The notes under the pieces are model-generated. The model saw nothing but the letters and a program-made list of their open reading frames with translations, did no database searches and was not told the DNA's origin. A stretch of 64,000 bases of DNA from Marinococcus luteus. GTDB taxonomy: Bacteria > Bacillota > Bacilli > Bacillales > Marinococcaceae. This document shows positions 1 to 64,000 of this stretch, piece after piece. Position 1 is the first letter of the stretch. Every line of letters starts with the position of its first letter. A program made the position numbers and the translations under genes. The DNA is taken from contig NZ_FNNC01000007.1 of the NCBI RefSeq assembly GCF_900106595.1, forward strand, positions 62,001 through 126,000, given 5' to 3'.

Positions 1-34
1 TTACTTAGGACTATTAATTAGTTTTTGCAAACAT

Positions 35-60
35 AAAAAGATCTGCCTCATGGGCAGATC
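35..60 (-). terminator. intrinsic terminator of the TetR-NDH gene
   Basis: Read on the minus strand, an 8-bp stem GATCTGCC/GGCAGATC with a 5-nt loop is followed by five T. It lies 30 bp beyond the stop codon of the TetR-NADH dehydrogenase gene. Confidence 0.8.
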
Positions 61-90
61 CTCTGGTGGAACATGAAATTATTTTGGCTA

Positions 91-1170
91 TTAAACGCCG
101 GAATGGTTTTTGTACATCCAGAGCACGCCGCTTTTTAACAGACGGGCGACGCGGCCGGTAACTGCTGCTTTGGCAGTGCCGCCCATCACCCCGAAGCCGT
201 GCTTTTTGCCTAACGACCCGAGGGTGCCCTTGAGTTTGATTTCAGGCATCGTTTCCGGAAGCGGTTCGTTCTTCCATTGTTTTTTCATAATTGTGGCGAT
301 CTGTTCTGCCTGTCCCTCGGCAAGCTGGGCGCTTGGAGCGTGCGGCAGACTGGCACAGTCCCCGACGATAAAAATATTTTTATCGTTTGTTAGATGATGG
401 TGGGGGGTTAAAATTATGCGTCCTTTCCGGTCTTTTTCCGTATCCAGGTCACGGATGATTTTATTTGGCTGGATACCTGCAGTCCAAATGATTGCTTCAG
501 ACTGGATCCAGTCTTCGTGGTTGTACAGGCCTTCTGCTGTCACAGTAGTGATGTCGGAATTGCTGATGACTTCAACGTCGTGCTTTTCAAACCAGTTCTG
601 TACATAGTTACTAAGCCGTTTCGGGAACATAGGAAGAATGGTTTCCCCGCGGTCAAACAGACGTATGTGAAGATCTGAGCGGCTCTCCCGCAGTTCACTG
701 GCCAGTTCTACGCCGCTGAGTCCGGCGCCTACGATGCTGACAGCGGATTTTGGCGGTAGATTGCTGATAGCTTCGTATGTTCGGCGTGTTGCTTCCATAC
801 TTTGAATACTGTAGGAATGCTCTTCTGCACCGGGAACCCCGTGAAAGTTGTCGACCGAGCCAAGACCGGCAATGAGCTTGTCATATGGAAGCGAAGAAGA
901 ATCAGACATAACCACCAGCTGATTTTCCATGTCGATATGGTCGACCGTGCCAAAATGAATTTTTAAACGGGAATGGTCGGGAAACGGAACACGCACGTCG
1001 TGGTCCGACTCGGTGCCGGCAGCAAGCGCGTAGTATTCCGTTTTCATACAGTGGTACGGAAGTTTATCCACTAATGTAATATCAACATCCTGGGGAAGGT
1101 CGCTGCCGAGCACGCGCTGAAGAAAACGCATCCCCCCGTAGCCTCCGCCTAATACGATAATTTTTTCCAT
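91..1170 (-). CDS. yutJ: internal-start type II NADH dehydrogenase product (YutJ-like)
   Basis: ATG at 1170 gives a 359-residue protein starting MEKIIVLGGGYGG, the normal length and start for the YutJ branch of NDH-2 flavoproteins, which pass electrons from NADH to quinone at the inner membrane face without pumping protons. An AAAGGGGGACAAG ribosome site lies 7-15 nt upstream, inside the regulator's reading frame, so independent initiation is likely. Motifs: FAD-binding GGGYGG, NAD-binding GAGLSG, C-terminal GDCAS. Whether the free form, the fusion or both are made cannot be told from sequence. Confidence 0.65.
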   Translation of the reverse strand: MEKIIVLGGGYGGMRFLQRVLGSDLPQDVDITLVDKLPYHCMKTEYYALAAGTESDHDVRVPFPDHSRLKIHFGTVDHIDMENQLVVMSDSSSLPYDKLIAGLGSVDNFHGVPGAEEHSYSIQSMEATRRTYEAISNLPPKSAVSIVGAGLSGVELASELRESRSDLHIRLFDRGETILPMFPKRLSNYVQNWFEKHDVEVISNSDITTVTAEGLYNHEDWIQSEAIIWTAGIQPNKIIRDLDTEKDRKGRIILTPHHHLTNDKNIFIVGDCASLPHAPSAQLAEGQAEQIATIMKKQWKNEPLPETMPEIKLKGTLGSLGKKHGFGVMGGTAKAAVTGRVARLLKSGVLWMYKNHSGV

Positions 1171-1740
1171 TGTTTCTTGTCCCCCTTTGAGTAGCATGCT
1201 GTCTATGCCCGCGTGGACCAGCTGCATAAAATGATGAAGTAGTTCTTCGCGGTCGGTTTCAGCTCCGATGGATAGCTGATAGTAAAAATAGCTGTTGATG
1301 ATATGTGCCCATCGATTCGAAGAAATGGAAGGGTCTATTTCCTGCTGGCGGACACCGCTCTCAAGGAGCTGTTCCCACGTGCGAAGCAAAGCACTGTCAT
1401 GCTCGACCACATGGCGCCAAATGTGCCTGGTCAGGGAAGGGTTCAGGTGAAAGTCCCCCAGGAAATATCCGGCATAGGCACGAATACGGGAAGGAAGTGT
1501 CATGCGCTGAATTTTATACGTCTGCATGTATTCCTGCACCCTGAGCAGCCGGTCTTCTGCGAGTGCACGCATGATCGACTCTTTCGTAGGGAAGTAATTG
1601 AAAAAAGTCCCTTTGGCGACTTCGGCTGAAGCCGTGATTTCCTGTACAGTCGTCTGCTCAAAGCCCTTTTCCTGGAATAAATGCACAGCAGCCTGCAGAA
1701 TGCGGGAACGTGTCTGCTCTCGTTTTTCCGTTCGTTTCAT
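91..1740 (-). CDS. TetR-type regulator fused in frame to type II NADH dehydrogenase (YutJ-like)
   Basis: One uninterrupted 549-codon frame holds two proteins. Residues 1-190 are a TetR/AcrR regulator: the helix-turn-helix lies at about 10-60 (TTVQEITASAEVAKGTFFNY) and a ligand-domain-like helical part follows. Residues 191-549 are a complete type II NADH dehydrogenase/pyridine nucleotide-disulfide oxidoreductase with an FAD GGGYGG motif, an NAD motif IVGAGLSGVELA and FIVGDCAS near the C-terminus. The start at 1740 is preferred over 1776 because AGAGGGGGC lies just before it. There is no stop codon between the halves; the ribosome site of the dehydrogenase is translated as Lys-Gly-Gly-Gln within the regulator. 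A joined protein, two proteins from one message, or both are possible. In B. subtilis yutJ is a separate gene beside yuzB, as I recall it. Confidence 0.8.
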   Translation of the reverse strand: MKRTEKREQTRSRILQAAVHLFQEKGFEQTTVQEITASAEVAKGTFFNYFPTKESIMRALAEDRLLRVQEYMQTYKIQRMTLPSRIRAYAGYFLGDFHLNPSLTRHIWRHVVEHDSALLRTWEQLLESGVRQQEIDPSISSNRWAHIINSYFYYQLSIGAETDREELLHHFMQLVHAGIDSMLLKGGQETMEKIIVLGGGYGGMRFLQRVLGSDLPQDVDITLVDKLPYHCMKTEYYALAAGTESDHDVRVPFPDHSRLKIHFGTVDHIDMENQLVVMSDSSSLPYDKLIAGLGSVDNFHGVPGAEEHSYSIQSMEATRRTYEAISNLPPKSAVSIVGAGLSGVELASELRESRSDLHIRLFDRGETILPMFPKRLSNYVQNWFEKHDVEVISNSDITTVTAEGLYNHEDWIQSEAIIWTAGIQPNKIIRDLDTEKDRKGRIILTPHHHLTNDKNIFIVGDCASLPHAPSAQLAEGQAEQIATIMKKQWKNEPLPETMPEIKLKGTLGSLGKKHGFGVMGGTAKAAVTGRVARLLKSGVLWMYKNHSGV

Positions 1741-1927
1741 GGAATGCCCCCTCTGCGCAGCTGAAAGCATTTGCAAAAATAAAAAGTTACAATAGAGAGA
1801 ACAATTCGGTGGTGCAGCCAGTAAAAATGACTGCGGTCAATTTTGATTATAGAGAGGTACAGCTGCTTTGGCAACCAATTTTAAAAATATCAAACAATTT
1901 TGTGAACGGGGCATTCAAACGAATTGG

Positions 1928-1956
1928 TTGACGCAGCGGCCACAGACGACTAATAT
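1928..1956 (+). promoter_or_regulatory. sigma-A promoter of yuzB
   Basis: TTGACG (1928-1933), 17-bp spacer, TAATAT (1951-1956), 34 bp before the yuzB start. The divergent TetR gene shares this intergenic region, which also holds a short palindrome TGACTGCGGTCA near 1830, a possible but weak operator. Confidence 0.65.
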
Positions 1957-1989
1957 AAACTCGTATAACCCGGGAAGAGGTGATGAAAG

Positions 1990-2226
1990 GTGAGGCCAAT
2001 TATTGAGTTTTGCATGAGTAATTTGGCGAACGGCTCTCACGGGGCAATGGAAGAACTTGAAAAAGATCCGAATCTGGATGTTATTGAAGATATATGCTTA
2101 GGCTACTGCGGCCGTTGCTCTATGAATATGTACGCGCTTGTGAACGGGGAGCCGGTAGAAGGGGAAGATGAAAAAGATCTTCTTGCCAATATTTATACTC
2201 ATCTCGAAGAAAACCCAATGTTTTAA
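1990..2226 (+). CDS. yuzB: YuzB family small protein (DUF1450/UPF0349)
   Basis: The 78-residue product has the length and features of the YuzB family: an N-terminal RPIIEFCMSNL stretch and a CLGYCGRCSMNMYALVNGEPV segment with cysteines spaced like a thioredoxin-fold or metal site. The function of the family is unknown. The start is GTG at 1990 with GAAGAGGTGATGAAAG just before it; no ATG fits. It lies divergent from the NADH dehydrogenase gene as in B. subtilis and is closed by a terminator, so it is probably monocistronic. Confidence 0.85.
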   Translation: MRPIIEFCMSNLANGSHGAMEELEKDPNLDVIEDICLGYCGRCSMNMYALVNGEPVEGEDEKDLLANIYTHLEENPMF

Positions 2227-2231
2227 TGCAA

Positions 2232-2267
2232 AAGCGTCTTTCTGCAGAAGGGAAGACGCTTTTTTTC
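2232..2267 (+). terminator. intrinsic terminator after yuzB
   Basis: AAGCGTCTT (2232-2240) pairs with AAGACGCTT (2253-2261) and runs into a T tract, directly after the yuzB stop. Confidence 0.85.
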
Positions 2268-2292
2268 TCAACGTTTAAAGAGGGGGCAAAGA

Positions 2293-2547
2293 ATGGATAT
2301 CATTCCTTTTGAAAATACATGGCCGTATGACAAAATAGGTGAAGATATTTATATTAATGAATGTCCGTACTGCGGAACTAGAAATATATTAACAGCGATG
2401 AAAGTAAAAGATTTAGAATGGGCAAAAGAGGAAATAAAAACATATATCAATATGCCGTGCTGTCATAAACGCATGCATATTGTATTTGCAGATGAAGATT
2501 ACTTATGGACGACAGAGCCGCTGAGACGAAGGGAGAGAAAGGCATGA
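2293..2547 (+). CDS. small CxxC/CC putative zinc-binding protein
   Basis: The 84-residue protein carries [10 protein letters not shown] near residues 23-32 and MPCCHKRMH near 53-61. This pattern of CxxC plus CC, with histidines, suggests a bound metal. AAGAGGGGGC precedes the ATG. The last codons overlap the dapF start as ATGA, so the two genes are translationally coupled and share a transcript. I do not recognise the family. The link to lysine/peptidoglycan precursor synthesis rests only on the overlap. Confidence 0.7.
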
Positions 2548-3401
2548 AATTTACAAAAATGCACGGGCTTGGCAACAGCTACATTTATGTCGATGTATTT
2601 GAAGAAACACTCGAAGAGCATGAGCTGCCGAGGCTTGCCCGTCAGGTAGCCGATAAAAATAAAGGAATCGGTTCAGATGGCCTGATTTTGATTGGGCCGT
2701 CGACCCATGAAGACGTGAAGATGCAGGTGTTCAACGCTGATGGATCGGAAGCGAAAAACTGCGGAAACGGACTGCGCTGCACAGCTAAGTATGCGTATGA
2801 GCATGGTTACGTTAACAAAGAGCGTTTTACGATCGAAACGCTCGGAGGAACGATGAAAGCGACTGTTCACCCGGACAATACCGGCCAGACCGTCAGCCTG
2901 GTGACCGTCGACATGGGTGCTCCGGAATTTGACTGGGGCCGGGTGCCCGTCAAAGAGCAGGGAGAGGGAGAGCTCTCCCTTGAAGCTGCAGGCCGTTCCT
3001 GGCAGCTGATGCCTGTATCCATGGGCAATCCGCATGGAGTCATTTTCGTGGATGACACAGAACAGGCGCCGGTGGAAACGGCCGGGGCGGAGCTTGAAAC
3101 ACACGAAGCTTTTCCGGAAGGGGCCAACATTGAGTTCGTGCATATGCGCCGCAGCGATGTGATGGATTTTAGAGTATGGGAACGCGGCTCCGGTGTTACC
3201 CAGGCATGCGGAACAGGCGCTTGTGCGGCGGTGGCAGCCGCAGTGGCAGCCGGAAAGAGTGAAAAAGACAAAGAGGTGACTGTGCATCTTCCCGGAGGTG
3301 ATCTGTATATTACGTGGCAGTCATCAGGGAATATACTGATGACGGGAAATGCTGAGGTTATCTGCACTGGGGACTATGAAACAAGAAGAGCCTCAATATA
3401 A
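2544..3401 (+). CDS. dapF: diaminopimelate epimerase
   Basis: DapF converts LL- to meso-diaminopimelate, the precursor of lysine and of the peptidoglycan cross-link, in the cytosol without a cofactor. The 285-residue length is standard. Both catalytic cysteines are visible: in the motif [16 protein letters not shown] and in [12 protein letters not shown] near residue 220. The start at 2544 ([17 protein letters not shown]) is chosen because it overlaps the upstream stop as ATGA and matches the family N-terminus; GGGAGAGAAAGGC is the ribosome site. It closes a two-gene operon that ends at a strong bidirectional terminator. Confidence 0.96.
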
Positions 3402-3403
3402 AG

Positions 3404-3434
3404 AAAAAGAGAGCGGGCGCCCGCTCTCTTTTTT
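3404..3434. terminator. bidirectional terminator between dapF and mqnE
   Basis: A perfect 10-bp palindromic stem, GAGAGCGGGC/GCCCGCTCTC (3409-3428), is flanked by an A tract on the left and a T tract on the right. It can serve both converging genes. Confidence 0.9.
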
Positions 3435-3438
3435 ACGT

Positions 3439-4536
3439 TTAATAGGATTTAACAATGTTATAGAAGGTATCCCGTTCCACCGGGGTTTTGCCTGCTGTTT
3501 TAATCAGGTGGATCAATTCTTTGCGGGTGATTCCCTGGGACGTCAGCGCGCCGACAGAGTGGGAGATTCGTTCCTCAATCAGGGTGCCGTGAATATCGTC
3601 GGAGCCAAATGTGAGTGCCATCTGGGTCAGCTGGGCGCCGATATTAATCCAGTACGCTTTAATGTGATCAAAGTTATCAAGCATAAGTCGTGAAATCGCT
3701 ACGGTCCGCAGGTCATCAAACGCGGAGGTGCGCTGGTGCAGGCCGGCATCGAGCTTGCGCGGCTGCATGGCGAGCGGGATAAAGACCATGAATCCATTGG
3801 TTTTGTCCTGCAGCGCACGAACACGATCCATATGAATGAGTCGTTCTTCCTTCGATTCAATCGACCCGTACAGCATCGTCGCGTGTGTACGCATGCCAAG
3901 GTCATGGGCGAGTTCGTGAGCTTCGAGCCATTCAAATGTCGTCGCCTTGTCCGGACTCATTTTCGCGCGGTAATTCTCTGTAAGAATTTCAGCACCGCCG
4001 CCTGGAAGCGTATCGAGTCCTGCCTTTTGCAGCTCTATGAGGACTTCGCGCATGCTGAGCCCTGCGTGACGGGCAAAAAATTCGATTTCAGCTCCTGTGT
4101 AGGCTTTAACTTTTGCCTGTGGGTAATGCTTTTTCAACACACGGACGGTGTTTAAATAATACTCAAACGGAACGTCCGTGTTGTGACCGCCAACGATGTG
4201 AAATTCCCGGATATTGTCATTCCAGCGTTTCTCTACGTATTCAAGCAGTTCTTCTTCATGCATCGTATACGCGTTTTCCTGGCCGGGCTTGCGTTTAAAT
4301 CCGCAAAACGAGCAGCTGGCTTCGCATACGTTGGTCGGGTTGATGTACATATTTTCGATAAAATAAACGTTATCCCCGTTTTTTCTTTCGTTCACCTCAT
4401 TTGCCAACTGGGCCACGGTTAACAGGTCTGCTGTTTCATAGAGGTAGAGGCCGTCTTCAATGGATAACCGTTCTCCTTCTCGGACTTTGTCGGCAATGCG
4501 CTGCATGTCGGCGTCGCGATTCAAGGTGATCGCCAT
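3439..4536 (-). CDS. mqnE: aminodeoxyfutalosine synthase (radical SAM, MqnE)
   Basis: MqnE joins 3-[(1-carboxyvinyl)oxy]benzoate to adenosine in the futalosine route to menaquinone. The 365-residue protein has the radical-SAM cluster motif CEASCSFC and, further on, LPGGGAEI, an ATMLYGSIE segment, MVFIPLAMQP and LDNFDHIKAYW. These fit MqnE better than the related MqnC. The ATG is preceded by GGAAAGGAAGG. It is convergent with dapF and unlinked here to other mqn genes. The best alternative is MqnC (dehypoxanthine futalosine cyclase). Its presence implies that this organism makes menaquinone by the futalosine rather than the classical men route; a UbiD-type gene at 42183 fits that. Confidence 0.87.
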   Translation of the reverse strand: MAITLNRDADMQRIADKVREGERLSIEDGLYLYETADLLTVAQLANEVNERKNGDNVYFIENMYINPTNVCEASCSFCGFKRKPGQENAYTMHEEELLEYVEKRWNDNIREFHIVGGHNTDVPFEYYLNTVRVLKKHYPQAKVKAYTGAEIEFFARHAGLSMREVLIELQKAGLDTLPGGGAEILTENYRAKMSPDKATTFEWLEAHELAHDLGMRTHATMLYGSIESKEERLIHMDRVRALQDKTNGFMVFIPLAMQPRKLDAGLHQRTSAFDDLRTVAISRLMLDNFDHIKAYWINIGAQLTQMALTFGSDDIHGTLIEERISHSVGALTSQGITRKELIHLIKTAGKTPVERDTFYNIVKSY

Positions 4537-4759
4537 ATTAATCCTTCCTTTCCGATGTACAAGAAATACTGTGAAGTTAAAGCTCAGCGGTTCTGCAGGC
4601 AGCTTCCGTACCGCCGTGCAACACCTTATCTGCTGTATAGGTATATAAAAGGTATGCTGCCAGGGAAAGACATCATGCTAACAAGAATTTCCGGGGCTCA
4701 ATTTCTTATTATACATCGTGCTATTACGGAAGGAAAGTAACAACGCCCAAAGCAGTTCT

Positions 4760-6394
4760 TCAATCGGAAGAAGCGGCTGCAGGGGAGGCTGAAGAGTAAT
4801 TCCAAGCTTCCGGATAAAGCGGCATCCGCTCCGCCCGGTAAACCACCCGGCCGTCGCCCTCCCCGATGCCGGAAAGCTCGAGTTCGTAAACTACTTCATC
4901 TGTGGTGCCGGCAGTTTCAACGACAGTGGCCTGGTAGCCGTCCTTCACCTTCTGGTAGCCGGAGGTGAGCAGGCGGTTTTCGGTTTCGTACATATAATCA
5001 GCATCGCTGACCACGTTGGAGAAAAAATCTTTCCCGCGTTCTTCGCCGTAATCCCAGACGGTTTCCACGGTGCCTTCCTCTTCATTGATACGGTATTGAA
5101 TGCCCTGGCTGAAATCCTGGCTGATGGATTCATCGCCGCGGGTGACTGCCCTGTTGTTGTCAAACAGGAGAACATCTTTTGTCTCCGGGTTGTCATCCTG
5201 ATCTGGAAGAATCATCGGAGCATGCTGGGCGCCGGGATATTTCAAATTACCATTTTTGGGCTCGAGCACTTTTTCAGCCATGTCCGCATTCCAACCTTCC
5301 GGGGCTCCAAGAATCCAGTTAATATTCATCCCGGGATACGTTAAGCTGAGCACAGCACTCTGATGACGGCTGGATATAAGAATGCTTTCATTTTCTTTGT
5401 CATACCAAATAGCGTTTAGGTGCATCCAGTCGCCGTCGCTTTCGTTCGGTCCGGAATATTCTTCGTACGTTTCAGAAGGGAAGATGTCTTTTAAATCAAG
5501 CGATTCCACCGTCTCGCCGGTATCGCGGTCGATTTCCACCATAGTATCCTCTACGTAGGCATTGCTGTTATCGTGCACGGTAACTAACAGGTTATTGTTG
5601 GGCAGTTCGATGGCGTCGTGGTGAATGACGTTAGTGTCCTCGTAGCTGGGCAGGTTAATCTTGTACTGATGCTGAACCTTTCCGAGCATGTCCGTCTCAA
5701 ACAGATATTCATTGCGATTATCCTCAGACTGCGATGCCCCGAGCAGCAGATTTCCATTGGAGAGCCGTTTAAACACAAACCCCCCGGTCCGGGAAGAGTA
5801 CCAGCGGATATCTCCCTGTTCATCCACTCCATAGAATTTGGATTTACCAGGGGTTAAAAAAGTAATTCCGGGCTCCATTTCTGCCGGAGAGCTTTTTATC
5901 ACTTCTCTATCATGAGCGAAGGCGGGAGTGTCGTTAGTTTCAATGGAAACGCTCTGCTCCTGAACGTTTCCCTGACGGTCCTCGGCTTCTATAGTAACTT
6001 CGTTGTCCGTATCAGGGTGAAGGCCGAGAACAGGCACCTCATGCTCCTGGTTAAAGGCAGAGTATGTATGTGTAATGTCCTGGGCGCCTCCGCGGCTGGC
6101 AACAGTCACAGTGATGCGGCTTGGATTTTCTGTGCGGAATTTTGTCAAAGCAGTCAGTGGAGCCTCGCCGTAAGGGTCCTGGATGACCATCGGATCGTCA
6201 AACGTGTAGTTTCCATCCATATATTCCTGCTGCCACTCCTTCTCCATTTCTTCCTGTGTTTCGATCAAATCGTTTTCGCTGTTTGTGGTGGAAGCACTTT
6301 GAAAAATGGAAAAAGAAACGGTCTGGCTAGTGTTCTCCGCAATAATGATCCATCCAGCAGCAAATGCGAGGATTACAAAAGTCATTATTTTCAA
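4760..6394 (-). CDS. arylsulfate sulfotransferase (AssT family), membrane-anchored
   Basis: AssT enzymes move sulfate between phenolic compounds without PAPS, through a sulfo-histidine, outside the membrane. The 544-residue protein begins with a hydrophobic signal/anchor (residues 3-19), then an acidic region, a beta-sandwich-like N-domain and a propeller. Candidate catalytic residues: His258/259 in NVIHHDAIELP, His325 in GDWMHLNAI, Arg343 in ISSRHQ and His391 in GAQHAPMIL. The 18-residue gap from His325 to Arg343 equals that of His356-Arg374 in the E. coli enzyme. No cysteine is present, unlike the disulfide-dependent enterobacterial proteins. No DsbL/DsbI genes lie nearby. The ATG follows GGGAGGTTTTTTTT on the minus strand. 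Physiological donor and acceptor are unknown. Confidence 0.8.
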   Translation of the reverse strand: MKIMTFVILAFAAGWIIIAENTSQTVSFSIFQSASTTNSENDLIETQEEMEKEWQQEYMDGNYTFDDPMVIQDPYGEAPLTALTKFRTENPSRITVTVASRGGAQDITHTYSAFNQEHEVPVLGLHPDTDNEVTIEAEDRQGNVQEQSVSIETNDTPAFAHDREVIKSSPAEMEPGITFLTPGKSKFYGVDEQGDIRWYSSRTGGFVFKRLSNGNLLLGASQSEDNRNEYLFETDMLGKVQHQYKINLPSYEDTNVIHHDAIELPNNNLLVTVHDNSNAYVEDTMVEIDRDTGETVESLDLKDIFPSETYEEYSGPNESDGDWMHLNAIWYDKENESILISSRHQSAVLSLTYPGMNINWILGAPEGWNADMAEKVLEPKNGNLKYPGAQHAPMILPDQDDNPETKDVLLFDNNRAVTRGDESISQDFSQGIQYRINEEEGTVETVWDYGEERGKDFFSNVVSDADYMYETENRLLTSGYQKVKDGYQATVVETAGTTDEVVYELELSGIGEGDGRVVYRAERMPLYPEAWNYSSASPAAASSD

Positions 6395-6499
6395 AAAAAA
6401 CCTCCCTGCTTTGAATTATAAGAACTTTCTTACAAGTATAAGCAAAATGAAAGTATTTGCACACAAAAACACCCGCCTGAAAAAACAAAAGGGGAATAT

Positions 6500-6528
6500 T
6501 TGAAGAACGGAGGATTAGGGTCTATAAT
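6500..6528 (+). promoter_or_regulatory. sigma-A promoter of yutM
   Basis: TTGAAG (6500-6505), 17-bp spacer, TATAAT (6523-6528), 37 bp before the yutM start. Confidence 0.75.
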
Positions 6529-6565
6529 ATAAATGAGCCTCAGATACACAAAGGAGGAAACACTA

Positions 6566-6919
6566 ATGTTAGTATTATCGGATGCAGCAGCACAGCGCGT
6601 GCTCGACATGATTGAAGAAGAAGGCGACAGTTCACTATATATGCGTGTAGGTGTAAAGGGCGGCGGATGCACCGGCTTATCCTACGGCATGGGTTTTGAT
6701 TCTATAGTAGAAGAAACCGATCAAGTGCTTGAAATCAAAGGTGTACCAATCGTTGTAGACAGTGAGAGTGCTCCTGTTCTGGATGGCGTAAACATCGATT
6801 TCAAAGAAAACATGATGGGCGGCGGATTTACAATCGACAACCCGAACGCCATCGCTTCCTGCGGCTGTGGTGCATCGTTCAAGACCGCAACCAAAGAAGG
6901 CACACCGGAAAAGTGCTAG
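6566..6919 (+). CDS. yutM: A-type iron-sulfur carrier (HesB/IscA family, YutM)
   Basis: The 117-residue cytosolic protein carries Fe-S clusters from the assembly scaffold to client enzymes. The three family cysteines are present: one in KGGGCTGLSYGM and two in the C-terminal ASCGCGASF. The start at 6566 (MLVLSDAAAQRV) is chosen over the in-frame codon at 6533 because AAAGGAGGAAA lies 5-6 nt before it. It has its own promoter and terminator and is a single-gene unit. Its position between dapF and yumC resembles B. subtilis. Confidence 0.93.
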   Translation: MLVLSDAAAQRVLDMIEEEGDSSLYMRVGVKGGGCTGLSYGMGFDSIVEETDQVLEIKGVPIVVDSESAPVLDGVNIDFKENMMGGGFTIDNPNAIASCGCGASFKTATKEGTPEKC

Positions 6920-6934
6920 AAAAATAGCGTTAGA

Positions 6935-6968
6935 AAAAGCAGCTGTCAGTGTACAGCTGCTTTTTTTA
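6935..6968 (+). terminator. intrinsic terminator after yutM
   Basis: AAAGCAGCTGT pairs with ACAGCTGCTTT, followed by a T run. Confidence 0.9.
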
Positions 6969-7025
6969 TGTTGTACTGGTCAATAATAGACACAATTTGT
7001 AAAATGTGAAGACAGGGGGGAAGTT

Positions 7026-7496
7026 ATGAAAAAACGAACGATCTTTACAGGAACGGTTGGTATACTTATGCTCACAGGCTGTGGGAGCAGCTTATCAGAC
7101 GACGAGCAGCAATACATAGACGAAGTGGACGAAAGTGCCACAGAGATTCAGCAGCTGGACACGAAGCTTACAGAAGCCGTAAACGCTGTGGAAAATGAAG
7201 AGGAAGGTGCAGCCGAAGAGCTGCAAAACATGCAGGAAGAGATTTTCGTAACAGCATTTGATAACGTCGAAGCCATCAGCGTACCGGAGGGCGAAGACAT
7301 GCAGGCAGTGTATAAAGCCCATACCTCTTATGCAAACGAGTATGTTTATATTGCAGAAGTCTTGATGAGTACAGAAAATCTGCAGCAGTCAATTGGAGAA
7401 AACATCAACCCGGTACTCGAGCGGGCGGAGGACGAGCAGAGCAGCTTTGCTGATACAGTAGAAGAAGAAACCGGGGAAGAAATCAGCTTTGAATAG
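7026..7496 (+). CDS. acidic lipoprotein of unknown function
   Basis: The 156-residue product begins with a lipoprotein signal: MKKR, a hydrophobic core, and the lipobox LTGC with Cys at about residue 19. The mature part is strongly acidic and probably helical (many Glu/Gln; coiled-coil-like around residues 27-75). No enzyme motif is visible. AGGGGGGAAG precedes the ATG. It has terminators on both sides and so is monocistronic. I do not recognise the family beyond generic secreted Bacillaceae lipoproteins. Confidence 0.8.
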   Translation: MKKRTIFTGTVGILMLTGCGSSLSDDEQQYIDEVDESATEIQQLDTKLTEAVNAVENEEEGAAEELQNMQEEIFVTAFDNVEAISVPEGEDMQAVYKAHTSYANEYVYIAEVLMSTENLQQSIGENINPVLERAEDEQSSFADTVEEETGEEISFE

Positions 7497-7500
7497 CAAA

Positions 7501-7532
7501 AAAAACGATCCCGAATACGGATCGTTTTTTTA
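7501..7532. terminator. bidirectional terminator between lipoprotein gene and yumC
   Basis: AAAAACGATC pairs with GATCGTTTTT; A-rich on the left and T-rich on the right, so it can serve both converging genes. Confidence 0.85.
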
Positions 7533-8522
7533 TTAAAACATATGGGAGCTGTGTCCTGGCTGGACTTTTGCCTTTGGATTAATATAATTCATCGCATTGT
7601 TCACTGCTGTAGGAGCTTCCCCGAAGCCGGTAGCAATTAATTTTACTTTGCCGTCGTAGGAAGTAACATCTCCTGCCGCGTATACGCCCGGGATGTTCGT
7701 TTCCATTTTCGTGTTTACAATGATGGAATTTTTATGAATATCCAGTCCCCATTCTTTAATAGGGCCGAGTGACGAAACGAAGCCGTAATTGACGATCAGG
7801 GAATCAACATCGACCACCTGTTCAGCAGTGCCTTTTACTTCTTCAAAAACGACCTGCTGAATACGTTCGCCGTCTCCGAGAACATCTTTAACCTGAAACG
7901 GTGTGAGAATATCCACATTCGACTGGTTAAGCTGTTCGACACTGTGCTCGTGGGCGCGGAATTTATCCCGGCGGTGGGCAAGGGTGACATCCGCAATGGG
8001 ATCAAGCATGTTTGCCCAGTCCACAGCCGAATCGCCGCCGCCGAGAATCGTTACTTTTTCACCGGCAAATGCCTGAAGGTCGTTAACGAAATAATGAAGG
8101 TTGGATTCTTCGTATGGTTCCATGCCGTCAATTTGAAGCTTCCTTGGCTGAAAGGCGCCTACACCGGCAGTGATAATGATAGTGCGGGTATAATGGACTC
8201 CTTTATCCGTGTGAAGCTCGATAAGATCATCTTCGTTGCGGATAACATTTTCTACGCTTTGTTCAAGCACTACTTCCGGATTGAACGGGTTCATCTGTTC
8301 AATTAAATTATCTACAAGCTCCTGGGCACGGACTTTCGGGAACCCTGCAACGTCATATATAAACTTTTCGGGGTAAAGAGCAGCAAGTTGGCCCCCAAGC
8401 TGTGGCATGCTTTCAATAATTTTAACTTTAGCCTGGCGCATCCCTCCGTAAAACGCGGTGAATAAACCGGTAGGGCCGCCGCCAATAATGGTCACATCAT
8501 ATATATCTGACTCTAATACCAT
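7533..8522 (-). CDS. yumC: ferredoxin/flavodoxin-NADP+ reductase (YumC type)
   Basis: The 329-residue thioredoxin-reductase-like flavoprotein lacks the CxxC redox pair, as expected for YumC-type reductases, which reduce ferredoxin or flavodoxin with NADPH in the cytosol. Visible motifs: FAD-binding [16 protein letters not shown] at about residues 12-27, NADP-binding [12 protein letters not shown] in the middle, and the C-terminal GVYAAGDV. An ACGGAGGTGTACC ribosome site precedes the ATG. It is divergent from the second NADH dehydrogenase, as in the B. subtilis yumC-yumB pair. Confidence 0.92.
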
Positions 8523-8710
8523 TAAGGTACACCTCCGTGAATCTTTTCAAATTTCAATCCATTATAATACTGATTGAGAAAAATAGAAACCAATTGAGAA
8601 ATTGTTTCAAGAGTTACATTGTAACATAAGCAAAATCAGTGCCAAGGGTATTTCCCTCCCGCATTTAGGAAGAAGGGATGAAAAAAGGTGAAAATCGGGA
8701 AAAAGGTTGA

Positions 8711-8736
8711 AATATTATGGCAAAACCCATAATATT
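8711..8736. promoter_or_regulatory. perfect inverted repeat between yumC and yumB
   Basis: AATATTATGG (8711-8720) and CCATAATATT (8727-8736) form a perfect 10-bp inverted repeat around a 6-bp spacer. It lies 190 bp upstream of both start codons in a 387-bp divergent intergenic region and has no T tract, so an operator is more likely than a terminator. Confidence 0.5.
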
Positions 8737-8834
8737 AAGTACGGGGTTTGTGTCTATTTTTTTACAAAAAGCAACGTATTAAAAGCAGAAAACGAAGCGG
8801 ACTTTTCTTTTTTATTAAAGAAAAGGCGGTTTGG

Positions 8835-8863
8835 TATAGTTGTGTACGTGAAATAAATCACAT
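8835..8863 (+). promoter_or_regulatory. yumB promoter with Rex-like operator
   Basis: An extended -10 element (TGgTATAGT, hexamer at 8835-8840) is followed at 8848-8861 by GTGAAATAAATCAC. That matches the core of the Rex (NADH/NAD+ sensing repressor) consensus TTGTGAAATAATTCACAA at all but one central base; the outer flanks match partly. The site covers the expected transcription start. The -35 is poor. Confidence 0.6.
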
Positions 8864-8909
8864 ACATGAGCTGCTTTTAACAAAAATCTAAAAGATGGAA
8901 GTGATTGAC

Positions 8910-10112
8910 ATGGCAGGAAAAACAAATATTGTTGTTTTAGGCGCTGGCTATGCTGGTCTCGTTTCCGCTTCAAAGCTCGCAAAAGAAGTAGGAACAGACA
9001 ATGCAAACATTACGCTGGTCAGCAAGCACGATTATCATTACCAGACAACCTGGCTGCATGAGCCGGCTGCAGGAACGCTTCACCATGACCGCACCCGCAT
9101 TAAAGTCAGTAAAATTCTTGATTTGAATAAAATTAACTTCGTGCAGGACGAAGCGACCAAAGTCGTTACAGAAGAAAAGAAAGTAACGCTTGCTTCCGGC
9201 GGCGAACTGCAGTACGACTATATTATCGTAGGCGTTGGGGCTATCTCTGAAACGTTCGGCATCGAAGGCGTTTATGAAAACTCCTATCACCGCTGGACCG
9301 TGGACGGTGCCCGCCAGATGAAAGACCGCATTGAATATATGTTTGCGCGCTATCACAGTGACGAAGCAAAAGAAGAAGACCTGACGTTCGTTGTAGCAGG
9401 CGCCGGCTTTACCGGTATGGAATTTATGGGCGAGCTGAGTGAACGCGTACCTAAGCTTTGCAAAGAGTACGATGTACCGCGCAATAAAGTGAAAATGTAC
9501 GTCATCGAAGCGATGCCGACAGCACTTCCAGGCTTCGATCCGGAGCTTGTGGAGTACGCAATGAATTTACTCGAAAACCGCGGGGTGGAATTCAAACTGG
9601 ATTCACCGATTAAAGCAGTGACGGAAAACAGTGTAGAGCTGAACACTGGTGAATCCGTAAAAACATCGACAGTCATCTGGGCAACTGGTGTCCGTGGCAA
9701 TCCGCTTATCGAAGAGTCCGGATTTGAAAACAACCGTGCCCGTGTGAAAGTTGATGACGATCTGCGTGCTCCCGGCCATGAACGCGAATTTATTATCGGT
9801 GACTGTTCCTTGATCATCAATACAGAAATCGACCGTCCGTTCCCGCCGACAGCTCAAATCGCTCTCCAACAGGGCGAAACAGCTGCCGATAACATCAAAG
9901 CATTGATGGAAGGACGTCCAACAGAAGCATTTGTAGCTGATATTAAAGGTACAGTGGCTTCTCTTGGTGGAAAAGAAGCGATTGGCGTTGTAGGTTCGAA
10001 AAAGCTTTACGGCCGTCCCGCCTACTTTATGAAAAAAGTGATCGAAAATCGTGCATTATGGGTTCTCGGCGGCTTTGGCTTCCTGCTTCGCAAAGGACAA
10101 AGCCCGTTCTAA
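8910..10112 (+). CDS. yumB: type II NADH dehydrogenase (YumB-like)
   Basis: This is a second NDH-2: a 400-residue membrane-associated flavoenzyme oxidising NADH and reducing menaquinone. Motifs: FAD-binding VVLGAGYAGL at the N-terminus, NAD-binding VVAGAGFTGMEFMGEL near residue 155, EFIIGDCSL near 300 and FPPTAQIALQQG, typical of bacterial NDH-2. The start at 8910 is preferred over 8895 because GGAAGTGA lies 6-8 nt before it. It is probably monocistronic, and likely controlled by the cell's NADH/NAD+ ratio through the upstream Rex-like site. Confidence 0.9.
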   Translation: MAGKTNIVVLGAGYAGLVSASKLAKEVGTDNANITLVSKHDYHYQTTWLHEPAAGTLHHDRTRIKVSKILDLNKINFVQDEATKVVTEEKKVTLASGGELQYDYIIVGVGAISETFGIEGVYENSYHRWTVDGARQMKDRIEYMFARYHSDEAKEEDLTFVVAGAGFTGMEFMGELSERVPKLCKEYDVPRNKVKMYVIEAMPTALPGFDPELVEYAMNLLENRGVEFKLDSPIKAVTENSVELNTGESVKTSTVIWATGVRGNPLIEESGFENNRARVKVDDDLRAPGHEREFIIGDCSLIINTEIDRPFPPTAQIALQQGETAADNIKALMEGRPTEAFVADIKGTVASLGGKEAIGVVGSKKLYGRPAYFMKKVIENRALWVLGGFGFLLRKGQSPF

Positions 10113-10136
10113 AATGAATAAAGGATAAACACAGCA

Positions 10137-10170
10137 GAAGCCCCCGGCATAGTTTGCCGGGGGCTTCTTT
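10137..10170 (+). terminator. intrinsic terminator after yumB
   Basis: GAAGCCCCCGGCA pairs with TGCCGGGGGCTTC, followed by TTTCG. Confidence 0.85.
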
Positions 10171-10201
10171 CGTATGAGGAAGTATACAAACTAAGAGCTG
10201 G

Positions 10202-10681
10202 TTACACAATGAAAATAGCATGAGCAGCGAACGTTATACCCACACCGAAGATAGCGCCGAAAATAACTTCAATCGGCTGGTGGCCGAGCAGTTCTTTGAG
10301 TTCCTGACGTTTTTCAGGCTCGCGTTTTTGCTGCCAGGACCGGGCTTCGGTCACGAGGCGGTTAAAGTCGTTAACCAGCTGATTCAATACGGTGGCATGA
10401 TAGCCCGCGTGCCTCCGGACGCCGGTAGCATCAAACATTACAATAACGCCGAAAACGATGCAGATGGCAAAAAGATTCGAATCAAAGCCCTGCTCAATAC
10501 CAATAGCTGTAGAAAGAGATGTGACAGCTGCGGAGTGGGAGCTTGGCATGCCGCCGGTACTTGTGATGAGTGAAGCATCCCAGGTTTTGGCAGCAATGAA
10601 ACCAAGAGGTATTTTAATCGCCTGTGCTAATAAGATAGAAGATAATGCCACTAAGAGTGGGAAGTTCTGCAGTAATTCCAT
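10202..10681 (-). CDS. yuiD: divergent PAP2 membrane protein (YuiD, DUF212)
   Basis: The 159-residue protein has about four hydrophobic segments and the family signatures GGMPSSHSA (about residues 43-51), FDATGVRRHAG (83-93) and ELLGHQPIEVIFGA. These resemble the acid-phosphatase active-site motifs of PAP2 phosphatases, but the activity of this family is not established. GGACGTTCGTGA precedes the ATG. Stop-codon side faces the yumB terminator. No partner gene is apparent. Confidence 0.9.
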   Translation of the reverse strand: MELLQNFPLLVALSSILLAQAIKIPLGFIAAKTWDASLITSTGGMPSSHSAAVTSLSTAIGIEQGFDSNLFAICIVFGVIVMFDATGVRRHAGYHATVLNQLVNDFNRLVTEARSWQQKREPEKRQELKELLGHQPIEVIFGAIFGVGITFAAHAIFIV

Positions 10682-10974
10682 TCACGAACGTCCTTTCTGA
10701 ATTTTGGCAGTTAGTAAGGATAAGGAACAGCCCACATTATGATAAATATAAGTACAGGCAACAATATTTTATCACATGGTATCAGGTTCGTCGTGACGTA
10801 GCTTGAAGAAAGCAGGAAAGAAATAGATAAGGAATGCTTTCCTTAAAATCGGGTTCCAATCTGAAAAAATGCCTTCTCGGTAGATTTTAGGGCTAAAGAA
10901 GCTGTCAGGACGAATTACTAAGGATTAGGTGCTAGTATATATAAGAAAATAAAGATAGAATATACCTAAACTGT

Positions 10975-11005
10975 TTGCAAGAAAAGTATATGTTAAGTAT
11001 ACTTA
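10975..11005 (+). promoter_or_regulatory. promoter of TRAP operon with palindromic operator
   Basis: TTGCAA (10975-10980), 17-bp spacer, TATACT (10998-11003). The -10 box sits inside a perfect 12-bp palindrome TAAGTATACTTA (10994-11005), so a repressor there would block RNA polymerase. About 120 bp of leader follow. The rest of the 451-bp gap (10682-11132) shows nothing else clear. Confidence 0.55.
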
Positions 11006-11132
11006 CATTAACTTATTATAAGAAAGTTTCATTCATACATAAAATAACGCAGAACACATGTCTGCACCTGAACCAAATCATAGCAAATATTTTTTTAATA
11101 TTGAAAAAAATGCAGAAATGGGTGTTTGAAAA

Positions 11133-11675
11133 TTGAAAATATTAAAGTGGCTTGACTTAGGTCTCAAACGCACTGAAGAGGCGGTTCTGTCGCTTGCGAT
11201 CATTACAATAACGGTCATGGTGGCAGGCAACACTATCAGCAGGAACCTGGGTCTTGGCGGGTGGGCGTTCGCAGAAGAAATCAGCCAGATTGCGATTTAC
11301 ATGGCGACATTTCTCGGGCTCGGCTATGTCGCCAGGCAGGGCCGGCATATCAGCATGACGGCATTGTTTGACAATGTACCGTATAAATTCCGGAAAACGC
11401 TGGCGCTCATTATTCCGTTCGTTACAGCTTTTGTTCTGTTTACTCTGGCGTATTATTCCTATGACTACGTGCTCTCCTCGCAAAACAGGGTCACCGACTA
11501 TCTCCGGATTTCCTACGTATGGATGGTAGTGTGGGCACCCATTGGCTTTTTGCTCGGTGGCATTCAGTTTTTACGAAACTTCTGGGTGAACGTGAAAAAT
11601 AAAGATGTATATATCGCAGCGGAACGAAAAGACTACGATACAGAGCAGGATGCAAAAGAATCCAACCAACTATAA
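11133..11675 (+). CDS. TRAP transporter small permease (DctQ)
   Basis: The 180-residue protein has four predicted membrane helices (roughly residues 17-37, 48-65, 88-108 and 128-148) and the DctQ-type AGNTISRNL and FAEEISQIAIYMATFLGLGYV segments. With DctM and DctP it forms a periplasm-binding-protein-dependent, Na+-driven secondary importer for organic acids or similar solutes. The start is TTG at 11133 with a modest GGGTG ribosome site; no better codon is in frame. First gene of a three-gene operon. Confidence 0.85.
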   Translation: MKILKWLDLGLKRTEEAVLSLAIITITVMVAGNTISRNLGLGGWAFAEEISQIAIYMATFLGLGYVARQGRHISMTALFDNVPYKFRKTLALIIPFVTAFVLFTLAYYSYDYVLSSQNRVTDYLRISYVWMVVWAPIGFLLGGIQFLRNFWVNVKNKDVYIAAERKDYDTEQDAKESNQL

Positions 11676-11702
11676 AATTTCGGAGAATGAGAGGAACCAA
11701 TT

Positions 11703-12977
11703 ATGCTTTTTACATTACTTGCGATAATGGTCATCTTTTTAGCACTCGGTTTCCCCATGATGGTTCCATTAATTTTGGCTCCGCTGGTGATAGTGCTGTT
11801 TTTCTTTGATGCCGTTGATCCATTCATCATGCTGCAGCAGATGCTTGAAGGGATATCAAGCTACGTGCTTTTGGCGGTCCCCATGTTTATCTTTGCAGCA
11901 GACATTATGTCACAGGGCCACACATCAAAGCGGCTGCTTGATTTTATTGGCGCTTTTGTCGGCCATCTCCGCGGCGGTTATGCAATTACCACAGCTGCCG
12001 CCTGCACCATCTTCGGTTCGATTTCCGGATCTACCCAGGCTACAGTGGTAGCGATCGGCGGACCGATGAGACAGAGGCTGTTAAAGGTAGGGTACAAAGA
12101 TTCCACGGCGATTGCTTTTATCATTAACGCAAGCGACGTCGCACTCTTAATACCACCGAGTATAGGAATGATCATGTATTCCTTAATTTCCGGTACGTCC
12201 CTTGGGGATATGTTTATTGCGGGTATCGGCCCGGGGCTTCTCGTATTTGTCTTTTTTACTCTTTATGCCTACATACACGCAAAAATTTACAGCATCCCGC
12301 TCGCAGCTAAAATTCCCTGGAAAGAGCGCGGGAAAATGACCTTTGATGCAATCTTTCCTCTATTATTTCCAGTCATTATTATCGGGGGAATTTACTCCGG
12401 CCTTTTCACTCCAACAGAAGCAGCGGCAATGGCTGTTGTGTACGCCTTTGTATTGGAGGTTATTGTCTACCGTACAGTTAAGCTGAAGCAGATGTTCAGC
12501 ATTGCTTTATCTTCAGGGCTCGTAACGTCGGCCGTTTTTATGCTTGTAGCCGGCGGTCAGGTATTTGCATGGGTCATTCAGTTTGCCCGTATTCCGCAAA
12601 TGATTACAGACACCTTTCTTGGAGGGGACCCGGGGCCGATTTATGTTTTGATTATTGTATCCATTTTCTTCTTTATCGGCTGTATGTTTGTGGACCCGAT
12701 TGTAGTTATTCTCATTTTGACTCCAATTTTCTATCCGGCAGCGATTCAGGCAGGGGTGGACCCGGTTCATTTAGGGGTGGTTATTACCTTCCAGGCAGCG
12801 CTTGGCTCCGCCACTCCACCGTTCGGGGTGGATATATTCACCGCGAGCGCAGTTTTTAATCGATCGTACCTTGATACGATCCGCGGAACGCCTCCGTTTA
12901 TTGTAATGATGCTCGTTATTGCAGTTCTGCTTATTTCGTTTGAGCCTATTTCAACGTTTTTACTTCCTGATAATTAA
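11703..12977 (+). CDS. TRAP transporter large permease (DctM)
   Basis: The 424-residue protein is the translocating subunit with about 11-12 membrane helices. Family features: the N-terminal LGFPMMVPLILAPL, GSISGSTQATVVAIG, the ASDVALLIPPSIGMIMYSLISG segment and GLFTPTEAAAMAVVYAF. GAGAGGAACCAATT precedes the ATG, 27 bp after dctQ. It works with the upstream small permease and the downstream binding lipoprotein. Specificity cannot be read from this subunit. Confidence 0.93.
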   Translation: MLFTLLAIMVIFLALGFPMMVPLILAPLVIVLFFFDAVDPFIMLQQMLEGISSYVLLAVPMFIFAADIMSQGHTSKRLLDFIGAFVGHLRGGYAITTAAACTIFGSISGSTQATVVAIGGPMRQRLLKVGYKDSTAIAFIINASDVALLIPPSIGMIMYSLISGTSLGDMFIAGIGPGLLVFVFFTLYAYIHAKIYSIPLAAKIPWKERGKMTFDAIFPLLFPVIIIGGIYSGLFTPTEAAAMAVVYAFVLEVIVYRTVKLKQMFSIALSSGLVTSAVFMLVAGGQVFAWVIQFARIPQMITDTFLGGDPGPIYVLIIVSIFFFIGCMFVDPIVVILILTPIFYPAAIQAGVDPVHLGVVITFQAALGSATPPFGVDIFTASAVFNRSYLDTIRGTPPFIVMMLVIAVLLISFEPISTFLLPDN

Positions 12978-13066
12978 CAGGAGGCTGGATGAGGAAGGGG
13001 GATGCGAATGGCCTCCTCTCTGACAGCCGGATCATTCGTGTTATTACTTATAAGGGGGAATTATAC

Positions 13067-14143
13067 ATGAAAAAGAAAAAGCTTGGTTTGTTGACAGGAA
13101 CGACCCTCTCTGCGGCAGCAGTGCTCGCAGCCTGCGGCGGTGGCGGTGGCGGCGATGAAAGCGGCGGGGGCGGCGACGGTGAAGAGACATACGAATGGAC
13201 CTTTGTGACAGAGGAAAATGAAGGCCAGGTGCAGTATGAATATGCGCAGGAATTTGCGAGCCGGATGGACGAAAAGACAGACGGTCAGGTGACGATCGAG
13301 CCGGTGGAGTTCGGTGGACTCGGCAGTGAAGTGGACCAGGTGGAGCAGCTCCAGCAGGGGGCGGTTGAAATGGCTGTGGTCTCCCCGGGCTTCACGGGAA
13401 CAATGGTAGAGGAAGGCCAGGTTTTCTCTCTGCAGTTTCTGCTCCCAAATGATCAGGAAGATGTGCAGCAGGTATTGAATGAAAGTGAAGCGTTAAACGA
13501 TACATTAGCTGCTAATTATGAAGAAAATGATATTATGCCGCTTTCCTTCTGGAGCGAAGGAGCAATGCAGTGGACTGGTAACAAAGCTATTGAGTCCCCG
13601 GATGATTTCAATGGGTTTCAAATGAGAACCCAGAACTCACCGCTTCTTCAGCAGACGTACCGTGAATACGGTGCAGATCCCCAGGTTCTGAGCGCCGGTG
13701 AGCTTTACACCTCTCTTGATAATGGTACAGTGGACGGCCAGGAGAACCCATTGTTCTTTATCGAAGCTTCATCTTATGACGAAGTACAGAGTCACTTGAT
13801 GATTTCTAACCAAAACTCATACGTAGCGATGACGACAGTGAATCCGCAGTTCTATAATGAGCTTCCGGACGATCTGAAAGAAACATTTGACGAGACTGTA
13901 ACGGAAATGCAGGACTGGGTATACGATGAGCAGGTCGAGCAGAACGAACAGGCCCGCGAGACGATGACCAGTGAATCCGATATTGAACAGGTGGAATTGA
14001 GTGAAGACCAGCGCGCTGAGTTCCGGGAAGTAACCCTTCCAATGCGTGATTACTACGTCGAGGAAGTCGGCGGTGACGCAGAAGAAATTCTGACGACGCT
14101 TGAAGGCGAAATTGAAGAGATCACCGGTGAATCAGTCGAATAG
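13067..14143 (+). CDS. TRAP transporter solute-binding lipoprotein (DctP)
   Basis: The 358-residue protein starts with a lipoprotein signal (MKKKKLGLLTG, lipobox LAAC at about residue 23) and a Gly-rich acidic linker. The DctP fold follows; FQMRTQNSPL near residue 185 carries the conserved Arg that usually salt-bridges a substrate carboxylate, and SLDNGTVDGQENP follows. ATG at 13067 is chosen because AAGGGGGAATT lies 5-6 nt upstream; the frame is open further up but without a ribosome site. The ligand is unknown: dicarboxylates, keto acids and ectoines are all possible, and an ectoine hydroxylase gene occurs at 47 kb. Confidence 0.9.
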   Translation: MKKKKLGLLTGTTLSAAAVLAACGGGGGGDESGGGGDGEETYEWTFVTEENEGQVQYEYAQEFASRMDEKTDGQVTIEPVEFGGLGSEVDQVEQLQQGAVEMAVVSPGFTGTMVEEGQVFSLQFLLPNDQEDVQQVLNESEALNDTLAANYEENDIMPLSFWSEGAMQWTGNKAIESPDDFNGFQMRTQNSPLLQQTYREYGADPQVLSAGELYTSLDNGTVDGQENPLFFIEASSYDEVQSHLMISNQNSYVAMTTVNPQFYNELPDDLKETFDETVTEMQDWVYDEQVEQNEQARETMTSESDIEQVELSEDQRAEFREVTLPMRDYYVEEVGGDAEEILTTLEGEIEEITGESVE

Positions 14144-14156
14144 CAAGTTTTTACAG

Positions 14157-14186
14157 CCCCGGCCAAAAGATGCCGGGGTTTTTTTG
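14157..14186 (+). terminator. intrinsic terminator of TRAP operon
   Basis: CCCCGGC pairs with GCCGGGG (14172-14178), followed by seven T. Confidence 0.88.
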
Positions 14187-14202
14187 GCCGTAATTGTTTA
14201 AT

Positions 14203-14231
14203 TTGGAATTACGCGCGGGAAACGATACAAT
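14203..14231 (+). promoter_or_regulatory. sigma-A promoter of luxS
   Basis: TTGGAA (14203-14208), 17-bp spacer, TACAAT (14226-14231). Confidence 0.65.
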
Positions 14232-14268
14232 AGGCAGAAGAAAATAATAAAGGAGTGAACGTAACGAT

Positions 14269-14745
14269 ATGGCAAAAGTAGAAAGCTTTGAACTCGATCA
14301 TACGAAAGTAGTTGCTCCGTACGTCCGCCAGGCAGGCGTGCAGAAGGTGGGAAGCGACGGTATCGTCACTAAATTCGATATTCGTTTCTGCCAGCCGAAT
14401 AAGGATAACCTCGAGCCGCCGACGATTCATACGATGGAGCATTTGCTTGCATTAAATATTCGTGAATATGCTGAAGACTATGACCATTTTGAAGTCATTG
14501 ATCTTTCGCCGATGGGCTGTCAGACAGGCTTTTATCTGATTATGAACGGGGAGCCGGCGGTAAGTGAGATCATCGATATTCTTGAGAAAACGATGAAAGA
14601 CGGCGTAGAAGTTACCGAAGTGCCTGCAGCAACCGAACTGCAGTGCGGCCAGGCGAAGCTTCATGATCTTGAAGGTGCCAGGCAGGTATTCCGCAACTGG
14701 CTCAACCAGGACAAAGCTTCACTCGAGCGCGTATTTGAAGCATAA
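14269..14745 (+). CDS. luxS: S-ribosylhomocysteine lyase
   Basis: LuxS splits S-ribosylhomocysteine into homocysteine and DPD, the autoinducer-2 precursor, as part of the activated-methyl cycle. The 158-residue protein keeps all metal and catalytic residues: His54 and His58 with Glu57 in IHTMEH, Cys84 in SPMGCQTGF and Cys126 in [22 protein letters not shown] precedes the ATG. Its own promoter and terminator make it monocistronic. It connects biochemically to metK at 35 kb. Confidence 0.97.
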
Positions 14746-14750
14746 TTATT

Positions 14751-14786
14751 AAGCATCCTTCCGGCTGTTCCGGGAGGATGCTTTTA
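14751..14786 (+). terminator. intrinsic terminator after luxS
   Basis: AAGCATCCTTCCGG pairs with CCGGGAGGATGCTT (two mismatches), followed by T-rich DNA. Confidence 0.8.
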
Positions 14787-14816
14787 TTAGTTTTCAGTGT
14801 GTTATAAATGTCAGTA

Positions 14817-14851
14817 TGTAAAAAAAAGCTTCCGGCTGCCCGGAAGCTTTT
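14817..14851 (-). terminator. intrinsic terminator of the isochorismatase-like gene
   Basis: A perfect AAAAGCTTCCGG/CCGGAAGCTTTT stem, with a long A tract at 14820 that reads as T on the minus strand. Confidence 0.8.
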
Positions 14852-14857
14852 ACGTAT

Positions 14858-15481
14858 TTATGAAGAATGGGAAGGCTGTGGAAGCTCCTGGGCTTCCTGC
14901 ATGATTTTCTCGAGATCGTATTCTGTACTGTCTCTAGTATCGGCACCAAGTACCTTATTCATCAAATTAATTGCTTCTTCGTTGGCCTGCATACTGTTCG
15001 ATGCGGTGCAGTCCTGCGGGACCATTAATTTATATCCGCGCATATAAGCATCATTTACTGTAAAGTGAACGCACATGTTCCCGGCGACGCCGGCGAATAT
15101 AATTGTCGTGACCCCCAGGTAGTTCAGCAGGATCTCCAACGGAGTAGCAAAAAAACCGGAAAACTGAGGTTTGAGTATATAATAGTCATCGTCATCGGGA
15201 AGGATTTTCTCTACTATCGGTTTGCCTGGTACCCCGTCACGTCTGCAGTATTCTACGAGATCAGGGAAATTACTCTGCCAGCGTCCGTAATTATCGTTTA
15301 CGTAAATAACAGGTATATCTTTTTCTTTCGCCTGTTTTTTCAGATTTTTAACATTTTCAGCTGCATCAAGAGCATGAGGGAGTAAATCGTCACTGTCCGG
15401 AAAATCTAAATCATTGATCATATCTAGAACTACAAAAGCCACACTGGACTGTTGATTTACATGGGGTTTTTCTGTTGCCAT
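14858..15481 (-). CDS. isochorismatase-like cysteine hydrolase
   Basis: The 207-residue cytosolic protein has the layout of cysteine hydrolases of the isochorismatase/nicotinamidase group: Asp in VVLDMINDL near residue 20, Lys in YILKPQFSGFF near 103 and the nucleophilic Cys in GVAGNMCVHFTVNDAY near 136. Substrate cannot be decided; the GNMCV form is common in general amidohydrolase members rather than nicotinamidases. ATGGAGGCGATAAG precedes the start. Single gene, divergent from the Lrp-type regulator with a 227-bp shared intergenic region. Confidence 0.85.
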   Translation of the reverse strand: MATEKPHVNQQSSVAFVVLDMINDLDFPDSDDLLPHALDAAENVKNLKKQAKEKDIPVIYVNDNYGRWQSNFPDLVEYCRRDGVPGKPIVEKILPDDDDYYILKPQFSGFFATPLEILLNYLGVTTIIFAGVAGNMCVHFTVNDAYMRGYKLMVPQDCTASNSMQANEEAINLMNKVLGADTRDSTEYDLEKIMQEAQELPQPSHSS

Positions 15482-15651
15482 CTTATCGCCTCCATTTTTA
15501 CTGTTTCCTTTTTTGAATAAATTTTAAAAGGGTTTTTTGTAATCGGCAGCGAATCGATTTGAAAATTTTCGCGGAAAGCTTGATAATGTTTTATATACCA
15601 TCCAAAAAATATTGTAAAAAAGAGGGACATGTCGTTTGGTGTCCTCTCTTA

Positions 15652-15667
15652 GTGTACAATAGTACAC
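15652..15667. promoter_or_regulatory. palindromic operator upstream of yugG
   Basis: GTGTAC-AATA-GTACAC is a perfect inverted repeat that includes a possible -10 (TACAAT). Lrp/AsnC proteins commonly control their own promoters, so YugG autoregulation is a reasonable inference. A looser AGAGG.../...CCTCT hairpin lies just upstream at 15621-15648. Confidence 0.5.
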
Positions 15668-15708
15668 AGGAGATGTAATTTTGAAGAGAGAGAAAGGGGC
15701 TGCCATTC

Positions 15709-16203
15709 TTGAACGAAAAAGAGTTGGAGATTCTGCACTTATTGGAGCAGAACGCCAGAATGGATATTAAAACAATTGCCAAGCTAATAGATCAAACAGA
15801 AGAAGAAGTGGAAATGATGCTGAAAAAACTAGAGGAAAACAAAGTGATCGTCACATACGCTACTGTTGTGGACTGGAGCAAAGTCAACAACCATGACGGT
15901 GTGACGGCAATGATTGATGTAAAAGTCACTCCGCAGCGGGGAGTCGGGTTTGATGAAGTAGCGGAACGAATTCATCGTTTCCCGGAAGTCAAAGCTCTGT
16001 ATTTGGTGTCTGGGACGTATGATCTTCAGGTGGTCATCGAAGGAAAAACGATGTCTGAAATCGCTTCGTTTGTTTCCGGGAAGCTGTCGGCGCTTGATTC
16101 GGTTATCTCCACGACGACGCATTTCCGCCTGAAAACGTACAAACACGACGGAGTAGTGTTCGGCGATGACGATGAAGATCACAGAATGATGGTCTCGCCA
16201 TGA
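15709..16203 (+). CDS. yugG: Lrp/AsnC family regulator (YugG-like)
   Basis: The 164-residue protein has an N-terminal helix-turn-helix (NEKELEILHLLEQNARMDIK, then a recognition helix to about residue 45) and a C-terminal RAM ligand domain (VTAMIDVKV to about residue 145, with VKALYLVSGTYDL). Such proteins form octamers and sense amino acids. The start is TTG at 15709 with AAAGGGG 10 nt upstream. The stop overlaps the aminotransferase start as ATGA, so regulator and enzyme are coupled; the regulator probably responds to an amino acid linked to that enzyme. Confidence 0.9.
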   Translation: MNEKELEILHLLEQNARMDIKTIAKLIDQTEEEVEMMLKKLEENKVIVTYATVVDWSKVNNHDGVTAMIDVKVTPQRGVGFDEVAERIHRFPEVKALYLVSGTYDLQVVIEGKTMSEIASFVSGKLSALDSVISTTTHFRLKTYKHDGVVFGDDDEDHRMMVSP

Positions 16204-17378
16204 ATACTTCCTCCACGCAGCAGCACAGACTGTCAGAAACGGTGCAGCAGTTAAAGCCTTCAGGCATACGCCGGTTTTTTGATTTAGCTTCTACGATGGA
16301 TAACGTCATTTCCCTAGGGGTGGGGGAACCGGATTTTGTTACACCGTGGAACGTGCGGGAAGCGAGCATTGTATCGATGGAGAGAGGATTTACCTCCTAT
16401 ACGGCGAATGCCGGCTTGATTGAGCTTCGAAGAGCCGTTTCATATTATCTGGAGAACTCTTTTGGCGTCTCGTATCATCCGGAATCGGATATTGTGATTA
16501 CGGTGGGAGCAAGTGAAGGCATTGATGCAGCTTTTCGGGCGATTATTAATCCGGGGGATGAAGTGATTGTCGCAGAGCCCTGCTTTGTCTCCTACGCACC
16601 GATTATTACTATGGCCGGGGGAGTGCCGGTACCGCTTGAAACGACAAAAAAACACGACTTTAAAATCAATGCAGGAGACCTTGAAGGCCTTATCACTTCA
16701 AAAACGAAGGCGGTGCTTCTTTCATACCCGAACAACCCGACCGGAGCCCACATGTCAAAAGAGGAGCTCGAGCCGGTCGTAAAGGTAATTAAGGACTATG
16801 ACCTGCTGGCTGTATCGGATGAAATTTACGCCGAACTCAGCTACGATTATGAGCATGCAAGCCTTCCGGCGTTTCCGGGGATGCTCGAGCGCACAATTTT
16901 GATCTCCGGCTTTTCAAAAGCCTTTGCGATGACAGGCTGGAGGGTAGGATACGTGTGCGGTCCGAAAGATATTATGGCTGCAGTACTCAAAATTCACCAG
17001 TATACGATGATGTGTGCGTCCACCTCCGCCCAGTTCGGAGCACTTGAAGCATTGAAAAACGGACGTGCGGATGTGGAGAAAATGGTAGCAAGCTACCGGC
17101 AGCGTCGCAATTATTTAGTGAAGACGTTTGCGGAGATGGGACTCGAATGCCACACGCCGCTCGGCGCTTTTTATGCGTTTCCTTCGATTGAAAAGCTCGG
17201 CATGGATGCCGAGACATTTGCCGAGACGTTTCTGACAGAGGAGCAGGTGGCTGTCGTGCCGGGGACAGTCTTTGGTTCAGGAGGAGAAGGACACGTCCGC
17301 TGCTCGTATGCTACTTCGCTGGAGTCGCTTGTAGAGGCAATGGAGCGGTTCAAACGCTTCATGGACCGTCACCGATAA
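16200..17378 (+). CDS. yugH: class I aminotransferase (YugH/PatA-like)
   Basis: The 392-residue PLP enzyme transfers amino groups between amino and keto acids in the cytosol. Visible: SLGVGEPDFVTP near residue 40, YTANAGLIELR, SYPNNPTGAHMS (substrate/PLP region), SDEIYAEL with the PLP-contacting Asp, SGFSKAFAMTGWRVGY with the Schiff-base Lys near 236, and Arg in HVRCSYA near the C-terminus. It overlaps yugG by 4 nt. Aromatic or aspartate-type specificity is possible but cannot be fixed by eye. Confidence 0.92.
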   Translation: MNTSSTQQHRLSETVQQLKPSGIRRFFDLASTMDNVISLGVGEPDFVTPWNVREASIVSMERGFTSYTANAGLIELRRAVSYYLENSFGVSYHPESDIVITVGASEGIDAAFRAIINPGDEVIVAEPCFVSYAPIITMAGGVPVPLETTKKHDFKINAGDLEGLITSKTKAVLLSYPNNPTGAHMSKEELEPVVKVIKDYDLLAVSDEIYAELSYDYEHASLPAFPGMLERTILISGFSKAFAMTGWRVGYVCGPKDIMAAVLKIHQYTMMCASTSAQFGALEALKNGRADVEKMVASYRQRRNYLVKTFAEMGLECHTPLGAFYAFPSIEKLGMDAETFAETFLTEEQVAVVPGTVFGSGGEGHVRCSYATSLESLVEAMERFKRFMDRHR

Positions 17379-17388
17379 AATAGCACGG

Positions 17389-17416
17389 ACCGGCAGGTTT
17401 TCTCTGCCGGTTTTTT
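17389..17416 (+). terminator. intrinsic terminator of yugGH
   Basis: ACCGGCAG pairs with CTGCCGGT, followed by six T in all. Confidence 0.87.
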
Positions 17417-17444
17417 CATGTAAGGTTACATTGTACTGACTTCA

Positions 17445-17469
17445 GTTTAAAACATAAACAGAAGGGAAA
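17445..17469 (+). promoter_or_regulatory. sigma-B-like promoter of first DUF2254 gene
   Basis: GTTTAA (17445-17450), 13-bp spacer and GGGAAA (17464-17469) match the sigma-B consensus GTTTAA-N12-14-GGGWAW in full. It lies 54 bp before the start codon. Confidence 0.6.
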
Positions 17470-17523
17470 TCGGTAGAGGGATTTACATACGTATTTCTGG
17501 TTCGTATAGAGAGGGTGAATTTA

Positions 17524-18957
17524 TTGAAAAATGCTATTCGACGCATGCTGCCCAAGAAAATCCGGCAGCTGATGAGCATGTCTTACCGCCAGCAGTGGTA
17601 TGAAATACGCTCGAGCTTATGGGTGCTTCCAGCTATTTATATTATGCTAGCGGCCGTCCTTTCCGTTGTAGCTTATTGGGCGGAGTTTGGCCTGCAGCCG
17701 GCATTCAACTCGCTGCCGGTATTTTCCACGGAATACAGCCTGGCGCAGACGATGTACAGCACGATGCTCTCCGGAGTACTTACCTTGAACGCTTTTACAT
17801 TTAACTCGATTCTCGTAGTGCTTACGAGCTTCTCGGGCCAGTTTACTCCAAGGGTGCTTTTTAACTTTATTGCTGACCGAAAAACCCAGCACTCGATCGG
17901 GATCTTTAATTTATGTTTCTTTTTCCTGCTGTTTGTATTCTTCTTCCTTGATTCAAGCATGAGTGAATACGTGATTTTCCCTATCTCCGGCGTGGTAGTG
18001 ACTTCTATTTCTGTCATTAATTTTATTTTGTTTATCAATCATGCTACGAGATGGATGCAGGTATCAAGCATTACAACTTCCATGAAAGAAGAATCGCAGC
18101 TGCGTATTTTGAATACGCTCGTGTACGACCTTGAGCCGTACCGTCCGGATGATCCGAATCGGGTTTTCCGGGAGAAAACAAATGGCGAGGCCCATGTAGT
18201 AGCCAGTGAACGAACCGGCTTTCTGCAGGTGGTGGATTTTGGCAAGCTGATACGCGAAGCCAGAAAAGACGGGATCGTTATTCAAATGGAGCGTCGTGTC
18301 GGGGATTTTGTAATGGAAGGGATTACGTTATTTAAATACTGGAAAACGGACAGCAGCGCGGACATGCCGATCAATGAACAGAAATTCCGCCAGTTTTTGT
18401 ACCTGGGACACAGCAAAACGGAAGTGCAGGATTTGGAATTCGGTATTCGGAAATTGACCGAAATTGCGATCAAGTCGATTGGAAACGATGAACCCATGAC
18501 CGCCCAGGACGCTATTTACCAGTTAACGGACCTGCTGTTTTCGATTTCTAAAGTTACAAAATTCACCCCGTATTTAACAGACGAAGATGAAACGCTTCGT
18601 TTGATTATGCTGGATGAAGAATTCTCTTTTTATGTATACTCCGCCTTCAGTCATATCGCCTCGTACTCTGAGAATGACCCGGTTGTTACCAACAGCCTGC
18701 TTGAGGCACTGGTGATTTTATCAAAAGCGTTAAACACGAAAGATAAAAACTGCTGCTGGCATTACGGGAAAGTAATTGCACGCGGATTTACCGGCCAGTT
18801 TAAATATGATTACGACCAGGTGAAATTTGTGAACAATATTGAAGCTCTTGCAGAAAACTCGGAGGACAAGGAACCGTTTCAGAGCTTTGTGCGCGATTTC
18901 ATTGACCGAGGCGTTATTCAGGAAAAACATATTCCGGCACGTCAGTATAAAGATTAA
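17524..18957 (+). CDS. DUF2254 membrane protein, paralog 1
   Basis: The 477-residue protein has about four hydrophobic helices in its first 165 residues (LWVLPAIYIMLAAVLSVVAY; a segment near TYSTMLSG-type residues; IFNLCFFFLLFVFFF; VVVTSISVINFILFI) and a large cytosolic C-domain. That domain contains IRKLTEIAIKSIGNDEPMTA and DKNCCWHYGK. The family is DUF2254; its function is unknown. A TTG start at 17524 is preferred to the GTG at 17515 because AGAGGGTGA is then correctly placed, and the paralog at 45574 has the same arrangement. The sigma-B-like promoter suggests stress induction. Confidence 0.85.
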   Translation: MKNAIRRMLPKKIRQLMSMSYRQQWYEIRSSLWVLPAIYIMLAAVLSVVAYWAEFGLQPAFNSLPVFSTEYSLAQTMYSTMLSGVLTLNAFTFNSILVVLTSFSGQFTPRVLFNFIADRKTQHSIGIFNLCFFFLLFVFFFLDSSMSEYVIFPISGVVVTSISVINFILFINHATRWMQVSSITTSMKEESQLRILNTLVYDLEPYRPDDPNRVFREKTNGEAHVVASERTGFLQVVDFGKLIREARKDGIVIQMERRVGDFVMEGITLFKYWKTDSSADMPINEQKFRQFLYLGHSKTEVQDLEFGIRKLTEIAIKSIGNDEPMTAQDAIYQLTDLLFSISKVTKFTPYLTDEDETLRLIMLDEEFSFYVYSAFSHIASYSENDPVVTNSLLEALVILSKALNTKDKNCCWHYGKVIARGFTGQFKYDYDQVKFVNNIEALAENSEDKEPFQSFVRDFIDRGVIQEKHIPARQYKD

Positions 18958-18985
18958 AAAAAGCAGCCCGCGGGCTGCTTTTTTT
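18955..18985. terminator. bidirectional terminator between DUF2254 gene and NSS carrier
   Basis: AAAAAAGCAGCCCG pairs with CGGGCTGCTTTTTT with essentially no loop; A and T tracts flank it. Confidence 0.85.
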
Positions 18986-20336
18986 AGGATCCTGTGAATA
19001 ATCCGATAAGAGAGTTAATGAATACGATAATAATTGCTACTGGAGCGATGTAGCGAATGACGGTAAACCACATGAGGAATACACCATTTCCCATAGCGGA
19101 TCCCCTCATTACTTCATCCCGCAGGTCTGCTTTCTTAATTTTTAATGGAAGAAACAGAGATACGATCAGTGCCCCGAGGGGAAGAAGGAAGTTACTTGTC
19201 AGAATGTCAATGGAATCAAAGAAAGTGTTGCCAAAAATAAGCCAGTCAGATAGCAGCCCGTACGACAGGTTCGATGGAATGCCGAGGATGAAAATCAGAA
19301 TACCGACAACCCAGGCTGTGCGTCCGCGGCTGTCCGGGCGCTTGTAAGACACGGAGGAAACGATAATCTCGAGCAGTGAAAATGCCGAAGTTAATGTTGC
19401 GAACACAAGCAGGAGCATAAACAGCGTAAAGAACAGTGAACCAAGTGCAAGCTGCTCAAACACGGCCGGCAGTACAATGAAAATCAAATTAGGGCCGGCG
19501 TCCGGCGGTATATCAAAAGCGAACACTCCCGGGAAAATAGCAAGCCCGGAAAGCAGCGAAATAATAATCGTCAATACGACAATGGAAAACGCTGAGTTGA
19601 TCAGGCTTTTTTCTTTCGGAAGGTAGGAGCTGTATGTAGCCATTACAGAGTTACCGAGGCTGAGCGAGAAAAACGCCTGGCCGAGTGCGAATAAAATCGT
19701 GGTGCCTGTGACTGCACTGAAATCCGGCTGCAAAAAGAAAGCAATACCCTCACCGGCGCCTTCAAGGGTAAGCGAACGGATTACAATCACAATAAATAGA
19801 ATAAACAGTGTGGGCATCATCCAGTTGGTCGTCCGTTCGATACCTTTACGCACGCCCCCCTGTACGACAAGAATCGTAATCAGCATGAAGGCAAGATGGG
19901 CGATGCCTACTTCCCAGGGATTGGAAATAATCGAGCCAAACAGGGCTCCGTAATCTGTCCCTTCACTTGCAAGACCTCCAAGGCTCCGGACAAAGTAAAT
20001 AATAATCCATCCGCCGACAACGGAATAAAAAGATAAAATTAAAATAGCACAGATCATGCCTATGATACCGTTAAAAAACCAGGGAGTATTTGGAGCAATA
20101 GTTTTATAGGCGGGGACCGGTGGCTTCTGGGTACGGCGCCCGACCACAAATTCGGCTATTAATAAAGCGGTCCCGAGAATGAGCGTAAAAGCAACAAAAA
20201 TCAGAAAAAAAGCTCCGCCGCCGCTTGTTCCTGCGACATATGGGAGACGCCAGACAGCGCCCAGGCCAATGGCGGAGCCGGCTGCTGCTAATACGAACCC
20301 AAGCCTCGTTCCCCACTGCTCGCGTGGTTGGCTCAT
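18984..20336 (-). CDS. neurotransmitter:sodium symporter (NSS) family carrier
   Basis: The 450-residue, about 11-12-helix protein begins with WGTRLGFVLAAAGSAIGLG and VWRLPYVAGTSGGGAF, the NSS helix-1 region that binds Na+ and substrate (as in LeuT). Further family segments: FFSLSLGNSVMATYSSYL and the unwound helix-6 region. It probably imports an amino acid with Na+. AAGGAGGAACC precedes the ATG. No small MetS-type partner gene is found next to it. B. subtilis YocR/YhdH are the likely relatives. Confidence 0.93.
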   Translation of the reverse strand: MSQPREQWGTRLGFVLAAAGSAIGLGAVWRLPYVAGTSGGGAFFLIFVAFTLILGTALLIAEFVVGRRTQKPPVPAYKTIAPNTPWFFNGIIGMICAILILSFYSVVGGWIIIYFVRSLGGLASEGTDYGALFGSIISNPWEVGIAHLAFMLITILVVQGGVRKGIERTTNWMMPTLFILFIVIVIRSLTLEGAGEGIAFFLQPDFSAVTGTTILFALGQAFFSLSLGNSVMATYSSYLPKEKSLINSAFSIVVLTIIISLLSGLAIFPGVFAFDIPPDAGPNLIFIVLPAVFEQLALGSLFFTLFMLLLVFATLTSAFSLLEIIVSSVSYKRPDSRGRTAWVVGILIFILGIPSNLSYGLLSDWLIFGNTFFDSIDILTSNFLLPLGALIVSLFLPLKIKKADLRDEVMRGSAMGNGVFLMWFTVIRYIAPVAIIIVFINSLIGLFTGS

Positions 20337-20422
20337 AGTAGGTTCCTCCTTAAAATTAATTTATTCCTTTAAAGTACCGAACATGCGGGACTTTTGTCAA
20401 GAAGAGGCCGTGAGTTTATCGA

Positions 20423-20451
20423 TTGCCGAATACCGAAAATAATGCTATAAT
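20423..20451 (+). promoter_or_regulatory. sigma-A promoter of yugI
   Basis: TTGCCG (20423-20428), 17-bp spacer, TATAAT (20446-20451). Confidence 0.75.
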
Positions 20452-20486
20452 TTGAAAGTTAATAAAAAGTTATAGGAGTTGTTTGA

Positions 20487-20918
20487 ATGTCAGTACAGCA
20501 ATATGAAGTAGGCGCAATCGTCGAGGGGAAAGTAACGGGGATTAAACCATTCGGCGCGTTCGTTGCGCTCGACGGAAATAAACAAGGATTGGTTCACATT
20601 TCTGAAATTGCCCACGGCTACGTGAAAGATATTAACGAAGCACTGTCAGTAGGCGATGAAGTTAAAGTGAAAATCAAATCCGTCGATCAGGAATCAGGAA
20701 AGATTTCTCTTTCTATCCGGGATACCCTTCCGGCACCGGAAAAAAGCGAAAGCCGTCCGCAGAGCCAGGCACCGCGTCAAAGCAAAAGCAGCGGCCGTCC
20801 AGCCCAGCAGAGTAATAACGATACCCAGGGGTTTAATACTCTTGAAGATAAATTAAAAGACTGGCTGAAGCAATCCAATGAAATTCAGGCAGATCTGAAT
20901 AAACGGGTACGGAAATAA
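20487..20918 (+). CDS. yugI: S1 RNA-binding domain protein (YugI, general stress protein 13)
   Basis: The 143-residue cytosolic protein has one S1 domain at residues 6-75 (GAIVEGKVTGIKPFGAFVAL, LVHISEIAHGYVKDI, GDEVKVKIKSVD, KISLSIRD). A Ser/Gln/Arg-rich linker (78-115) and a short charged C-terminal helix follow. It is a ribosome/RNA-associated protein in related bacilli. ATAGGAGTTGTTTGA precedes the ATG. Own promoter and terminator. The order yugG-yugH-yugI-pgi resembles B. subtilis, interrupted here by the DUF2254 and NSS genes. Confidence 0.92.
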   Translation: MSVQQYEVGAIVEGKVTGIKPFGAFVALDGNKQGLVHISEIAHGYVKDINEALSVGDEVKVKIKSVDQESGKISLSIRDTLPAPEKSESRPQSQAPRQSKSSGRPAQQSNNDTQGFNTLEDKLKDWLKQSNEIQADLNKRVRK

Positions 20919-20932
20919 GCATTCCTGCTTTA

Positions 20933-20962
20933 AAACCGTCGCTTTCGAGCGGCGGTTTTTTT
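20933..20962 (+). terminator. intrinsic terminator after yugI
   Basis: AACCGTCGCT pairs with AGCGGCGGTT around a TTCG loop, followed by T run. Confidence 0.87.
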
Positions 20963-20999
20963 ATACAGTTGAAACGGGTACAGGTACTTGAAGAACGTT

Positions 21000-21028
21000 T
21001 TGCGGGTGCCCCGGTTTTTCTTTATAAT
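21000..21028 (+). promoter_or_regulatory. sigma-A promoter of pgi
   Basis: TTGCGG (21000-21005), 17-bp spacer, TATAAT (21023-21028). Confidence 0.72.
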
Positions 21029-21085
21029 AGAGAAGGGCTATAGAGGCGGAGAAAGTAAAACATATTTTAGGGAGGCAGTAATAAT

Positions 21086-22444
21086 ATGGCAAAGCAAATT
21101 GAAGTGAACAGCAAAAATATTTCTCAGGAAATATCAGAGCATGAGATCGAGCAGCTGCAGCCGATGGTGGAAACGGCGCATCGCATGATTCATGAAAAAA
21201 CCGGTGCCGGTTCGGAATATCTCGGATGGGTTGATCTTCCGGATACATACGACAAAGAGGAATTTTCACGGATTCGACAGGCGGCGGAAAAAATTAAAAA
21301 GGATTCAGACGTGCTGATCGTGATCGGTATTGGGGGGTCCTACCTCGGTGCGAAAGCGGCCATTGACAGCTTGAGCCATTCGTTCCGCAACCAGCTCGAC
21401 GGCTCTAAGCGGAACGGCCCGGAAATTTATTTCGCCGGCCATCAGATCAGTCAGCGCTATATGCATGACCTTCTTGAAATGGTGGAAGGCAAGGACGTTT
21501 CAGTGAACGTCATTTCAAAGTCCGGTACTACAACAGAACCGGCTCTGGCGTTCCGGGTGTTCCGGGACTGGCTCGAGAACAAATACGGGGCAGAGGAAGC
21601 GGCTTCAAGAATATACGCTACGACGGACAAAAGCAAAGGTGCTTTAAAAACGCTGGCTGATGAAAAGGGCTATGAAACATTTGTCGTCCCGGATGACGTC
21701 GGCGGCCGTTATTCCGTTCTTACAGCTGTAGGCCTCCTTCCGATTGCAGCGGCAGGCCTGGATGTGGAAAAAATGATGGACGGGGCAGCTGCCGCCATGG
21801 AAGCGGGCAAGCTTCAGAGCGTAAAGGAAAATTCGGCCTATCGTTACGCTGCTATCCGCTACGCCGCGTATCAGAAGGGTAAAGCCATTGAACTGCTGGT
21901 GAACTATGAGCCGCACATGCACTTTGTGTCTGAATGGTGGAAGCAGCTGTACGGGGAAAGCGAAGGCAAAGACGGCAAAGGATTGTTCCCGGCTGCAGTC
22001 GATTTTTCCACGGATTTGCATTCGATGGGGCAGTATATCCAGGAAGGCCGGCGTCATTTGCTCGAAACAGTGCTTCATATTCAGGACGCAGGGAGCGCTC
22101 TGGAGTTGAAAAACACCGATGATGACCTGGACGGCTTAAATTATCTCTCTGGGGAAACGATGGGCTTCGTCAACGAAAAGGCGTTTGAAGGAACGCTTCT
22201 CGCACATACTGACGGCGGCGTGCCAAATATTATTATTGATATTCCGGAATGGAATGAATACTATTTCGGATACCTTGTTTATTTCTTTGAAAAAGCGTGT
22301 GCTGTGAGTGGTTATATGCTCGGCGTCAATCCATTTGACCAGCCGGGCGTGGAGGCGTATAAAAAGAACATGTTTGCGCTTCTCGGCAAACCGGGATTTG
22401 AAGAACGACAGACAGCGCTTGAAACGCGCCTGAATGAAGAGTAA
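21086..22444 (+). CDS. pgi: glucose-6-phosphate isomerase
   Basis: Pgi interconverts glucose-6-P and fructose-6-P in glycolysis. The 452-residue length is that of the short Gram-positive type. Visible: [18 protein letters not shown] near residue 77, [15 protein letters not shown] near 145 (sugar-phosphate site), [19 protein letters not shown] near 206, and the catalytic Glu region [24 protein letters not shown] precedes the ATG. Monocistronic with clear promoter and terminator. Confidence 0.97.
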
Positions 22445-22454
22445 GCAGAAAATC

Positions 22455-22483
22455 GGCCTGCCCGCCGGCAGGCCGTCTTTTTT
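22455..22483 (+). terminator. intrinsic terminator after pgi
   Basis: GGCCTGCC pairs with GGCAGGCC around CGCC, then GTCTTTTTT. Confidence 0.87.
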
Positions 22484-22513
22484 ACAGAGTTACATAAAAA
22501 CATAAAAAAGGAC

Positions 22514-22542
22514 TTGTCAGACAGAGACAGACAAGGTACAAT
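22514..22542 (+). promoter_or_regulatory. promoter of tRNA-Ala
   Basis: TTGTCA (22514-22519), 17-bp spacer, TACAAT (22537-22542), 36 bp before the mature tRNA 5' end. Confidence 0.75.
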
Positions 22543-22578
22543 ATTTTTTGTCGGCTGATATTTTACCGGCAAAAATAT

Positions 22579-22654
22579 GGGGCCTTAGCTCAGCCGGGAG
22601 AGCGCTTGGCTGGCAGCCAAGAGGTCAGCGGTTCGATCCCGCTAGGCTCCACCA
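22579..22654 (+). tRNA. tRNA-Ala (anticodon GGC)
   Basis: The 76-nt cloverleaf has acceptor arms GGGGCCT/AGGCTCC, D stem GCTC/GAGC, anticodon stem CTTGG/CCAAG with loop CTGGCAG (anticodon GGC, reading GCC), T arm AGCGG-TTCGATC-CCGCT and an encoded ACCA end. It is a solitary tRNA gene with its own promoter and terminator. Confidence 0.97.
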
Positions 22655-22667
22655 TACATACTATGCC

Positions 22668-22712
22668 AACGACACCGATTTGAGGATTACTTCTCACATC
22701 GGTGTCGTTTTG
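22668..22712 (+). terminator. terminator hairpin of tRNA-Ala
   Basis: AACGACACCGAT (22668-22679) pairs perfectly with ATCGGTGTCGTT (22698-22709), followed by TTG. The sequence block 22654-22712 is echoed at 22799-22859. Confidence 0.75.
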
Positions 22713-22755
22713 TATTAGCGTACAAAAGTATATGTGCTTTTTTTAGTTAAAAAAC

Positions 22756-22859
22756 TTGCCGTTTAAAACCAGGTGAGGTATTATATATTCATTCCAAGAT
22801 ACATACCACGCCAACGACGCCGGTTTGAGGGACTCTCCTCGGCCCGGCGTCGTTCTTTG
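22756..22859 (+). ncRNA. promoter-terminator unit with no gene: small RNA or relic tRNA locus
   Basis: TTGCCG (22756-22761), 17-bp spacer and TATTAT (22779-22784) form a good promoter. Only about 7 nt after the expected start comes a second copy of the tRNA-Ala trailer: ATACATACC-CGCC-AACGACGCCGG...CCGGCGTCGTT, then CTTTGTTT. The stem differs from the first copy by paired changes, so base pairing is kept. A transcript of roughly 65-70 nt would result. Either it is a small RNA or what remains after a duplicated tRNA gene was lost. Confidence 0.45.
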
Positions 22860-22894
22860 TTTCGACAGTAGGTGTGTAGGCTGACAGTGACGGC

Positions 22895-23059
22895 CTATTT
22901 ATAGTAGAGATTTTCGTTGGATAACGGAATTGAGGCATGGCATTTTTCACACGGCTGTTCGTTTCCGGAAACATTGGAGTCGGCGCTTAACGTTTCAGGC
23001 GGCATTTGAATGGAGGCCGTGTTTTCGTGTCCACATTCCGGGCATTTCACCATTAACAT
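22895..23059 (-). CDS. 54-residue zinc-ribbon-like protein
   Basis: ATG at 23059 (second Met two codons later) opens a 54-residue frame with KCPECGHENTA at residues 5-15 and QPCEKCHASI at 35-44. The two CxxC pairs are a typical four-cysteine zinc ribbon. GTGAGGTGA lies 8 nt before the first ATG. Function unknown. It is divergent from the SGNH hydrolase gene and ends 36 bp from the orphan terminator unit. Confidence 0.8.
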   Translation of the reverse strand: MLMVKCPECGHENTASIQMPPETLSADSNVSGNEQPCEKCHASIPLSNENLYYK

Positions 23060-23238
23060 TGATATATTCACCTCACTTTTTATAATGGTTTTCCCGTCCG
23101 TCTGAGGGTTATAACTGCTATTGTAAGAAAAAGGTGATAAATGAGAAGAACTGATTCTTTGGACCTTGTGGGAGGCCGCTGGGGTGTATTATGCTATGAG
23201 CAATTCTCTATCGAAAATGACAAAAGGAGTTATAATAG

Positions 23239-24051
23239 ATGAGAAAAAGGTTTATACTTCTGCTCACAGCAGTTGCAGCTGGAGGTTTTTGGATAATGGT
23301 TTCCTCCAACGGGCCTTTCCAGGGAAACAATGAAAGAACTAAAATACCGGAAGAGGACCTTTCAGAACTGGAAGAGATGAACATTTATTCATTTCTGCAG
23401 CACCGCCTGGATACATATCATGTGTCTACTGTAGAAGTGTTTGGATCAAGTGTAGCTGCCGGCACCGGCTCGGATCGTTACAGCGAATCATGGGCCGGCC
23501 GGCTGGGGGAGAAACTGCATGGCATTACGGATGACACGCAGCACGTAGAGCTGAACAATTATGGAGTAAACGGCTATTCTTCGGAGGATATGCTTGAGCG
23601 GGGAGTGATCGATGCCGAGCTTTCTGAAGAAGCGGATCTTGTGATTATTGAGACAGGGATATTAAACGATTTTTACCGGGGTATTCCGGCCGCTCAAAGT
23701 ATTGATAATATCCATCAGTTGCTTCGGGCAGTGAAAACGAAAGCGCCTGACGCCGTAGTATTGGTGATGAATCCTAATCCGGCGATTACCTATGAAAACA
23801 CGGAGCCGGAGATGGATGCCGAATACCAGCAGTTTGCAGATCAGCTCACAGAAGAATTTGAGCGCGTTGAAGGAGTCTTGTTTATAGATGCCTCTGTGCC
23901 TTTTCACGAGAAAGCAGAGAACGCCCGGCAGATGGAAAAGTACATTGGGGACGGCATTCACCCAAACAGCAAAGGCTACCGGCTCTGGTATGAGCACATG
24001 GATGCGTATTTTGAGCAGACACCCGTTCAGCAGGCAGAAGATTCCCGTTAA
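23239..24051 (+). CDS. secreted or anchored SGNH/GDSL hydrolase
   Basis: The 270-residue protein starts with a positively charged, hydrophobic signal/anchor (residues 1-25). SGNH blocks follow: the nucleophile Ser in VFGSSVAAGTGSD near residue 70, Gly in NNYGVNGYSSEDM near 110, Asn in ETGILNDFYRG near 141 and the Asp-His pair in GDGIHPNSKGY near 240. Members cleave acyl or acetyl esters on lipids or wall polymers. Closest to YpmR-like Bacillus lipases/esterases in layout. AAAGGAGTTATAATAG precedes the ATG. Substrate unknown; monocistronic. Confidence 0.85.
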   Translation: MRKRFILLLTAVAAGGFWIMVSSNGPFQGNNERTKIPEEDLSELEEMNIYSFLQHRLDTYHVSTVEVFGSSVAAGTGSDRYSESWAGRLGEKLHGITDDTQHVELNNYGVNGYSSEDMLERGVIDAELSEEADLVIIETGILNDFYRGIPAAQSIDNIHQLLRAVKTKAPDAVVLVMNPNPAITYENTEPEMDAEYQQFADQLTEEFERVEGVLFIDASVPFHEKAENARQMEKYIGDGIHPNSKGYRLWYEHMDAYFEQTPVQQAEDSR

Positions 24052-24078
24052 ATGATCGATGAACTGTTTTAAATAGAG

Positions 24079-24107
24079 AACGCGCTGCGCAAGCAGGGCG
24101 TTTTTTT
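24079..24107 (+). terminator. intrinsic terminator after SGNH hydrolase gene
   Basis: AACGCGCTGC pairs with GCAGGGCGTT (one mismatch) around GCAA, followed by T run. Confidence 0.8.
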
Positions 24108-24476
24108 GTAGGCCTTCCTCTAAAACTGTTTACAAATGCAATTAGTAGATTATATGGGGAAAGGCGGTGTTTGGATAATGACGGTGGCAAGCAAAAACGA
24201 AAAACCAGTCTGGAAGCAGCGGTGCTGCTCATATTTTTGCCTAAACAAAGAGATAAAAGTGCAGTAAGAGACGGGCAGCTGACAGGGTATTGCATGAATT
24301 CTCCCGCCCGTATTTAGGAGATTTTCCGGGTGCGTATAACTAGTAGGTATGTGAAGGAAGTACTGTTTTAGGAAGAATGAGAAAAAACAACTCGCGGCCG
24401 CTGGATATTAGGTAAGATAAAGGTACACACCCAACAAAAGAAAAGCATAGCCAGAAGAAACAGGAAGGGGGTTTCC
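24108..24476. other. intergenic stretch without clear features
   Basis: About 370 bp with no convincing gene. A 37-codon frame at 24154-24267 has no ribosome site and no family signature. No repeat or strong palindrome was seen. Confidence 0.5.
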
Positions 24477-24692
24477 ATGAGTTACACTGCGCACGAACTA
24501 GTTTTTAGCCAGGCCTTTAACTGCTGGAGCCGTATTTCGTACTTGTATCAGTGTGAACCGAAGATAGTAACCGTATCGATTTTCCCCTCAGCCGGCAGAA
24601 GAAGTACTCAGCTTAACGCCGATATGCTGAGCATTGAAGAGTTTTGGAAGATTTGCTACGAAAAATTTAAAGCTGATTTTTTGGAAAAATAA
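24477..24692 (+). CDS. small hypothetical protein, 71 residues
   Basis: The ATG follows GGAAGGGGGTTTCC, a strong ribosome site, which is the main support for this gene. The product is mixed hydrophobic/charged, with two cysteines in the N-half (near 15 and 26) and one in the C-half, and no signal peptide, membrane helix or recognised domain. It lies 110 bp upstream of the Ntn-hydrolase-like gene and points the same way, so a shared transcript is possible. Confidence 0.55.
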   Translation: MSYTAHELVFSQAFNCWSRISYLYQCEPKIVTVSIFPSAGRRSTQLNADMLSIEEFWKICYEKFKADFLEK

Positions 24693-24802
24693 AAGCCGTG
24701 GCTTATAAAAATTAAAAATAACGGCGCTTCCGCAAGACGTTTGTCCGTGCGCTCAGAGGGTAATTACCAATAGGTACAAGGAATGTTAGAAGAGGTGAAA
24801 GT

Positions 24803-25420
24803 ATGACTGCCGGACTATTATTAAGCGCTGTTCCACCTAAAGGGAATCCTTTTGTGATGATTGCTACGGATTCAAAAGGGGCCAGCCTCGAGGGCGGACC
24901 GGCGGATGAAAAGGCGCAGAAGGTATTTGATGCCGGAAATGCGCTGCTGGCTGTGAGTGGTGTGGCAACAGATGCCCACCGCTCCAGGCTTGTAGAGATT
25001 CTCGAATCACATAAAGCACAGCCAATTGATAAAAAAATGCAGCTGGTATATGACGAAAGCCTGTCCGTAAAAAAAGAACTTGGCTTAAATATGACTGCTG
25101 CGATTATGCAGTTTGACGAAAGAGGAAATCCTCAGGTGGCGTTCTGCTATGTGGGTACAGATGAAGGAGACCGACAGTTTAACCCATATACGTTCGACCG
25201 CCGGGTGCCGGAGGTTAATCACGCGTATTTTGGTGAGGATAAAGAAGGGGTCACCGAGTTCCGAAGAAAGCTGGACGAGAAGCTCGATAAAAAAACAATT
25301 ACTCCGGACCACGTCCGGGAGTCCGCCGGGTGGTTTATCCGGAGGGCTGCAGAAGCGTTTCCTGAAGCGGTTAATGCGAGTGTCCAGACAAGGGTAAAGG
25401 TGTTCAGGCCCGGAATGTGA
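24803..25420 (+). CDS. putative Ntn-hydrolase (proteasome/HslV-like fold)
   Basis: The 205-residue protein starts Met-Thr-Ala-Gly, so Met removal would expose an N-terminal Thr. Then come VMIATDSKGAS (Asp23) and EKAQKVFDAGNALLAVSGVA (Lys40). This order, Thr followed by Asp in a GD/TDS turn, then Lys before a hydrophobic strand and SG(V/T)A-DA, is that of proteasome beta/HslV subunits (Thr1, Asp17, Lys33), with a 5-residue longer first hairpin. Later segments (MTAAIMQFDERGNPQVAFCYVGTD) fit the next strand pair. AAGAGGTGAAAG precedes the ATG. No AAA unfoldase lies nearby. The fold call is by eye; activity is unproven. It is followed 46 bp later by a small gene on the same strand. Confidence 0.5.
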   Translation: MTAGLLLSAVPPKGNPFVMIATDSKGASLEGGPADEKAQKVFDAGNALLAVSGVATDAHRSRLVEILESHKAQPIDKKMQLVYDESLSVKKELGLNMTAAIMQFDERGNPQVAFCYVGTDEGDRQFNPYTFDRRVPEVNHAYFGEDKEGVTEFRRKLDEKLDKKTITPDHVRESAGWFIRRAAEAFPEAVNASVQTRVKVFRPGM

Positions 25421-25466
25421 ACCGGCACAGAATATATTAATACGCAATTGAAAGGGGAGAAGATCA

Positions 25467-25880
25467 ATGAGCTTTGAAAATACATTCGCTACTAAAACAC
25501 GCAAATATTTAAATATTGATGCCCAGCCCGAGCAGCAGCTGATCGATTCTACGGCGAGGGAAATCATGTATTATTTTATGGATCTTGAAGAAGAATTTAA
25601 AAATATAAACGACCGCAAGTTTCATATTGAAGCGGGCTTTCATGAAAGCTATATTAAGATCAACAAGCGAAAGCTTACTTTTGAGCTGAAGCATATTCCT
25701 TCCCACCGTATCACTATCATTCAAAAGGTGAATGGCAGTAAAGCCCATATAGATCATATCATTGCCAAGGATGATGAAGCGCGCAGTGAAGCAGACGAAA
25801 CCCCTTTCAGCCGTGATTTGATCCGCCGGTATCTGATTCAGACATTTGGAGATTCTCTCGACTTAAGTAACATTTATTGA
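25467..25880 (+). CDS. hypothetical protein downstream of Ntn-like gene
   Basis: The 137-residue protein is cytosolic, charged and predicted alpha/beta: a helical N-half (LIDSTAREIMYYFMDLEEEF), a strand-rich middle (YIKINKRKLTFELKHIP, RITIIQKV) and a C-terminal helix. AAAGGGGAGAAGATC precedes the ATG. Sharing a strand and a terminator with the Ntn-like gene suggests one transcript and perhaps a shared role. No family recognised. Confidence 0.7.
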   Translation: MSFENTFATKTRKYLNIDAQPEQQLIDSTAREIMYYFMDLEEEFKNINDRKFHIEAGFHESYIKINKRKLTFELKHIPSHRITIIQKVNGSKAHIDHIIAKDDEARSEADETPFSRDLIRRYLIQTFGDSLDLSNIY

Positions 25881-25910
25881 TGCCCTCTTCCAGAGGGTAT
25901 TTTTTATTGG
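25880..25910 (+). terminator. intrinsic terminator
   Basis: GCCCTCT pairs with AGAGGGT around TCC, followed by ATTTTTTA. Confidence 0.75.
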
Positions 25911-25942
25911 GAAATTTTTTTGAATAAACGAAGTCGCGGCGG

Positions 25943-25971
25943 TTGAATAAATGCCAGGGGCGTCAGATAAT
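25943..25971 (+). promoter_or_regulatory. sigma-A promoter of panBCD
   Basis: TTGAAT (25943-25948), 17-bp spacer, GATAAT (25966-25971), 93 bp before panB. Confidence 0.6.
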
Positions 25972-26064
25972 ATATATGTGTAAATACAAGTCGGCTCAAG
26001 CATACGTACCGGCGAAAATATCAGATAATTCTTTATCTTTTGAGTGAAGCAGGAGGAGAGAGAG

Positions 26065-26907
26065 ATGAAAAGCACGGCGGTATTTAAACAGATGAAAGGC
26101 CGGCAGGAACCGATTACGATGATCACAGCGTATGACGCTCCGGGGGGGAAGGCCGCGGAAAAAGCTGGAATGGATATAATACTTGTGGGTGATTCTGCGG
26201 GGATGGTCGTGCACGGCTACGATTCCACGATTCCAGTAACGCTTGACGATATGGTGATGCATGCACGTGCGGTACGCCGGGGAGCCCCGGGCACATTTAT
26301 CGTAGTGGATCTGCCCTTTTTAACCTATCATTCCTCTATAGAGAGTACGTTTACAGCAGTGAGGCGTCTTATGCAGGAAGGTGGTGCCCAGGCAGTTAAG
26401 CTCGAAGGGGGAGATGAAGCTACAACGGAGACTATCGCCCGGTTAACGGCTTCCGGCGTACCGGTCACAGGGCATATCGGCCTTACTCCTCAGTCCGTTG
26501 GGGTGCTTGGAGGCTACAAAGTACAGGGGAAAACAAAAGAAGCGGCACAGCGGTTGATGGAAGAAGCGCAGGGACTTGAACAGGCCGGGGCTTTTGCGCT
26601 TGTGCTTGAATGCGTTCCCGGTGAGCTCGCTGCCCGTATTGCAATGCATCTTTCGATTCCAGTTATTGGTATAGGTGCCGGTGCCGGCATTGACGGCCAG
26701 GTGTTGGTTTTTCACGACGCTGTCGGATGGGGGGACAACTTTGTCCCTTCCTTTGCCAAACAGTATACTAACGTCCAGACACAGATTGATGAAGCTCTTG
26801 AGAACTACGTAAGTGATGTGAAAGCGAGAGCCTTTCCAGAGGACAGGCATACTTTTTCCATGGACGCCTCTGTACTGAACGATCTTGGCAGAGGAGCATC
26901 TTCATGA
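26065..26907 (+). CDS. panB: ketopantoate hydroxymethyltransferase
   Basis: PanB adds a hydroxymethyl group from 5,10-methylene-THF to 2-oxoisovalerate, the first step to pantothenate and CoA. The 280-residue TIM-barrel shows the Mg2+/substrate motifs ITAYDAPGGK, LVGDSAGMVVHGYDST and VKLEGGDE, plus GHIGLTPQSVGVLGGYKVQG and ECVPGELA with the catalytic Glu. ATG at 26065 is chosen because AGGAGGAGAGA precedes it; the GTG at 26044 lies ahead of that site. It overlaps panC by ATGA. Confidence 0.96.
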   Translation: MKSTAVFKQMKGRQEPITMITAYDAPGGKAAEKAGMDIILVGDSAGMVVHGYDSTIPVTLDDMVMHARAVRRGAPGTFIVVDLPFLTYHSSIESTFTAVRRLMQEGGAQAVKLEGGDEATTETIARLTASGVPVTGHIGLTPQSVGVLGGYKVQGKTKEAAQRLMEEAQGLEQAGAFALVLECVPGELAARIAMHLSIPVIGIGAGAGIDGQVLVFHDAVGWGDNFVPSFAKQYTNVQTQIDEALENYVSDVKARAFPEDRHTFSMDASVLNDLGRGASS

Positions 26908-27773
26908 AAGTATTTACTGCAATTCAAGAAATTCGCACGCATATCTGTGAGAGAAAACAGCAGGGAGAAATGGTTGGATTTGTGCCGACAATGGGAGCAC
27001 TGCACGAAGGACATTTTTCATTAATGGCACAGGCTTTGAAAGAAAACGACGCAGTGGTGGTGAGCATTTTTGTCAATCCTCTGCAGTTTGGTCCGGATGA
27101 AGATTACGAGGCGTATCCGCGTACGCTTGATGCGGATCTTGAAAAAGCCGAAGCCCGGGGCGTTGATATAGTGTTTGCGCCTTCAGCAGCAGAGATGTAC
27201 CCTGAAGAGATGCAGACAGGGGTGCACGTACATGAAGGAACTGATGTACTCTGCGGTAAAAGCCGGCCGGGACATTTTGACGGAGTGGCGACAGTGGTGC
27301 TGAAGCTGCTGCAGATTGTTCAGCCGGCGCGGGCCTACTTTGGGCAGAAGGATGCACAGCAGGCCGCTGTACTAACGAATATGGCCCGTGATTTTAATCT
27401 TCCCGCAGAAATTGTTACCGGCCCGACGGTACGGGAACCTGATGGTCTGGCGCTGAGCTCCCGCAATGTGAATTTAACCAGCGTAGAACGCCGGGAAGCC
27501 GTCTGGCTGTACGAAGGATTAAAGCAGGGAGCGTTATGGATAGAAGAAGGATCTTACGGACCCGGGGACATTTTGAAGAAAGCAAAGCATACAGTAGAAG
27601 CTAACATTTCCGGAACGATTGATTATATGGATATTTTAACTTATCCCGGTCTCAAACCTGTTAAGGAATGGAACGGGCAGGTAATTATTGCAGGAGCGGT
27701 GCAGTTTTCGGGAGCGAGACTCATCGATAATATCATTGTTTCTCCTGGCCAAAAAGAAAGGGTGGGTCGCTGA
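26904..27773 (+). CDS. panC: pantothenate synthetase
   Basis: PanC condenses pantoate and beta-alanine with ATP. The 289-residue protein has the nucleotidylyl-transferase signature [16 protein letters not shown] near residue 28, [46 protein letters not shown] and the KMSKS-like [10 protein letters not shown]. The start overlaps panB by 4 nt and the stop overlaps panD by 1 nt, so the three are translated as one unit. Confidence 0.97.
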
Positions 27774-28159
27774 TGTACCGTACGATGATGAAATCAAAGC
27801 TTCACCGGGCCATAGTTACAGAAGCGGATTTGAACTATGTGGGAAGCATTACCATTGACCGCGATCTGATGGAAGCGGTGGATCTTTGGGAAAACGAAAA
27901 AGTGCAGGTGGTCAATAATACGAACGGGGCCCGTCTGGAAACGTACGTGATTGAAGGCCCCCGGGGCAGCGGAGTGATTTGCTTAAACGGTGCAGCCGCG
28001 AGGATGGCACAGCCGGGGGATGTGGTCATAATTATTGCATATGCGTTGATGGAAAATGAAACGGCCCGGGAGTTCAAACCGGCGGTGGCTGTACTTGACA
28101 GCCATAATCAAATCCAGCAAATGCTGTCTTACGAGCCCGCTTCGACGACATTGGATTAA
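27773..28159 (+). CDS. panD: aspartate 1-decarboxylase proenzyme
   Basis: PanD makes beta-alanine for PanC. The 128-residue pyruvoyl enzyme self-cleaves between Gly24 and Ser25 (NYVGSITID), both present; Lys9, Tyr22 and the [12 protein letters not shown] segment are also typical. It starts at the last base of the panC stop (TGATG). The panBCD order matches B. subtilis. Confidence 0.97.
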
Positions 28160-28174
28160 AAGGAGATGCCGCCT

Positions 28175-29027
28175 GTGCGCACGCCTGAAGCTATTATGAC
28201 GCTGATAATGGAGACTGCCAGGGGTGATGAACGGGTGCGTGCCGCGGCTCTAAGCGGCTCCCGTGCAGCTGCCGTAAATAGCAGTCCTGATATTTTCAGC
28301 GATTTTGATATTATTTATTTTGTGGAAAACATGGAACAGATGATTCAGGACCGGAGCTGGCTTAAAGTGTTTGGCCCCCCCTTTGATTGTGCAGACGCCG
28401 AATGAAATGAATTTATACCGGGAACCGTCGGGGGAGTCATTTGCTTTTCTGATGCTTTTTCAGGATGGCAATCGCATTGATTTAACCTTAAAGCCTGCGG
28501 AAAGCAGGTATCTGCACTGGAAGCAGGACGGTTTGACCCGCTGTTTGCTGGATAAAGATAATCCTGTTTCTGATTTTCCTGCTCCCACAGATACAGACTA
28601 CAAAACAAAGATGCCGGAAGAGGACTTCTTTCACCAATGCTGTAATGAGTTTTGGTGGGTGGCGGTATACGTGGTCAAAGGCTGGAGTCGGAAGGAAATG
28701 CTCTACGCCCAGGCCCACCTGGATATTATACGCCGCATGCTGATACAAATGCTGCAGTGGAAGGTTGTACTCGAAAAAAGAACCTCAGTAAATTTCGGCC
28801 AGGAGGCGAAGTGTCTGGAAAAACAACTGGGGGATAAGAGCAATAAAGAACTGGCAGCTACTTATGCAGCGGGCTCTTACGAAAGCATTTGGGCCTCGTT
28901 ACAGACAGCGATATTTATGTTTGAACGGGAATCTGCTTCTGTTGCGGGCCAATGCGGATTTGCGTTGAATAAACAGGAGGGGGCACGGGTGTGGCAATAT
29001 ATTAAAAAGGTCGGACACGTGCAGTAA
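28175..29027 (+). pseudogene. aminoglycoside 6-adenylyltransferase-like gene with frameshift (AadK/ANT(6) type)
   Basis: Two frames join into one family protein. Frame 1 (from GTG 28175, with AAAGGAG 9 nt upstream) gives the nucleotidyltransferase start: TARGDERVRAAALSGSR and DIFSDFDIIYFV with the catalytic Asp pair, to SWLKVFG. Frame 2 continues with LIVQTPNEMNLYREP, FLMLFQDGNRIDLTLKP, LLDKDNPV and the C-terminal helical domain. The switch falls in a run of seven C at 28375-28381; six C would restore a single frame of about 283 residues. As written, translation stops at 28405. Sequencing error, true inactivation and slippage-based switching are all possible. It lies 15 bp after panD, on the same transcript. 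Confidence 0.85.
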
Positions 29028-29029
29028 AA

Positions 29030-29059
29030 TAAAAAAAGGCTCCTGCAGGAAGCAGGAGC
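29030..29059 (-). terminator. minus-strand intrinsic terminator
   Basis: GCTCCTGC (29039-29046) pairs with GCAGGAGC (29052-29059); the A run on the left reads as T tract on the minus strand. It can serve the DHFR-like gene. Confidence 0.7.
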
Positions 29060-29194
29060 AAAATGAAATATGGGATAAGAGCAACAGATTGGACGAATGC
29101 TACTCTATATGTTTATTATTACCTAAAGAGTAAAAAAAGTACACACTTTTCAGAAAAAATAATGCTTTTACCTACAGATAAAAATGAGTCTAAA

Positions 29195-29737
29195 CTACTG
29201 AATGGATAGATCTCCAGCCCGTTTATAGTGGAGCTGGGCCAATTCTCCCCACTGTTTCACTTTGTGGAGGTGAAGCCGTTTTGGCTGGCCGGACCGTTGC
29301 TTAAACAACGGGATGCCGCTTCCTAAAAGATCGGGAGTGAGGGTAATAATGTATTCATCAATCAGTTCTTCATTAAGCAGAGGGTCGATAATATCTGCTC
29401 CTCCAACAATCCATATACCACTTCCAGGGTCCAGCCGTTTGTTTTGAAGCCACTCTGCGACGTCACCCTTTACAAAAGAGACTTGCCCGCCGCTTTCCAG
29501 GCGGCTGGTGGAAAAAACATAGCAGTCTTTGTCGCTGTACGGAAAGGCATCTGTTAAGACGAGCACGTGTTCATAGGTTTTTCTCCCCATTACAACGGTG
29601 TCCACCCGCCGGTACATTTCATCGTAGCCGTTATCACCTTCGCCTCCGGCTTTCATCAGCCAGTCAATATTCCCTTCTTCATCAGCGATATAGCCGTCAA
29701 GGCTGGCGGCTATAAACAGAATTACCGGCTTCATCAT
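29195..29737 (-). CDS. RibD C-terminal/dihydrofolate reductase-like protein
   Basis: The 180-residue protein has the DHFR/RibD-C fold signatures: FIAASLDGYIAD at the N-terminus, DTVVMGRKTYEHVL in the middle and IWIVGGADIIDPLL with EYIITLTPDLLGSGIPLF. It resembles B. subtilis YyaP/YwjB-type NADPH-dependent reductases; true folate activity is doubtful. Two adjacent ATGs (29737, 29734) follow GAGGGGAGTG; the first is used. Single gene. Confidence 0.85.
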   Translation of the reverse strand: MMKPVILFIAASLDGYIADEEGNIDWLMKAGGEGDNGYDEMYRRVDTVVMGRKTYEHVLVLTDAFPYSDKDCYVFSTSRLESGGQVSFVKGDVAEWLQNKRLDPGSGIWIVGGADIIDPLLNEELIDEYIITLTPDLLGSGIPLFKQRSGQPKRLHLHKVKQWGELAQLHYKRAGDLSIQ

Positions 29738-29820
29738 GACCACTCCCCTCTGCTAGTACGTTCATTTTAGCATGTTAAAGAAAGAATAATCGGAACAATT
29801 ACACGGGAAGGAGGTAAAAT

Positions 29821-30585
29821 ATGAACAAAAACTGGGTGTGGGTAAGTGTTGCTGCGGCAATGATCATAGCAGGGGGTGCTGGCTACTGGGCGGATCGGCA
29901 CGTTTTAATCACAAATGTCGATGGCAATGACAAAGCCTGGTACATCGAAGGCGGAAAAGCGGAGGAAGAGCTCTACCTGCGTCCGGAAGTGGCGGCATCT
30001 TTATACGGAGCGGAACTGGAAAAAGAAGGCCCGGCCGTGCGTTTATCGGTGAACGGTGCTTCGTGGGAGGGAGAGCTTGAACAGAGTCCGGCATGGTTCA
30101 ACTGGAACGGAGAGGCTTATATTCCTGCAAGAGAAGCCGCCGAAGAACTGGCATTCGAAGAAGAAGAGACCGGGAACCGCTACACAGCCCAGCTGTGGAG
30201 CCCTGCACAGGAAAGAATCGCCAGAGTGATCGAAAAAGGCGAAGAATTTACAGGTATTCCGTACAAATGGGGGGCATCTGAAACTACGACCGAGTATTTC
30301 GACTGCTCCTCCTTTACGCAGCGTATGTACGCTGAAGAAAACGTGGATCTTCCAAGGGTATCAGAGGATCAGGCGCAGGAAGGACGGGATGTTGCTGAAG
30401 AAGACTGGAAGCGTGGAGATCTGATTTTCTTCGATACGACTGGAGACGGCAGTATTAATCATGTAAGTATGTATATATCTGATGAGACACTGTTTCACGC
30501 CACAGAATCCGACGGTGTCGGCTATACTGATTTTTCGGATTACTGGAAGGACTCTGTAGTGGAGACAAAACGGTTCATTGTTTAA
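29821..30585 (+). CDS. secreted NlpC/P60 peptidoglycan endopeptidase
   Basis: The 254-residue protein has an N-terminal signal/anchor (residues 5-22). A region resembling a copper-amine-oxidase-like N-domain follows (LYLRPEVAASLYG, AYIPAREAAEEL, to about 120). The NlpC/P60 domain is C-terminal: Cys in TEYFDCSSFTQRMY near 160, RGDLIFFDTTG and His in INHVSMYI near 218, and LFHATESDGVG. Such enzymes cut gamma-D-Glu-diaminopimelate links in the cell wall. AAGGAGGTAAAAT precedes the ATG. Confidence 0.87.
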   Translation: MNKNWVWVSVAAAMIIAGGAGYWADRHVLITNVDGNDKAWYIEGGKAEEELYLRPEVAASLYGAELEKEGPAVRLSVNGASWEGELEQSPAWFNWNGEAYIPAREAAEELAFEEEETGNRYTAQLWSPAQERIARVIEKGEEFTGIPYKWGASETTTEYFDCSSFTQRMYAEENVDLPRVSEDQAQEGRDVAEEDWKRGDLIFFDTTGDGSINHVSMYISDETLFHATESDGVGYTDFSDYWKDSVVETKRFIV

Positions 30586-30674
30586 AAACCGTTTGGATTC
30601 GTCTTCCTAAAAAGAAAGTGATAAAATAAAAACGGAATAGACATGGGAAGATGAAACGAGGAGGCTTTTTAAGC

Positions 30675-31862
30675 ATGGATTTTAACAAGGTATTAGATCG
30701 GAAAAATACAAACTCAATGAAGTGGGACTTTGCCGCCGAGCGCTACGGCTCTTCGGAGCTCTGGCCGATGTGGGTCGCGGATATGGATTTTCAGGCGCCG
30801 CAGCCTGTGCTTGATGCAATGCAGGAGGTACTTGACCACGGAATTTTCGGCTATCACCGGCGTCCGGAATCATTGAAGGACGCGACGACCGAATGGATTC
30901 GCACGCGCCATAGCTGGAATGTAAGCAATGAGCAGCTCGTCTTTACCCCGGGCGTGGTGCCGGCGATCAGTCATCTGATTCAGACATTTACGGAAAAGGG
31001 CGAAGGCGTTATTCTGCAGACCCCGGTCTACTACCCGTTCTATATGTTAGTGAATAATAATGAACGAACGCTGTATAAGAACCCGCTGAAAGAAACAGAC
31101 GAAGGGTTTACTATCGATGTGGAAAACCTTGAAGAACAGATGAAAGCCGGCGCGAAAATGCTGTTATTGTGCAGCCCTCATAACCCTATCGGCCGGGTGT
31201 GGACCGAAGAGGAGCTGCAGCAGATCGCCGCTCTGGCAGAAAAATACAACGTGCTGGTAGTATCCGATGAAATTCACGCAGACCTTATTCTCTCCGGGGT
31301 GCATGTGCCGTTTTCGAAGGCGGCGGAGGGCTATGATGTTGAAACCATCACCTGCATGGCTCCGAGCAAAACCTTTAATCTTGCAGCCCTGCAGCTGTCC
31401 TACGTTGTTTTTGAGAAAAAAGCTTCACAAAAAGCATACGAAGCCCATCTGCAGCGCAATTTCGTTGGAATCGACAACCCGTTTGCCACAGTCGCTGCGG
31501 AAGCCGCCTACCGGCACGGGACGGAGTGGCTGGAAGAGCTGCTCGTTCATCTGCGGGAAAATGTTGATTACTTAAAGGATCAACTGGAGTCGGCAATCCC
31601 GGAAGCCCATGTTATTAAGCCGGAAGGGACGTACCTTGTCTGGATCGATCTCCGGGATCTTGGCATGGACAAAAAAGAACTGGAAGAATGGCTGCGCCAA
31701 GAAGCAGGGGTAGCTCTGAGTGACGGGCATATCTTTGGAGATGAAGGCGCTGGTTTTGTCCGTATCAACGTCGCCTGCCCCCGCACGCATATCGATGAGG
31801 GTGTACGCCGCTTAAAAGAGGCATATGAACGCACCATTCAGGCTGCCGGCCGTAAATCATGA
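30675..31862 (+). CDS. patB: PatB/MalY-type PLP C-S lyase/aminotransferase
   Basis: The 395-residue fold-type I PLP protein has the PatB features: MKWDFAAERYG, MWVADMDFQAP, HGIFGYHRRPES, LLCSPHNPIGRVW, VSDEIHADL and the PLP Lys in MAPSKTFNLAALQ near residue 235. PatB proteins split cystathionine and other C-S substrates. ATG at 30675 is chosen because CGAGGAGGC precedes it; an upstream ATG lacks a site. The stop overlaps the next start (ATGA). Confidence 0.9.
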   Translation: MDFNKVLDRKNTNSMKWDFAAERYGSSELWPMWVADMDFQAPQPVLDAMQEVLDHGIFGYHRRPESLKDATTEWIRTRHSWNVSNEQLVFTPGVVPAISHLIQTFTEKGEGVILQTPVYYPFYMLVNNNERTLYKNPLKETDEGFTIDVENLEEQMKAGAKMLLLCSPHNPIGRVWTEEELQQIAALAEKYNVLVVSDEIHADLILSGVHVPFSKAAEGYDVETITCMAPSKTFNLAALQLSYVVFEKKASQKAYEAHLQRNFVGIDNPFATVAAEAAYRHGTEWLEELLVHLRENVDYLKDQLESAIPEAHVIKPEGTYLVWIDLRDLGMDKKELEEWLRQEAGVALSDGHIFGDEGAGFVRINVACPRTHIDEGVRRLKEAYERTIQAAGRKS

Positions 31863-32329
31863 AGACATTCCGTCTTGTCCGCCTCAGCTTATTTCAAAAA
31901 GACGGTGACGCGATTGAAACGCATGAGATAAAAATGAAAGAGGGCCTCATTATTAACCGGGAAGAGCCTGATAGATCCTGGCTGCTTGATGCGGTCATAC
32001 CTACAGAGTATGAAGACATCATTCATGAGTGGGAAAGACACGAAGAGGAAATGCTGATGGAAGCGGTCATCACTCATCCCGACAATGCCCCGGCGCTTTT
32101 GAGGGGAGTCGTGAAAAAAACCACAAGACTTGAGCATTCACTTGGCGTGTTAATCCAGGCATATATGGCTGGAAAAGATGAAAATATCACTGAATTGATA
32201 TTGAAAGAGCTGATTACCGAAGGATATGAAGGTGATCAGCTTATGGAAGAGTTTCACGAGCGAAAAAACGATCAGCGCTCCTGGTCTAAGGCAATGGCTG
32301 CAAGATTATACAGCCGCCAGGAAAAATAA
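31859..32329 (+). CDS. YwpF-like protein
   Basis: The 156-residue cytosolic protein begins MKTFRLVRLSLFQKDGD and has EGLIINREEPDRSWLLDAVI, matching the YwpF-like family as I remember it. The C-half is helical and charged. Function unknown. It overlaps the PatB gene by 4 nt and so is translated with it. The C-terminal extension is longer than the B. subtilis protein. Confidence 0.7.
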   Translation: MKTFRLVRLSLFQKDGDAIETHEIKMKEGLIINREEPDRSWLLDAVIPTEYEDIIHEWERHEEEMLMEAVITHPDNAPALLRGVVKKTTRLEHSLGVLIQAYMAGKDENITELILKELITEGYEGDQLMEEFHERKNDQRSWSKAMAARLYSRQEK

Positions 32330-32385
32330 TTTCCCCGGAGAGATGAGAGAAGTGGAGTGATACGTATGTGTGAGGATCTGAGCAT

Positions 32386-32877
32386 ATGACAACCTGCTAC
32401 AAATTCCGGGATTACTACAATAACGAAGTGGAACTGGCTTTAAACGGAACTCCATTTTCAGACAAGCCGGGGCATGTATGGGTTATATGCTTATACGCCG
32501 GCAGGTGGCTGCTCACTCGTCATTCCCAGCGAGGGCTGGAGTTTCCGGGGGGGAAAATTGAAGAGGATGAAGCCCCCGAAGAAGCAGCTGTACGGGAGGT
32601 CGATGAGGAAACCGGCGGCAGGATTGAAGTGATACGCTCTCTCGGCCAGTACAAAGTGGCCGGCCGGAGTGAGGATGTAATAAAAAATATATACATCGCA
32701 GTGGTGGATTCACTGGTGCCTCATGAGGATTATATGGAAACGGACGGCCCGGTGCTGATAGAAACACTTCCAAGTAATATTCGTGATCATCCCGCCTACA
32801 GCTTTATTATGAAAGACGAAGTGCTTCCCCGTTCTGTGAAATATGCGGAGGAGGCAGGGTATATTACATTAAAATGA
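32386..32877 (+). CDS. ytkD: NUDIX hydrolase (YtkD-like)
   Basis: The 163-residue protein carries a complete NUDIX box in GGKIEEDEAPEEAAVREVDE followed by ETGG, with the Mg2+-binding glutamates. It hydrolyses nucleoside triphosphates or RNA 5' triphosphates; YtkD of B. subtilis is described as acting on oxidised dGTP and capped/triphosphate RNA. Assignment to YtkD rests on length, ALNGTPFSD and LEFPGGK, and its place next to pckA, as in B. subtilis. GTGAGGATCTGAGC precedes the ATG. Confidence 0.87.
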   Translation: MTTCYKFRDYYNNEVELALNGTPFSDKPGHVWVICLYAGRWLLTRHSQRGLEFPGGKIEEDEAPEEAAVREVDEETGGRIEVIRSLGQYKVAGRSEDVIKNIYIAVVDSLVPHEDYMETDGPVLIETLPSNIRDHPAYSFIMKDEVLPRSVKYAEEAGYITLK

Positions 32878-32922
32878 AAGGAACCGGAGCCTGTTCATAC
32901 GCAGGCTCCGGTTCCTTTTTTT
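32877..32922. terminator. strong bidirectional terminator between ytkD and pckA
   Basis: A 16-bp perfect stem AAGGAACCGGAGCCTG/CAGGCTCCGGTTCCTT with A and T flanks. Confidence 0.9.
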
Positions 32923-32959
32923 AGCATTGAATATTCCTGGCGTTGATGAAAAATAACAA

Positions 32960-34543
32960 CTACAACTGAGTTGGTCCGGCGTCTGCGATAGAGGCAGGCA
33001 CATCGTCAAACCGCTTGAAATTTTCTGCGAACTTGCGGGCAAGCATGCGGGCCTGAACCTCGTAGTCGACGGCTTCTGTCCACATTTTCTTCGGCTGGAG
33101 CATATCTTCCGGAACGCCGGGGCAGGACTCAGGAATATGCAGTCCGAAAATAGGATCCTCGACCGTGGCTGTATCGGTAAGTTCTCCGTTGAGAGCTGCC
33201 TGCACCATAGCACGGGTGTATGAAAGATCCATGCGGCTGCCGACTCCGTACCCGCCGCCGCTCCAGCCGGTATTCACCAGAAAAACAGGCACATTGTGTT
33301 CATCGATTTTTTCTCCGAGCATTTCTGCATAGACAGAAGCCCGCTGTGGAAGAAAAGGCGCCCCAAAGCAGGTGGAGAAAGTTGCTTCTGGAGAAGTGAC
33401 GCCTCTTTCCGTGCCGGCGAGCTTGCTTGTGTAGCCGCTGAGGAAATGGTACATGGCCTGCTCCTTCGTCAGTCTGCTGATTGGCGGAAGAACGCCGAAC
33501 GCATCTGCGGTTAAAAAGATGATCGCCGAGGGATGACCGGCTGTGCCGGAGGGAACAATCCCGTCGACATGTTCAATCGGATAAGCCGCTCTCGTGTTTT
33601 CCGTAATCTGAGTATCAGTGTAGTCAACTTTTCCGTTGGCATCGTCTATGCCTACATTTTCGAGCACAGCGCCAAAACGGATAGCATTCCAGATCTGTGG
33701 TTCTTTCTGTTTGGAAAGGTTCGAGCATTTTGCGTAGCATCCGCCTTCGATATTAAAAATGCCGTTTTCGGACCATCCGTGTTCATCGTCACCGACCAAA
33801 AGTCGGGAAGGGTCTGCGGAAAGGGTTGTTTTCCCGGTGCCGGAGAGACCGAAAAATAGAGCGCTTGCGCCTTCACTGCCGATGTTTGCCGAGCAGTGCA
33901 TTGGAAGTACGTTTTGTTCAGGAAGCAGGTAGTTCATGACAGAAAAGATTGATTTTTTCATTTCCCCGGCGTATTCTGTGCCGCCAATTAAAATCGTGCG
34001 CTGTGCAAAGCTGATGACGATAAATGTTTCCGATGAGGTACCGTCTGTCTCCGGATCTGCTTTGCATTCCGGTGCAGCTATAAGCGTGAAGGGGGGAGCA
34101 GAGGGTGTTTCTCTTCCGTCAGGGCGGATAAACAGCTGACGGGCGAACAATTGATGCCAGGCGTAGGAGGTGATGACCCGGACAGGAAGCTGGTAGTTGG
34201 GATCGGCTCCGGCCAGAGCGTCGCTTGCGAAAACCTCATTCTGACTGTTCAAATGCGCCGTCACTTTGTTATAAAGCCGTTCAAACGCTTCTTCGGACAT
34301 TGGTTGATTTACATTTCCCCAGTCAATAGAAGGAGAACTGTCGGGCTCATCGACAATATATTTATCTTTTGGCGACCGGCCGGTGTATTTGCCTGTTTTC
34401 ACAGCAAGAGCACCTTCTGCTGTAAGTGCTCCCTCCTGCAGAGCCAGCGAGCGCTTCACCAGCGCAGGGACCGAGAGATTCCATTGGACGTGCGCTGCAT
34501 TCAATAGATTTGTTTCAGGTTTGGAAGCGAACGTCGGCTTCAT
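32960..34543 (-). CDS. pckA: phosphoenolpyruvate carboxykinase (ATP)
   Basis: PckA turns oxaloacetate and ATP into PEP, the first gluconeogenic step. The 527-residue protein has the ATP-type features: [13 protein letters not shown] near residue 52, the P-loop in [17 protein letters not shown] near 237, [18 protein letters not shown] and [16 protein letters not shown] at 34543 is chosen because AAAGGAGTGATTGTTT precedes it, rather than the TTG at 34549. Single gene; a palindrome lies 40 bp upstream. The pckA-metK adjacency resembles B. subtilis. Confidence 0.97.
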
Positions 34544-34583
34544 AAACAATCACTCCTTTAATGATGGGGAAGTTGGATTTATT

Positions 34584-34597
34584 CATCATAAATGATG
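34584..34597. promoter_or_regulatory. palindrome upstream of pckA
   Basis: CATCAT-AA-ATGATG is a perfect inverted repeat in the leader/promoter of pckA, followed (in pckA direction, upstream) by A/T-rich TATATTATA promoter-like DNA. A repressor site of the CcpN type is conceivable; no match to a known box is claimed. Confidence 0.35.
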
Positions 34598-34722
34598 GAT
34601 ATAATATAAAATAGTGTAACACATTTAATTTAATAGTACATACTCATTCGTTAAAAAAGTTCATGAATATTTTTGGTACTGAGGGGGAAAAGATGTAAGA
34701 AAGCAACGAAAGGGGCACAATT

Positions 34723-35118
34723 ATGGGACAACAACCGGAATTTATTGTATTTTATGACAGCGACTGTCCGTTATGCACCAGGTTCCATACTTATCTTTCA
34801 GCGATAGATAAAAAGAACAGGGTGAATTGGAAGCCTATATATGATGAGGATTTATTTGAAAAGTACCCGATGCTCAAAGGAGAGCCGCTTGAAGAACAGA
34901 TGCACAGTGTAGAGGATAATACGTACGTGTACGCTGGCTATTTTACGGTAAAAAAATTATGTTATACTATTCCGGCTTTGAAGCCGCTGAAGGCAGTATT
35001 TTTACTGCCGGGAGTAGAGACGCTTGGCCGCAAGCTGTATCACACTGTTTCGGTGAACCGGTATCAGTGGTTTCATTTCCTTTGCGATGATAAAACATGC
35101 CAGCGGGGAGGGCACTAG
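34723..35118 (+). CDS. DCC family thiol-disulfide oxidoreductase (DUF393)
   Basis: The 131-residue protein has the DCC motif FYDSDCPLC (Cys15, Cys18) at the start of a thioredoxin-like fold, and the DUF393 C-terminal pattern LLPGVETLGRKLYHTVSVNRYQ. It probably exchanges disulfides, but the substrate is unknown. GAAAGGGGCACAATT precedes the ATG. It ends 2 bp before the metK leader promoter. A second DCC protein is encoded at 44303. Confidence 0.85.
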   Translation: MGQQPEFIVFYDSDCPLCTRFHTYLSAIDKKNRVNWKPIYDEDLFEKYPMLKGEPLEEQMHSVEDNTYVYAGYFTVKKLCYTIPALKPLKAVFLLPGVETLGRKLYHTVSVNRYQWFHFLCDDKTCQRGGH

Positions 35119-35120
35119 GT

Positions 35121-35149
35121 TTGACATCAAATAGGGTTTGCGTTAAGAT
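35121..35149 (+). promoter_or_regulatory. sigma-A promoter of SAM riboswitch-metK
   Basis: Consensus TTGACA (35121-35126), 17-bp spacer, TAAGAT (35144-35149); starts right after the DCC gene stop. Confidence 0.85.
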
Positions 35150-35165
35150 TTTGTACGAACGGATA

Positions 35166-35273
35166 CTCTTATCCTGAGCAGGTGGAGGGACAGTCCCTGA
35201 GAAGCCCAGCAACCATCCGGAAACGGAAAGGTGCTAACCTGGAGAGGCAGACAGATGCCTTGAAAGATAAGAG
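35166..35273 (+). promoter_or_regulatory. SAM-I (S-box) riboswitch
   Basis: The closing stem CTCTTATC/GATAAGAG encloses the S-box core: GGTGGAGGGACAGTCCCTG, GAAGCCCAGCAACC, AAGGTGCTAACCTGG and the kink-turn/pseudoknot parts. It precedes a terminator and metK. High S-adenosylmethionine should favour termination. Confidence 0.96.
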
Positions 35274-35293
35274 GCGAAAAAGCTGAACTGACA

Positions 35294-35334
35294 GCCCCTT
35301 TTCCCTCAATTTTTTGGGACAAGGGGTTTTTCTT
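35294..35334 (+). terminator. riboswitch-controlled terminator
   Basis: CCCCTTTTCCC pairs with GGGACAAGGGG (one mismatch), followed by TTTTTC. It is the expression platform of the S-box. Confidence 0.85.
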
Positions 35335-35424
35335 GTACACAACGGCCTACTGCCGTTTTCTTTTCGTCTACCCCGAGAATGGGAGAGTACACCCGTAGCA
35401 GGCAGTTAAAAAGGAGGCAGCAGC

Positions 35425-36639
35425 GTGTCTACAATTGGACGACGTTTATTTACGTCGGAATCTGTGACAGAAGGGCACCCGGACAAGGTGTGTGATCAGA
35501 TTTCCGACGCGATTTTGGATGAAATTTTAAAGGATGATCCGAATGCCCGGGTGGCAGCGGAAACAGTAGTGAACACTGGTCTCGTATTGGTGGCAGGAGA
35601 AATATCGACATCTACATACGTGGATATTCCTAAAATTGCCCGGGAAACTTTGAAAGACATTGGTTATACACGTGCAAAATACGGCTTTGATTACGAAACG
35701 TGCTCGGTTTTGACGTCTATCGATGAACAGTCGGCTGACATTGCCCAGGGCGTTGACGAGGCGCTTGAGACCCGTGAAGGTTCGATGACTGAAGATGAAT
35801 TGGAATCGATCGGAGCGGGGGACCAGGGCTTGATGTTTGGGTATGCAGATAACGAAACCGATGAACTCATGCCTCTGCCGATCTCGCTTGCGCACAAGCT
35901 GGCACGCCAGTTAACGAAAGTGCGGAAAGACGGCAATCTTTCGTATCTGCGTCCGGATGGAAAGACGCAGGTTACCGTGGAATACGGAGATGACGGGAAG
36001 CCGCTCCGGGTGGAAACGATCGTTATTTCCACCCAGCATTCAGATGACGTAACGCTTGCTCAAATTGAAGAGGATATGCACAAATACGTTATCGAACCGG
36101 TAGTACCGGCAGAGCTTCTCGACGCTAAAACCAACTATTTCATAAACCCGACCGGCCGCTTTGTCATTGGCGGGCCGCAGGGAGACGCCGGGCTTACAGG
36201 AAGAAAAATCATTGTCGATACGTACGGTGGCTATGCCCGTCACGGCGGTGGTGCGTTTTCCGGTAAAGACCCGACAAAAGTCGACCGTTCCGCATCATAT
36301 GCAGCCCGGTATGTAGCGAAAAATATTATTGCAGCAGGCCTTGCAGATAAATGCGAAGTTCAGCTTGCGTACGCGATCGGAGTAGCTCAGCCGGTCTCCA
36401 TTTCGATCGCCACGTTTGGTACGGGGAAAGTATCAGAAGAGGTGCTCGTAAAGCTTGCCAATGAAAACTTTGACCTCCGTCCGGCAGGCATCATCAAAAT
36501 GCTTGATCTCCGCCGGCCGATTTACAGACAGACAGCTGCTTACGGTCACTTCGGCCGTCATGACGTTGATCTGCCATGGGAACGCACGGACAAAGCAGCG
36601 GCACTTCAAGAACAGGCATTCACCGAAAATCAGCACTAA
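35425..36639 (+). CDS. metK: S-adenosylmethionine synthetase
   Basis: MetK makes SAM from methionine and ATP. The 404-residue protein shows [16 protein letters not shown] near residue 19, [12 protein letters not shown] near 126, [20 protein letters not shown] and the phosphate loop [17 protein letters not shown]. The start is GTG with AAGGAGG 7 nt upstream. Expression is set by the SAM riboswitch, a direct product feedback. Confidence 0.98.
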
Positions 36640-36646
36640 ACAGACT

Positions 36647-36687
36647 AATACCCGCTCCTGTTTATATCAGGAAGCGGGTATTTTTTA
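36647..36687 (+). terminator. intrinsic terminator after metK
   Basis: AATACCCGCTCCTG pairs with CAGGAAGCGGGTATT (one mismatch), then T run. The A-rich left flank is weak, so it mainly serves metK. Confidence 0.85.
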
Positions 36688-36693
36688 TCTAGC

Positions 36694-38175
36694 TCAGTTT
36701 TTCTCCGTGTACGTGCCGACAGAGTCAAATTCTGTTTTAATTTTTTCAGAAGGTTTCGGTCCAAGCAGGCTGACCACGATAATGATCAGAACATTTATAA
36801 AGAAGCCGGGCACAATTTCATAGAGATCAAACAACCCTCCGGTAAGCTGAACCCAGATAATTACGGTTGTTCCGCCGGCGATCATTCCGGCAAGTACACC
36901 CCACATGCTCGTCCGGCGCCAGAATAGGGAGAAAAGCATCGCAGGCCCAAACACCGCGCCGAATCCGGCCCACGCGTAGCTCACGAGTTCAAGCACCGTG
37001 CTCCCCGGGTTGGAGGCGAGCAGCAGGGCGACGAGGGCGATGACGATAACGCCAATCCGGCCGACCCAAACGAGCTCGCGGTCAGAAGCTTTGGGGCGGA
37101 GCATCCCTTTGTAAAAGTCTTCCGCAAGGGCACTTGAGGATACAAGCAGCTGGGAATCCACCGTGCTCATAATAGCAGCAAGAATCGCTGCGAGAAGAAC
37201 CCCGGAAACCCACGGGTTAAACAGTACCTGGGTAAACAGAATAAAGACCGTTTCCTGGTTCCCTTCGCCGAGCTGGGCGTTACCTGAAAAGTAAGCAATA
37301 CCAATAAATCCCGTGAAAATAGCGCCGAGAAGAGAAATAACCATCCAGCTCATGCCTACAAACCGGGCCACCGGAATTTCTTTTTCGGAACGTATCGCCA
37401 TAAACCTGGTAATAATATGCGGCTGGCCAAAGTAGCCGAGCCCCCAGGCGAGCAGGGAAACAACAGAAATAACGCTCACATTCGTAAAGGCACTTAACGC
37501 ATCCGGATTAATGGAGGCGACGGTCTGGACAGAATTTCCCCATCCGCCAATTTCTATAACGGCAGCGATTGGAACAGCCACGAGGGCAAGAAACATCAGA
37601 ATACCCTGGATAAAGTCAGTCCAGCTGACAGCCATAAATCCGCCGAGGAACGTATAGGTAATAATAACAGCACCGCCGATCCAAAGGGCCGCCTGATAGG
37701 AAAGGCCGAAGGAACTGACAAACAGGGTAGCGCCTCCGACCAGTCCGGAGGAGGTATAAAAAGTGAAGAAAATAAGTATAAATAATGCCGAAACAATACG
37801 CAGTGCTTTTGTTTTATCGTGGAAGCGGTTTTCAAGAAAGTCGGGTATCGTAATCGAATCGTTGGCGATGATTGTATACCTGCGCAGTCTTCTCGCCTGA
37901 AACTGCCAGTTCAAATAAGCTCCAATGGTGAGGCCGATAGGCAGCCATATTTCACTCATTCCGCCCAGATACATGGCTCCGGGGAGGCCGAGCAGAAGCC
38001 AGCTGCTCATGTCAGATGCTCCGGCACTGAGTGCGGCTACGGGTCCGTTTAATTTTCGTCCGCCTAAAACGTAATCCGAGAGGTTATTGGTCAGCTTGTA
38101 GAATAAAAAACCAATGCTAAGCATAACAACAAGGTAAACGATAAAAGTCACAATTGTTGGTACGGAAATATCCAT
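36694..38175 (-). CDS. putP: sodium/proline symporter (SSS family, PutP)
   Basis: The 493-residue, about 13-helix carrier imports proline with Na+. Visible: the helix-2 region GGRKLNGPVAALSAGASDMS (Na+/proline site), SSWLLLGLPGA, GYFGQPHIITRFMAIRS and AAILAAIMSTVDSQLLVSSS. The ATG follows directly on the stop of a 35-codon gene, with its ribosome site AAGGAGACC inside that gene. Context (sigma-54 promoter, activator, proline dehydrogenase) supports proline as substrate. Confidence 0.94.
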   Translation of the reverse strand: MDISVPTIVTFIVYLVVMLSIGFLFYKLTNNLSDYVLGGRKLNGPVAALSAGASDMSSWLLLGLPGAMYLGGMSEIWLPIGLTIGAYLNWQFQARRLRRYTIIANDSITIPDFLENRFHDKTKALRIVSALFILIFFTFYTSSGLVGGATLFVSSFGLSYQAALWIGGAVIITYTFLGGFMAVSWTDFIQGILMFLALVAVPIAAVIEIGGWGNSVQTVASINPDALSAFTNVSVISVVSLLAWGLGYFGQPHIITRFMAIRSEKEIPVARFVGMSWMVISLLGAIFTGFIGIAYFSGNAQLGEGNQETVFILFTQVLFNPWVSGVLLAAILAAIMSTVDSQLLVSSSALAEDFYKGMLRPKASDRELVWVGRIGVIVIALVALLLASNPGSTVLELVSYAWAGFGAVFGPAMLFSLFWRRTSMWGVLAGMIAGGTTVIIWVQLTGGLFDLYEIVPGFFINVLIIIVVSLLGPKPSEKIKTEFDSVGTYTEKN

Positions 38176-38283
38176 TTAGGTGGTCTCCTTTTTTGATTTA
38201 ACATAACTGATTGCTGCTAAAACTACAGTAAGCGGCATGGGTATTAATATCAGCAGCCATGTGAATAGTGTTATCCCTTCCAT
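38176..38283 (-). CDS. 35-residue single-helix symporter accessory protein
   Basis: ATG at 38283 follows AAGGGGAGGTGTACTGA. The product has one membrane helix (TWLLILIPMPLTVVLAAISY) and a basic tail (KSKKETT). Its TAA is immediately followed by the putP ATG. The size and position match small accessory subunits found beside SSS/NSS symporters. It is probably needed for stability or activity of PutP; this is inference. Confidence 0.8.
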   Translation of the reverse strand: MEGITLFTWLLILIPMPLTVVLAAISYVKSKKETT

Positions 38284-38317
38284 TCAGTACACCTCCCCTT
38301 GAATGTACTTTTATATG

Positions 38318-38335
38318 TTGCAAGAATAGTGCCAA
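38318..38335 (-). promoter_or_regulatory. sigma-54 promoter of the putP operon
   Basis: Plus-strand TTGCAAGAATAGTGCCAA reads on the minus strand as TTGGCAC-N5-TTGCAA, a near-perfect -24/-12 element. It lies 35 bp before the accessory gene start. Confidence 0.88.
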
Positions 38336-38438
38336 TATTCTTAACTTCAACAGGCGCTTAATAAAACCGGTGGAGACGTCCATTATAATTGAATACTTCG
38401 CTGGATAGAAGCGTAATTAGAAAATTAAGGGTTTAAAG

Positions 38439-38454
38439 GTGCAAAATTTTGCAC
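38439..38454. promoter_or_regulatory. palindromic enhancer/UAS for the sigma-54 activator
   Basis: GTGCAAAATTTTGCAC is a perfect 16-bp palindrome about 105 bp upstream of the putP sigma-54 promoter and 85 bp before the activator gene. It is the best candidate binding site of that activator, perhaps also for autoregulation. Confidence 0.65.
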
Positions 38455-38539
38455 TCCTAAGTTTTGGCATTTTGCGTACGTAGCCTTCGCACTTCATGAT
38501 AAAATCAAATCAAGAATAAATTATAAAGAGGGTGGGTCC

Positions 38540-39943
38540 ATGGTATATCAAGGTACGAATTCGTTATCCTATCCTGAGCTGAACGATGTATTTGATCATT
38601 TAATGGTGAAAATGGATCAGGGGATCCGTGTTATTGATACAGATGAAAACCTGATTATTTATAATGACAAAATGCGCGAAATTGAGTCCATGACGTATGA
38701 AGACTTTAATAATAAAGGTATGATGGACGTTTTTCTGTTCGAGCATGAACGGGACAGCAGACTACTCCAGGCTATTAAGCAGGGAGTGGAAACGAGAGAA
38801 AAAAAGCAGCATTATACAAACAGCCGCGGGAAAAATATTACGACTATTAATGAAATTTTTCCGATTTATTCGGGCGGCCGTATCGTGGCAGCAGCCGAGA
38901 TCGCAAAGGATGTCACCCGCATGGAAAAGCTGGTTCGTGAAAACCAGAAAAAAACCGACAATGGGCTTTTCACATTTGACCAGATTATCGGGCATTCTGC
39001 TGAGATCACAGGGGTGGTGCAGAACGCAAAGCGGGCAACGAGGACGTCGTCCTCGGTATTAATCGTTGGAGAGACAGGCACAGGGAAGGAACTGTTTGCC
39101 CAGAGCATTCACAGTGAAAGCGAGCGGGCCGGACAGCCGTTTGTGTCACAGAACTGTGCCGCGCTTCCGGAAACGCTTATTGAGGGCATTCTGTTTGGCA
39201 CCGTAAAAGGAGCGTTTACAGGAGCATCCGAACGGGCCGGGCTGTTTGAAAAGGCAGAAGGCGGGACGCTTCTGCTTGATGAAATTAATTCGCTGCCGGT
39301 AGCGCTGCAGGCAAAGCTTCTGCGCGTCCTGCAGGAAAAGAAGGTAACCCGTTTAGGGTCGCACAAAGAGCAGTCCATTAATGTCCGTATTATCGCCACA
39401 ATGAACAAAGAGCCGGCAGAGGCTATTCAAAACAACGAGCTGCGCGAGGATCTTTTTTACCGTATTGGCGTCGTTACGTTGTACGTCCCTGCGCTCCGGG
39501 AAAGAAAAACAGATATTGAGCCGCTGGTGGAAACCTTTCTGGAAAAGTACAACCGGGTTTTTCAAATGGATGTGAACCGTATCTCCCCGGCGGTGAAAAC
39601 GAGGCTGGAGTCCTATCACTGGCCGGGGAACATCCGGGAGCTTGAACACGTCATCGAAGGAGCGATGAATTTAATGCTTGATGAAGAAGTGATTGAAGAA
39701 AGTCACCTGCCGGATCACTTCCGCAAACGCACTGACCTTCTGGAAACAGGAGGGAGAGAGAGAAGCGGTTTGGACGGGACAAGCAGCCAGGAAGGAAGTT
39801 TAAAGGAACGTCTGCTTGAAATGGAATTTGCTTTAATCAAAGAAGCGCTGCACCAAAGCGGAGGCAACGTAATGCAGGCAGCCAAGGAGCTTGGAATCAG
39901 CCGGCAGAGTCTGCAGTACCGGATGAGTAAATTTCATTTATAA
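38540..39943 (+). CDS. sigma-54-dependent activator (PAS-AAA+-Fis; RocR-like) of proline use
   Basis: The 467-residue protein has an N-terminal PAS-type sensor (residues 15-125), a AAA+ domain (about 145-380) with Walker A GETGTGKE, the sigma-54-contacting GAFTGA loop (KGAFTGAS), Walker B GGTLLLDEIN and arginine-finger region, and a C-terminal Fis-type HTH (NVMQAAKELGISRQSLQYRM). GAGGGTGGGTCC precedes the ATG. It sits between putP and proline dehydrogenase, both with sigma-54 promoters facing away from it. The signal is presumably proline or a product. Confidence 0.92.
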   Translation: MVYQGTNSLSYPELNDVFDHLMVKMDQGIRVIDTDENLIIYNDKMREIESMTYEDFNNKGMMDVFLFEHERDSRLLQAIKQGVETREKKQHYTNSRGKNITTINEIFPIYSGGRIVAAAEIAKDVTRMEKLVRENQKKTDNGLFTFDQIIGHSAEITGVVQNAKRATRTSSSVLIVGETGTGKELFAQSIHSESERAGQPFVSQNCAALPETLIEGILFGTVKGAFTGASERAGLFEKAEGGTLLLDEINSLPVALQAKLLRVLQEKKVTRLGSHKEQSINVRIIATMNKEPAEAIQNNELREDLFYRIGVVTLYVPALRERKTDIEPLVETFLEKYNRVFQMDVNRISPAVKTRLESYHWPGNIRELEHVIEGAMNLMLDEEVIEESHLPDHFRKRTDLLETGGRERSGLDGTSSQEGSLKERLLEMEFALIKEALHQSGGNVMQAAKELGISRQSLQYRMSKFHL

Positions 39944-39955
39944 TTTTTGCATAAA

Positions 39956-39973
39956 GCGCAAAATTTCTTGCGG
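39956..39973. promoter_or_regulatory. degenerate second UAS before proline dehydrogenase
   Basis: GCGCAAAATTTCTTGCGG resembles the 38439 palindrome with one inserted base and outer changes; a TTTTGC half lies at 39945. It is 60-75 bp upstream of the sigma-54 promoter. Confidence 0.45.
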
Positions 39974-40032
39974 TTTTGACGAACATGCTATTTCTTTTTG
40001 CGTATAATCCTGCGGACGCCCATGCAGTCGTG

Positions 40033-40050
40033 TTGGCACGTATTTTGCAA
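40033..40050 (+). promoter_or_regulatory. sigma-54 promoter of proline dehydrogenase
   Basis: TTGGCAC (40033-40039), 5 bp, TTGCAA (40045-40050): consensus -24/-12 spacing and sequence, 43 bp before the gene. Confidence 0.9.
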
Positions 40051-40092
40051 CAGTGTAGGGCATAGTACTGAAAAGATCAGGAGGGTGCACCT

Positions 40093-41001
40093 ATGACAAT
40101 TTCACGTTCGTTTTTTATATTTCTTTCCCAAAATAAGACGCTGACAAAGGGCGCCAAAAAGTGGGGCATTCACCTCGGAGCTTCAAAAGTAGTGGCTGGA
40201 GAAGATATTGATGAAGCATTAACAACCATTCAATCGATGAACGAACAGGGCCTGATGGCGACTATTGACCATCTTGGGGAATTTATAACGGAAAAATCAG
40301 AGGTGGAAGAAGCCAAGCAGAAAACCATCGAGATTATTGATAGCGTCTATGCGAAAAACGTACAGTCAGAGCTGACAGTGAAGCTGACGAAGCTTGGGCT
40401 TGATATAGATACGGACTACTGCATAGAGAATATGAAGGAAATCCTCCAGGCGGCCAAGGAAAAACAAAATTTCGTAAATATCGACATGGAAGACTATTCC
40501 CGATATGAAAAGACACTGAATGTACTGAAAACGCTCCGAAAGGAATATGATAATGTAGGTACTGTCCTCCAGGGTTATTTACGGCGGGGTCTCGATGATC
40601 TCGATGGTCTCGCAGAGGTGCCTCTCCGAATCGTAAAAGGGGCTTATCAGGAAAAAGAAGAGGTTGCCTTCAAAGACAAGCATGAGGTCGACGCCAATTA
40701 TTTTCTGATGATTCAAAAACATCTGCAGCAGGAAGGTTTTACCGCCATCGGCACGCATGATCACCGTATTATTAACGCGGTTAAGCTGTTTGTGGAAGAC
40801 CAGGGCATCCCTTATCATACGTTCGAATTTCAAATGCTGTATGGCTTTCGAACAGAACTGCAGCTGCAGCTCGTGCAGGAAGGCTACAATGTCAGGGTCT
40901 ACGTGCCATTTGGTAAAGAATGGTACGGGTATTTTATGAGAAGACTGGCAGAACGCCCGCAGAACCTTGTATCCGTGGCTAAAGGGATGATTGCGAAATA
41001 A
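40093..41001 (+). CDS. putB: proline dehydrogenase (PutB/FadM type)
   Basis: The 302-residue flavoenzyme oxidises proline to pyrroline-5-carboxylate and feeds electrons to quinone. The TIM-barrel signatures are ATIDHLGEF, RIVKGAYQEKEEVAF, IGTHDHRII, FEFQMLYGFRTELQ and VYVPFGKEWYGYFMRRLAER, with the paired arginines that hold proline. CAGGAGGGTGCACCT precedes the ATG. No P5C dehydrogenase gene adjoins, so that step is encoded elsewhere. Confidence 0.95.
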   Translation: MTISRSFFIFLSQNKTLTKGAKKWGIHLGASKVVAGEDIDEALTTIQSMNEQGLMATIDHLGEFITEKSEVEEAKQKTIEIIDSVYAKNVQSELTVKLTKLGLDIDTDYCIENMKEILQAAKEKQNFVNIDMEDYSRYEKTLNVLKTLRKEYDNVGTVLQGYLRRGLDDLDGLAEVPLRIVKGAYQEKEEVAFKDKHEVDANYFLMIQKHLQQEGFTAIGTHDHRIINAVKLFVEDQGIPYHTFEFQMLYGFRTELQLQLVQEGYNVRVYVPFGKEWYGYFMRRLAERPQNLVSVAKGMIAK

Positions 41002-41012
41002 AAAGTTCATGC

Positions 41013-41044
41013 AGCGCCGCTCCCGAAATGGGGCGGCGTTTTGG
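41013..41044 (+). terminator. intrinsic terminator after proline dehydrogenase
   Basis: CGCCGC (41015-41020) with flanking bases pairs with GCGGCG (41033-41038), followed by TTTT. Confidence 0.7.
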
Positions 41045-41149
41045 TTTCCAGACAGGCAGAAAACCTTGAAGCAATAGTTTAAACAGGCAGTATTTTCCGA
41101 GTATAATGGAAGTGAAACACAGCTGAAACTGGAAACAGAAAGGACGCCG

Positions 41150-42082
41150 ATGATGCAGACAGTACAAAAACGACGGACGGCAGGCTTTTTGCTGGTGATA
41201 AGCGGAGCCTCCCTCTGGGGTATTGGAGGAACAGTATCGCAGTATATTTTTGAAATTCATCACCTGCCTGTGGAGTGGCTGGTGGCTGTCAGGCTGCTTC
41301 TTTCCGGCCTTCTCCTGTTAACTATTTCTTTAATGCTTGGAAATAAAGAAAAAGTAACCGGGATCTGGAAGCAGAAAAAGAGCGCAGGGGCAGTGGTTAT
41401 ATTCGGTTTATTCGGCATGCTTGCCGTTCAGTATACATATATGGCCTCCATTGAAAGCGGAAACGCAGCTGTGGCTACGCTGCTTCAATATTTGGCTCCG
41501 GTGTTCATTCTTGCGTACCTGCTTGCTGTCCGGCATACATATTGGAATATGCGGGATGCGGGCGCTGTGCTGATGGGACTTGCCGGCACGTTTCTGCTGC
41601 TGACAAATGGGGAGCTGGCCGGATTATCCGTGCCAACGGAAGCGGTAGTCTGGGGCCTTCTTTCCGGGGTCGCGCTTGCCTTCTATACTCTGTATGCAGG
41701 CCCTCTTTTAGCAGCGTGGGGGTCCATGAATGTAATCGGATGGGCGATGACGGTCGGAGGAGCAGCTGTAAGCTTTTTGCATGCCCCGTGGAACGCCGCA
41801 TGGGGGAGCTGGACATGGAGCATGGCCGGGAGCGTAATTTTTGTTGTTATTTTCGGCACTATGATTGCTTTTTGGTTTTACCTGGAAAGCTTGAAATATT
41901 TAAAGCCGCAGGAAACAAGTATTTTGGGATGCCTGGAGCCGCTGGCAGCTATTTTGGCTTCGGTATGGTGGCTGCACGTTCCGTTTGGACTCTACCAGAG
42001 CGTGGGCACCTGTCTGATACTTGGAATGGTGATTTATTTGTCACTGCCGCAAAAGCAGCGGGCAAAGCCTGCACCGGCGTAA
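41150..42082 (+). CDS. EamA/DMT family transporter
   Basis: The 310-residue protein has ten predicted membrane helices in two EamA repeats (LVISGASLWGIGGTVSQYIF near residue 15; VWGLLSGVALAFYTLYAGPL near 165). Such carriers export amino acids or metabolites. LQYLAPVFILAY and LEPLAAILASVWWL are family hallmarks. Substrate unknown. AAAGGACGCCG precedes adjacent ATGs at 41150/41153. It lies 100 bp before the UbiD gene on the same strand. Confidence 0.88.
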   Translation: MMQTVQKRRTAGFLLVISGASLWGIGGTVSQYIFEIHHLPVEWLVAVRLLLSGLLLLTISLMLGNKEKVTGIWKQKKSAGAVVIFGLFGMLAVQYTYMASIESGNAAVATLLQYLAPVFILAYLLAVRHTYWNMRDAGAVLMGLAGTFLLLTNGELAGLSVPTEAVVWGLLSGVALAFYTLYAGPLLAAWGSMNVIGWAMTVGGAAVSFLHAPWNAAWGSWTWSMAGSVIFVVIFGTMIAFWFYLESLKYLKPQETSILGCLEPLAAILASVWWLHVPFGLYQSVGTCLILGMVIYLSLPQKQRAKPAPA

Positions 42083-42182
42083 AGAATACGGGGTAAAAGG
42101 TGAATGAACACAGCCGTGAAGGAAAATATACTAAAATAAGTATAGAAAGTGAAAAACTATTTGGAAGGATGAATCGCTGCAT

Positions 42183-44003
42183 ATGTATCAGAACCTCAAC
42201 GAATGCGTAGAAGATCTTGAAAAGCACGGCCATTTAGTACGAATCAAAGAAGAGGTCGATCCTTATTTGGAAATGGCTTCCGTTCATTTAAGGTTCTATG
42301 AACAGGAAGGGCCGGCCATTTTATTTGAAAATGTAAAAGGAAGTCCGTTCCAGGCTGTTTCTAATTTATTTGGCACCGTCGAACGCAGCAAATTCATTTT
42401 CCGGAAAAACTGGAAGCAGGTACAAAATGTTATTGCGATGAGAAATGATCCGGTGCAGGCGCTGAAGCATCCGCTTCGTAATATGACGAGCGGCCTGACG
42501 GCAGTAAAAGCACTTCCAAAGAAAAAGAAAGGCGGCACGGAAGATTTTCGGGAGGTAAGCATCAGCGATCTACCGATGATCCAGCACTGGCCCCGGGATG
42601 GCGGCGCCTTTCTCACTCTTCCGCAGGTGTATACCGAGGATCCGGAAAAATCGGGGCCGATGAATGCCAACCTTGGCATGTACCGGGTACAGCTTAGCGG
42701 CAATGAATTTATACAAGATGAAGAAGTGGGGCTGCATTACCAGATTCAACGGGGCATTGGTGTGCATCAGGCGAAGGCCGTAGCTAAGGGGGAGCCTTTG
42801 AAGGTTAGTATTTTTCTCGGCGGGCCTCCGGCACACACTATTTCAGCCGTGATGCCGCTTCCGGAAGGGCTGAGTGAGATGATGTTTGCTGGCATGCTGG
42901 CCGGGCGTCGTTTTCAGTACAGCTATGAAGACGGCTACTGCATTAATCATGATGCTGATTTTGTTATTACCGGTGAAATTTATCCGGAAGACACAAAGCC
43001 GGAAGGACCGTTTGGCGACCACCTGGGCTATTACAGCCTGACGCATGATTTCCCGGTCATGAAGGTTCATAAGGTGTATGCCAGAGACAAAGCTATTCTG
43101 CCGTTTACCGTAGTCGGCCGACCGCCGCAGGAGGATACATCGTTTGGCGCGGTGATTCATGAAATGACAGGGGAAGCGATCAAGCAGGAAATTACCGGTG
43201 TTAAAGAAGTTCATGCTGTAGATGCTGCAGGGGTGCACCCGCTTCTGCTGGCCATTGGCAGTGAACGGTATACGCCGTTTCAAAGCGTGAAGCAGCCGGC
43301 GGAGCTGTTAACAATTGCTAATCGTATTCTCGGAACAGGACAGTTAAGCCTGGCTAAATATTTATTTATTACAGCGGAACAGGAAAGAGAGCTCGATACG
43401 CATCAGGAGGAGGATTTTTTCACGTACATGCTTGAGCGGATTAATCTGCGCCGCGATCTTCACTTTCAGACCAAAACGACGATCGATACGCTTGATTACA
43501 GCGGCGAAGGGCTGAATGAGGGAAGCAAGGTAGTTATAGCGGCTTATGGGGACGTGAAGAGGGATCTTTGTCAACTTGTACCGGACGGCTTCCCGGCTGA
43601 CAGTTCAATGCATTTGCCAAAGCTTGTGATGCCGGGCGTAATTGCGGTGGAAGCACCGGAGTTTGCCAGTTATAAACAGGCGGTTGAAGAAATAGCTGCT
43701 TTCGCTGAACGTCTCGATCAGCAATGGGATGTCAAAGAAACCCCGATGATTATTATCTGTGATGACAGCAGCTTTGTCAGTGATACGATGCGGAATTTCC
43801 TGTGGGCCGTTTTTACGCGCAGCAATCCTTCTCACGATATTCATGGCGTGAACAGCTTTTATGAAAACAAGCACTGGGGATGCGACAGTCTGATCATCGA
43901 TGCCCGCATCAAGCCTCATCATGCACCGCCGCTGCTTCCGGATGAAAATGTGGAGCACCGGGTGGATGATCTTATGGAACGGATCGGCTTAAGGAAAAAA
44001 TAG
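42183..44003 (+). CDS. UbiD family decarboxylase (probable menaquinone-route enzyme)
   Basis: The 606-residue protein has UbiD hallmarks: NLGMYRVQLSG near residue 160 (prenylated-FMN/metal Asn and Arg), the Glu-Pro-Phe-Gly-Asp motif EGPFGDHLGYY near 279, and GRPPQEDTSFG. UbiD enzymes use prenylated FMN made by a UbiX partner, which is not in this window. In futalosine-type menaquinone synthesis a UbiD homolog decarboxylates the prenylated naphthoate; mqnE in this window makes that the most economical role, but other aromatic acids are possible. The ATG has a GGAAGGATG site upstream. Confidence 0.87.
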   Translation: MYQNLNECVEDLEKHGHLVRIKEEVDPYLEMASVHLRFYEQEGPAILFENVKGSPFQAVSNLFGTVERSKFIFRKNWKQVQNVIAMRNDPVQALKHPLRNMTSGLTAVKALPKKKKGGTEDFREVSISDLPMIQHWPRDGGAFLTLPQVYTEDPEKSGPMNANLGMYRVQLSGNEFIQDEEVGLHYQIQRGIGVHQAKAVAKGEPLKVSIFLGGPPAHTISAVMPLPEGLSEMMFAGMLAGRRFQYSYEDGYCINHDADFVITGEIYPEDTKPEGPFGDHLGYYSLTHDFPVMKVHKVYARDKAILPFTVVGRPPQEDTSFGAVIHEMTGEAIKQEITGVKEVHAVDAAGVHPLLLAIGSERYTPFQSVKQPAELLTIANRILGTGQLSLAKYLFITAEQERELDTHQEEDFFTYMLERINLRRDLHFQTKTTIDTLDYSGEGLNEGSKVVIAAYGDVKRDLCQLVPDGFPADSSMHLPKLVMPGVIAVEAPEFASYKQAVEEIAAFAERLDQQWDVKETPMIIICDDSSFVSDTMRNFLWAVFTRSNPSHDIHGVNSFYENKHWGCDSLIIDARIKPHHAPPLLPDENVEHRVDDLMERIGLRKK

Positions 44004-44098
44004 TCGGCTGAAAATATTAAAGTGGAACGAAAGCGTGAACAGAAAGACAACTGTTTGAAAAAGCAGAGTCATTAATCCAGAAGGGACTGATGCCTGTT

Positions 44099-44242
44099 AT
44101 GGAAAAACGACAGCTTGGCAACAGTGACCTGCAGGTTACGCTTACGGGTGCCGATATGAAAGCAATTGATGATATTGCTTCTAAAGGTGCTGCTGCAGGT
44201 ATGAGGTATCCCGAAGAAGGAATGAAAACGGTGAACAGGTAA
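44099..44242 (+). pseudogene. aldo/keto reductase remnant: both ends fused after internal deletion
   Basis: A 47-codon frame joins MEKRQLGNSDLQVT, the classic start of aldo/keto reductases, directly to LTGADMKAIDDIASKGAAAG and a MRYPEEGMKTVNR tail, the classic C-terminus of the same family. About 260-280 central codons, with the Asp-Tyr-Lys-His catalytic tetrad, are gone. TTACG occurs twice at the junction (GTTACGCTTACGGG), a possible recombination point. The frame stays open. An AGAAGGGACTG site and an in-frame ATG at 44090 could still drive translation. Confidence 0.85.
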
Positions 44243-44250
44243 TAAAAGCA

Positions 44251-44288
44251 ACCCAGCCCTCCGGATACACCTGGAAGGCTGGGTTTTT
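44251..44288 (+). terminator. intrinsic terminator after the reductase remnant
   Basis: ACCCAGCCCTCC pairs with GGAAGGCTGGGT (one mismatch), followed by TTTTTG. Confidence 0.8.
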
Positions 44289-44302
44289 GTATGTTCAGGA
44301 GG

Positions 44303-44749
44303 CTAACTATTCTTAAAAGAGATATGCTTTAGACGGCTTTTTGAGATCACGTTATACAGCGGCACTCCAATGCGCTCAGCGTACGGGATATATAAAAGAA
44401 GAGCAGGAAGATAACTGAACGGAATAGCAAGCAGGAGCCGGCGGAAGGCATAAAAACCATGCAGCACCACTCCCCGGTCCGTGCACATGTGCAGTTCGTG
44501 CGCGGTGTTTCTTGAAGATAGGTAAGGGTAATCTTCGAGATGGAACCTGGCTTCCTGGATGGGAATCCAATGACAGCGGCGGTACAGATCGAAAAATTGA
44601 AAAATACGTACGGCTGCACGACAGGGCGGGCAGTGTTTGTCGAAAAATAAGTAATGAATAAAGCATCTGTCCTTTGAAAGAATTTCAAATACATTAATTG
44701 GTGAACGTTTAACACATATATTGTACGGGTATTTTCCCTGTAACGCCAT
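44303..44749 (-). CDS. DCC-like thiol protein (DUF393-like)
   Basis: The frame contains LFFDKHCPPCRAAVRIFQFF, a DCC-type CxxC site, and the DUF393-type C-terminal LLLAIPFSYLPALLLYIPYA and RIGVPLYNVISKSR. The start is uncertain: ATG at 44749 gives 148 residues, a normal DCC length, but has no good ribosome site. The frame is open to 44902, yet that part crosses a strong hairpin at 44828-44876 and looks non-coding. The gene may be decaying. Confidence 0.55.
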   Translation of the reverse strand: MALQGKYPYNICVKRSPINVFEILSKDRCFIHYLFFDKHCPPCRAAVRIFQFFDLYRRCHWIPIQEARFHLEDYPYLSSRNTAHELHMCTDRGVVLHGFYAFRRLLLAIPFSYLPALLLYIPYAERIGVPLYNVISKSRLKHISFKNS

Positions 44750-44827
44750 AAAAACAAAAACGTCCGGGTGTGGCAGGGCGACAATTTCATATGCGGCGGA
44801 AATGGATGGATATAAAAGCCAGAACAT

Positions 44828-44876
44828 AAGCCAGAAAAAGGATAATAATTCTTTTTCTGGCTTTTTATATTTTTTT
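44828..44876 (+). terminator. orphan terminator hairpin of a recurring GCCAGAAAAG family (copy a)
   Basis: AAGCCAGAAAAAG (44828-44840) pairs perfectly with CTTTTTCTGGCTT (44851-44863), followed by TTTATATTTTTTT. No plus-strand gene ends just before it. Similar hairpins lie at 48267-48298 and 62445-62483. Confidence 0.75.
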
Positions 44877-44981
44877 AGGTGAAAAGCAGGTTCAAACGAC
44901 AAAAAACAGAGCAGACACGGGCTATTTTGCGAAAGTTTAAGCAGAAGGCTGAAACAAGTAATTTAAAACAAGAAAGGAAAG

Positions 44982-45440
44982 ATGAAATTGGCACAAATTA
45001 ATCGTATACTCGTAGGAGTAGAAGCTCTCGAAGGCGCGTCCCATGATGCGTTTTATAAAGCAAAGGAATTGGCGGAGGAAAACAACGCCACGCTGATCAT
45101 TGCATTTGTTATGGATAAAAACGGCTACGCTTCCCTGGAGCGTATGGACCCACATGGGTTCGGAAGATTGAAAAACCAGGCGGAATCGCGCTTGAAGGCA
45201 TATAAAGAAAAGGCAGAAGAGAACGGGGTCAAAGACGTGGAAACCGTTCTCGAGGTAGGAATTCCGAAAAAGGAAATGGAAAATCTATGTGAAAAATATA
45301 ATATCGACATGATTGTCGTTGGCGAGACTGGCTCCTCCAAAGTGGATCGGCTGTTTCTCGGGAATACAGCTAAAGCCATTCAGAAAAAAGCAAAATGTGA
45401 CGTGAAGGTCGTATCGACCAAAGAAACAGTAAAAGAATAA
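44982..45440 (+). CDS. universal stress protein (UspA family)
   Basis: The 152-residue protein has the UspA fold: NRILVGVEALEG strand at the N-terminus, LIIAFVMDK, and the nucleotide loop GETGSSKVDRLFLGN near residue 119, which is G-2x-G-9x-G followed by Asn rather than Ser/Thr, so ATP binding is uncertain. GAAAGGAAAG lies before ATG 44982 and TTG 44988; either could be used. It precedes the second DUF2254 gene on the same strand with no terminator T tract between, so co-transcription is likely. Confidence 0.88.
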   Translation: MKLAQINRILVGVEALEGASHDAFYKAKELAEENNATLIIAFVMDKNGYASLERMDPHGFGRLKNQAESRLKAYKEKAEENGVKDVETVLEVGIPKKEMENLCEKYNIDMIVVGETGSSKVDRLFLGNTAKAIQKKAKCDVKVVSTKETVKE

Positions 45441-45472
45441 ACGCTGACAGCTAAAGCAGCATAACTGCTTCA

Positions 45473-45540
45473 GAGCCTTCTTCCCGCTCGTGCGGGGGAA
45501 GGCTCCATGTATGGGAATGCCCCGCAGCATATAATGCTGC
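45473..45540 (+). other. two hairpins in the usp-DUF2254 intercistronic region
   Basis: GAGCCTTC.../...GAAGGCTC (45473-45480, 45498-45505), with an inner CCCGC/GCGGG stem, is followed by GCAGCAT-ATA-ATGCTGC (45524-45540). Neither has a T tract. RNA processing, stability control or attenuation would fit. Confidence 0.5.
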
Positions 45541-45573
45541 CCGCAGATTAAAGCAATAGAAAAGGTGAACGAA

Positions 45574-47010
45574 TTGAAATATTATTTACAGCAGCTAATG
45601 CCTAAAAAATTACGGCAGATTAAAAGTATGTCCTCAAGACAGAGGTGGTACGAACTACGTTCGAGTCTTTGGGTACTCCCGGCCATTTATATCATTCTGG
45701 CCGTGCTTTTAGCCATTGGCGCGTACTACTTGGAATTCGGGCTCGAGCCTGCTTTCGCCATGGCGCCAATCTTATCCACAGGGTATTCATTAACCCAGAC
45801 AATGTACAGTACGCTGCTCTCAGGCGTACTCACGTTAAACGCTTTTACGTTTAACTCAATTCTCGTTGTTCTGACGAGCTTTTCCGGCCAGTTTACACCC
45901 CGGGTTTTGTTTAATTTTATCTCAGACCGCAGAACCCAGCATTCGATCGGTATCTTTAACTTGTGTTTCTTTTTCCTGTTGATCGGATTTTTCTTTTTGA
46001 ATTCTTCGATGGATCAGTATACAGTATTTCCCGTACTCGGTGTATTAGCTACAGCCGTGTCGGTAATAAACTTCATTTTATTTATCAACCATGCAACTAA
46101 ATGGATGCAGGTGCCAAGCATTACGACGAACATGAAAGAAGAATCGCAGCAGCGCATTCTCAATACACTGCTTTATGATCTCGAAGCGCACCGTGCTAAA
46201 AATAAAAACGAGGTACGCGAGCCGGAAACAGAAGGAGAGCCAACTATTGTCGCAAGTGAAACGACCGGCTTTATCCAGGTTATTGATTTTGGCAAAATCG
46301 TGAAAGAAGCAGCCAAAGACGGTATCGTGGTAAGGCTGGATCGCCGCATTGGGGATTTTGTGCTTGAAGGCATTCCCATTTTTTCTTACTGGAAGACAAG
46401 TGAAGAGCCTGATCTGCCGGTAAACGAAAAAAAGTACCGTAACCTGATGTATCTCGGGAAAAGTAAAACAGAAGTGCAGGACATCGAATTTGGGATCCGT
46501 AAATTGACCGAAATTGCGATCAAAGCGCTTGGAAATGATGAACCAATGACAGCACAGGATGCTATCTATCAGTTAACAGATCTCGTATTTTCTATTTCCA
46601 AGGTAACCCGCTTTACTTCGTATTTAACTGACGATAACGATACGCTCCGGTTGATTATGAAAGATGAACAGTTTTCTTATTATGTATACTCCGCCTTCAC
46701 CTATATTGCCTCTTATGCAGAAGAAAAGCCCGGCGTAACTTTGACGCTCCTTGAAGCATTGGTCATTTTATCAAAAGCCTTGGAAACAAAGGACAAAAAC
46801 TGCTGCTGGCATTACGGCAAAAGCATTGCCCGCAATTATTCCGGAAAACTTCCACAGGATTATGACCAGATCACGTTTATGAACCATTTGGAGCAGCTTT
46901 CAGGCTCGGTGAACGATAAAGGTAAATTTTACGAAATGATTGATGATTTTGTAGAAAAAGATTTACTGAAAAAGAAACTGGTAGATCGCAGAAAACAAGA
47001 ACAGGGATAA
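45574..47010 (+). CDS. DUF2254 membrane protein, paralog 2
   Basis: The 478-residue protein is closely similar along its whole length to that encoded at 17524: both share MPKKLRQIK/LPKKIRQLM, SSLWVLPAIYI, LTLNAFTFNSILVVLTSFSG, GQFTPRVLFNFI, EFGIRKLTEIAIK and DKNCCWHYGK. The region around residues 205-225 differs most. Four membrane helices then a cytosolic C-domain; function unknown. TTG at 45574 is chosen with AAAGGTGA upstream, mirroring paralog 1. It follows a UspA gene. Confidence 0.86.
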   Translation: MKYYLQQLMPKKLRQIKSMSSRQRWYELRSSLWVLPAIYIILAVLLAIGAYYLEFGLEPAFAMAPILSTGYSLTQTMYSTLLSGVLTLNAFTFNSILVVLTSFSGQFTPRVLFNFISDRRTQHSIGIFNLCFFFLLIGFFFLNSSMDQYTVFPVLGVLATAVSVINFILFINHATKWMQVPSITTNMKEESQQRILNTLLYDLEAHRAKNKNEVREPETEGEPTIVASETTGFIQVIDFGKIVKEAAKDGIVVRLDRRIGDFVLEGIPIFSYWKTSEEPDLPVNEKKYRNLMYLGKSKTEVQDIEFGIRKLTEIAIKALGNDEPMTAQDAIYQLTDLVFSISKVTRFTSYLTDDNDTLRLIMKDEQFSYYVYSAFTYIASYAEEKPGVTLTLLEALVILSKALETKDKNCCWHYGKSIARNYSGKLPQDYDQITFMNHLEQLSGSVNDKGKFYEMIDDFVEKDLLKKKLVDRRKQEQG

Positions 47011-47016
47011 AGCGAA

Positions 47017-47055
47017 GCCGATCCATCAGCAACAATGACTGGATCGGTCTTTTTT
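47017..47055 (+). terminator. intrinsic terminator after DUF2254 paralog 2
   Basis: CCGATCCA pairs with TGGATCGG, followed by TCTTTTTT. Confidence 0.8.
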
Positions 47056-47082
47056 ATGTGCTATAAAGGTTCCGAAGGAATA

Positions 47083-47113
47083 TAAAAAACCGGGCCGCAT
47101 ATGCGGCCCGGTT
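47083..47113 (-). terminator. intrinsic terminator of ectD
   Basis: AACCGGGCCGCAT/ATGCGGCCCGGTT is a perfect 26-bp palindrome; the A run on the left reads as T tract on the minus strand. Confidence 0.87.
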
Positions 47114-47123
47114 GGGTGGAATA

Positions 47124-48059
47124 TTACTTAAAAGATTTTGTTTCTTCTGTGAGGGATTCTGTTGTTGGTTCAATAGCGGAAGTGTCCTGGCGGTTGGCCA
47201 GAAATTCCGGGCGCGGCTCCTGGCCGCTGAACGGATCCACGAGCTTGTTTTCCACCGAGTTGAACACGAAGAAGACGTTGCTGCGCGGGTACGGCGAGAT
47301 GTTGCCGGCCGAGCCGTGCATCGTGTTGCAGTCAAAGAAGAGCACCGAGCCCGCCGGGCCGGTCGCGCGGTCAATCTGGCCGCCGGCCTGCTCCGTGAGC
47401 CATTCCATGCTTTCGTTGTCCGGCACGCCGGTCTCCTGCTTTTTGAGCGACTGCTTGAAGTTGTCCTCCGGCGTGGTGCCCGGGCAGGATACGTACCATT
47501 TCTGCGAGCCGGGGATCAGCATGAGCGGGCCGTTGAACTCGTAGTTGTCCGTGAGGATGATCGAGCAGCTGAGCGCCCGCATGTCCGGCATGCCGTCCTC
47601 CATGTGCCAGGTTTCAAAATCCGAATGCCAGTAGAACTCCTTACCTTTAAAGCCTGGCTTAAAGTTTATCCGGGACTGCATCATGTAGACCTGGCTGCCG
47701 AGAATCTGCTGGGCGGCTTTGACAATGCGTTCGTTTTTGGCGAGCATTTCAAAGAACCCGCTGTCCTTATGGATTTCAAAGACGGAGCGGACTTCGTTGC
47801 TGTTCGGCTCCTTGATCACGTCGGGCGCGTCGCGCTCTTCGTTGCGCTTCATCGTTTCGCTGAGTTCGCGCTTCATCATCTCCACTTCCTCATCGGTAAA
47901 CAGCTTCTGGAGCATGAGGTAGCCGTTCTCGTCGTAAAAGTCCAGTTCTTCTTTCTGCAGCGGACCGTCAAAATCGGAACCTCCGTGAACAACAGGGTCT
48001 TTCCGATCCATGATTTCCTTATGATCGCCTTGTCTGGATGGATACTTATCAATTGCCAT
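47124..48059 (-). CDS. ectD: ectoine hydroxylase
   Basis: EctD is a cytosolic Fe(II)/2-oxoglutarate dioxygenase converting ectoine to 5-hydroxyectoine, a salt/heat protectant. The 311-residue protein carries the EctD signature FYWHSDFETWHMEDGMP with iron ligands His145 and Asp147, a third ligand His248 in NTMHGSAGN and Arg259 for 2-oxoglutarate. TTTAGGAGGACTCG precedes the ATG. ectABC are not adjacent, so this is an orphan ectD. Base composition is odd: 47341-47400 is 47/60 G+C against about 38-50% next door, suggesting transfer from a GC-rich source. Confidence 0.97.
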   Translation of the reverse strand: MAIDKYPSRQGDHKEIMDRKDPVVHGGSDFDGPLQKEELDFYDENGYLMLQKLFTDEEVEMMKRELSETMKRNEERDAPDVIKEPNSNEVRSVFEIHKDSGFFEMLAKNERIVKAAQQILGSQVYMMQSRINFKPGFKGKEFYWHSDFETWHMEDGMPDMRALSCSIILTDNYEFNGPLMLIPGSQKWYVSCPGTTPEDNFKQSLKKQETGVPDNESMEWLTEQAGGQIDRATGPAGSVLFFDCNTMHGSAGNISPYPRSNVFFVFNSVENKLVDPFSGQEPRPEFLANRQDTSAIEPTTESLTEETKSFK

Positions 48060-48266
48060 GTTCGAGTCCTCCTAAAAAATTTTTAAAATAAAAGAATGAG
48101 TGCGGGCTGTAGAATCCCGCTTTAAAATGGATGTAGAAAAAACGATTCCTTGTGTGCACCGGCTGCTTGCCTGGTTGCATATAGAACAAAAGATAAAATA
48201 ATGCACAGCGAAAACAAAAGAACAATAAGCCAGGGGAGAGGAGTAAATCGGCTTTTGAACGCAAAA

Positions 48267-48298
48267 AAGCCAGAAAAGAGACAGGTCTTTTCTGGCTT
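48267..48298 (-). terminator. hairpin of the GCCAGAAAAG family (copy b)
   Basis: AAGCCAGAAAAGA (48267-48279) pairs perfectly with TCTTTTCTGGCTT (48286-48298). The A run at 48263-48268 gives a T tract on the minus strand. It stands between the UspA gene terminator and ectD. Confidence 0.65.
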
Positions 48299-48413
48299 AT
48301 GTTTTAGGCGCTATTGTCCAAACATTTCCACCATGCATATATTTTTTTCGTCCCTCAATTATGGGGAACACTTAAACTGTTCCCGCTTATAAAAGGAATA
48401 AACATAAATTTTC

Positions 48414-48446
48414 AAAAAAAAGCAGCGGCAATTGTTCGCCGGCTGC
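48414..48446 (-). terminator. intrinsic terminator of second UspA gene
   Basis: GCAGC-GGC pairs with GCC-GGCTGC with one bulged base; eight A on the left read as a T tract on the minus strand. Confidence 0.7.
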
Positions 48447-48465
48447 CTTTTAAAGCATTTAGCTT

Positions 48466-48900
48466 TTAAGAACGGACCACCATGACACTGCACGGTGCCG
48501 CTTTTGCAATGTGCTCGGATACACTGCCCATAAATATTTTTTCTACGGCGTTTAAGCCGGTCGCGCCGGTAATTATTAAATCTACGTGGTATTTCGGGAC
48601 GATATCACGGATAATTTTCGTTTTGGGAGAGCCGTATAAAAGTTCTACGGTTACATCTGTAATGCCTGCTTCTTCTGCCTGTTTTTTATACTTTGCCAGC
48701 AGTGCGTTGGCATCTTCCTGTACTTTTTCAATAATAGAAGGAGCATAACTGCTCATCGGCTGATAGGCATTTTTATTAATCACCCTGGCAATTATAAGCT
48801 GAGCTTCCTGTGCTTTAGCAATAGGGAGAGCGGTCTCAAAAGCATATTCGGCCTGCTCGGACCCGTCGACAGCGACTAATACAACGTTCATTGTGTGCAT
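48466..48900 (-). CDS. universal stress protein (UspA family, ATP-binding type)
   Basis: The 144-residue protein has VVLVAVDGSEQAEYAFETAL at the N-terminus and the complete nucleotide loop GATGLNAVEKIFMGSVSEHI (G-2x-G-9x-G-S), so unlike the UspA at 44982 it should bind ATP. TTAGGAGGATGTTCT precedes the ATG. It is a single gene between ectD and the BCCT carrier; a role in salt or starvation stress is inferred from context. Confidence 0.93.
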   Translation of the reverse strand: MHTMNVVLVAVDGSEQAEYAFETALPIAKAQEAQLIIARVINKNAYQPMSSYAPSIIEKVQEDANALLAKYKKQAEEAGITDVTVELLYGSPKTKIIRDIVPKYHVDLIITGATGLNAVEKIFMGSVSEHIAKAAPCSVMVVRS

Positions 48901-49294
48901 AGAACATCCTCCTAATATAATGAATTAACAGGGGTATCCTGCCTGAAACCTAATGCTGGAAAGAAGAATAGGACAAATGCAGATCGTTTTATGCAACTCT
49001 TTGATGAATTATATTCTATGTTCATTGTACATGATATTTTTGACATTTACGACGCCAATAAATGAATAATTAGTGAAATAGTCATGAAAATTCATTGAAA
49101 ATTTCTTCAAATAAGTGAATTTGTGTATTATTTGCAAAGTGATTCGGGTAAATCAAATCATAGGCCATTATACATTAGTTCTTTGATCCTAATACTATTT
49201 CAAAGAGTTTTTTGGAACTAACTGTTATTGAGAGGCCTTATATGTTAAAGTTTCGTTAATTCGTTTCCGCAAGCAAAGAGAGGAGGAAAGCATC
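48901..49294. other. divergent intergenic region, UspA / BCCT carrier
   Basis: About 390 bp of A/T-rich DNA that must hold both promoters. Several TTGACA-like boxes occur (for example TTGACA at 49039-49044) but none pairs with a convincing -10 at 17 bp. No gene, repeat or strong palindrome was seen. Confidence 0.45.
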
Positions 49295-50872
49295 ATGAGT
49301 GAAAAAGAGAAAAAATTCAAATTTCTCAACAGTATCTTTTTCATTTCTTTTATCATCATTTTTGTATTTGCATTGTGGGGGGCAATAGCACCAAAGGCCC
49401 TGCAGGCACAGGCCGAATTTACATACGGCTTTATCGCTGATACGTTCGGCTGGTTTTATTTACTCTTTGTACTGTTTTTGATCTTATTTAACTTGTATAT
49501 GGCGTTTAGTAAGTACGGGCGTGTCAGGCTCGGAGGCGACGATGCACGGCCGAAATATCCTTTTTTCACCTGGATCGCGATGCTTTTCAGCTGTGGATTT
49601 GGTGTAAGTATTGTTTTCTGGGGCGTGGCAGAACCAATGACCCACTTCCAGACACCTCCGCCCTGGACGAACGTAGAGCCGGGCACACCGGAAGCGGCAA
49701 GAGAAGCAATGTGGAACACATTTTTTAACAACGGTATTCACCAGTGGGCGTCATTTACATTTGTGGGACTTGCGATTTCCTACTTTTTATACCGGCAGGA
49801 GGAGCGGAGTCTTATCAGTGACACAATGAACGGTGTTATTGGAGACGGCACCCGCCCGCTCCGCAAAGGTTTCCGTAACGGAGTGGATATCATCGCCGTA
49901 ATTGCTACAGTGATGGGGGTGGCTACCACACTTGGTCTGAGTGTTCTGCAGATCAGCGGCGGTTTGAACAGTGTGTTTGAAATTCCTGCAAGTTCCACCA
50001 CCCAGTTTACTATTGTAGCTGTCATGTTTGTAGCTTTTATGGTTTCCACCATCTCTGGTCTGGACCGCGGAATAAAATATTTGAGTAATGTAAACCTCGG
50101 TCTGGCTTTGTTTTTAATGGTAGCGGTAGTGTTTATCGGACCTACCGGCTTTATTCTTGAAACCATCACAATGGGTCTTGGCGATTATGTGCAAAACTTT
50201 TTCCAGGCAAGTCTGCGTATGGAAAACTATACAGACGGCACCTGGGTGCAGGACTGGCCGATTTATTACTGGGCCTGGACGATTGCCTGGTCTCCATTTG
50301 TGGGCATGTTCGTAGCCCGTATTTCCAAAGGGCGTACGCTTCGGGAATTCGTCCTTGGTGTTATGGTTGCTCCTCCGTTTATCGGTATGATCTGGATCGG
50401 TATTTTCGGCGGGACTGCGATTAATCTGGATTTATTCCACGGCACAGATATAGCGGGAATTGTTGCGGAGGATACGACACGGGCCATGTTTGCGATGCTG
50501 GATAACATACCGCTCGGCACTCTGCTCTCAGTACTGTCGATCTGCCTGCTGTTTACATTTCTGGTAACGTCAGCAGACTCTGCAACGTTTGTGCTGGGCA
50601 TGATGACCTCCAACGGGGACACGAACCCACCAATGCTTTTAAAAGTAATCTGGGGCGCTTTGATCGCCGGATTGGCTACTGTGCTGATTATCAGCGCCGG
50701 TCTTGACGGGCTGCAGACAGTTTCTCTTATCGGGGCCCTGCCGTTCTCTATTGTCCTGTTCATCTCTGCTATTTCCTTACTGAAATCCGTACGAAAGGAT
50801 TACAAGGAAACGAGACTTCGGGAGGAAGAAGAGCGCCGGCAGCGGATTCGGGAGGATATTGAAAACTCTTAA
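49295..50872 (+). CDS. BCCT family compatible-solute transporter (OpuD/BetP-like)
   Basis: The 525-residue, 12-helix carrier takes up betaine-type trimethylammonium solutes or ectoines with Na+. BCCT hallmarks: FSCGFGVSIVFWGVAEPMTH near residue 100, GIHQWASFTFVGLAISYF, and the signature YYWAWTIAWSPFVGMFVARI with SKGRT. The last 35 residues are a charged tail rich in Arg/Glu, of the kind that senses osmotic stress in BetP relatives. AGAGGAGGAAAGC precedes the ATG. Its place beside ectD suggests a role in salt adaptation. Confidence 0.93.
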   Translation: MSEKEKKFKFLNSIFFISFIIIFVFALWGAIAPKALQAQAEFTYGFIADTFGWFYLLFVLFLILFNLYMAFSKYGRVRLGGDDARPKYPFFTWIAMLFSCGFGVSIVFWGVAEPMTHFQTPPPWTNVEPGTPEAAREAMWNTFFNNGIHQWASFTFVGLAISYFLYRQEERSLISDTMNGVIGDGTRPLRKGFRNGVDIIAVIATVMGVATTLGLSVLQISGGLNSVFEIPASSTTQFTIVAVMFVAFMVSTISGLDRGIKYLSNVNLGLALFLMVAVVFIGPTGFILETITMGLGDYVQNFFQASLRMENYTDGTWVQDWPIYYWAWTIAWSPFVGMFVARISKGRTLREFVLGVMVAPPFIGMIWIGIFGGTAINLDLFHGTDIAGIVAEDTTRAMFAMLDNIPLGTLLSVLSICLLFTFLVTSADSATFVLGMMTSNGDTNPPMLLKVIWGALIAGLATVLIISAGLDGLQTVSLIGALPFSIVLFISAISLLKSVRKDYKETRLREEEERRQRIREDIENS

Positions 50873-50886
50873 TTAAAGTACAAACG

Positions 50887-50921
50887 AAAGCACCTCCGCT
50901 AGCCGCGGAGGTGCTTTTTTC
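50887..50921. terminator. bidirectional terminator between BCCT and MBL genes
   Basis: AAAGCACCTCCGC pairs with GCGGAGGTGCTTT around TAGCC, with T run. Confidence 0.9.
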
Positions 50922-50923
50922 GT

Positions 50924-51649
50924 TCAGGATAAAATCTCCCGGATTTTTTGATTAATGTCACCGTGTACTATACCTCCGTGATAGCAAACCGCGGTAGTCA
51001 TATCAAATTCGAGCAGCTTTTCGAGGGAACGGTGAGCCTGTTCCATGTCGGGCGTGACTTCTGCACGGGGACCGAAAAGTTCGCCATCTTCAGCAGTCAA
51101 AGCATCGCCGGCAATAAGCGTATGGCTGTTTTCATGATACAGGCTGATATGTCCGGGAGCATGACCGGGCGTATGCACTGCGGTCAGCCCTTCCACAGGT
51201 TTATTTCCTTCTTCCACGGTTTCACTGATAAGCGATGGTTCGGTTTTATCGAGCATATAGCCAACTCTGTTCCGCTTTTCTTCCGGAAGGGTATCGATCA
51301 GGTTTGCTTTAGCGTTACTGCTAAGTTTAATCAATGGTTCTTCTCCGTCTACGTAAGGTTTGTCCGCATAGTGCGCGAGAATACGCAGTTTGGGATGATC
51401 GTGAAGAATTTCGGGGAGGCTCCCGATGTGATCAATGTCCTGATGGGTTAAGATGATAGTATCAAGGTGATCGGGATTCAAATTTTCTTTTCGTATCAAT
51501 TCATATATTTCTTCCTCGTATCCGGGCATACCTGTGTCAAAGAGAATAAGACGGCCATTGTTATTCATGAGGGTTAAGTGTAATACCATGGTATCTTTTC
51601 CCTGGGGCACAGAAAGCTCGAGCACGTGCATGGTTTCTGTCAGCTTCAT
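50924..51649 (-). CDS. metallo-beta-lactamase fold hydrolase
   Basis: The 241-residue protein has the MBL metal-binding motifs: ILTHQDIDHIGSL (H-x-D-x-D-H variant HQDIDH), His in TPGHAPGHISLY near 165, Asp in IAGDALTAEDG and His in VCYHGGIVHGD. This general hydrolase class includes lactonases, glyoxalase II and others; substrate unknown. The ATG at 51649 lacks a ribosome site right before it; GGAGGTGAA lies about 25 nt upstream, separated by a 7-bp hairpin. Confidence 0.87.
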   Translation of the reverse strand: MKLTETMHVLELSVPQGKDTMVLHLTLMNNNGRLILFDTGMPGYEEEIYELIRKENLNPDHLDTIILTHQDIDHIGSLPEILHDHPKLRILAHYADKPYVDGEEPLIKLSSNAKANLIDTLPEEKRNRVGYMLDKTEPSLISETVEEGNKPVEGLTAVHTPGHAPGHISLYHENSHTLIAGDALTAEDGELFGPRAEVTPDMEQAHRSLEKLLEFDMTTAVCYHGGIVHGDINQKIREILS

Positions 51650-51654
51650 AGCGG

Positions 51655-51682
51655 CCGAAGCACTTGGCTTCGGTTCACCTCC
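51655..51682 (-). promoter_or_regulatory. hairpin between ribosome site and start codon of MBL gene
   Basis: On the minus strand GGAGGTG (51682-51676) is followed by CCGAAGC-caagt-GCTTCGG (51673-51655), then CCGCT and ATG. Folding the hairpin would bring the ribosome site to a normal distance from the start. Confidence 0.5.
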
Positions 51683-51838
51683 TTGTAGTAATAATGAACC
51701 TAAAAGAATTATTCCTCATTTTCTTTTATCTATAACATGTGCATAATAGAAAAATGTGTGCATATGGACAAGGGCGGAAATATGGTACCGTATCTTTGGC
51801 CTTATTTTTAAGACAATGGAGAGAAAGGAGGAATATCG

Positions 51839-53062
51839 ATGGCTTCGAAAAAAAACAAACATTCTCTGGACAGCTATACTCTCGGACTGATAGCCGCTCC
51901 GGAGCTGCCAAAGGAAATCTGCGACGAGATGGCAGAAGAACTTCCCGATTTACTCAAAAACTATGTAGATGACCGGAGAAACTGGGAAGTGGAAGTGGTT
52001 CTTGACCCTTTTGCCGGGGTGATAGAAAAATCAGAGCCGGTGATTGAGGAAGCACAAAAACATAAACAAAAACATGAATGGGATTATGCCCTCTGCTTTA
52101 CGGACCTGCCAATTGTAGACGGCAAAAAACTGGTGATAGCTGACGCCAGTTCGGACCGTGAAATCGGCCTTATTTCCCTGCCGTCCCTTGGAGCAATGCC
52201 AATGAGAAAGCGTGTTCGTGAGGCGATGATGCAGCTTGTAAATGAAATGCACCACGGAAGCTCTGAAGAAGAGCGGGAACGGCAGAATGAACGTATCGCA
52301 GAAAACCAGGAGCAGCTTGAGAATCATGAAGATGAACATTCCTATCAGGTCCGGGGCAGAGGATCAAGGGAACTGATGGGGAGCCGTTTGTATGAGCGCT
52401 TTTCCCCGATTAAACGTACGGTGTATTCTAACGAAGAAGAAAGCCAGCATGTCCGCTTCTATGCTAACCTGAATATGAGAGGACGCACGAGGCTGCTTTC
52501 CGGCATGGTGCTGGCAAACCGGCCCTGGACGATTTTTCCGGCCTTTAAGCGTGTGATTGCTTTAGCTTTTGCTACCGGAGCTTATGGACTGATCTTTCCA
52601 AGTTTCTGGATGCTGAGTGACACCTATGGCTTCTGGCGTTTTCTTGCTGTTATGTTTACGGCCATGGTGGCCATGACTGTATGGTTTATCGCCGCCCATG
52701 GGCTGTGGGAAAAAGAGTCAAAAGCAGAGTCCAAATTTTTAGTCCGTTCTTACAATAAAGCTACAGCCGCTACAATCGGCATTGCTATTATTCATTATTA
52801 TATTATTCTATTTTTAATGTTTTTGGTAGTTTCTCTGCTGTTTATCCCAGCTTCCCAGCTGGCATTGAATTTACAGGGGGCCGTGACATTTGCGACGTAT
52901 CTGAAAATATCCTGGCTTGCCTGCACGGTAGCTACGCTTGGCGGGGCGCTTGGAGCAGGACTTGAAAGTGAAGAAACGGTGCTCAAAGCGACCTACGGCT
53001 ACCGTCAGCGTATCCGCAATGAACGTGCAAAATCGGAAAAACGGCAGGAATCTTCCTCTTAA
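51839..53062 (+). CDS. membrane protein of unknown function with soluble N-domain
   Basis: The 407-residue protein has a hydrophilic N-terminal domain (1-150; YTLGLIAAPELPKEICDEMA, WDYALCFTDLPIV, LPSLGAM) and a charged, possibly coiled-coil stretch (155-180). About four membrane helices follow between residues 225 and 380, then a basic tail. AGAAAGGAGGAATATCG precedes the ATG. I do not recognise the family; the N-domain has an alpha/beta look with predicted strand-loop-helix units. Single gene. Confidence 0.8.
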   Translation: MASKKNKHSLDSYTLGLIAAPELPKEICDEMAEELPDLLKNYVDDRRNWEVEVVLDPFAGVIEKSEPVIEEAQKHKQKHEWDYALCFTDLPIVDGKKLVIADASSDREIGLISLPSLGAMPMRKRVREAMMQLVNEMHHGSSEEERERQNERIAENQEQLENHEDEHSYQVRGRGSRELMGSRLYERFSPIKRTVYSNEEESQHVRFYANLNMRGRTRLLSGMVLANRPWTIFPAFKRVIALAFATGAYGLIFPSFWMLSDTYGFWRFLAVMFTAMVAMTVWFIAAHGLWEKESKAESKFLVRSYNKATAATIGIAIIHYYIILFLMFLVVSLLFIPASQLALNLQGAVTFATYLKISWLACTVATLGGALGAGLESEETVLKATYGYRQRIRNERAKSEKRQESSS

Positions 53063-53279
53063 AGAAGGTGAAAGAAGGCGTCTATGCCTTTATGGTGGAA
53101 TTAGAATGCCTGTTTCTGTGCCTATGACTTTTCTTCACATATTACAGCGAAAAACAGCTGAATACGCCGTCAACGGAAATTATTATTCCTGGAAACAAAG
53201 TGGTAAAATGATGACAGACCTGTCATTTACAGCCATCATAGGAACAATAATCTTGCCTCACTGATAAAGGGTGATTACG

Positions 53280-53852
53280 ATGTCCAGGCAGTATTCCATT
53301 TACACCGTAATGGGGACGCTAGCTGTTTTTGCTGCTGTATTAGGCTTTTTAGTCTATAATGTGCATGAGCGAAGCCAGACAGCCGAACAGGAAGCAGAAG
53401 AAAAGCAACAAGCTGCAGAAGAAGAGACAGAACAGAAAGCAGAGGCACCTGAACCGGAGGAAGAAAGAGTAGCCTCGAGTGAAGTGCCTGAGGTGGAAAA
53501 TGAAGAACTGCTTGAACGGGCTGTTCATGCAGAAGCCAAAGATGAAACTTTTGAAGGCATGGTGGCCGTGGCAAGTGTCATTTTGAACCGCATTGAATCT
53601 GAAACCTTTCCAGACGATGTCGAAAGTGTCATATACGAAGAAAACCAATTCCAGGTAGTAGATAACGGAAGTATAGAAGAATCTCCTTCTGAGCGTGCAG
53701 AAGAAGCAACAGAAGAGGCTCTGAATGGATCGGAGCCGGTAGGGGATTCATTATTTTTCTGGAGTGAAGACGTGCCGAAAGACAACTGGCTCTGGGAAAC
53801 AAAGACCGTTGATTACGAAATTGGCGGACACGTATTCTCAGAAGACGTATAA
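53280..53852 (+). CDS. SleB/CwlJ-type cell wall hydrolase with membrane anchor
   Basis: The 190-residue protein has an N-terminal membrane helix (residues 9-27), a Glu-rich linker (about 30-75) and a Hydrolase_2 (SleB-type) domain: LLERAVHAEAKDETFEGMVA with the catalytic Glu, VASVILNRIES, and YEENQFQVVDNG, GDSLFFWSE. Such enzymes are lytic transglycosylases, often in spore germination. ATG at 53280 is chosen over GTG 53271 because AAAGGGTGAT is then well spaced. No spore-specific partner gene is adjacent. Confidence 0.85.
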   Translation: MSRQYSIYTVMGTLAVFAAVLGFLVYNVHERSQTAEQEAEEKQQAAEEETEQKAEAPEPEEERVASSEVPEVENEELLERAVHAEAKDETFEGMVAVASVILNRIESETFPDDVESVIYEENQFQVVDNGSIEESPSERAEEATEEALNGSEPVGDSLFFWSEDVPKDNWLWETKTVDYEIGGHVFSEDV

Positions 53853-53857
53853 GAAGG

Positions 53858-53888
53858 GCCAGCGGTGACCAGCCGCTGGTCTTTTTTT
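53858..53888 (+). terminator. intrinsic terminator
   Basis: CCAGCGG pairs with CCGCTGG, followed by TCTTTTTTT. Confidence 0.87.
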
Positions 53889-53974
53889 GTTTATATTGGT
53901 TAAAATCATGCTTACAGGATAACTGGGCAAGGAATATAGTAGAAGAGCAGCATAATAGTGAAGGGGAGGATAAG

Positions 53975-54802
53975 ATGAAATTTTCGGTATGCAGCTGGAT
54001 TTTTGGAGACCAGCCAATTGAACAGACAATACGCGACGCAGCTTCCATGGGATACGATGAAATTGAAGTTCACGCGAAGGATTATAACTGGGAGGGATTA
54101 ATCCAGCTGGCGGATACCCTTGGTATCCGTATCCGGGGTCTGTGCGCGGATGCAGGCTGGCCGCGAAAAGAAACAGATTTATCACAGATTGATCCTTCCA
54201 TGCGAAAAACAGCTGTAAATTATTTTAAAGAACAGATCAGCCGTGCATACCGGGCCGGAGCAGAATATATGGTGCTGTCCCCATGCGCACCGGGCAAATC
54301 AGAGCCGGAAGGAAGCGGCAGAGAGGAATGGGAAGCAGCAGTTTTATCACTTCAGGAAATAGCTCCCTATGCGGAAGAAAGAAACGTTGCTCTGGTGATT
54401 GAGCCATTAAATCGTTACGAAAGCTGTATTATTAATACCGGATGGCAGGCGCTTGTGCTCGTGGAAGAAACCGGGCACCCATTTGTGACGACGATGCTCG
54501 ATACATTTCATATGAATATTGAAGAAAGCAGCATGGAGGCACCTTTTCATCATCTTGGCCCAGCCCTCAGCCATATACACGTGGCAGATACTAACCGGCA
54601 GGGTCTGGGATACGGAAGACTTCCCTGGGACGCGATTGCCGAAGCTGTTAAAGCAACAGGGTACGAGGGGACGATCACAGTAGAATGCCTGGCCCCGGAA
54701 TTGAATATATTTCCTTCAGCTGAAAAAAAGGCCAGTATAGATTACGTTAATGAATATGCCGAGAAGTCGCTTGAAAAACTGCAATATCTTTTCCGGTCAT
54801 AA
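53975..54802 (+). CDS. sugar phosphate isomerase/epimerase-like TIM barrel
   Basis: The 275-residue protein belongs to the xylose-isomerase-like/AP-endonuclease-2 TIM-barrel group. Metal and substrate residues: Glu in LVIEPLNRYES near 150, Asp-His in TMLDTFHMNIEE near 183, His in SHIHVADTNRQGLGYG near 210 and Glu in ITVECLAPE near 240. This arrangement is that of ketose 3-epimerases and hydroxypyruvate isomerase-type enzymes. AGGGGAGGATAAG precedes the ATG. Substrate unknown. Confidence 0.85.
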   Translation: MKFSVCSWIFGDQPIEQTIRDAASMGYDEIEVHAKDYNWEGLIQLADTLGIRIRGLCADAGWPRKETDLSQIDPSMRKTAVNYFKEQISRAYRAGAEYMVLSPCAPGKSEPEGSGREEWEAAVLSLQEIAPYAEERNVALVIEPLNRYESCIINTGWQALVLVEETGHPFVTTMLDTFHMNIEESSMEAPFHHLGPALSHIHVADTNRQGLGYGRLPWDAIAEAVKATGYEGTITVECLAPELNIFPSAEKKASIDYVNEYAEKSLEKLQYLFRS

Positions 54803-54863
54803 GTAAGCTGCGTACTGTTAATTACATGAATAACAAATAGAAATCTAAGAATGAGGTGAAAAT

Positions 54864-55388
54864 ATGGACAAACACCGTTTTCCTATCGGAACATTTGAAT
54901 GGCCGAAAACGATAAGTGCTGAAAAACGAAAAGAATGGACTATAACATTGGCGGCTGTTCCTTCGCTTTACAGGGAAGAGGTGGAGCATTTAACGAGGCA
55001 GCAGCTGGATACTCCTTACCGGGAAGGCGGATGGAGCATCCGTCAGGTCGTCCATCACGTTCCTGACAGTCATTTGCACGGTTATATACGCTTTAAACAG
55101 GCATTAACGGAGGAAGAACCTGAAATTAAACCATATGATCAGACGGCGTGGGCTGAACTGACGGACAGCAGCGGAGAAATAGAAATTTCTCTTAAACTGC
55201 TCGAGGGCCTTCACCAACGCTGGGTGCTTTTATTAGATGAATTACAGGAAGACGACTGGCTCCGCACTTTCCGTCATCCTGAATCAGGCCGTTCCACACT
55301 TGAGGAGGCCTTGAGTCTTTATGCCTGGCACAGCAGGCATCACTTAGCCCATATTACATCTCTGAAAGAGAGAATGGCATGGGGTTAA
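54864..55388 (+). CDS. yfiT: YfiT-like DinB-family metal-dependent protein
   Basis: The 174-residue four-helix protein has the YfiT/BstA-type metal triad: His65 in RQVVHHVPDSH and His156/His160 in YAWHSRHHLAHI, and the HRFPIGTFEWP N-terminus. Relatives are bacillithiol transferases of the DinB fold. GAATGAGGTGAAAAT precedes the ATG. It follows the epimerase gene by 61 bp and may share its transcript; a terminator closes the unit. Confidence 0.9.
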   Translation: MDKHRFPIGTFEWPKTISAEKRKEWTITLAAVPSLYREEVEHLTRQQLDTPYREGGWSIRQVVHHVPDSHLHGYIRFKQALTEEEPEIKPYDQTAWAELTDSSGEIEISLKLLEGLHQRWVLLLDELQEDDWLRTFRHPESGRSTLEEALSLYAWHSRHHLAHITSLKERMAWG

Positions 55389-55426
55389 ATAAGAGATATA
55401 AATTAGTATAAATTAATTATTAGTTA

Positions 55427-55467
55427 AAATTCCCGCCTCTTTTGTACATACGGAGGCAGGAATTTTT
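55427..55467 (+). terminator. intrinsic terminator after yfiT
   Basis: AATTCCCGCCTC pairs with GAGGCAGGAATT (one mismatch) around a long loop, followed by T-rich DNA. Confidence 0.7.
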
Positions 55468-55490
55468 ATTTGTCGTAAAATGTATAATAA

Positions 55491-55504
55491 TGATAACGCT
55501 TACC
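55491..55504 (+). promoter_or_regulatory. cre-like (CcpA) site upstream of abg operon
   Basis: TGATAACGCTTACC matches the cre consensus TGWNANCGNTNWCA at 13 of 14 positions (last base C for A). The surrounding ATGATAA-CGC-TTACCAT is a near-perfect inverted repeat. It lies about 50 bp upstream of the -35. Confidence 0.5.
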
Positions 55505-55554
55505 ATTTTGAAAAGTTTTCTTACATAGAAAATAAAAAATAGTTTGAATTCTTA

Positions 55555-55583
55555 TTGGACGAAAAGAAATTATATGCTACTGT
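55555..55583 (+). promoter_or_regulatory. promoter of abg operon
   Basis: TTGGAC (55555-55560), 17-bp spacer, TACTGT (55578-55583), 52 bp before the transporter start. Confidence 0.5.
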
Positions 55584-55634
55584 ACTAATTAAGGAACATT
55601 TAAAGACAATGTCCTAAAAGGAGTGTATAATGAA

Positions 55635-57170
55635 ATGAGTTTAGAAAATGGAAAAAAATCTGTATTCATGAAGTTTCTTGACGGAGTGGAAAGAGCGGGG
55701 AATAAACTCCCGCATCCATTCATGCTGTTTATATATTTAGCAGCAGCTGTCATTTTAATTTCTTCGGTCGTCGGATGGGCGGGGGTTTCCTTCGAAGACC
55801 CCCAAAATGGAGAAACAGTAGCTGTGCAGCCGTTAATTTCTGAAGAAGGTTTGGAGTATATATTATCTTCAATGCTGGATAACTTTACTGGATTTGCTCC
55901 CTTAGGTCTTGTACTTGTAATGATGCTTGGCATCGGGTTAGCTCAAAAAGTCGGGCTTATGGAAACGTTTATGACTTCTGTCATATTAAAGGCACCAAAA
56001 AAATTAGTTACATACGCAGTTATTGGTACAGGCATTATTGGAAATCTGGCCTCAGACGCAGCATTTGTTATTATCCCTCCTCTGGCAGCTATGGTCTTTT
56101 ATGCGTTGGGCCGTCACCCTCTGGCCGGAATTGCTGCTGGCTTCGCCGGTGTAGGGGCAGGCTTTACTGCTAATATTATTATTACCGGCACTGACGCTCT
56201 GCTTTCAGGTATTTCAACGGAAGCAGCGCAGACCGTAAACGAAAGTGCTAACGTCACACCGGTTGATAACTGGTATTATATGATTGCTTCTGTGCCCATG
56301 TTAATGATTGTAGGGGCGTGGCTTACGGAGAGAGTAATAGAGCCAAGACTTGGAATATATGACGGAAGCTACAGTGATGGTACTGTTCTGGGTAATCAAA
56401 TAGAAGAAATTACTCCGGAAAGGTTCCGAGGGATGAGAAACGCTGGTATCGCCGGCGCGGTATATTTAGTTTTGATTGCTATTATGGTAGTACCTGCAAA
56501 TGGCTTGTTACGCGGAGAAAATGGAGCGATTGTAGAGTCACCGTTCATTTCAAATATTGTGCCACTGATACTGTTTTTCTTTATCATCGTAGCTGTTGCT
56601 TACGGGGTGACTACGAAAGTAATTAATTCTACCTCGGATGTGCCGGAATTTATGGCGCAGTCCATGAAGGATATGGCAGGCTACATTACATTGATTTTTG
56701 CTGCTGCCCAATTCATTGCTTACTTTGAATGGACAAATTTGTCTTCTTACATGGCTGTGAGCGGGGCAAACTTTTTAACAGCAGCTGACTTTAGCGGTCT
56801 ACCAGTAGTAGTCGGTTTTATTCTCCTTGCGGGTGTGCTGAATATGTTTATTTTCAGCGGCTCCGCTCAATGGGCCTTAATGGCTCCTATATTTATTCCG
56901 CTATTCATGTATTTGGATTACAACCCGGCTTATATTCAATTAGCTTATCGTCTTGCGGACTCTACAACAAATGTTATTACACCGTTGAATCCTTACGTAC
57001 CAATGATTTTAGCTTTTATGAAACAATATGATCACCGTGCCGGATTTGGAACATTATTTTCTATTATGCTGCCGTATACTCTCGTATTTTTGACCCTTTG
57101 GATTGTTATGTTCATCGTTTGGAATTTATTAGGGCTTCCTATAGGGCCAGGAGTTTATATGGATTTGTAA
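55635..57170 (+). CDS. abgT: AbgT family aminobenzoyl-glutamate-type transporter
   Basis: The 511-residue membrane protein has the AbgT family layout: KLPHPFMLFIYLAAAV at the N-terminus, GFAPLGLVLVMMLGIG, NLASDAAFVIIPPLAA and the C-terminal pore region LADSTTNVITPLNPYVPMIL. The family imports p-aminobenzoyl-glutamate (a folate breakdown product) or exports sulfonamides. Two amidohydrolases right behind favour import. ATG at 55635 follows AAAAGGAG at 11 nt; a GTG at 55623 overlaps the site and is less likely. First gene of a five-gene operon. Confidence 0.92.
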   Translation: MSLENGKKSVFMKFLDGVERAGNKLPHPFMLFIYLAAAVILISSVVGWAGVSFEDPQNGETVAVQPLISEEGLEYILSSMLDNFTGFAPLGLVLVMMLGIGLAQKVGLMETFMTSVILKAPKKLVTYAVIGTGIIGNLASDAAFVIIPPLAAMVFYALGRHPLAGIAAGFAGVGAGFTANIIITGTDALLSGISTEAAQTVNESANVTPVDNWYYMIASVPMLMIVGAWLTERVIEPRLGIYDGSYSDGTVLGNQIEEITPERFRGMRNAGIAGAVYLVLIAIMVVPANGLLRGENGAIVESPFISNIVPLILFFFIIVAVAYGVTTKVINSTSDVPEFMAQSMKDMAGYITLIFAAAQFIAYFEWTNLSSYMAVSGANFLTAADFSGLPVVVGFILLAGVLNMFIFSGSAQWALMAPIFIPLFMYLDYNPAYIQLAYRLADSTTNVITPLNPYVPMILAFMKQYDHRAGFGTLFSIMLPYTLVFLTLWIVMFIVWNLLGLPIGPGVYMDL

Positions 57171-57192
57171 TTGTATAAAGGGAGAGACCACA

Positions 57193-58398
57193 ATGAACAT
57201 CAAAAGATTAACAGAAGAACAAATAAACGAAGCAATAGATACAGCTTTAAAATACAGACATTACTTTCACCAGTATCCTGAATTAAGCGGGGAAGAGTAC
57301 CAGACTTCGGAAACAATACAAAATTTTCTTTATGAAGAAAAGATTGAATACACAACTGGTTTTGCCGGGACTGGAATTCTTGCCATCATTAAAGGTGACC
57401 GTCCTGGAAAAACGATAGCTCTCCGCGCGGATATTGATGCTCTCCCTATCGAGGAAAAGCCATCTCCGTCATATCGATCAAAAAAGAAGAAAGTTATGCA
57501 TGCATGCGGTCATGATGCTCATACAGCTATGTTGATGAGCACTGCATCCCTGCTTCAGAAAAATAAAAAGGAATTAGAAGGTACAGTATTATGTGTATTC
57601 CAGCCTGCAGAGGAACAGGCTCCTACAGGCGGAGCAGCTAAAATGCTCGAAGACGGATTATTTGAAGTTTATCAGCCGGATGCTGTTTTAGCTCAGCACG
57701 TATGGCCGGATCTCCCTGTGGGGAAGTTCGGAGTGATGAGTGGTCCTATCATGGGGAACTCTGATCGGTTTGAAATCATAATAAAGGGAGCAGGAGGCCA
57801 CGCTAGTATGCCGCATCAGACAAAGGATTCGATCGTAGCGGCAGGTCAGCTGATTGGTCAAATCCAATCTATTATCAGCAGGAATATCAATCCACTGGAT
57901 GCGGCAGTTGTTACTGTAGGTACGGTCCGGGGCGGAGAGCGTTATAATGTAATCGCAAGTGAAACTACTCTCGAAGGCACGGTGCGGACATTTGAAGATG
58001 GAGTGAAAGAAAGAGTTAAAACAAAGCTTGGCCAGCTGCTGACAGGGATAGAAGCATCATTTGAAGTGATCTGCCAGATAAAATATTTTGATGGCTACCC
58101 GGCTACAATAAATACACCTGTGTGGGCGGAACATGCCAGAGAAACCGCCCGCCGTTTGTATGGTGAAGAGTCGTTACCGCAGGTAGAACCGAGTCTTGGC
58201 GGGGAAGACTTTGCCCGTTTCCTGGAGAAATACCCTGGAAATTACCACTGGCTTGGGACTGCTATTCCTGAACGGACAGTCCAGAAGCCTTTGCATGATC
58301 CTTCCTTTGATATTGATGAGCGAGCTCTTGGTTATGGTATCGAATTTATGTACCATGAAGCGGTTGAAGGCTTAAAACTGCTGAAAGATGAGGAGTAG
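57193..58398 (+). CDS. M20 amidohydrolase (AbgB/YxeP-like)
   Basis: The 401-residue cytosolic metallohydrolase has the M20 metal motifs: IALRADIDALPIEE near 75, MHACGHDAHTAML near 102, FQPAEEQAPTGGA with the catalytic Glu near 137, LAQHVWPDLPVG near 160 and SLGGEDFARF near 335. It removes the acyl or aroyl group from N-acyl amino acids, here perhaps aminobenzoyl-glutamate. AAAGGGAGAGACCACA precedes the ATG, 22 bp after abgT. Confidence 0.92.
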   Translation: MNIKRLTEEQINEAIDTALKYRHYFHQYPELSGEEYQTSETIQNFLYEEKIEYTTGFAGTGILAIIKGDRPGKTIALRADIDALPIEEKPSPSYRSKKKKVMHACGHDAHTAMLMSTASLLQKNKKELEGTVLCVFQPAEEQAPTGGAAKMLEDGLFEVYQPDAVLAQHVWPDLPVGKFGVMSGPIMGNSDRFEIIIKGAGGHASMPHQTKDSIVAAGQLIGQIQSIISRNINPLDAAVVTVGTVRGGERYNVIASETTLEGTVRTFEDGVKERVKTKLGQLLTGIEASFEVICQIKYFDGYPATINTPVWAEHARETARRLYGEESLPQVEPSLGGEDFARFLEKYPGNYHWLGTAIPERTVQKPLHDPSFDIDERALGYGIEFMYHEAVEGLKLLKDEE

Positions 58399-58404
58399 TT
58401 AGAC

Positions 58405-59724
58405 ATGTCTGTAAACAAAATCGATGAGTATATCCAAAAGCTTCTCCCGAAGCTCAAGGAATGGAGAAGGCATTTTCACAAATATCCAGAGGTAGGCTGG
58501 ACAGAAATCTATACCACTTATGTCATTGCGCAAGAGCTGCAGCAGCTTGATGGTAAAGTCATTTATGGTAAAGAACTGACCAAATCAGATGCCAGGCAGG
58601 GTGTGCCGGACAAAAGCACGTTAAAAAAAGCAAAAAAGCGGGCAGAGGAGCTTCAGGTTCCTGAAGAGTTTATTAAACAGACAGAAGACGGGCATACGGG
58701 GGCGTTAATTCAGTTTGAAGGAAAGGAAGAAGGCCCGCATGTGTGTTATAGGGTGGACATTGATGCACTTCCTATCACAGAAACTTCTGCAGCTTCTCAT
58801 TTTCCTAATAGGGAAAATTTTGCTTCAGCCTTTCCAGGAGAAATGCATGCCTGTGCCCACGATGGTCATATTACTCTTGGTCTCGGTCTGGCCACATTTC
58901 TTTCAGAGCACCCCGAAGAATGGAATGGTAAGGCTACTATCATATTTCAACCAGCGGAAGAAGGCAGCAGAGGTGCAAAAGCAGTCGTTGCAAACAGGTG
59001 GCTGGACGATGTCGATTATTTTATGAGCGGCCATATCGGTATTACAGATATGAAGGTAGGGACTATAGCCGCCACTGCTGCTAAATTTTTGGCTACTACT
59101 AAGTTTGACGTTATTTTTAAGGGTGTCTCCTCCCATGCTGGAGCGAAGCCCGAAGAAGGTGGAAATGCGTTATTGGCAGCAGCGGCGGCAGCTGTTCATA
59201 CTCAGGGTATTTCCAGACATTCTAAAGGAGACACAAGGATTAACATTGGGGAACTGAACGCGGGTTCGGGGCGCAATGTTGTTGCCGATTATGCGAAAAT
59301 TATTGGGGAAACACGGGGAAGTTCTACACAGGTAAATCAATATATGATGAACGAAGCAGCACGTATGATTGAAGCGAGTGCATTTATGTATGGAGTGGAA
59401 AGTCAAATAGAGTATACAGGGGAAGGGATGGCCGCCGAGTGTGATTCTGAATGGCAGGAGTGGATAGCATCAGCTTTGGAAAAAAGCAGCTTAGTAAAAT
59501 ACGTAGAACCGTCGAGAGAAGTGGGGGCTTCAGAAGACGCTACAGTAATGATTAACCACGTCCAAAAACAAGGTGGAAAAGCTACCTATATGCTTTTTGG
59601 AACAGAGCTTGCTGCTGGTCACCACCATCCTTCATTTGATTATGAGGAAGCAGTATTCGGTCCAGCGCTCGCAGCTTTTATCTATCCTCTTGTTAATTCA
59701 ATATGGAAGGAGGAAGAAAATTGA
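58405..59724 (+). CDS. M20 amidohydrolase (AbgA-like)
   Basis: The 439-residue enzyme has WRRHFHKYPEVGWTEIYTTY at the N-terminus, a 35-residue insertion typical of AbgA (DARQGVPDKSTLKKAKKRAE), CYRVDIDALPITE, EMHACAHDGHITLGL, FQPAEEGSRGAKAV and ELAAGHHHPSFDYEE. In E. coli AbgA and AbgB form a heterodimer cleaving p-aminobenzoyl-glutamate; the same pairing is likely here. It begins 6 bp after the previous stop (GATGAGGAG site). Confidence 0.9.
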   Translation: MSVNKIDEYIQKLLPKLKEWRRHFHKYPEVGWTEIYTTYVIAQELQQLDGKVIYGKELTKSDARQGVPDKSTLKKAKKRAEELQVPEEFIKQTEDGHTGALIQFEGKEEGPHVCYRVDIDALPITETSAASHFPNRENFASAFPGEMHACAHDGHITLGLGLATFLSEHPEEWNGKATIIFQPAEEGSRGAKAVVANRWLDDVDYFMSGHIGITDMKVGTIAATAAKFLATTKFDVIFKGVSSHAGAKPEEGGNALLAAAAAAVHTQGISRHSKGDTRINIGELNAGSGRNVVADYAKIIGETRGSSTQVNQYMMNEAARMIEASAFMYGVESQIEYTGEGMAAECDSEWQEWIASALEKSSLVKYVEPSREVGASEDATVMINHVQKQGGKATYMLFGTELAAGHHHPSFDYEEAVFGPALAAFIYPLVNSIWKEEEN

Positions 59725-60980
59725 AGAAATGGTTGGAAAAAAACTTACTGCGATTAAACGTTACTTCTACAATGAACAGGCCGGAAGGATTTAACCGGCC
59801 TGGTTATTCGGATCAGGAAATGGAAGCAGTGCAGGAGTTTATTCATTTAGCAGACAGCCTGGGCATGCAGGTGCAAAGAGATGAAGCGGGAAATATTCTG
59901 GCTGTGTGGAATCCTGGGCAGAGTGAAAAATCAAGTATAGCTTTTATTTCTCATCTGGACACAGTTACTAGTGGAGGCGGATATGACGGTGTTGCCGGAG
60001 TATTGTGCGGGCTCGGTGTTATTCAATATTTAAAGGAAAAAAATTGGACACCGTCCCGTCCTGTGACGGTGATCTGTGCATCTTCTGAGGAATCCTCCCG
60101 TTTTGGCGTATCGACAATTGGAAGTAAAGCAATGGCCGGTTTGCTGACTCCTGTACTGCAGAATGAGTTAATAAATTTGAAGGATTCTGAGGGCATGACT
60201 CTGGAAGAGGCGGTACGCAGCCAGGGGCTTGATTGGAATAATATGAACCTGGCTGAACAGCCAAAAGATGCTTTCCACCGGGTAGTAGAACTTCACATTG
60301 AGCAGGGAACTAAAATTGAAAATGCCCAAAAAGACGTTGGTATTGTAGGAGGCATAGCATGTCCGCTTCGTTTGTCTTTTGTATTTACGGGAGAGGCTGG
60401 TCATACCGGAACAACGCCTATGAGCAAAAGAAAAGATGCGTTGGCTGCTTCTGCTCCTTTTATTCAAACGGTGGCGGATACTGCCAAGAAAATTGAGGCA
60501 GCAAGCGGAGAAGAAATTGTAGCTACGGCAAGTACTATTGAATGTGAACCGAATGAAATGAATGTTATACCGGGAAAAGTTACTATTGGTGTCGATATTC
60601 GAAGTGTAAACGATAAACGTAAACAGGAAGCCGGAGACATTCTCCGCACAAGTGCCACTGAATTAGCTGATAATCAAAATATCCATGTAGATATTGAAAC
60701 GTTGGTCGATAATGCTTCAGTACTTCTTTCTCCGGAAGTAGCCGATGAATTACAGGAAGCTGCCGTAAAAGCAGGTTATCACTATCATGATATGGACAGT
60801 GGGGCAGGGCATGATATCATGAACATAGCTAAAAAATGGCAGGCGGGGCTGGTCTTTATTCCTTGCAGGGAGGGGAAAAGCCACGTGCCTGAAGAACATG
60901 CAAGTATTGACGATCTTTATAAAGGTGTTCAGGTTTTAGCTAATTATGTGATGATGCAGACAGGAGAGTTGAAAAAGTGA
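59721..60980 (+). CDS. M20 hydantoinase/carbamoylase-type amidohydrolase
   Basis: The 419-residue protein belongs to the N-carbamoyl-L-amino acid/allantoate amidohydrolase branch: FISHLDTVTSGGGYDGVAGV near 90, SSEESSRFGVSTIGSKAMAG near 125, VELHIEQGTKIENA near 195, GEAGHTGTTPMSKRKDAL near 225 and DSGAGHDIMNIA near 365. It would cleave carbamoyl or ureido groups. The start is TTG at 59721 with GGAAGGAGGAAG upstream, overlapping the previous stop (TTGA). Its presence beside an abg set is unusual. Confidence 0.88.
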   Translation: MKKWLEKNLLRLNVTSTMNRPEGFNRPGYSDQEMEAVQEFIHLADSLGMQVQRDEAGNILAVWNPGQSEKSSIAFISHLDTVTSGGGYDGVAGVLCGLGVIQYLKEKNWTPSRPVTVICASSEESSRFGVSTIGSKAMAGLLTPVLQNELINLKDSEGMTLEEAVRSQGLDWNNMNLAEQPKDAFHRVVELHIEQGTKIENAQKDVGIVGGIACPLRLSFVFTGEAGHTGTTPMSKRKDALAASAPFIQTVADTAKKIEAASGEEIVATASTIECEPNEMNVIPGKVTIGVDIRSVNDKRKQEAGDILRTSATELADNQNIHVDIETLVDNASVLLSPEVADELQEAAVKAGYHYHDMDSGAGHDIMNIAKKWQAGLVFIPCREGKSHVPEEHASIDDLYKGVQVLANYVMMQTGELKK

Positions 60981-62287
60981 ATATACGTATAGGTGTGGTC
61001 GGCCCGGAAGATTCTGTTCAATCTATGTTAAAAGAGCTGGATCCGTATGAGGATTTTCAGGCTGTACCGCTCACCTACGAACAGACGAGTGAAATTAAAG
61101 AAATTGTACCAGAAAATCAGCACAAGGTTGATTTCTGGTTTTTTTCCGGCCAGTCCCCCTATGATGTGGCAGTTTCCAATCAACTGGTGAGTGAAAAAGA
61201 TGCAAGCTTTCCGCCTCTTTACGGGGCAAGTTTATTGGGAAGACTGCTCGAAGCCCAGTATAAAGAAAATCAATTATTGCTGCACATTAGTTTAGATACT
61301 ATTCAGGAAAATGAAATTCAAGAAATACGTGAAGAGTTTTTAGGGGAAGATATTGAAATATTCAACCTTTCTTACAAAGGGTATATTTCTCCGGGTAAAA
61401 TAGTTTCTTTTCATGAAGATTTGTACAATGAAGGGAAAATTGATGCCGTATTCACGAGTATCCGGGAAGTGTACTTAGCTATGAAAGAAAAGAATATCCC
61501 TTGCTACCGGGTGCGTCCTACAAAACTGTCCATACAACTCACGCTTAAATATGTTAAAGAGCGTGCACAATCGATGCTTTATCGAAAATCCCAAATAGCC
61601 ATAGTGGCGATCGAAGTGGCTAAAGACCAAAAAGCTCTGCAGGAAGAGTCTTATTCTTTTAAGCGCAAGCACAGGGAATTAGATCTGCACCGGTGGCTTC
61701 TTTATTATGCAGAAAAGGCCCGGGGCTCCTATGTGCAGATGGGAGACGGCCTGTATTTTATATATACCACCCGGGGAGAAATCGAATTCGAAAGTGAACA
61801 ATTATGGTTTCAATTTGTGGAAGATGCCCGGGTTAATACGGCTCTTGAGGTACGGACCGTCATTGGATACGGAAGAACGACTCTTGAATCCGAAGAGAAC
61901 GCCCGGCGAGCCTTGCAGGAAGCAAGGGAAACGAAAACCAATTCTATTATTATTGTGGACGAAGACCTTCGTATTACAGAATACGAAGCTGCAGTTGGTT
62001 CTTTTACTTATGAGCAAAGAAATATGAATAGCGGAGAGGAAAAAGGCATAGAAAACAGCTTGAGCCCTGCCTTTCTATCCAAACTTCATTCATTATCGCG
62101 TTATTATTCTCAGGATATTGTGACTGCTCAGGATATCGCGCGGTGGTTAAACAGTTCTCTGCGAAATGCACGTCGAATATTGTTGAAGCTGGAAGAAAAT
62201 CAGATAGCGGTGCAAACAGGAGAAGAGCAGTCAGGGCACCGGGGGAGACCGAGAAGAGTTTACCGCTTAAAATTCCGTGAGAAATAA
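60977..62287 (+). CDS. unassigned regulator: sensor, cyclase/GGDEF-like and winged-helix parts
   Basis: The 436-residue protein starts with GTG overlapping the upstream stop (GTGA), so it belongs to the operon. Residues 1-165 are alpha/beta and look like a ligand or sensor domain. Residues about 205-325 (IAIVAIEVAKD..., VQMGDGLYFIYTTRG, VRTVIGYGRTTLESEENARRA) resemble a nucleotide cyclase/GGDEF-type ferredoxin fold lacking the GGDEF signature. Residues 345-436 are a winged-helix DNA-binding region (TAQDIARWLNSSLRNARRIL, then a basic RGRPRR turn). It probably controls this operon in response to a substrate or nucleotide. It is not the LysR-type AbgR of E. coli. Confidence 0.65.
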   Translation: MNIRIGVVGPEDSVQSMLKELDPYEDFQAVPLTYEQTSEIKEIVPENQHKVDFWFFSGQSPYDVAVSNQLVSEKDASFPPLYGASLLGRLLEAQYKENQLLLHISLDTIQENEIQEIREEFLGEDIEIFNLSYKGYISPGKIVSFHEDLYNEGKIDAVFTSIREVYLAMKEKNIPCYRVRPTKLSIQLTLKYVKERAQSMLYRKSQIAIVAIEVAKDQKALQEESYSFKRKHRELDLHRWLLYYAEKARGSYVQMGDGLYFIYTTRGEIEFESEQLWFQFVEDARVNTALEVRTVIGYGRTTLESEENARRALQEARETKTNSIIIVDEDLRITEYEAAVGSFTYEQRNMNSGEEKGIENSLSPAFLSKLHSLSRYYSQDIVTAQDIARWLNSSLRNARRILLKLEENQIAVQTGEEQSGHRGRPRRVYRLKFREK

Positions 62288-62390
62288 TAAAATTAAGATC
62301 GATTTGAAAAGTAAAATTATTCCTTATGAGGATGGCGCTGAAATTAAAAGAGCGTTTATGGAAATGTGTTTAAAGGAAGTAGAAGGGTAG
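62277..62390 (+). other. short open frame after the regulator, possible gene remnant
   Basis: A 37-codon frame from GTG 62277 ends at 62390 and includes KIIPYEDGAEIKRAFMEMCL. It has no ribosome site, overlaps the regulator's end, and may be the tail of a lost gene. No family recognised. Confidence 0.25.
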
Positions 62391-62444
62391 CCAAGCATTA
62401 ACAGAATAAACGAAGGCAGCAATCGCGGGATTAAGCCTTGCGGT

Positions 62445-62483
62445 AAGCCAGGAAAAGAGATACGTCTTTCCCTGGCTTTTTGT
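62445..62483 (+). terminator. operon terminator, GCCAGAAAAG hairpin family (copy c)
   Basis: AAGCCAGGAAAAGA (62445-62458) pairs with TCTTTCCCTGGCTT (62465-62478), one mismatch, followed by T run. It resembles copies a and b; another AAGCCAGG half lies just after. Confidence 0.75.
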
Positions 62484-62517
62484 GTTTTATAAGCCAGGTT
62501 CAGAAAGGAGGGGGAAT

Positions 62518-62889
62518 ATGAAACACGTTAAAGCATTAACCGGAAAAGGCCTGTTCACCGCAGCTCTGTTGTTTTTGGTGCTCGGTATCGCAAACGGGGT
62601 CTCTGTTTGGAATGTACTGGTGCTTGCTATTATTATCGGGGCACTCAGCTATCCGCTCGGTGATCTCGTGCTGCTGCCCCGTGTAAAAAGCCTGATCGCA
62701 GCGGTTGTAGATACCGGTCTGGTATTTGTGGTTATTTTAATTGCAGGTGCTGTGATTTCCTTTTCAGGCTCAGTGCTGCTTGCAGCAATAGTAGCCGCTG
62801 TGCTGATGGGGGCGGCAGAATATATGTTTCATTTTTATATGGGCACGCACGTGCTTTTTTCGAGCAATCGCGTAAAGACGGATATGTAA
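62518..62889 (+). CDS. DUF2512 membrane protein (YndM-like)
   Basis: The 123-residue protein begins MKHVKALTGKGLFTAALLF and has four membrane helices; LSYPLGDLVLLPR between helices 2 and 3 is typical of the DUF2512 family. Function unknown. ATG at 62518 is chosen because AGAAAGGAGGGGGAAT precedes it; the frame is open upstream to 62482 without a site. It is followed 16 bp later by the DUF2243 gene. Confidence 0.85.
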   Translation: MKHVKALTGKGLFTAALLFLVLGIANGVSVWNVLVLAIIIGALSYPLGDLVLLPRVKSLIAAVVDTGLVFVVILIAGAVISFSGSVLLAAIVAAVLMGAAEYMFHFYMGTHVLFSSNRVKTDM

Positions 62890-62905
62890 CGTAGGAGGTT
62901 TAGTC

Positions 62906-63397
62906 ATGTCAGAAAAAAATGAAGCGATGCTCCGGAGAAACCAGGCGAATTACGCCGGAAGAAATGTGTTATCCGGCTTTCTTTTTGGTCTCGGCCTCAT
63001 CGCTTTTATAGATGAAGTAGTTTTTCATCAGCTGCTGAACTGGCATCATTTTTATGATTTATCGACAACGGCTGTCGGGATCGTTTCAGATGGCTTTTTT
63101 CATGCATTCAGCTGGTTTGCTACAGTAGCTGCCCTGTTTATGGTTGCTGATCTCCGGCGCCGGCAGAGCTTTTGGCTGCGCCGGTGGCTGGGGGGGATGT
63201 TGACCGGGGTTGGCTTTTTTCAGCTGTATGACGGGATCGTTCAGCATAAGTGGATGGGAATCCATCAAATAAGATACGGTGTGGACATTCTGCCATATGA
63301 CCTGGTATGGAATATCAGTGCGTTCGTACTCCTTATTGTTGGAATACTCATATGGTGGCAGACTTCGCAGATAAAAAAGCAGAGAGCAGTCGTATAA
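62906..63397 (+). CDS. DUF2243 membrane protein
   Basis: The 163-residue protein has four membrane helices and the DUF2243 pattern: LSGFLFGLGLIAFIDEVVFHQLLNWHH, DGFFHAFSWF and FQLYDGIVQHKWMGIHQIR, with many conserved histidines that may bind heme or metal. Function unknown, but the family is often found next to CtaG-type genes, as here. CGTAGGAGGTTTAGTC precedes the ATG. Confidence 0.9.
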   Translation: MSEKNEAMLRRNQANYAGRNVLSGFLFGLGLIAFIDEVVFHQLLNWHHFYDLSTTAVGIVSDGFFHAFSWFATVAALFMVADLRRRQSFWLRRWLGGMLTGVGFFQLYDGIVQHKWMGIHQIRYGVDILPYDLVWNISAFVLLIVGILIWWQTSQIKKQRAVV

Positions 63398-63401
63398 ACC
63401 G

Positions 63402-64000
63402 ATGACTACTTCACATTATATGGCAGAAGGGGTGCTTGCAGCCCCTTTTGTAATTGTCTGTCTCTTGTATCTTGCTGCGGCTTTTCGGGACGCCGCGTGG
63501 CCGGTATACCGCATCGGCCTGTTTGCTGTTGGTACAGCGGCAGCAGTCGTTTCTGTGCTTGGGCCGCTTCCCCGTATGGCACATGATTCGTTTGTCATTC
63601 ATATGACCGGGCATCTGCTGCTTGGTATGCTGGCCCCGCTTTGTATGGTACTCGCGGCTCCGGTGACGCTTGCTCTCCGCACTCTCCCGGTACCTTCAGC
63701 GAAAAAACTGTCTAAATTACTGCGGAGCCGCTTTGTGGCAATAGTATCTCATCCGCTGACGGCCACAGTGTTAAACATTGGCGGTTTGTGGCTTTTGTAT
63801 ACGACTGGATTGTACGCGTCGATGCATGAGTCCGTTGTTGTTTATACCGCCGTTCATATTCATATTTTTTTAGCGGGATATGTTTTTACAGCTTCTATTA
63901 TTTATATCGATCCGGCGCCGCACCGGTATTCTTTTCTTTTTCGGTCCGGGGTGCTTGTAACGGCACTTGCAGGTCACGGCATTTTGTCCAAGTATTTGTA
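63402..64000 (+). CDS. CtaG-type cytochrome c oxidase assembly protein (partial, cut by window end)
   Basis: The frame starts at ATG 63402, 5 bp after the DUF2243 stop, and is open to the window end (199 codons). It encodes successive membrane helices with family features: GPLPRMAHDSFVIHMTGHLL, LGMLAPLCMVLAAPVTLAL, VNHP-like IVSHPLTATVLN and YTAVHIHIFLAGYVFTASII. The histidines fit a copper-handling role in oxidase assembly (caa3_CtaG family). The C-terminus lies beyond the window. Confidence 0.85.
   Translation, partial: MTTSHYMAEGVLAAPFVIVCLLYLAAAFRDAAWPVYRIGLFAVGTAAAVVSVLGPLPRMAHDSFVIHMTGHLLLGMLAPLCMVLAAPVTLALRTLPVPSAKKLSKLLRSRFVAIVSHPLTATVLNIGGLWLLYTTGLYASMHESVVVYTAVHIHIFLAGYVFTASIIYIDPAPHRYSFLFRSGVLVTALAGHGILSKYL

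Follow-up and report, generated by a model that had tools for sequence, protein, structure and literature searches.

The window, a stretch of 64,000 nucleotides from Marinococcus luteus (contig NZ_FNNC01000007.1), holds near its start a minus-strand gene in which a complete TetR-type repressor (190 residues) is followed in one frame by a YutJ-type flavoprotein (359 residues). The frame runs from an ATG at 1740 to a stop codon at 93-91, and its translation gives 549 codons with no internal stop. An earlier note on this DNA had reported a TetR regulator and a flavoenzyme with no stop between them, and this is confirmed, the minus strand being open throughout from 1740 to 91. The features of the locus, each with the evidence for it in brackets, are:

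91..1740, minus strand: TetR-YutJ fusion gene, 549 residues in one frame (frame translation and Pfam; conserved in relatives).
1171..1740, minus strand: TetR half and linker, residues 1-190 (Pfam, predicted structure).
91..1170, minus strand: YutJ-type flavoprotein half, 359 residues, with its own in-frame ATG at 1170-1168 (Pfam, structural match, comparison).
1180..1188, minus strand: internal Shine-Dalgarno site AAAGGGGGA, read as K-G-G in the linker (comparison, codon statistics, pairing energy).
1747..1754, minus strand: ribosome site AGAGGGGG for the start at 1740 (sequence).
1828..1839, no strand assigned: operator-like palindrome TGACTGCGGTCA, which is TGACCGCAGTCA on the minus strand (comparison).
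1846..1874, minus strand: predicted promoter of the fusion, TTGCCA-17-TATAAT (same bases in loci L079 and L080).
1990..2226, plus strand: divergent neighbour, a DUF1450 protein, the conserved partner across the promoter region (Pfam and locus comparison).
8910-10060, plus strand: a YumB-like type II NADH dehydrogenase (NDH-2), a paralogue that shares 30% identity with the enzyme half of the fusion and has an AQIALQ motif (sequence comparison).

The DUF1450 neighbour is presumably YuzB. Between yuzB and dapF lies a small plus-strand protein (2293-2547) with a CPYCGTRN motif and no Pfam match, and a minus-strand radical SAM protein with a CofH/MqnC C-terminal region (3439-4536) adjoins diaminopimelate epimerase.

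The Pfam domains of the fusion are TetR_N (PF00440; 9.4e-16, 57.8 bits against a cut-off of 24) at residues 14-60 and Pyr_redox_2 at residues 193-472; proline dehydrogenase is not among the families found. The predicted structure has nine TetR helices across residues 3-185, including the all-helical C-terminal domain that in TetR regulators takes up the ligand and dimerises, and then a linker of about six residues in which pLDDT falls under 50 (residues 185-189). A flavoprotein fold is predicted for the enzyme half. The model has a mean pLDDT of 78.4 and a pTM of 0.55, with the relative placement of the two halves and residues 505-549 being unreliable.

The enzyme half has two GxGxxG dinucleotide-binding motifs (GGGYGG and GAGLSG) within the Pyr_redox_2 fold. 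It shares this fold, both motifs and about 30% identity with type II NADH dehydrogenases, such as the NDH-2 of C. thermarum (4nwz/5kmr) and the YumB-like paralogue of the window. The quinone site of type II NADH dehydrogenase is marked by the motif AQxAxQ. Unlike these enzymes, the fused enzyme is attached to a TetR half, reads AQLAEG in place of AQxAxQ (with flanking residues that are invariant in 47 rows), and has a shorter C-terminus. Where type II NADH dehydrogenases have C-terminal membrane-anchoring helices, the model shows the end of a single helix, with a pLDDT below 50. In B. pseudofirmus OF4, two NDH-2-like enzymes have reportedly been studied. Among structures, the fused enzyme matches best with 9a5s, titled as an integrative model of YUTJ-FER, at 57% identity to the YutJ chain. 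Because of this match and the absence of AQxAxQ, the name YutJ-type flavoprotein is preferred, and the label of type II NADH dehydrogenase, under which the enzyme was at first described, is doubtful. By the title of 9a5s, ferredoxin is a candidate alternative to quinone as electron partner; the words YutJ and ferredoxin are absent from the main text of PMC10090944, a 2023 paper guessed to be the source of 9a5s. According to a passage of PMC12772218, yutJ is one of the NADH dehydrogenase genes of B. subtilis for which no enzyme was detected in the spores.

The fusion is widely conserved. The whole frame is kept in all five genomes of the genus set and in 19 of the 29 of the family set (the own genome included in both), in the latter at 59-100% identity and with an internal stop in none of the 19; the other 10 of the 29 match in the enzyme half alone. 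Of 397 sampled genomes of the order, 349 show a match at 1e-60, and at least 39 places span both halves in one open frame. In a class sample, 2 of 398 genomes pass a cut-off so strict that it would overlook divergent fusions like L133, and both belong to the order. When a named genome collection was scanned with the TetR half, the best 80 of at least 522 relatives were kept, comprising 46 fused loci and 34 without recognisable YutJ or yuzB on the stretch. Both parts thus stand in one frame in 46 of the 46 named loci that hold both among these 80, with a linker of constant length. The junction is open in 36 of 36 fused loci of the first set and in 46 of 46 named ones, 22 loci being common to the two sets. 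Among these best 80 of at least 522, the fused genera are Marinococcus, Alteribacillus, Salibacterium, Aliibacillus, Halalkalibacter, Halalkalibacterium, Alkalihalophilus (including A. pseudofirmus OF4), Alkalihalobacillus, Alkalihalobacterium, Alkalicoccobacillus, Shouchella, Pseudalkalibacillus, Rossellomorea, Salsuginibacillus, Caldalkalibacillus and some Bacillus species; the closest among the named matches listed is Marinococcus halotolerans, with 98% identity in the TetR half. The search for the two-domain architecture suggested by the earlier note therefore found it in many genera, and the stop or frame break at the junction that the note had asked for in close relatives was looked for and did not appear, while the unfused relatives examined have no TetR half at all. 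By this comparison, the gene is a conserved fusion of many salt- and alkali-loving bacteria.

TetR and YutJ halves that lie side by side as separate genes occur at none of the best 80 of at least 522 loci; thus, at the 80 kept loci, translating the whole TetR half always yields the fusion. An ancestral state in which the TetR gene stood apart from a neighbouring yutJ was likewise not seen among these 46 fused loci and 34 without YutJ or yuzB. Of the two halves, TetR changes more quickly; in L081, for instance, its identity is 57%, versus 74% for YutJ. Seven of eight pairs compared differ in both halves, and in those seven dN is lower than dS in both, which places each half under purifying selection. 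The most divergent fusion, L133 from Caldalkalibacillus mannanilyticus, has a TetR half of 28% identity and keeps the palindrome and the internal ATG, with a ribosome site that has no AGG.

The linker of the fusion is a translated ribosome site (AAAGGGGGA…ATG): the sequence AAAGGGGGACAAGAAACAATG spans 1188-1168 and ends in the ATG at 1170-1168, which is in phase with the long frame. The enzyme-half ATG is present in 36 of 36 fused loci of the first set and in 46 of 46 named fused loci. In the named loci, the codon five places before this ATG is AGG in 43 of 46, GGG in two and AAA in one, counts that come from related rows and so are not independent, in a Shine-Dalgarno pattern that is partly constrained by the encoded residues. 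The linker codons are mostly AAA AGG GGA, AAA AGG AGA or AAA AGG AGT, and the two GGG loci and the AAA locus retain a purine-rich site. Arginine at the linker site is encoded by AGG in 43 of 43 cases, whereas AGG accounts for 63 of 1,249 other Arg codons (about 5%) of the same genes. In synonymous conservation, the linker Arg ranks first of 363 columns with a score twice that of the second. Elsewhere, silent sites have turned over, with dS at 0.29-0.96 in five of the eight pairs compared. Pairing with the ribosomal anti-Shine-Dalgarno sequence averages -7.3 kcal/mol at the 46 junctions versus -1.6 at 471 other in-frame ATGs, of which 6.2% pair as strongly as the weakest junction.

The earlier note had placed a ribosome site and an ATG at 1170 in phase inside the long frame; the comparison bears this out and further indicates that the site is conserved as nucleotides across the fused loci. 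A similar site is recognised by eye in 31 unfused yutJ rows, which suggests that the fusion retained the ribosome site of yutJ itself and thus that a free 359-residue YutJ is a likely second product. Apart from the fused gene itself, no match to the enzyme half in the own genome exceeds 30% identity, and second matches reach 30-34% in other fused genomes of the family; the fused gene is, thus, the only close YutJ copy seen. The proposal that one message gives products of 549 and 359 residues is the best reading of the locus, and is well supported by comparison of the fusion and its internal site.

Upstream of the fused genes is a palindrome, TGACC-NN-GGTCA; in the window, the -10 box starts 12 bases ahead of it. 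The form TGACCNNGGTCA stands just after the -10 box of the fusion promoter in 36 of 36 fused loci versus none of the 28 unfused loci examined. Counted by its core, TGAC-N4-GTCA, the palindrome is present a single time in the interval from yuzB to the fusion gene at all 36 fused loci, the same loci on which the palindrome was first spotted by eye, and in none of the 28 unfused ones, which represent 23 distinct genes (five were fetched twice; L031 and L069, with no yuzB on the stretch, were dropped). All 46 named fused loci have the core no more than 330 bases upstream; 22 of these loci share their last 900 bases with the first set and about 24 are fresh. Measured from the first base of the best TATAAT-like box, the palindrome starts 11-13 bases further on in 43 of these 46. 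In the window it would cover the predicted transcript start, a usual place for repression, and is regarded as a putative operator near the fusion's own promoter.

Other copies of the palindrome are few. The own genome has four sites of a looser pattern versus nine of a reversed control, and the three beyond the fusion locus are all inside long open frames. Thirteen fused relatives have 34 sites, of which 10 are at the fusion locus (in G001, G003 and G028 the own locus site misses the stricter pattern used there) and 24 are elsewhere, versus 15 for the reversed-pattern control; the TetR half may, by this excess, have further targets. Nine of the 24 were inspected: six are within frames of at least 200 codons, two, harder to classify, are within frames of 113-114 codons and one is intergenic. 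The intergenic site (locus L170 of genome G383, 1501-1529) consists of the palindromes TGACCATGGTCA and TGACTACGGTCA, 17 bases apart, and sits just upstream of a different TetR gene with a similar AKGTFFNYF helix. Palindromes at a second TetR gene of this type independently suggest that such helices bind this palindrome. With so few copies in the genomes, a mainly local autorepressor is likely and is the simplest reading, and a broad regulon is not supported by the site counts.

The unfused yutJ genes of B. subtilis and other Bacillaceae encode the same enzyme and resemble the fusion in their divergent yuzB neighbour (adjoining yutJ in 28 of 30 unfused loci examined) and ribosome site. Unlike TetR-YutJ, the unfused loci examined have no TetR half between yuzB and yutJ and, in the 28 described above, no operator; no TetR match was found between the two genes even in 10 order-sample loci with stop-containing upstream extensions (L057-L065, L070). 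A quick tree was made from 92 YutJ domains, of which 60 are from fusions, 31 from single genes and one is a very long outgroup; L133, L060 and L162 are long rows on it. The fused state needs five changes on this tree, three of them forced by starred branches, a count that does not distinguish gain from loss. Ten unfused genes of the window's own family group with the fused Salsuginibacillus, among genes that are mostly fused, and the unfused gene L071 is placed among the fused Shouchella. The operator is absent from L071 and from nine of the ten unfused family genes checked (L031 dropped). These nested genes without the operator fit a joint loss of repressor half and operator in some lineages, with repeated gains as the alternative. 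Four unfused loci of the family (L027, L033, L035 and L036) have a different TetR-like gene directly downstream of yuzB, with similarity limited to about 50-60 residues of the DNA-binding part. The unfused yutJ of L035 differs from that of its close relative L033 by one base in an A run near the start, which breaks the frame through either an assembly error or a mutation.

The reading favoured here, with moderate confidence, is of an autoregulated gene that yields two proteins from one message and in which the state of the flavoprotein tunes DNA binding by the repressor half. Ribosomes starting at 1740 would make the TetR-YutJ chain, and those starting at the internal site, at 1170, would produce YutJ on its own. 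Through its TetR half, the chain would dimerise, bind the palindrome at its own transcript start and repress the gene, while the bare enzyme from the internal start would carry out catalysis and may pair with the chain, diluting repression. Since no stop separates the halves, every repressor molecule would carry a flavoprotein, the state of which (reduction of its FAD, NAD(P)H, or an electron partner, for example ferredoxin) thus most likely tunes DNA binding; the sequence of the fusion gives no sign of coupling between the halves. The earlier note had likewise suggested that redox state, or else attachment to the membrane, could control DNA binding. The enzyme may, in this manner, be under its own control switch. 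A more specific version is put forward tentatively: a redox switch in one chain, in which electron state or ferredoxin docking would set the grip of the repressor and free YutJ in the dimers would set the gain. If this is true, the ratio of the two starts would be a dial that comes with the redox feedback loop of these salt- and alkali-loving Bacillaceae.

The fusion may instead be incidental to regulation, with an ordinary autorepressor that responds to its own small-molecule ligand, a YutJ attached by gene merger and free YutJ performing the enzyme work. We consider this rather unlikely. The TetR half has a complete nine-helix fold, and by this model could have a ligand of its own; the internal start would still provide free enzyme, and the TetR half is the faster evolving of the two. 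A merger without consequence is, however, difficult to reconcile with an open frame and a constant linker length in all 46 named loci when a stop is easily gained, with halves that are never separate among the best 80 of at least 522 loci, or with the joint absence of repressor and operator from unfused relatives. It is improbable that the fusion is the sole product and its internal ribosome site a relic preserved by the residues it encodes. While many rows do share K-R-G as linker residues, the use of AGG for all 43 Arg codons there, when it is rare among Arg codons elsewhere in these genes, the first rank among 363 columns, and the persistence of a purine-rich site where Arg is replaced (two GGG, one AAA) all argue for conservation of the nucleotides. 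An artefact of sequencing or assembly, in which a stop between two ordinary genes was lost by error, has a negligible probability: the same open frame recurs in 5 of 5, 19 of 29 and 46 loci of independent records, and this junction bears no supporting sign, although the one-base difference in L035 shows that such errors or mutations occur. A sequencing error or a recent stop loss was ruled out by the open frame in the genus, family and named sets.

The nearest working analogue of the autoregulated two-product gene is PutA, described in a passage of PMC6978683 as a trigger enzyme, a (proline) dehydrogenase that represses its own put operon. TetR-YutJ is like PutA in that a single polypeptide is both a flavoenzyme and a DNA-binding repressor of its own gene, with own-gene control predicted for TetR-YutJ. 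In PutA, the DNA-binding domain is a ribbon-helix-helix, and the flavin switches the protein between DNA and membrane. By contrast, TetR-YutJ has an unrelated DNA-binding domain (TetR) and an unrelated enzyme, and its internal start would give the enzyme alone; TetR-YutJ is, thus, like PutA at most and outside the PutA family. In-frame internal starts are known from bacterial genes, including those of the long and short forms of CheA and the forms of IF2, in which one message gives products that share a C-terminus. Compared to these, the inner start of TetR-YutJ is predicted to part a repressor-bearing enzyme from the bare enzyme. No description of a TetR-YutJ or TetR-NDH-2 chain was found in the literature searched, which was covered mostly at the level of titles and abstract openings and included few subscription papers.

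The fusion provides a TetR-type regulator with a candidate sensor in the conserved redox enzyme covalently joined to it; a putative operator is at hand, and the bare enzyme from the same message would serve as a natural control. The role of YutJ, which is found in 349 of the 397 sampled genomes of the order and is barely mentioned in the literature searched, becomes directly testable. The locus also presents a case in which the ribosome site of an enzyme appears to be kept alive within the linker of another protein across many genera.
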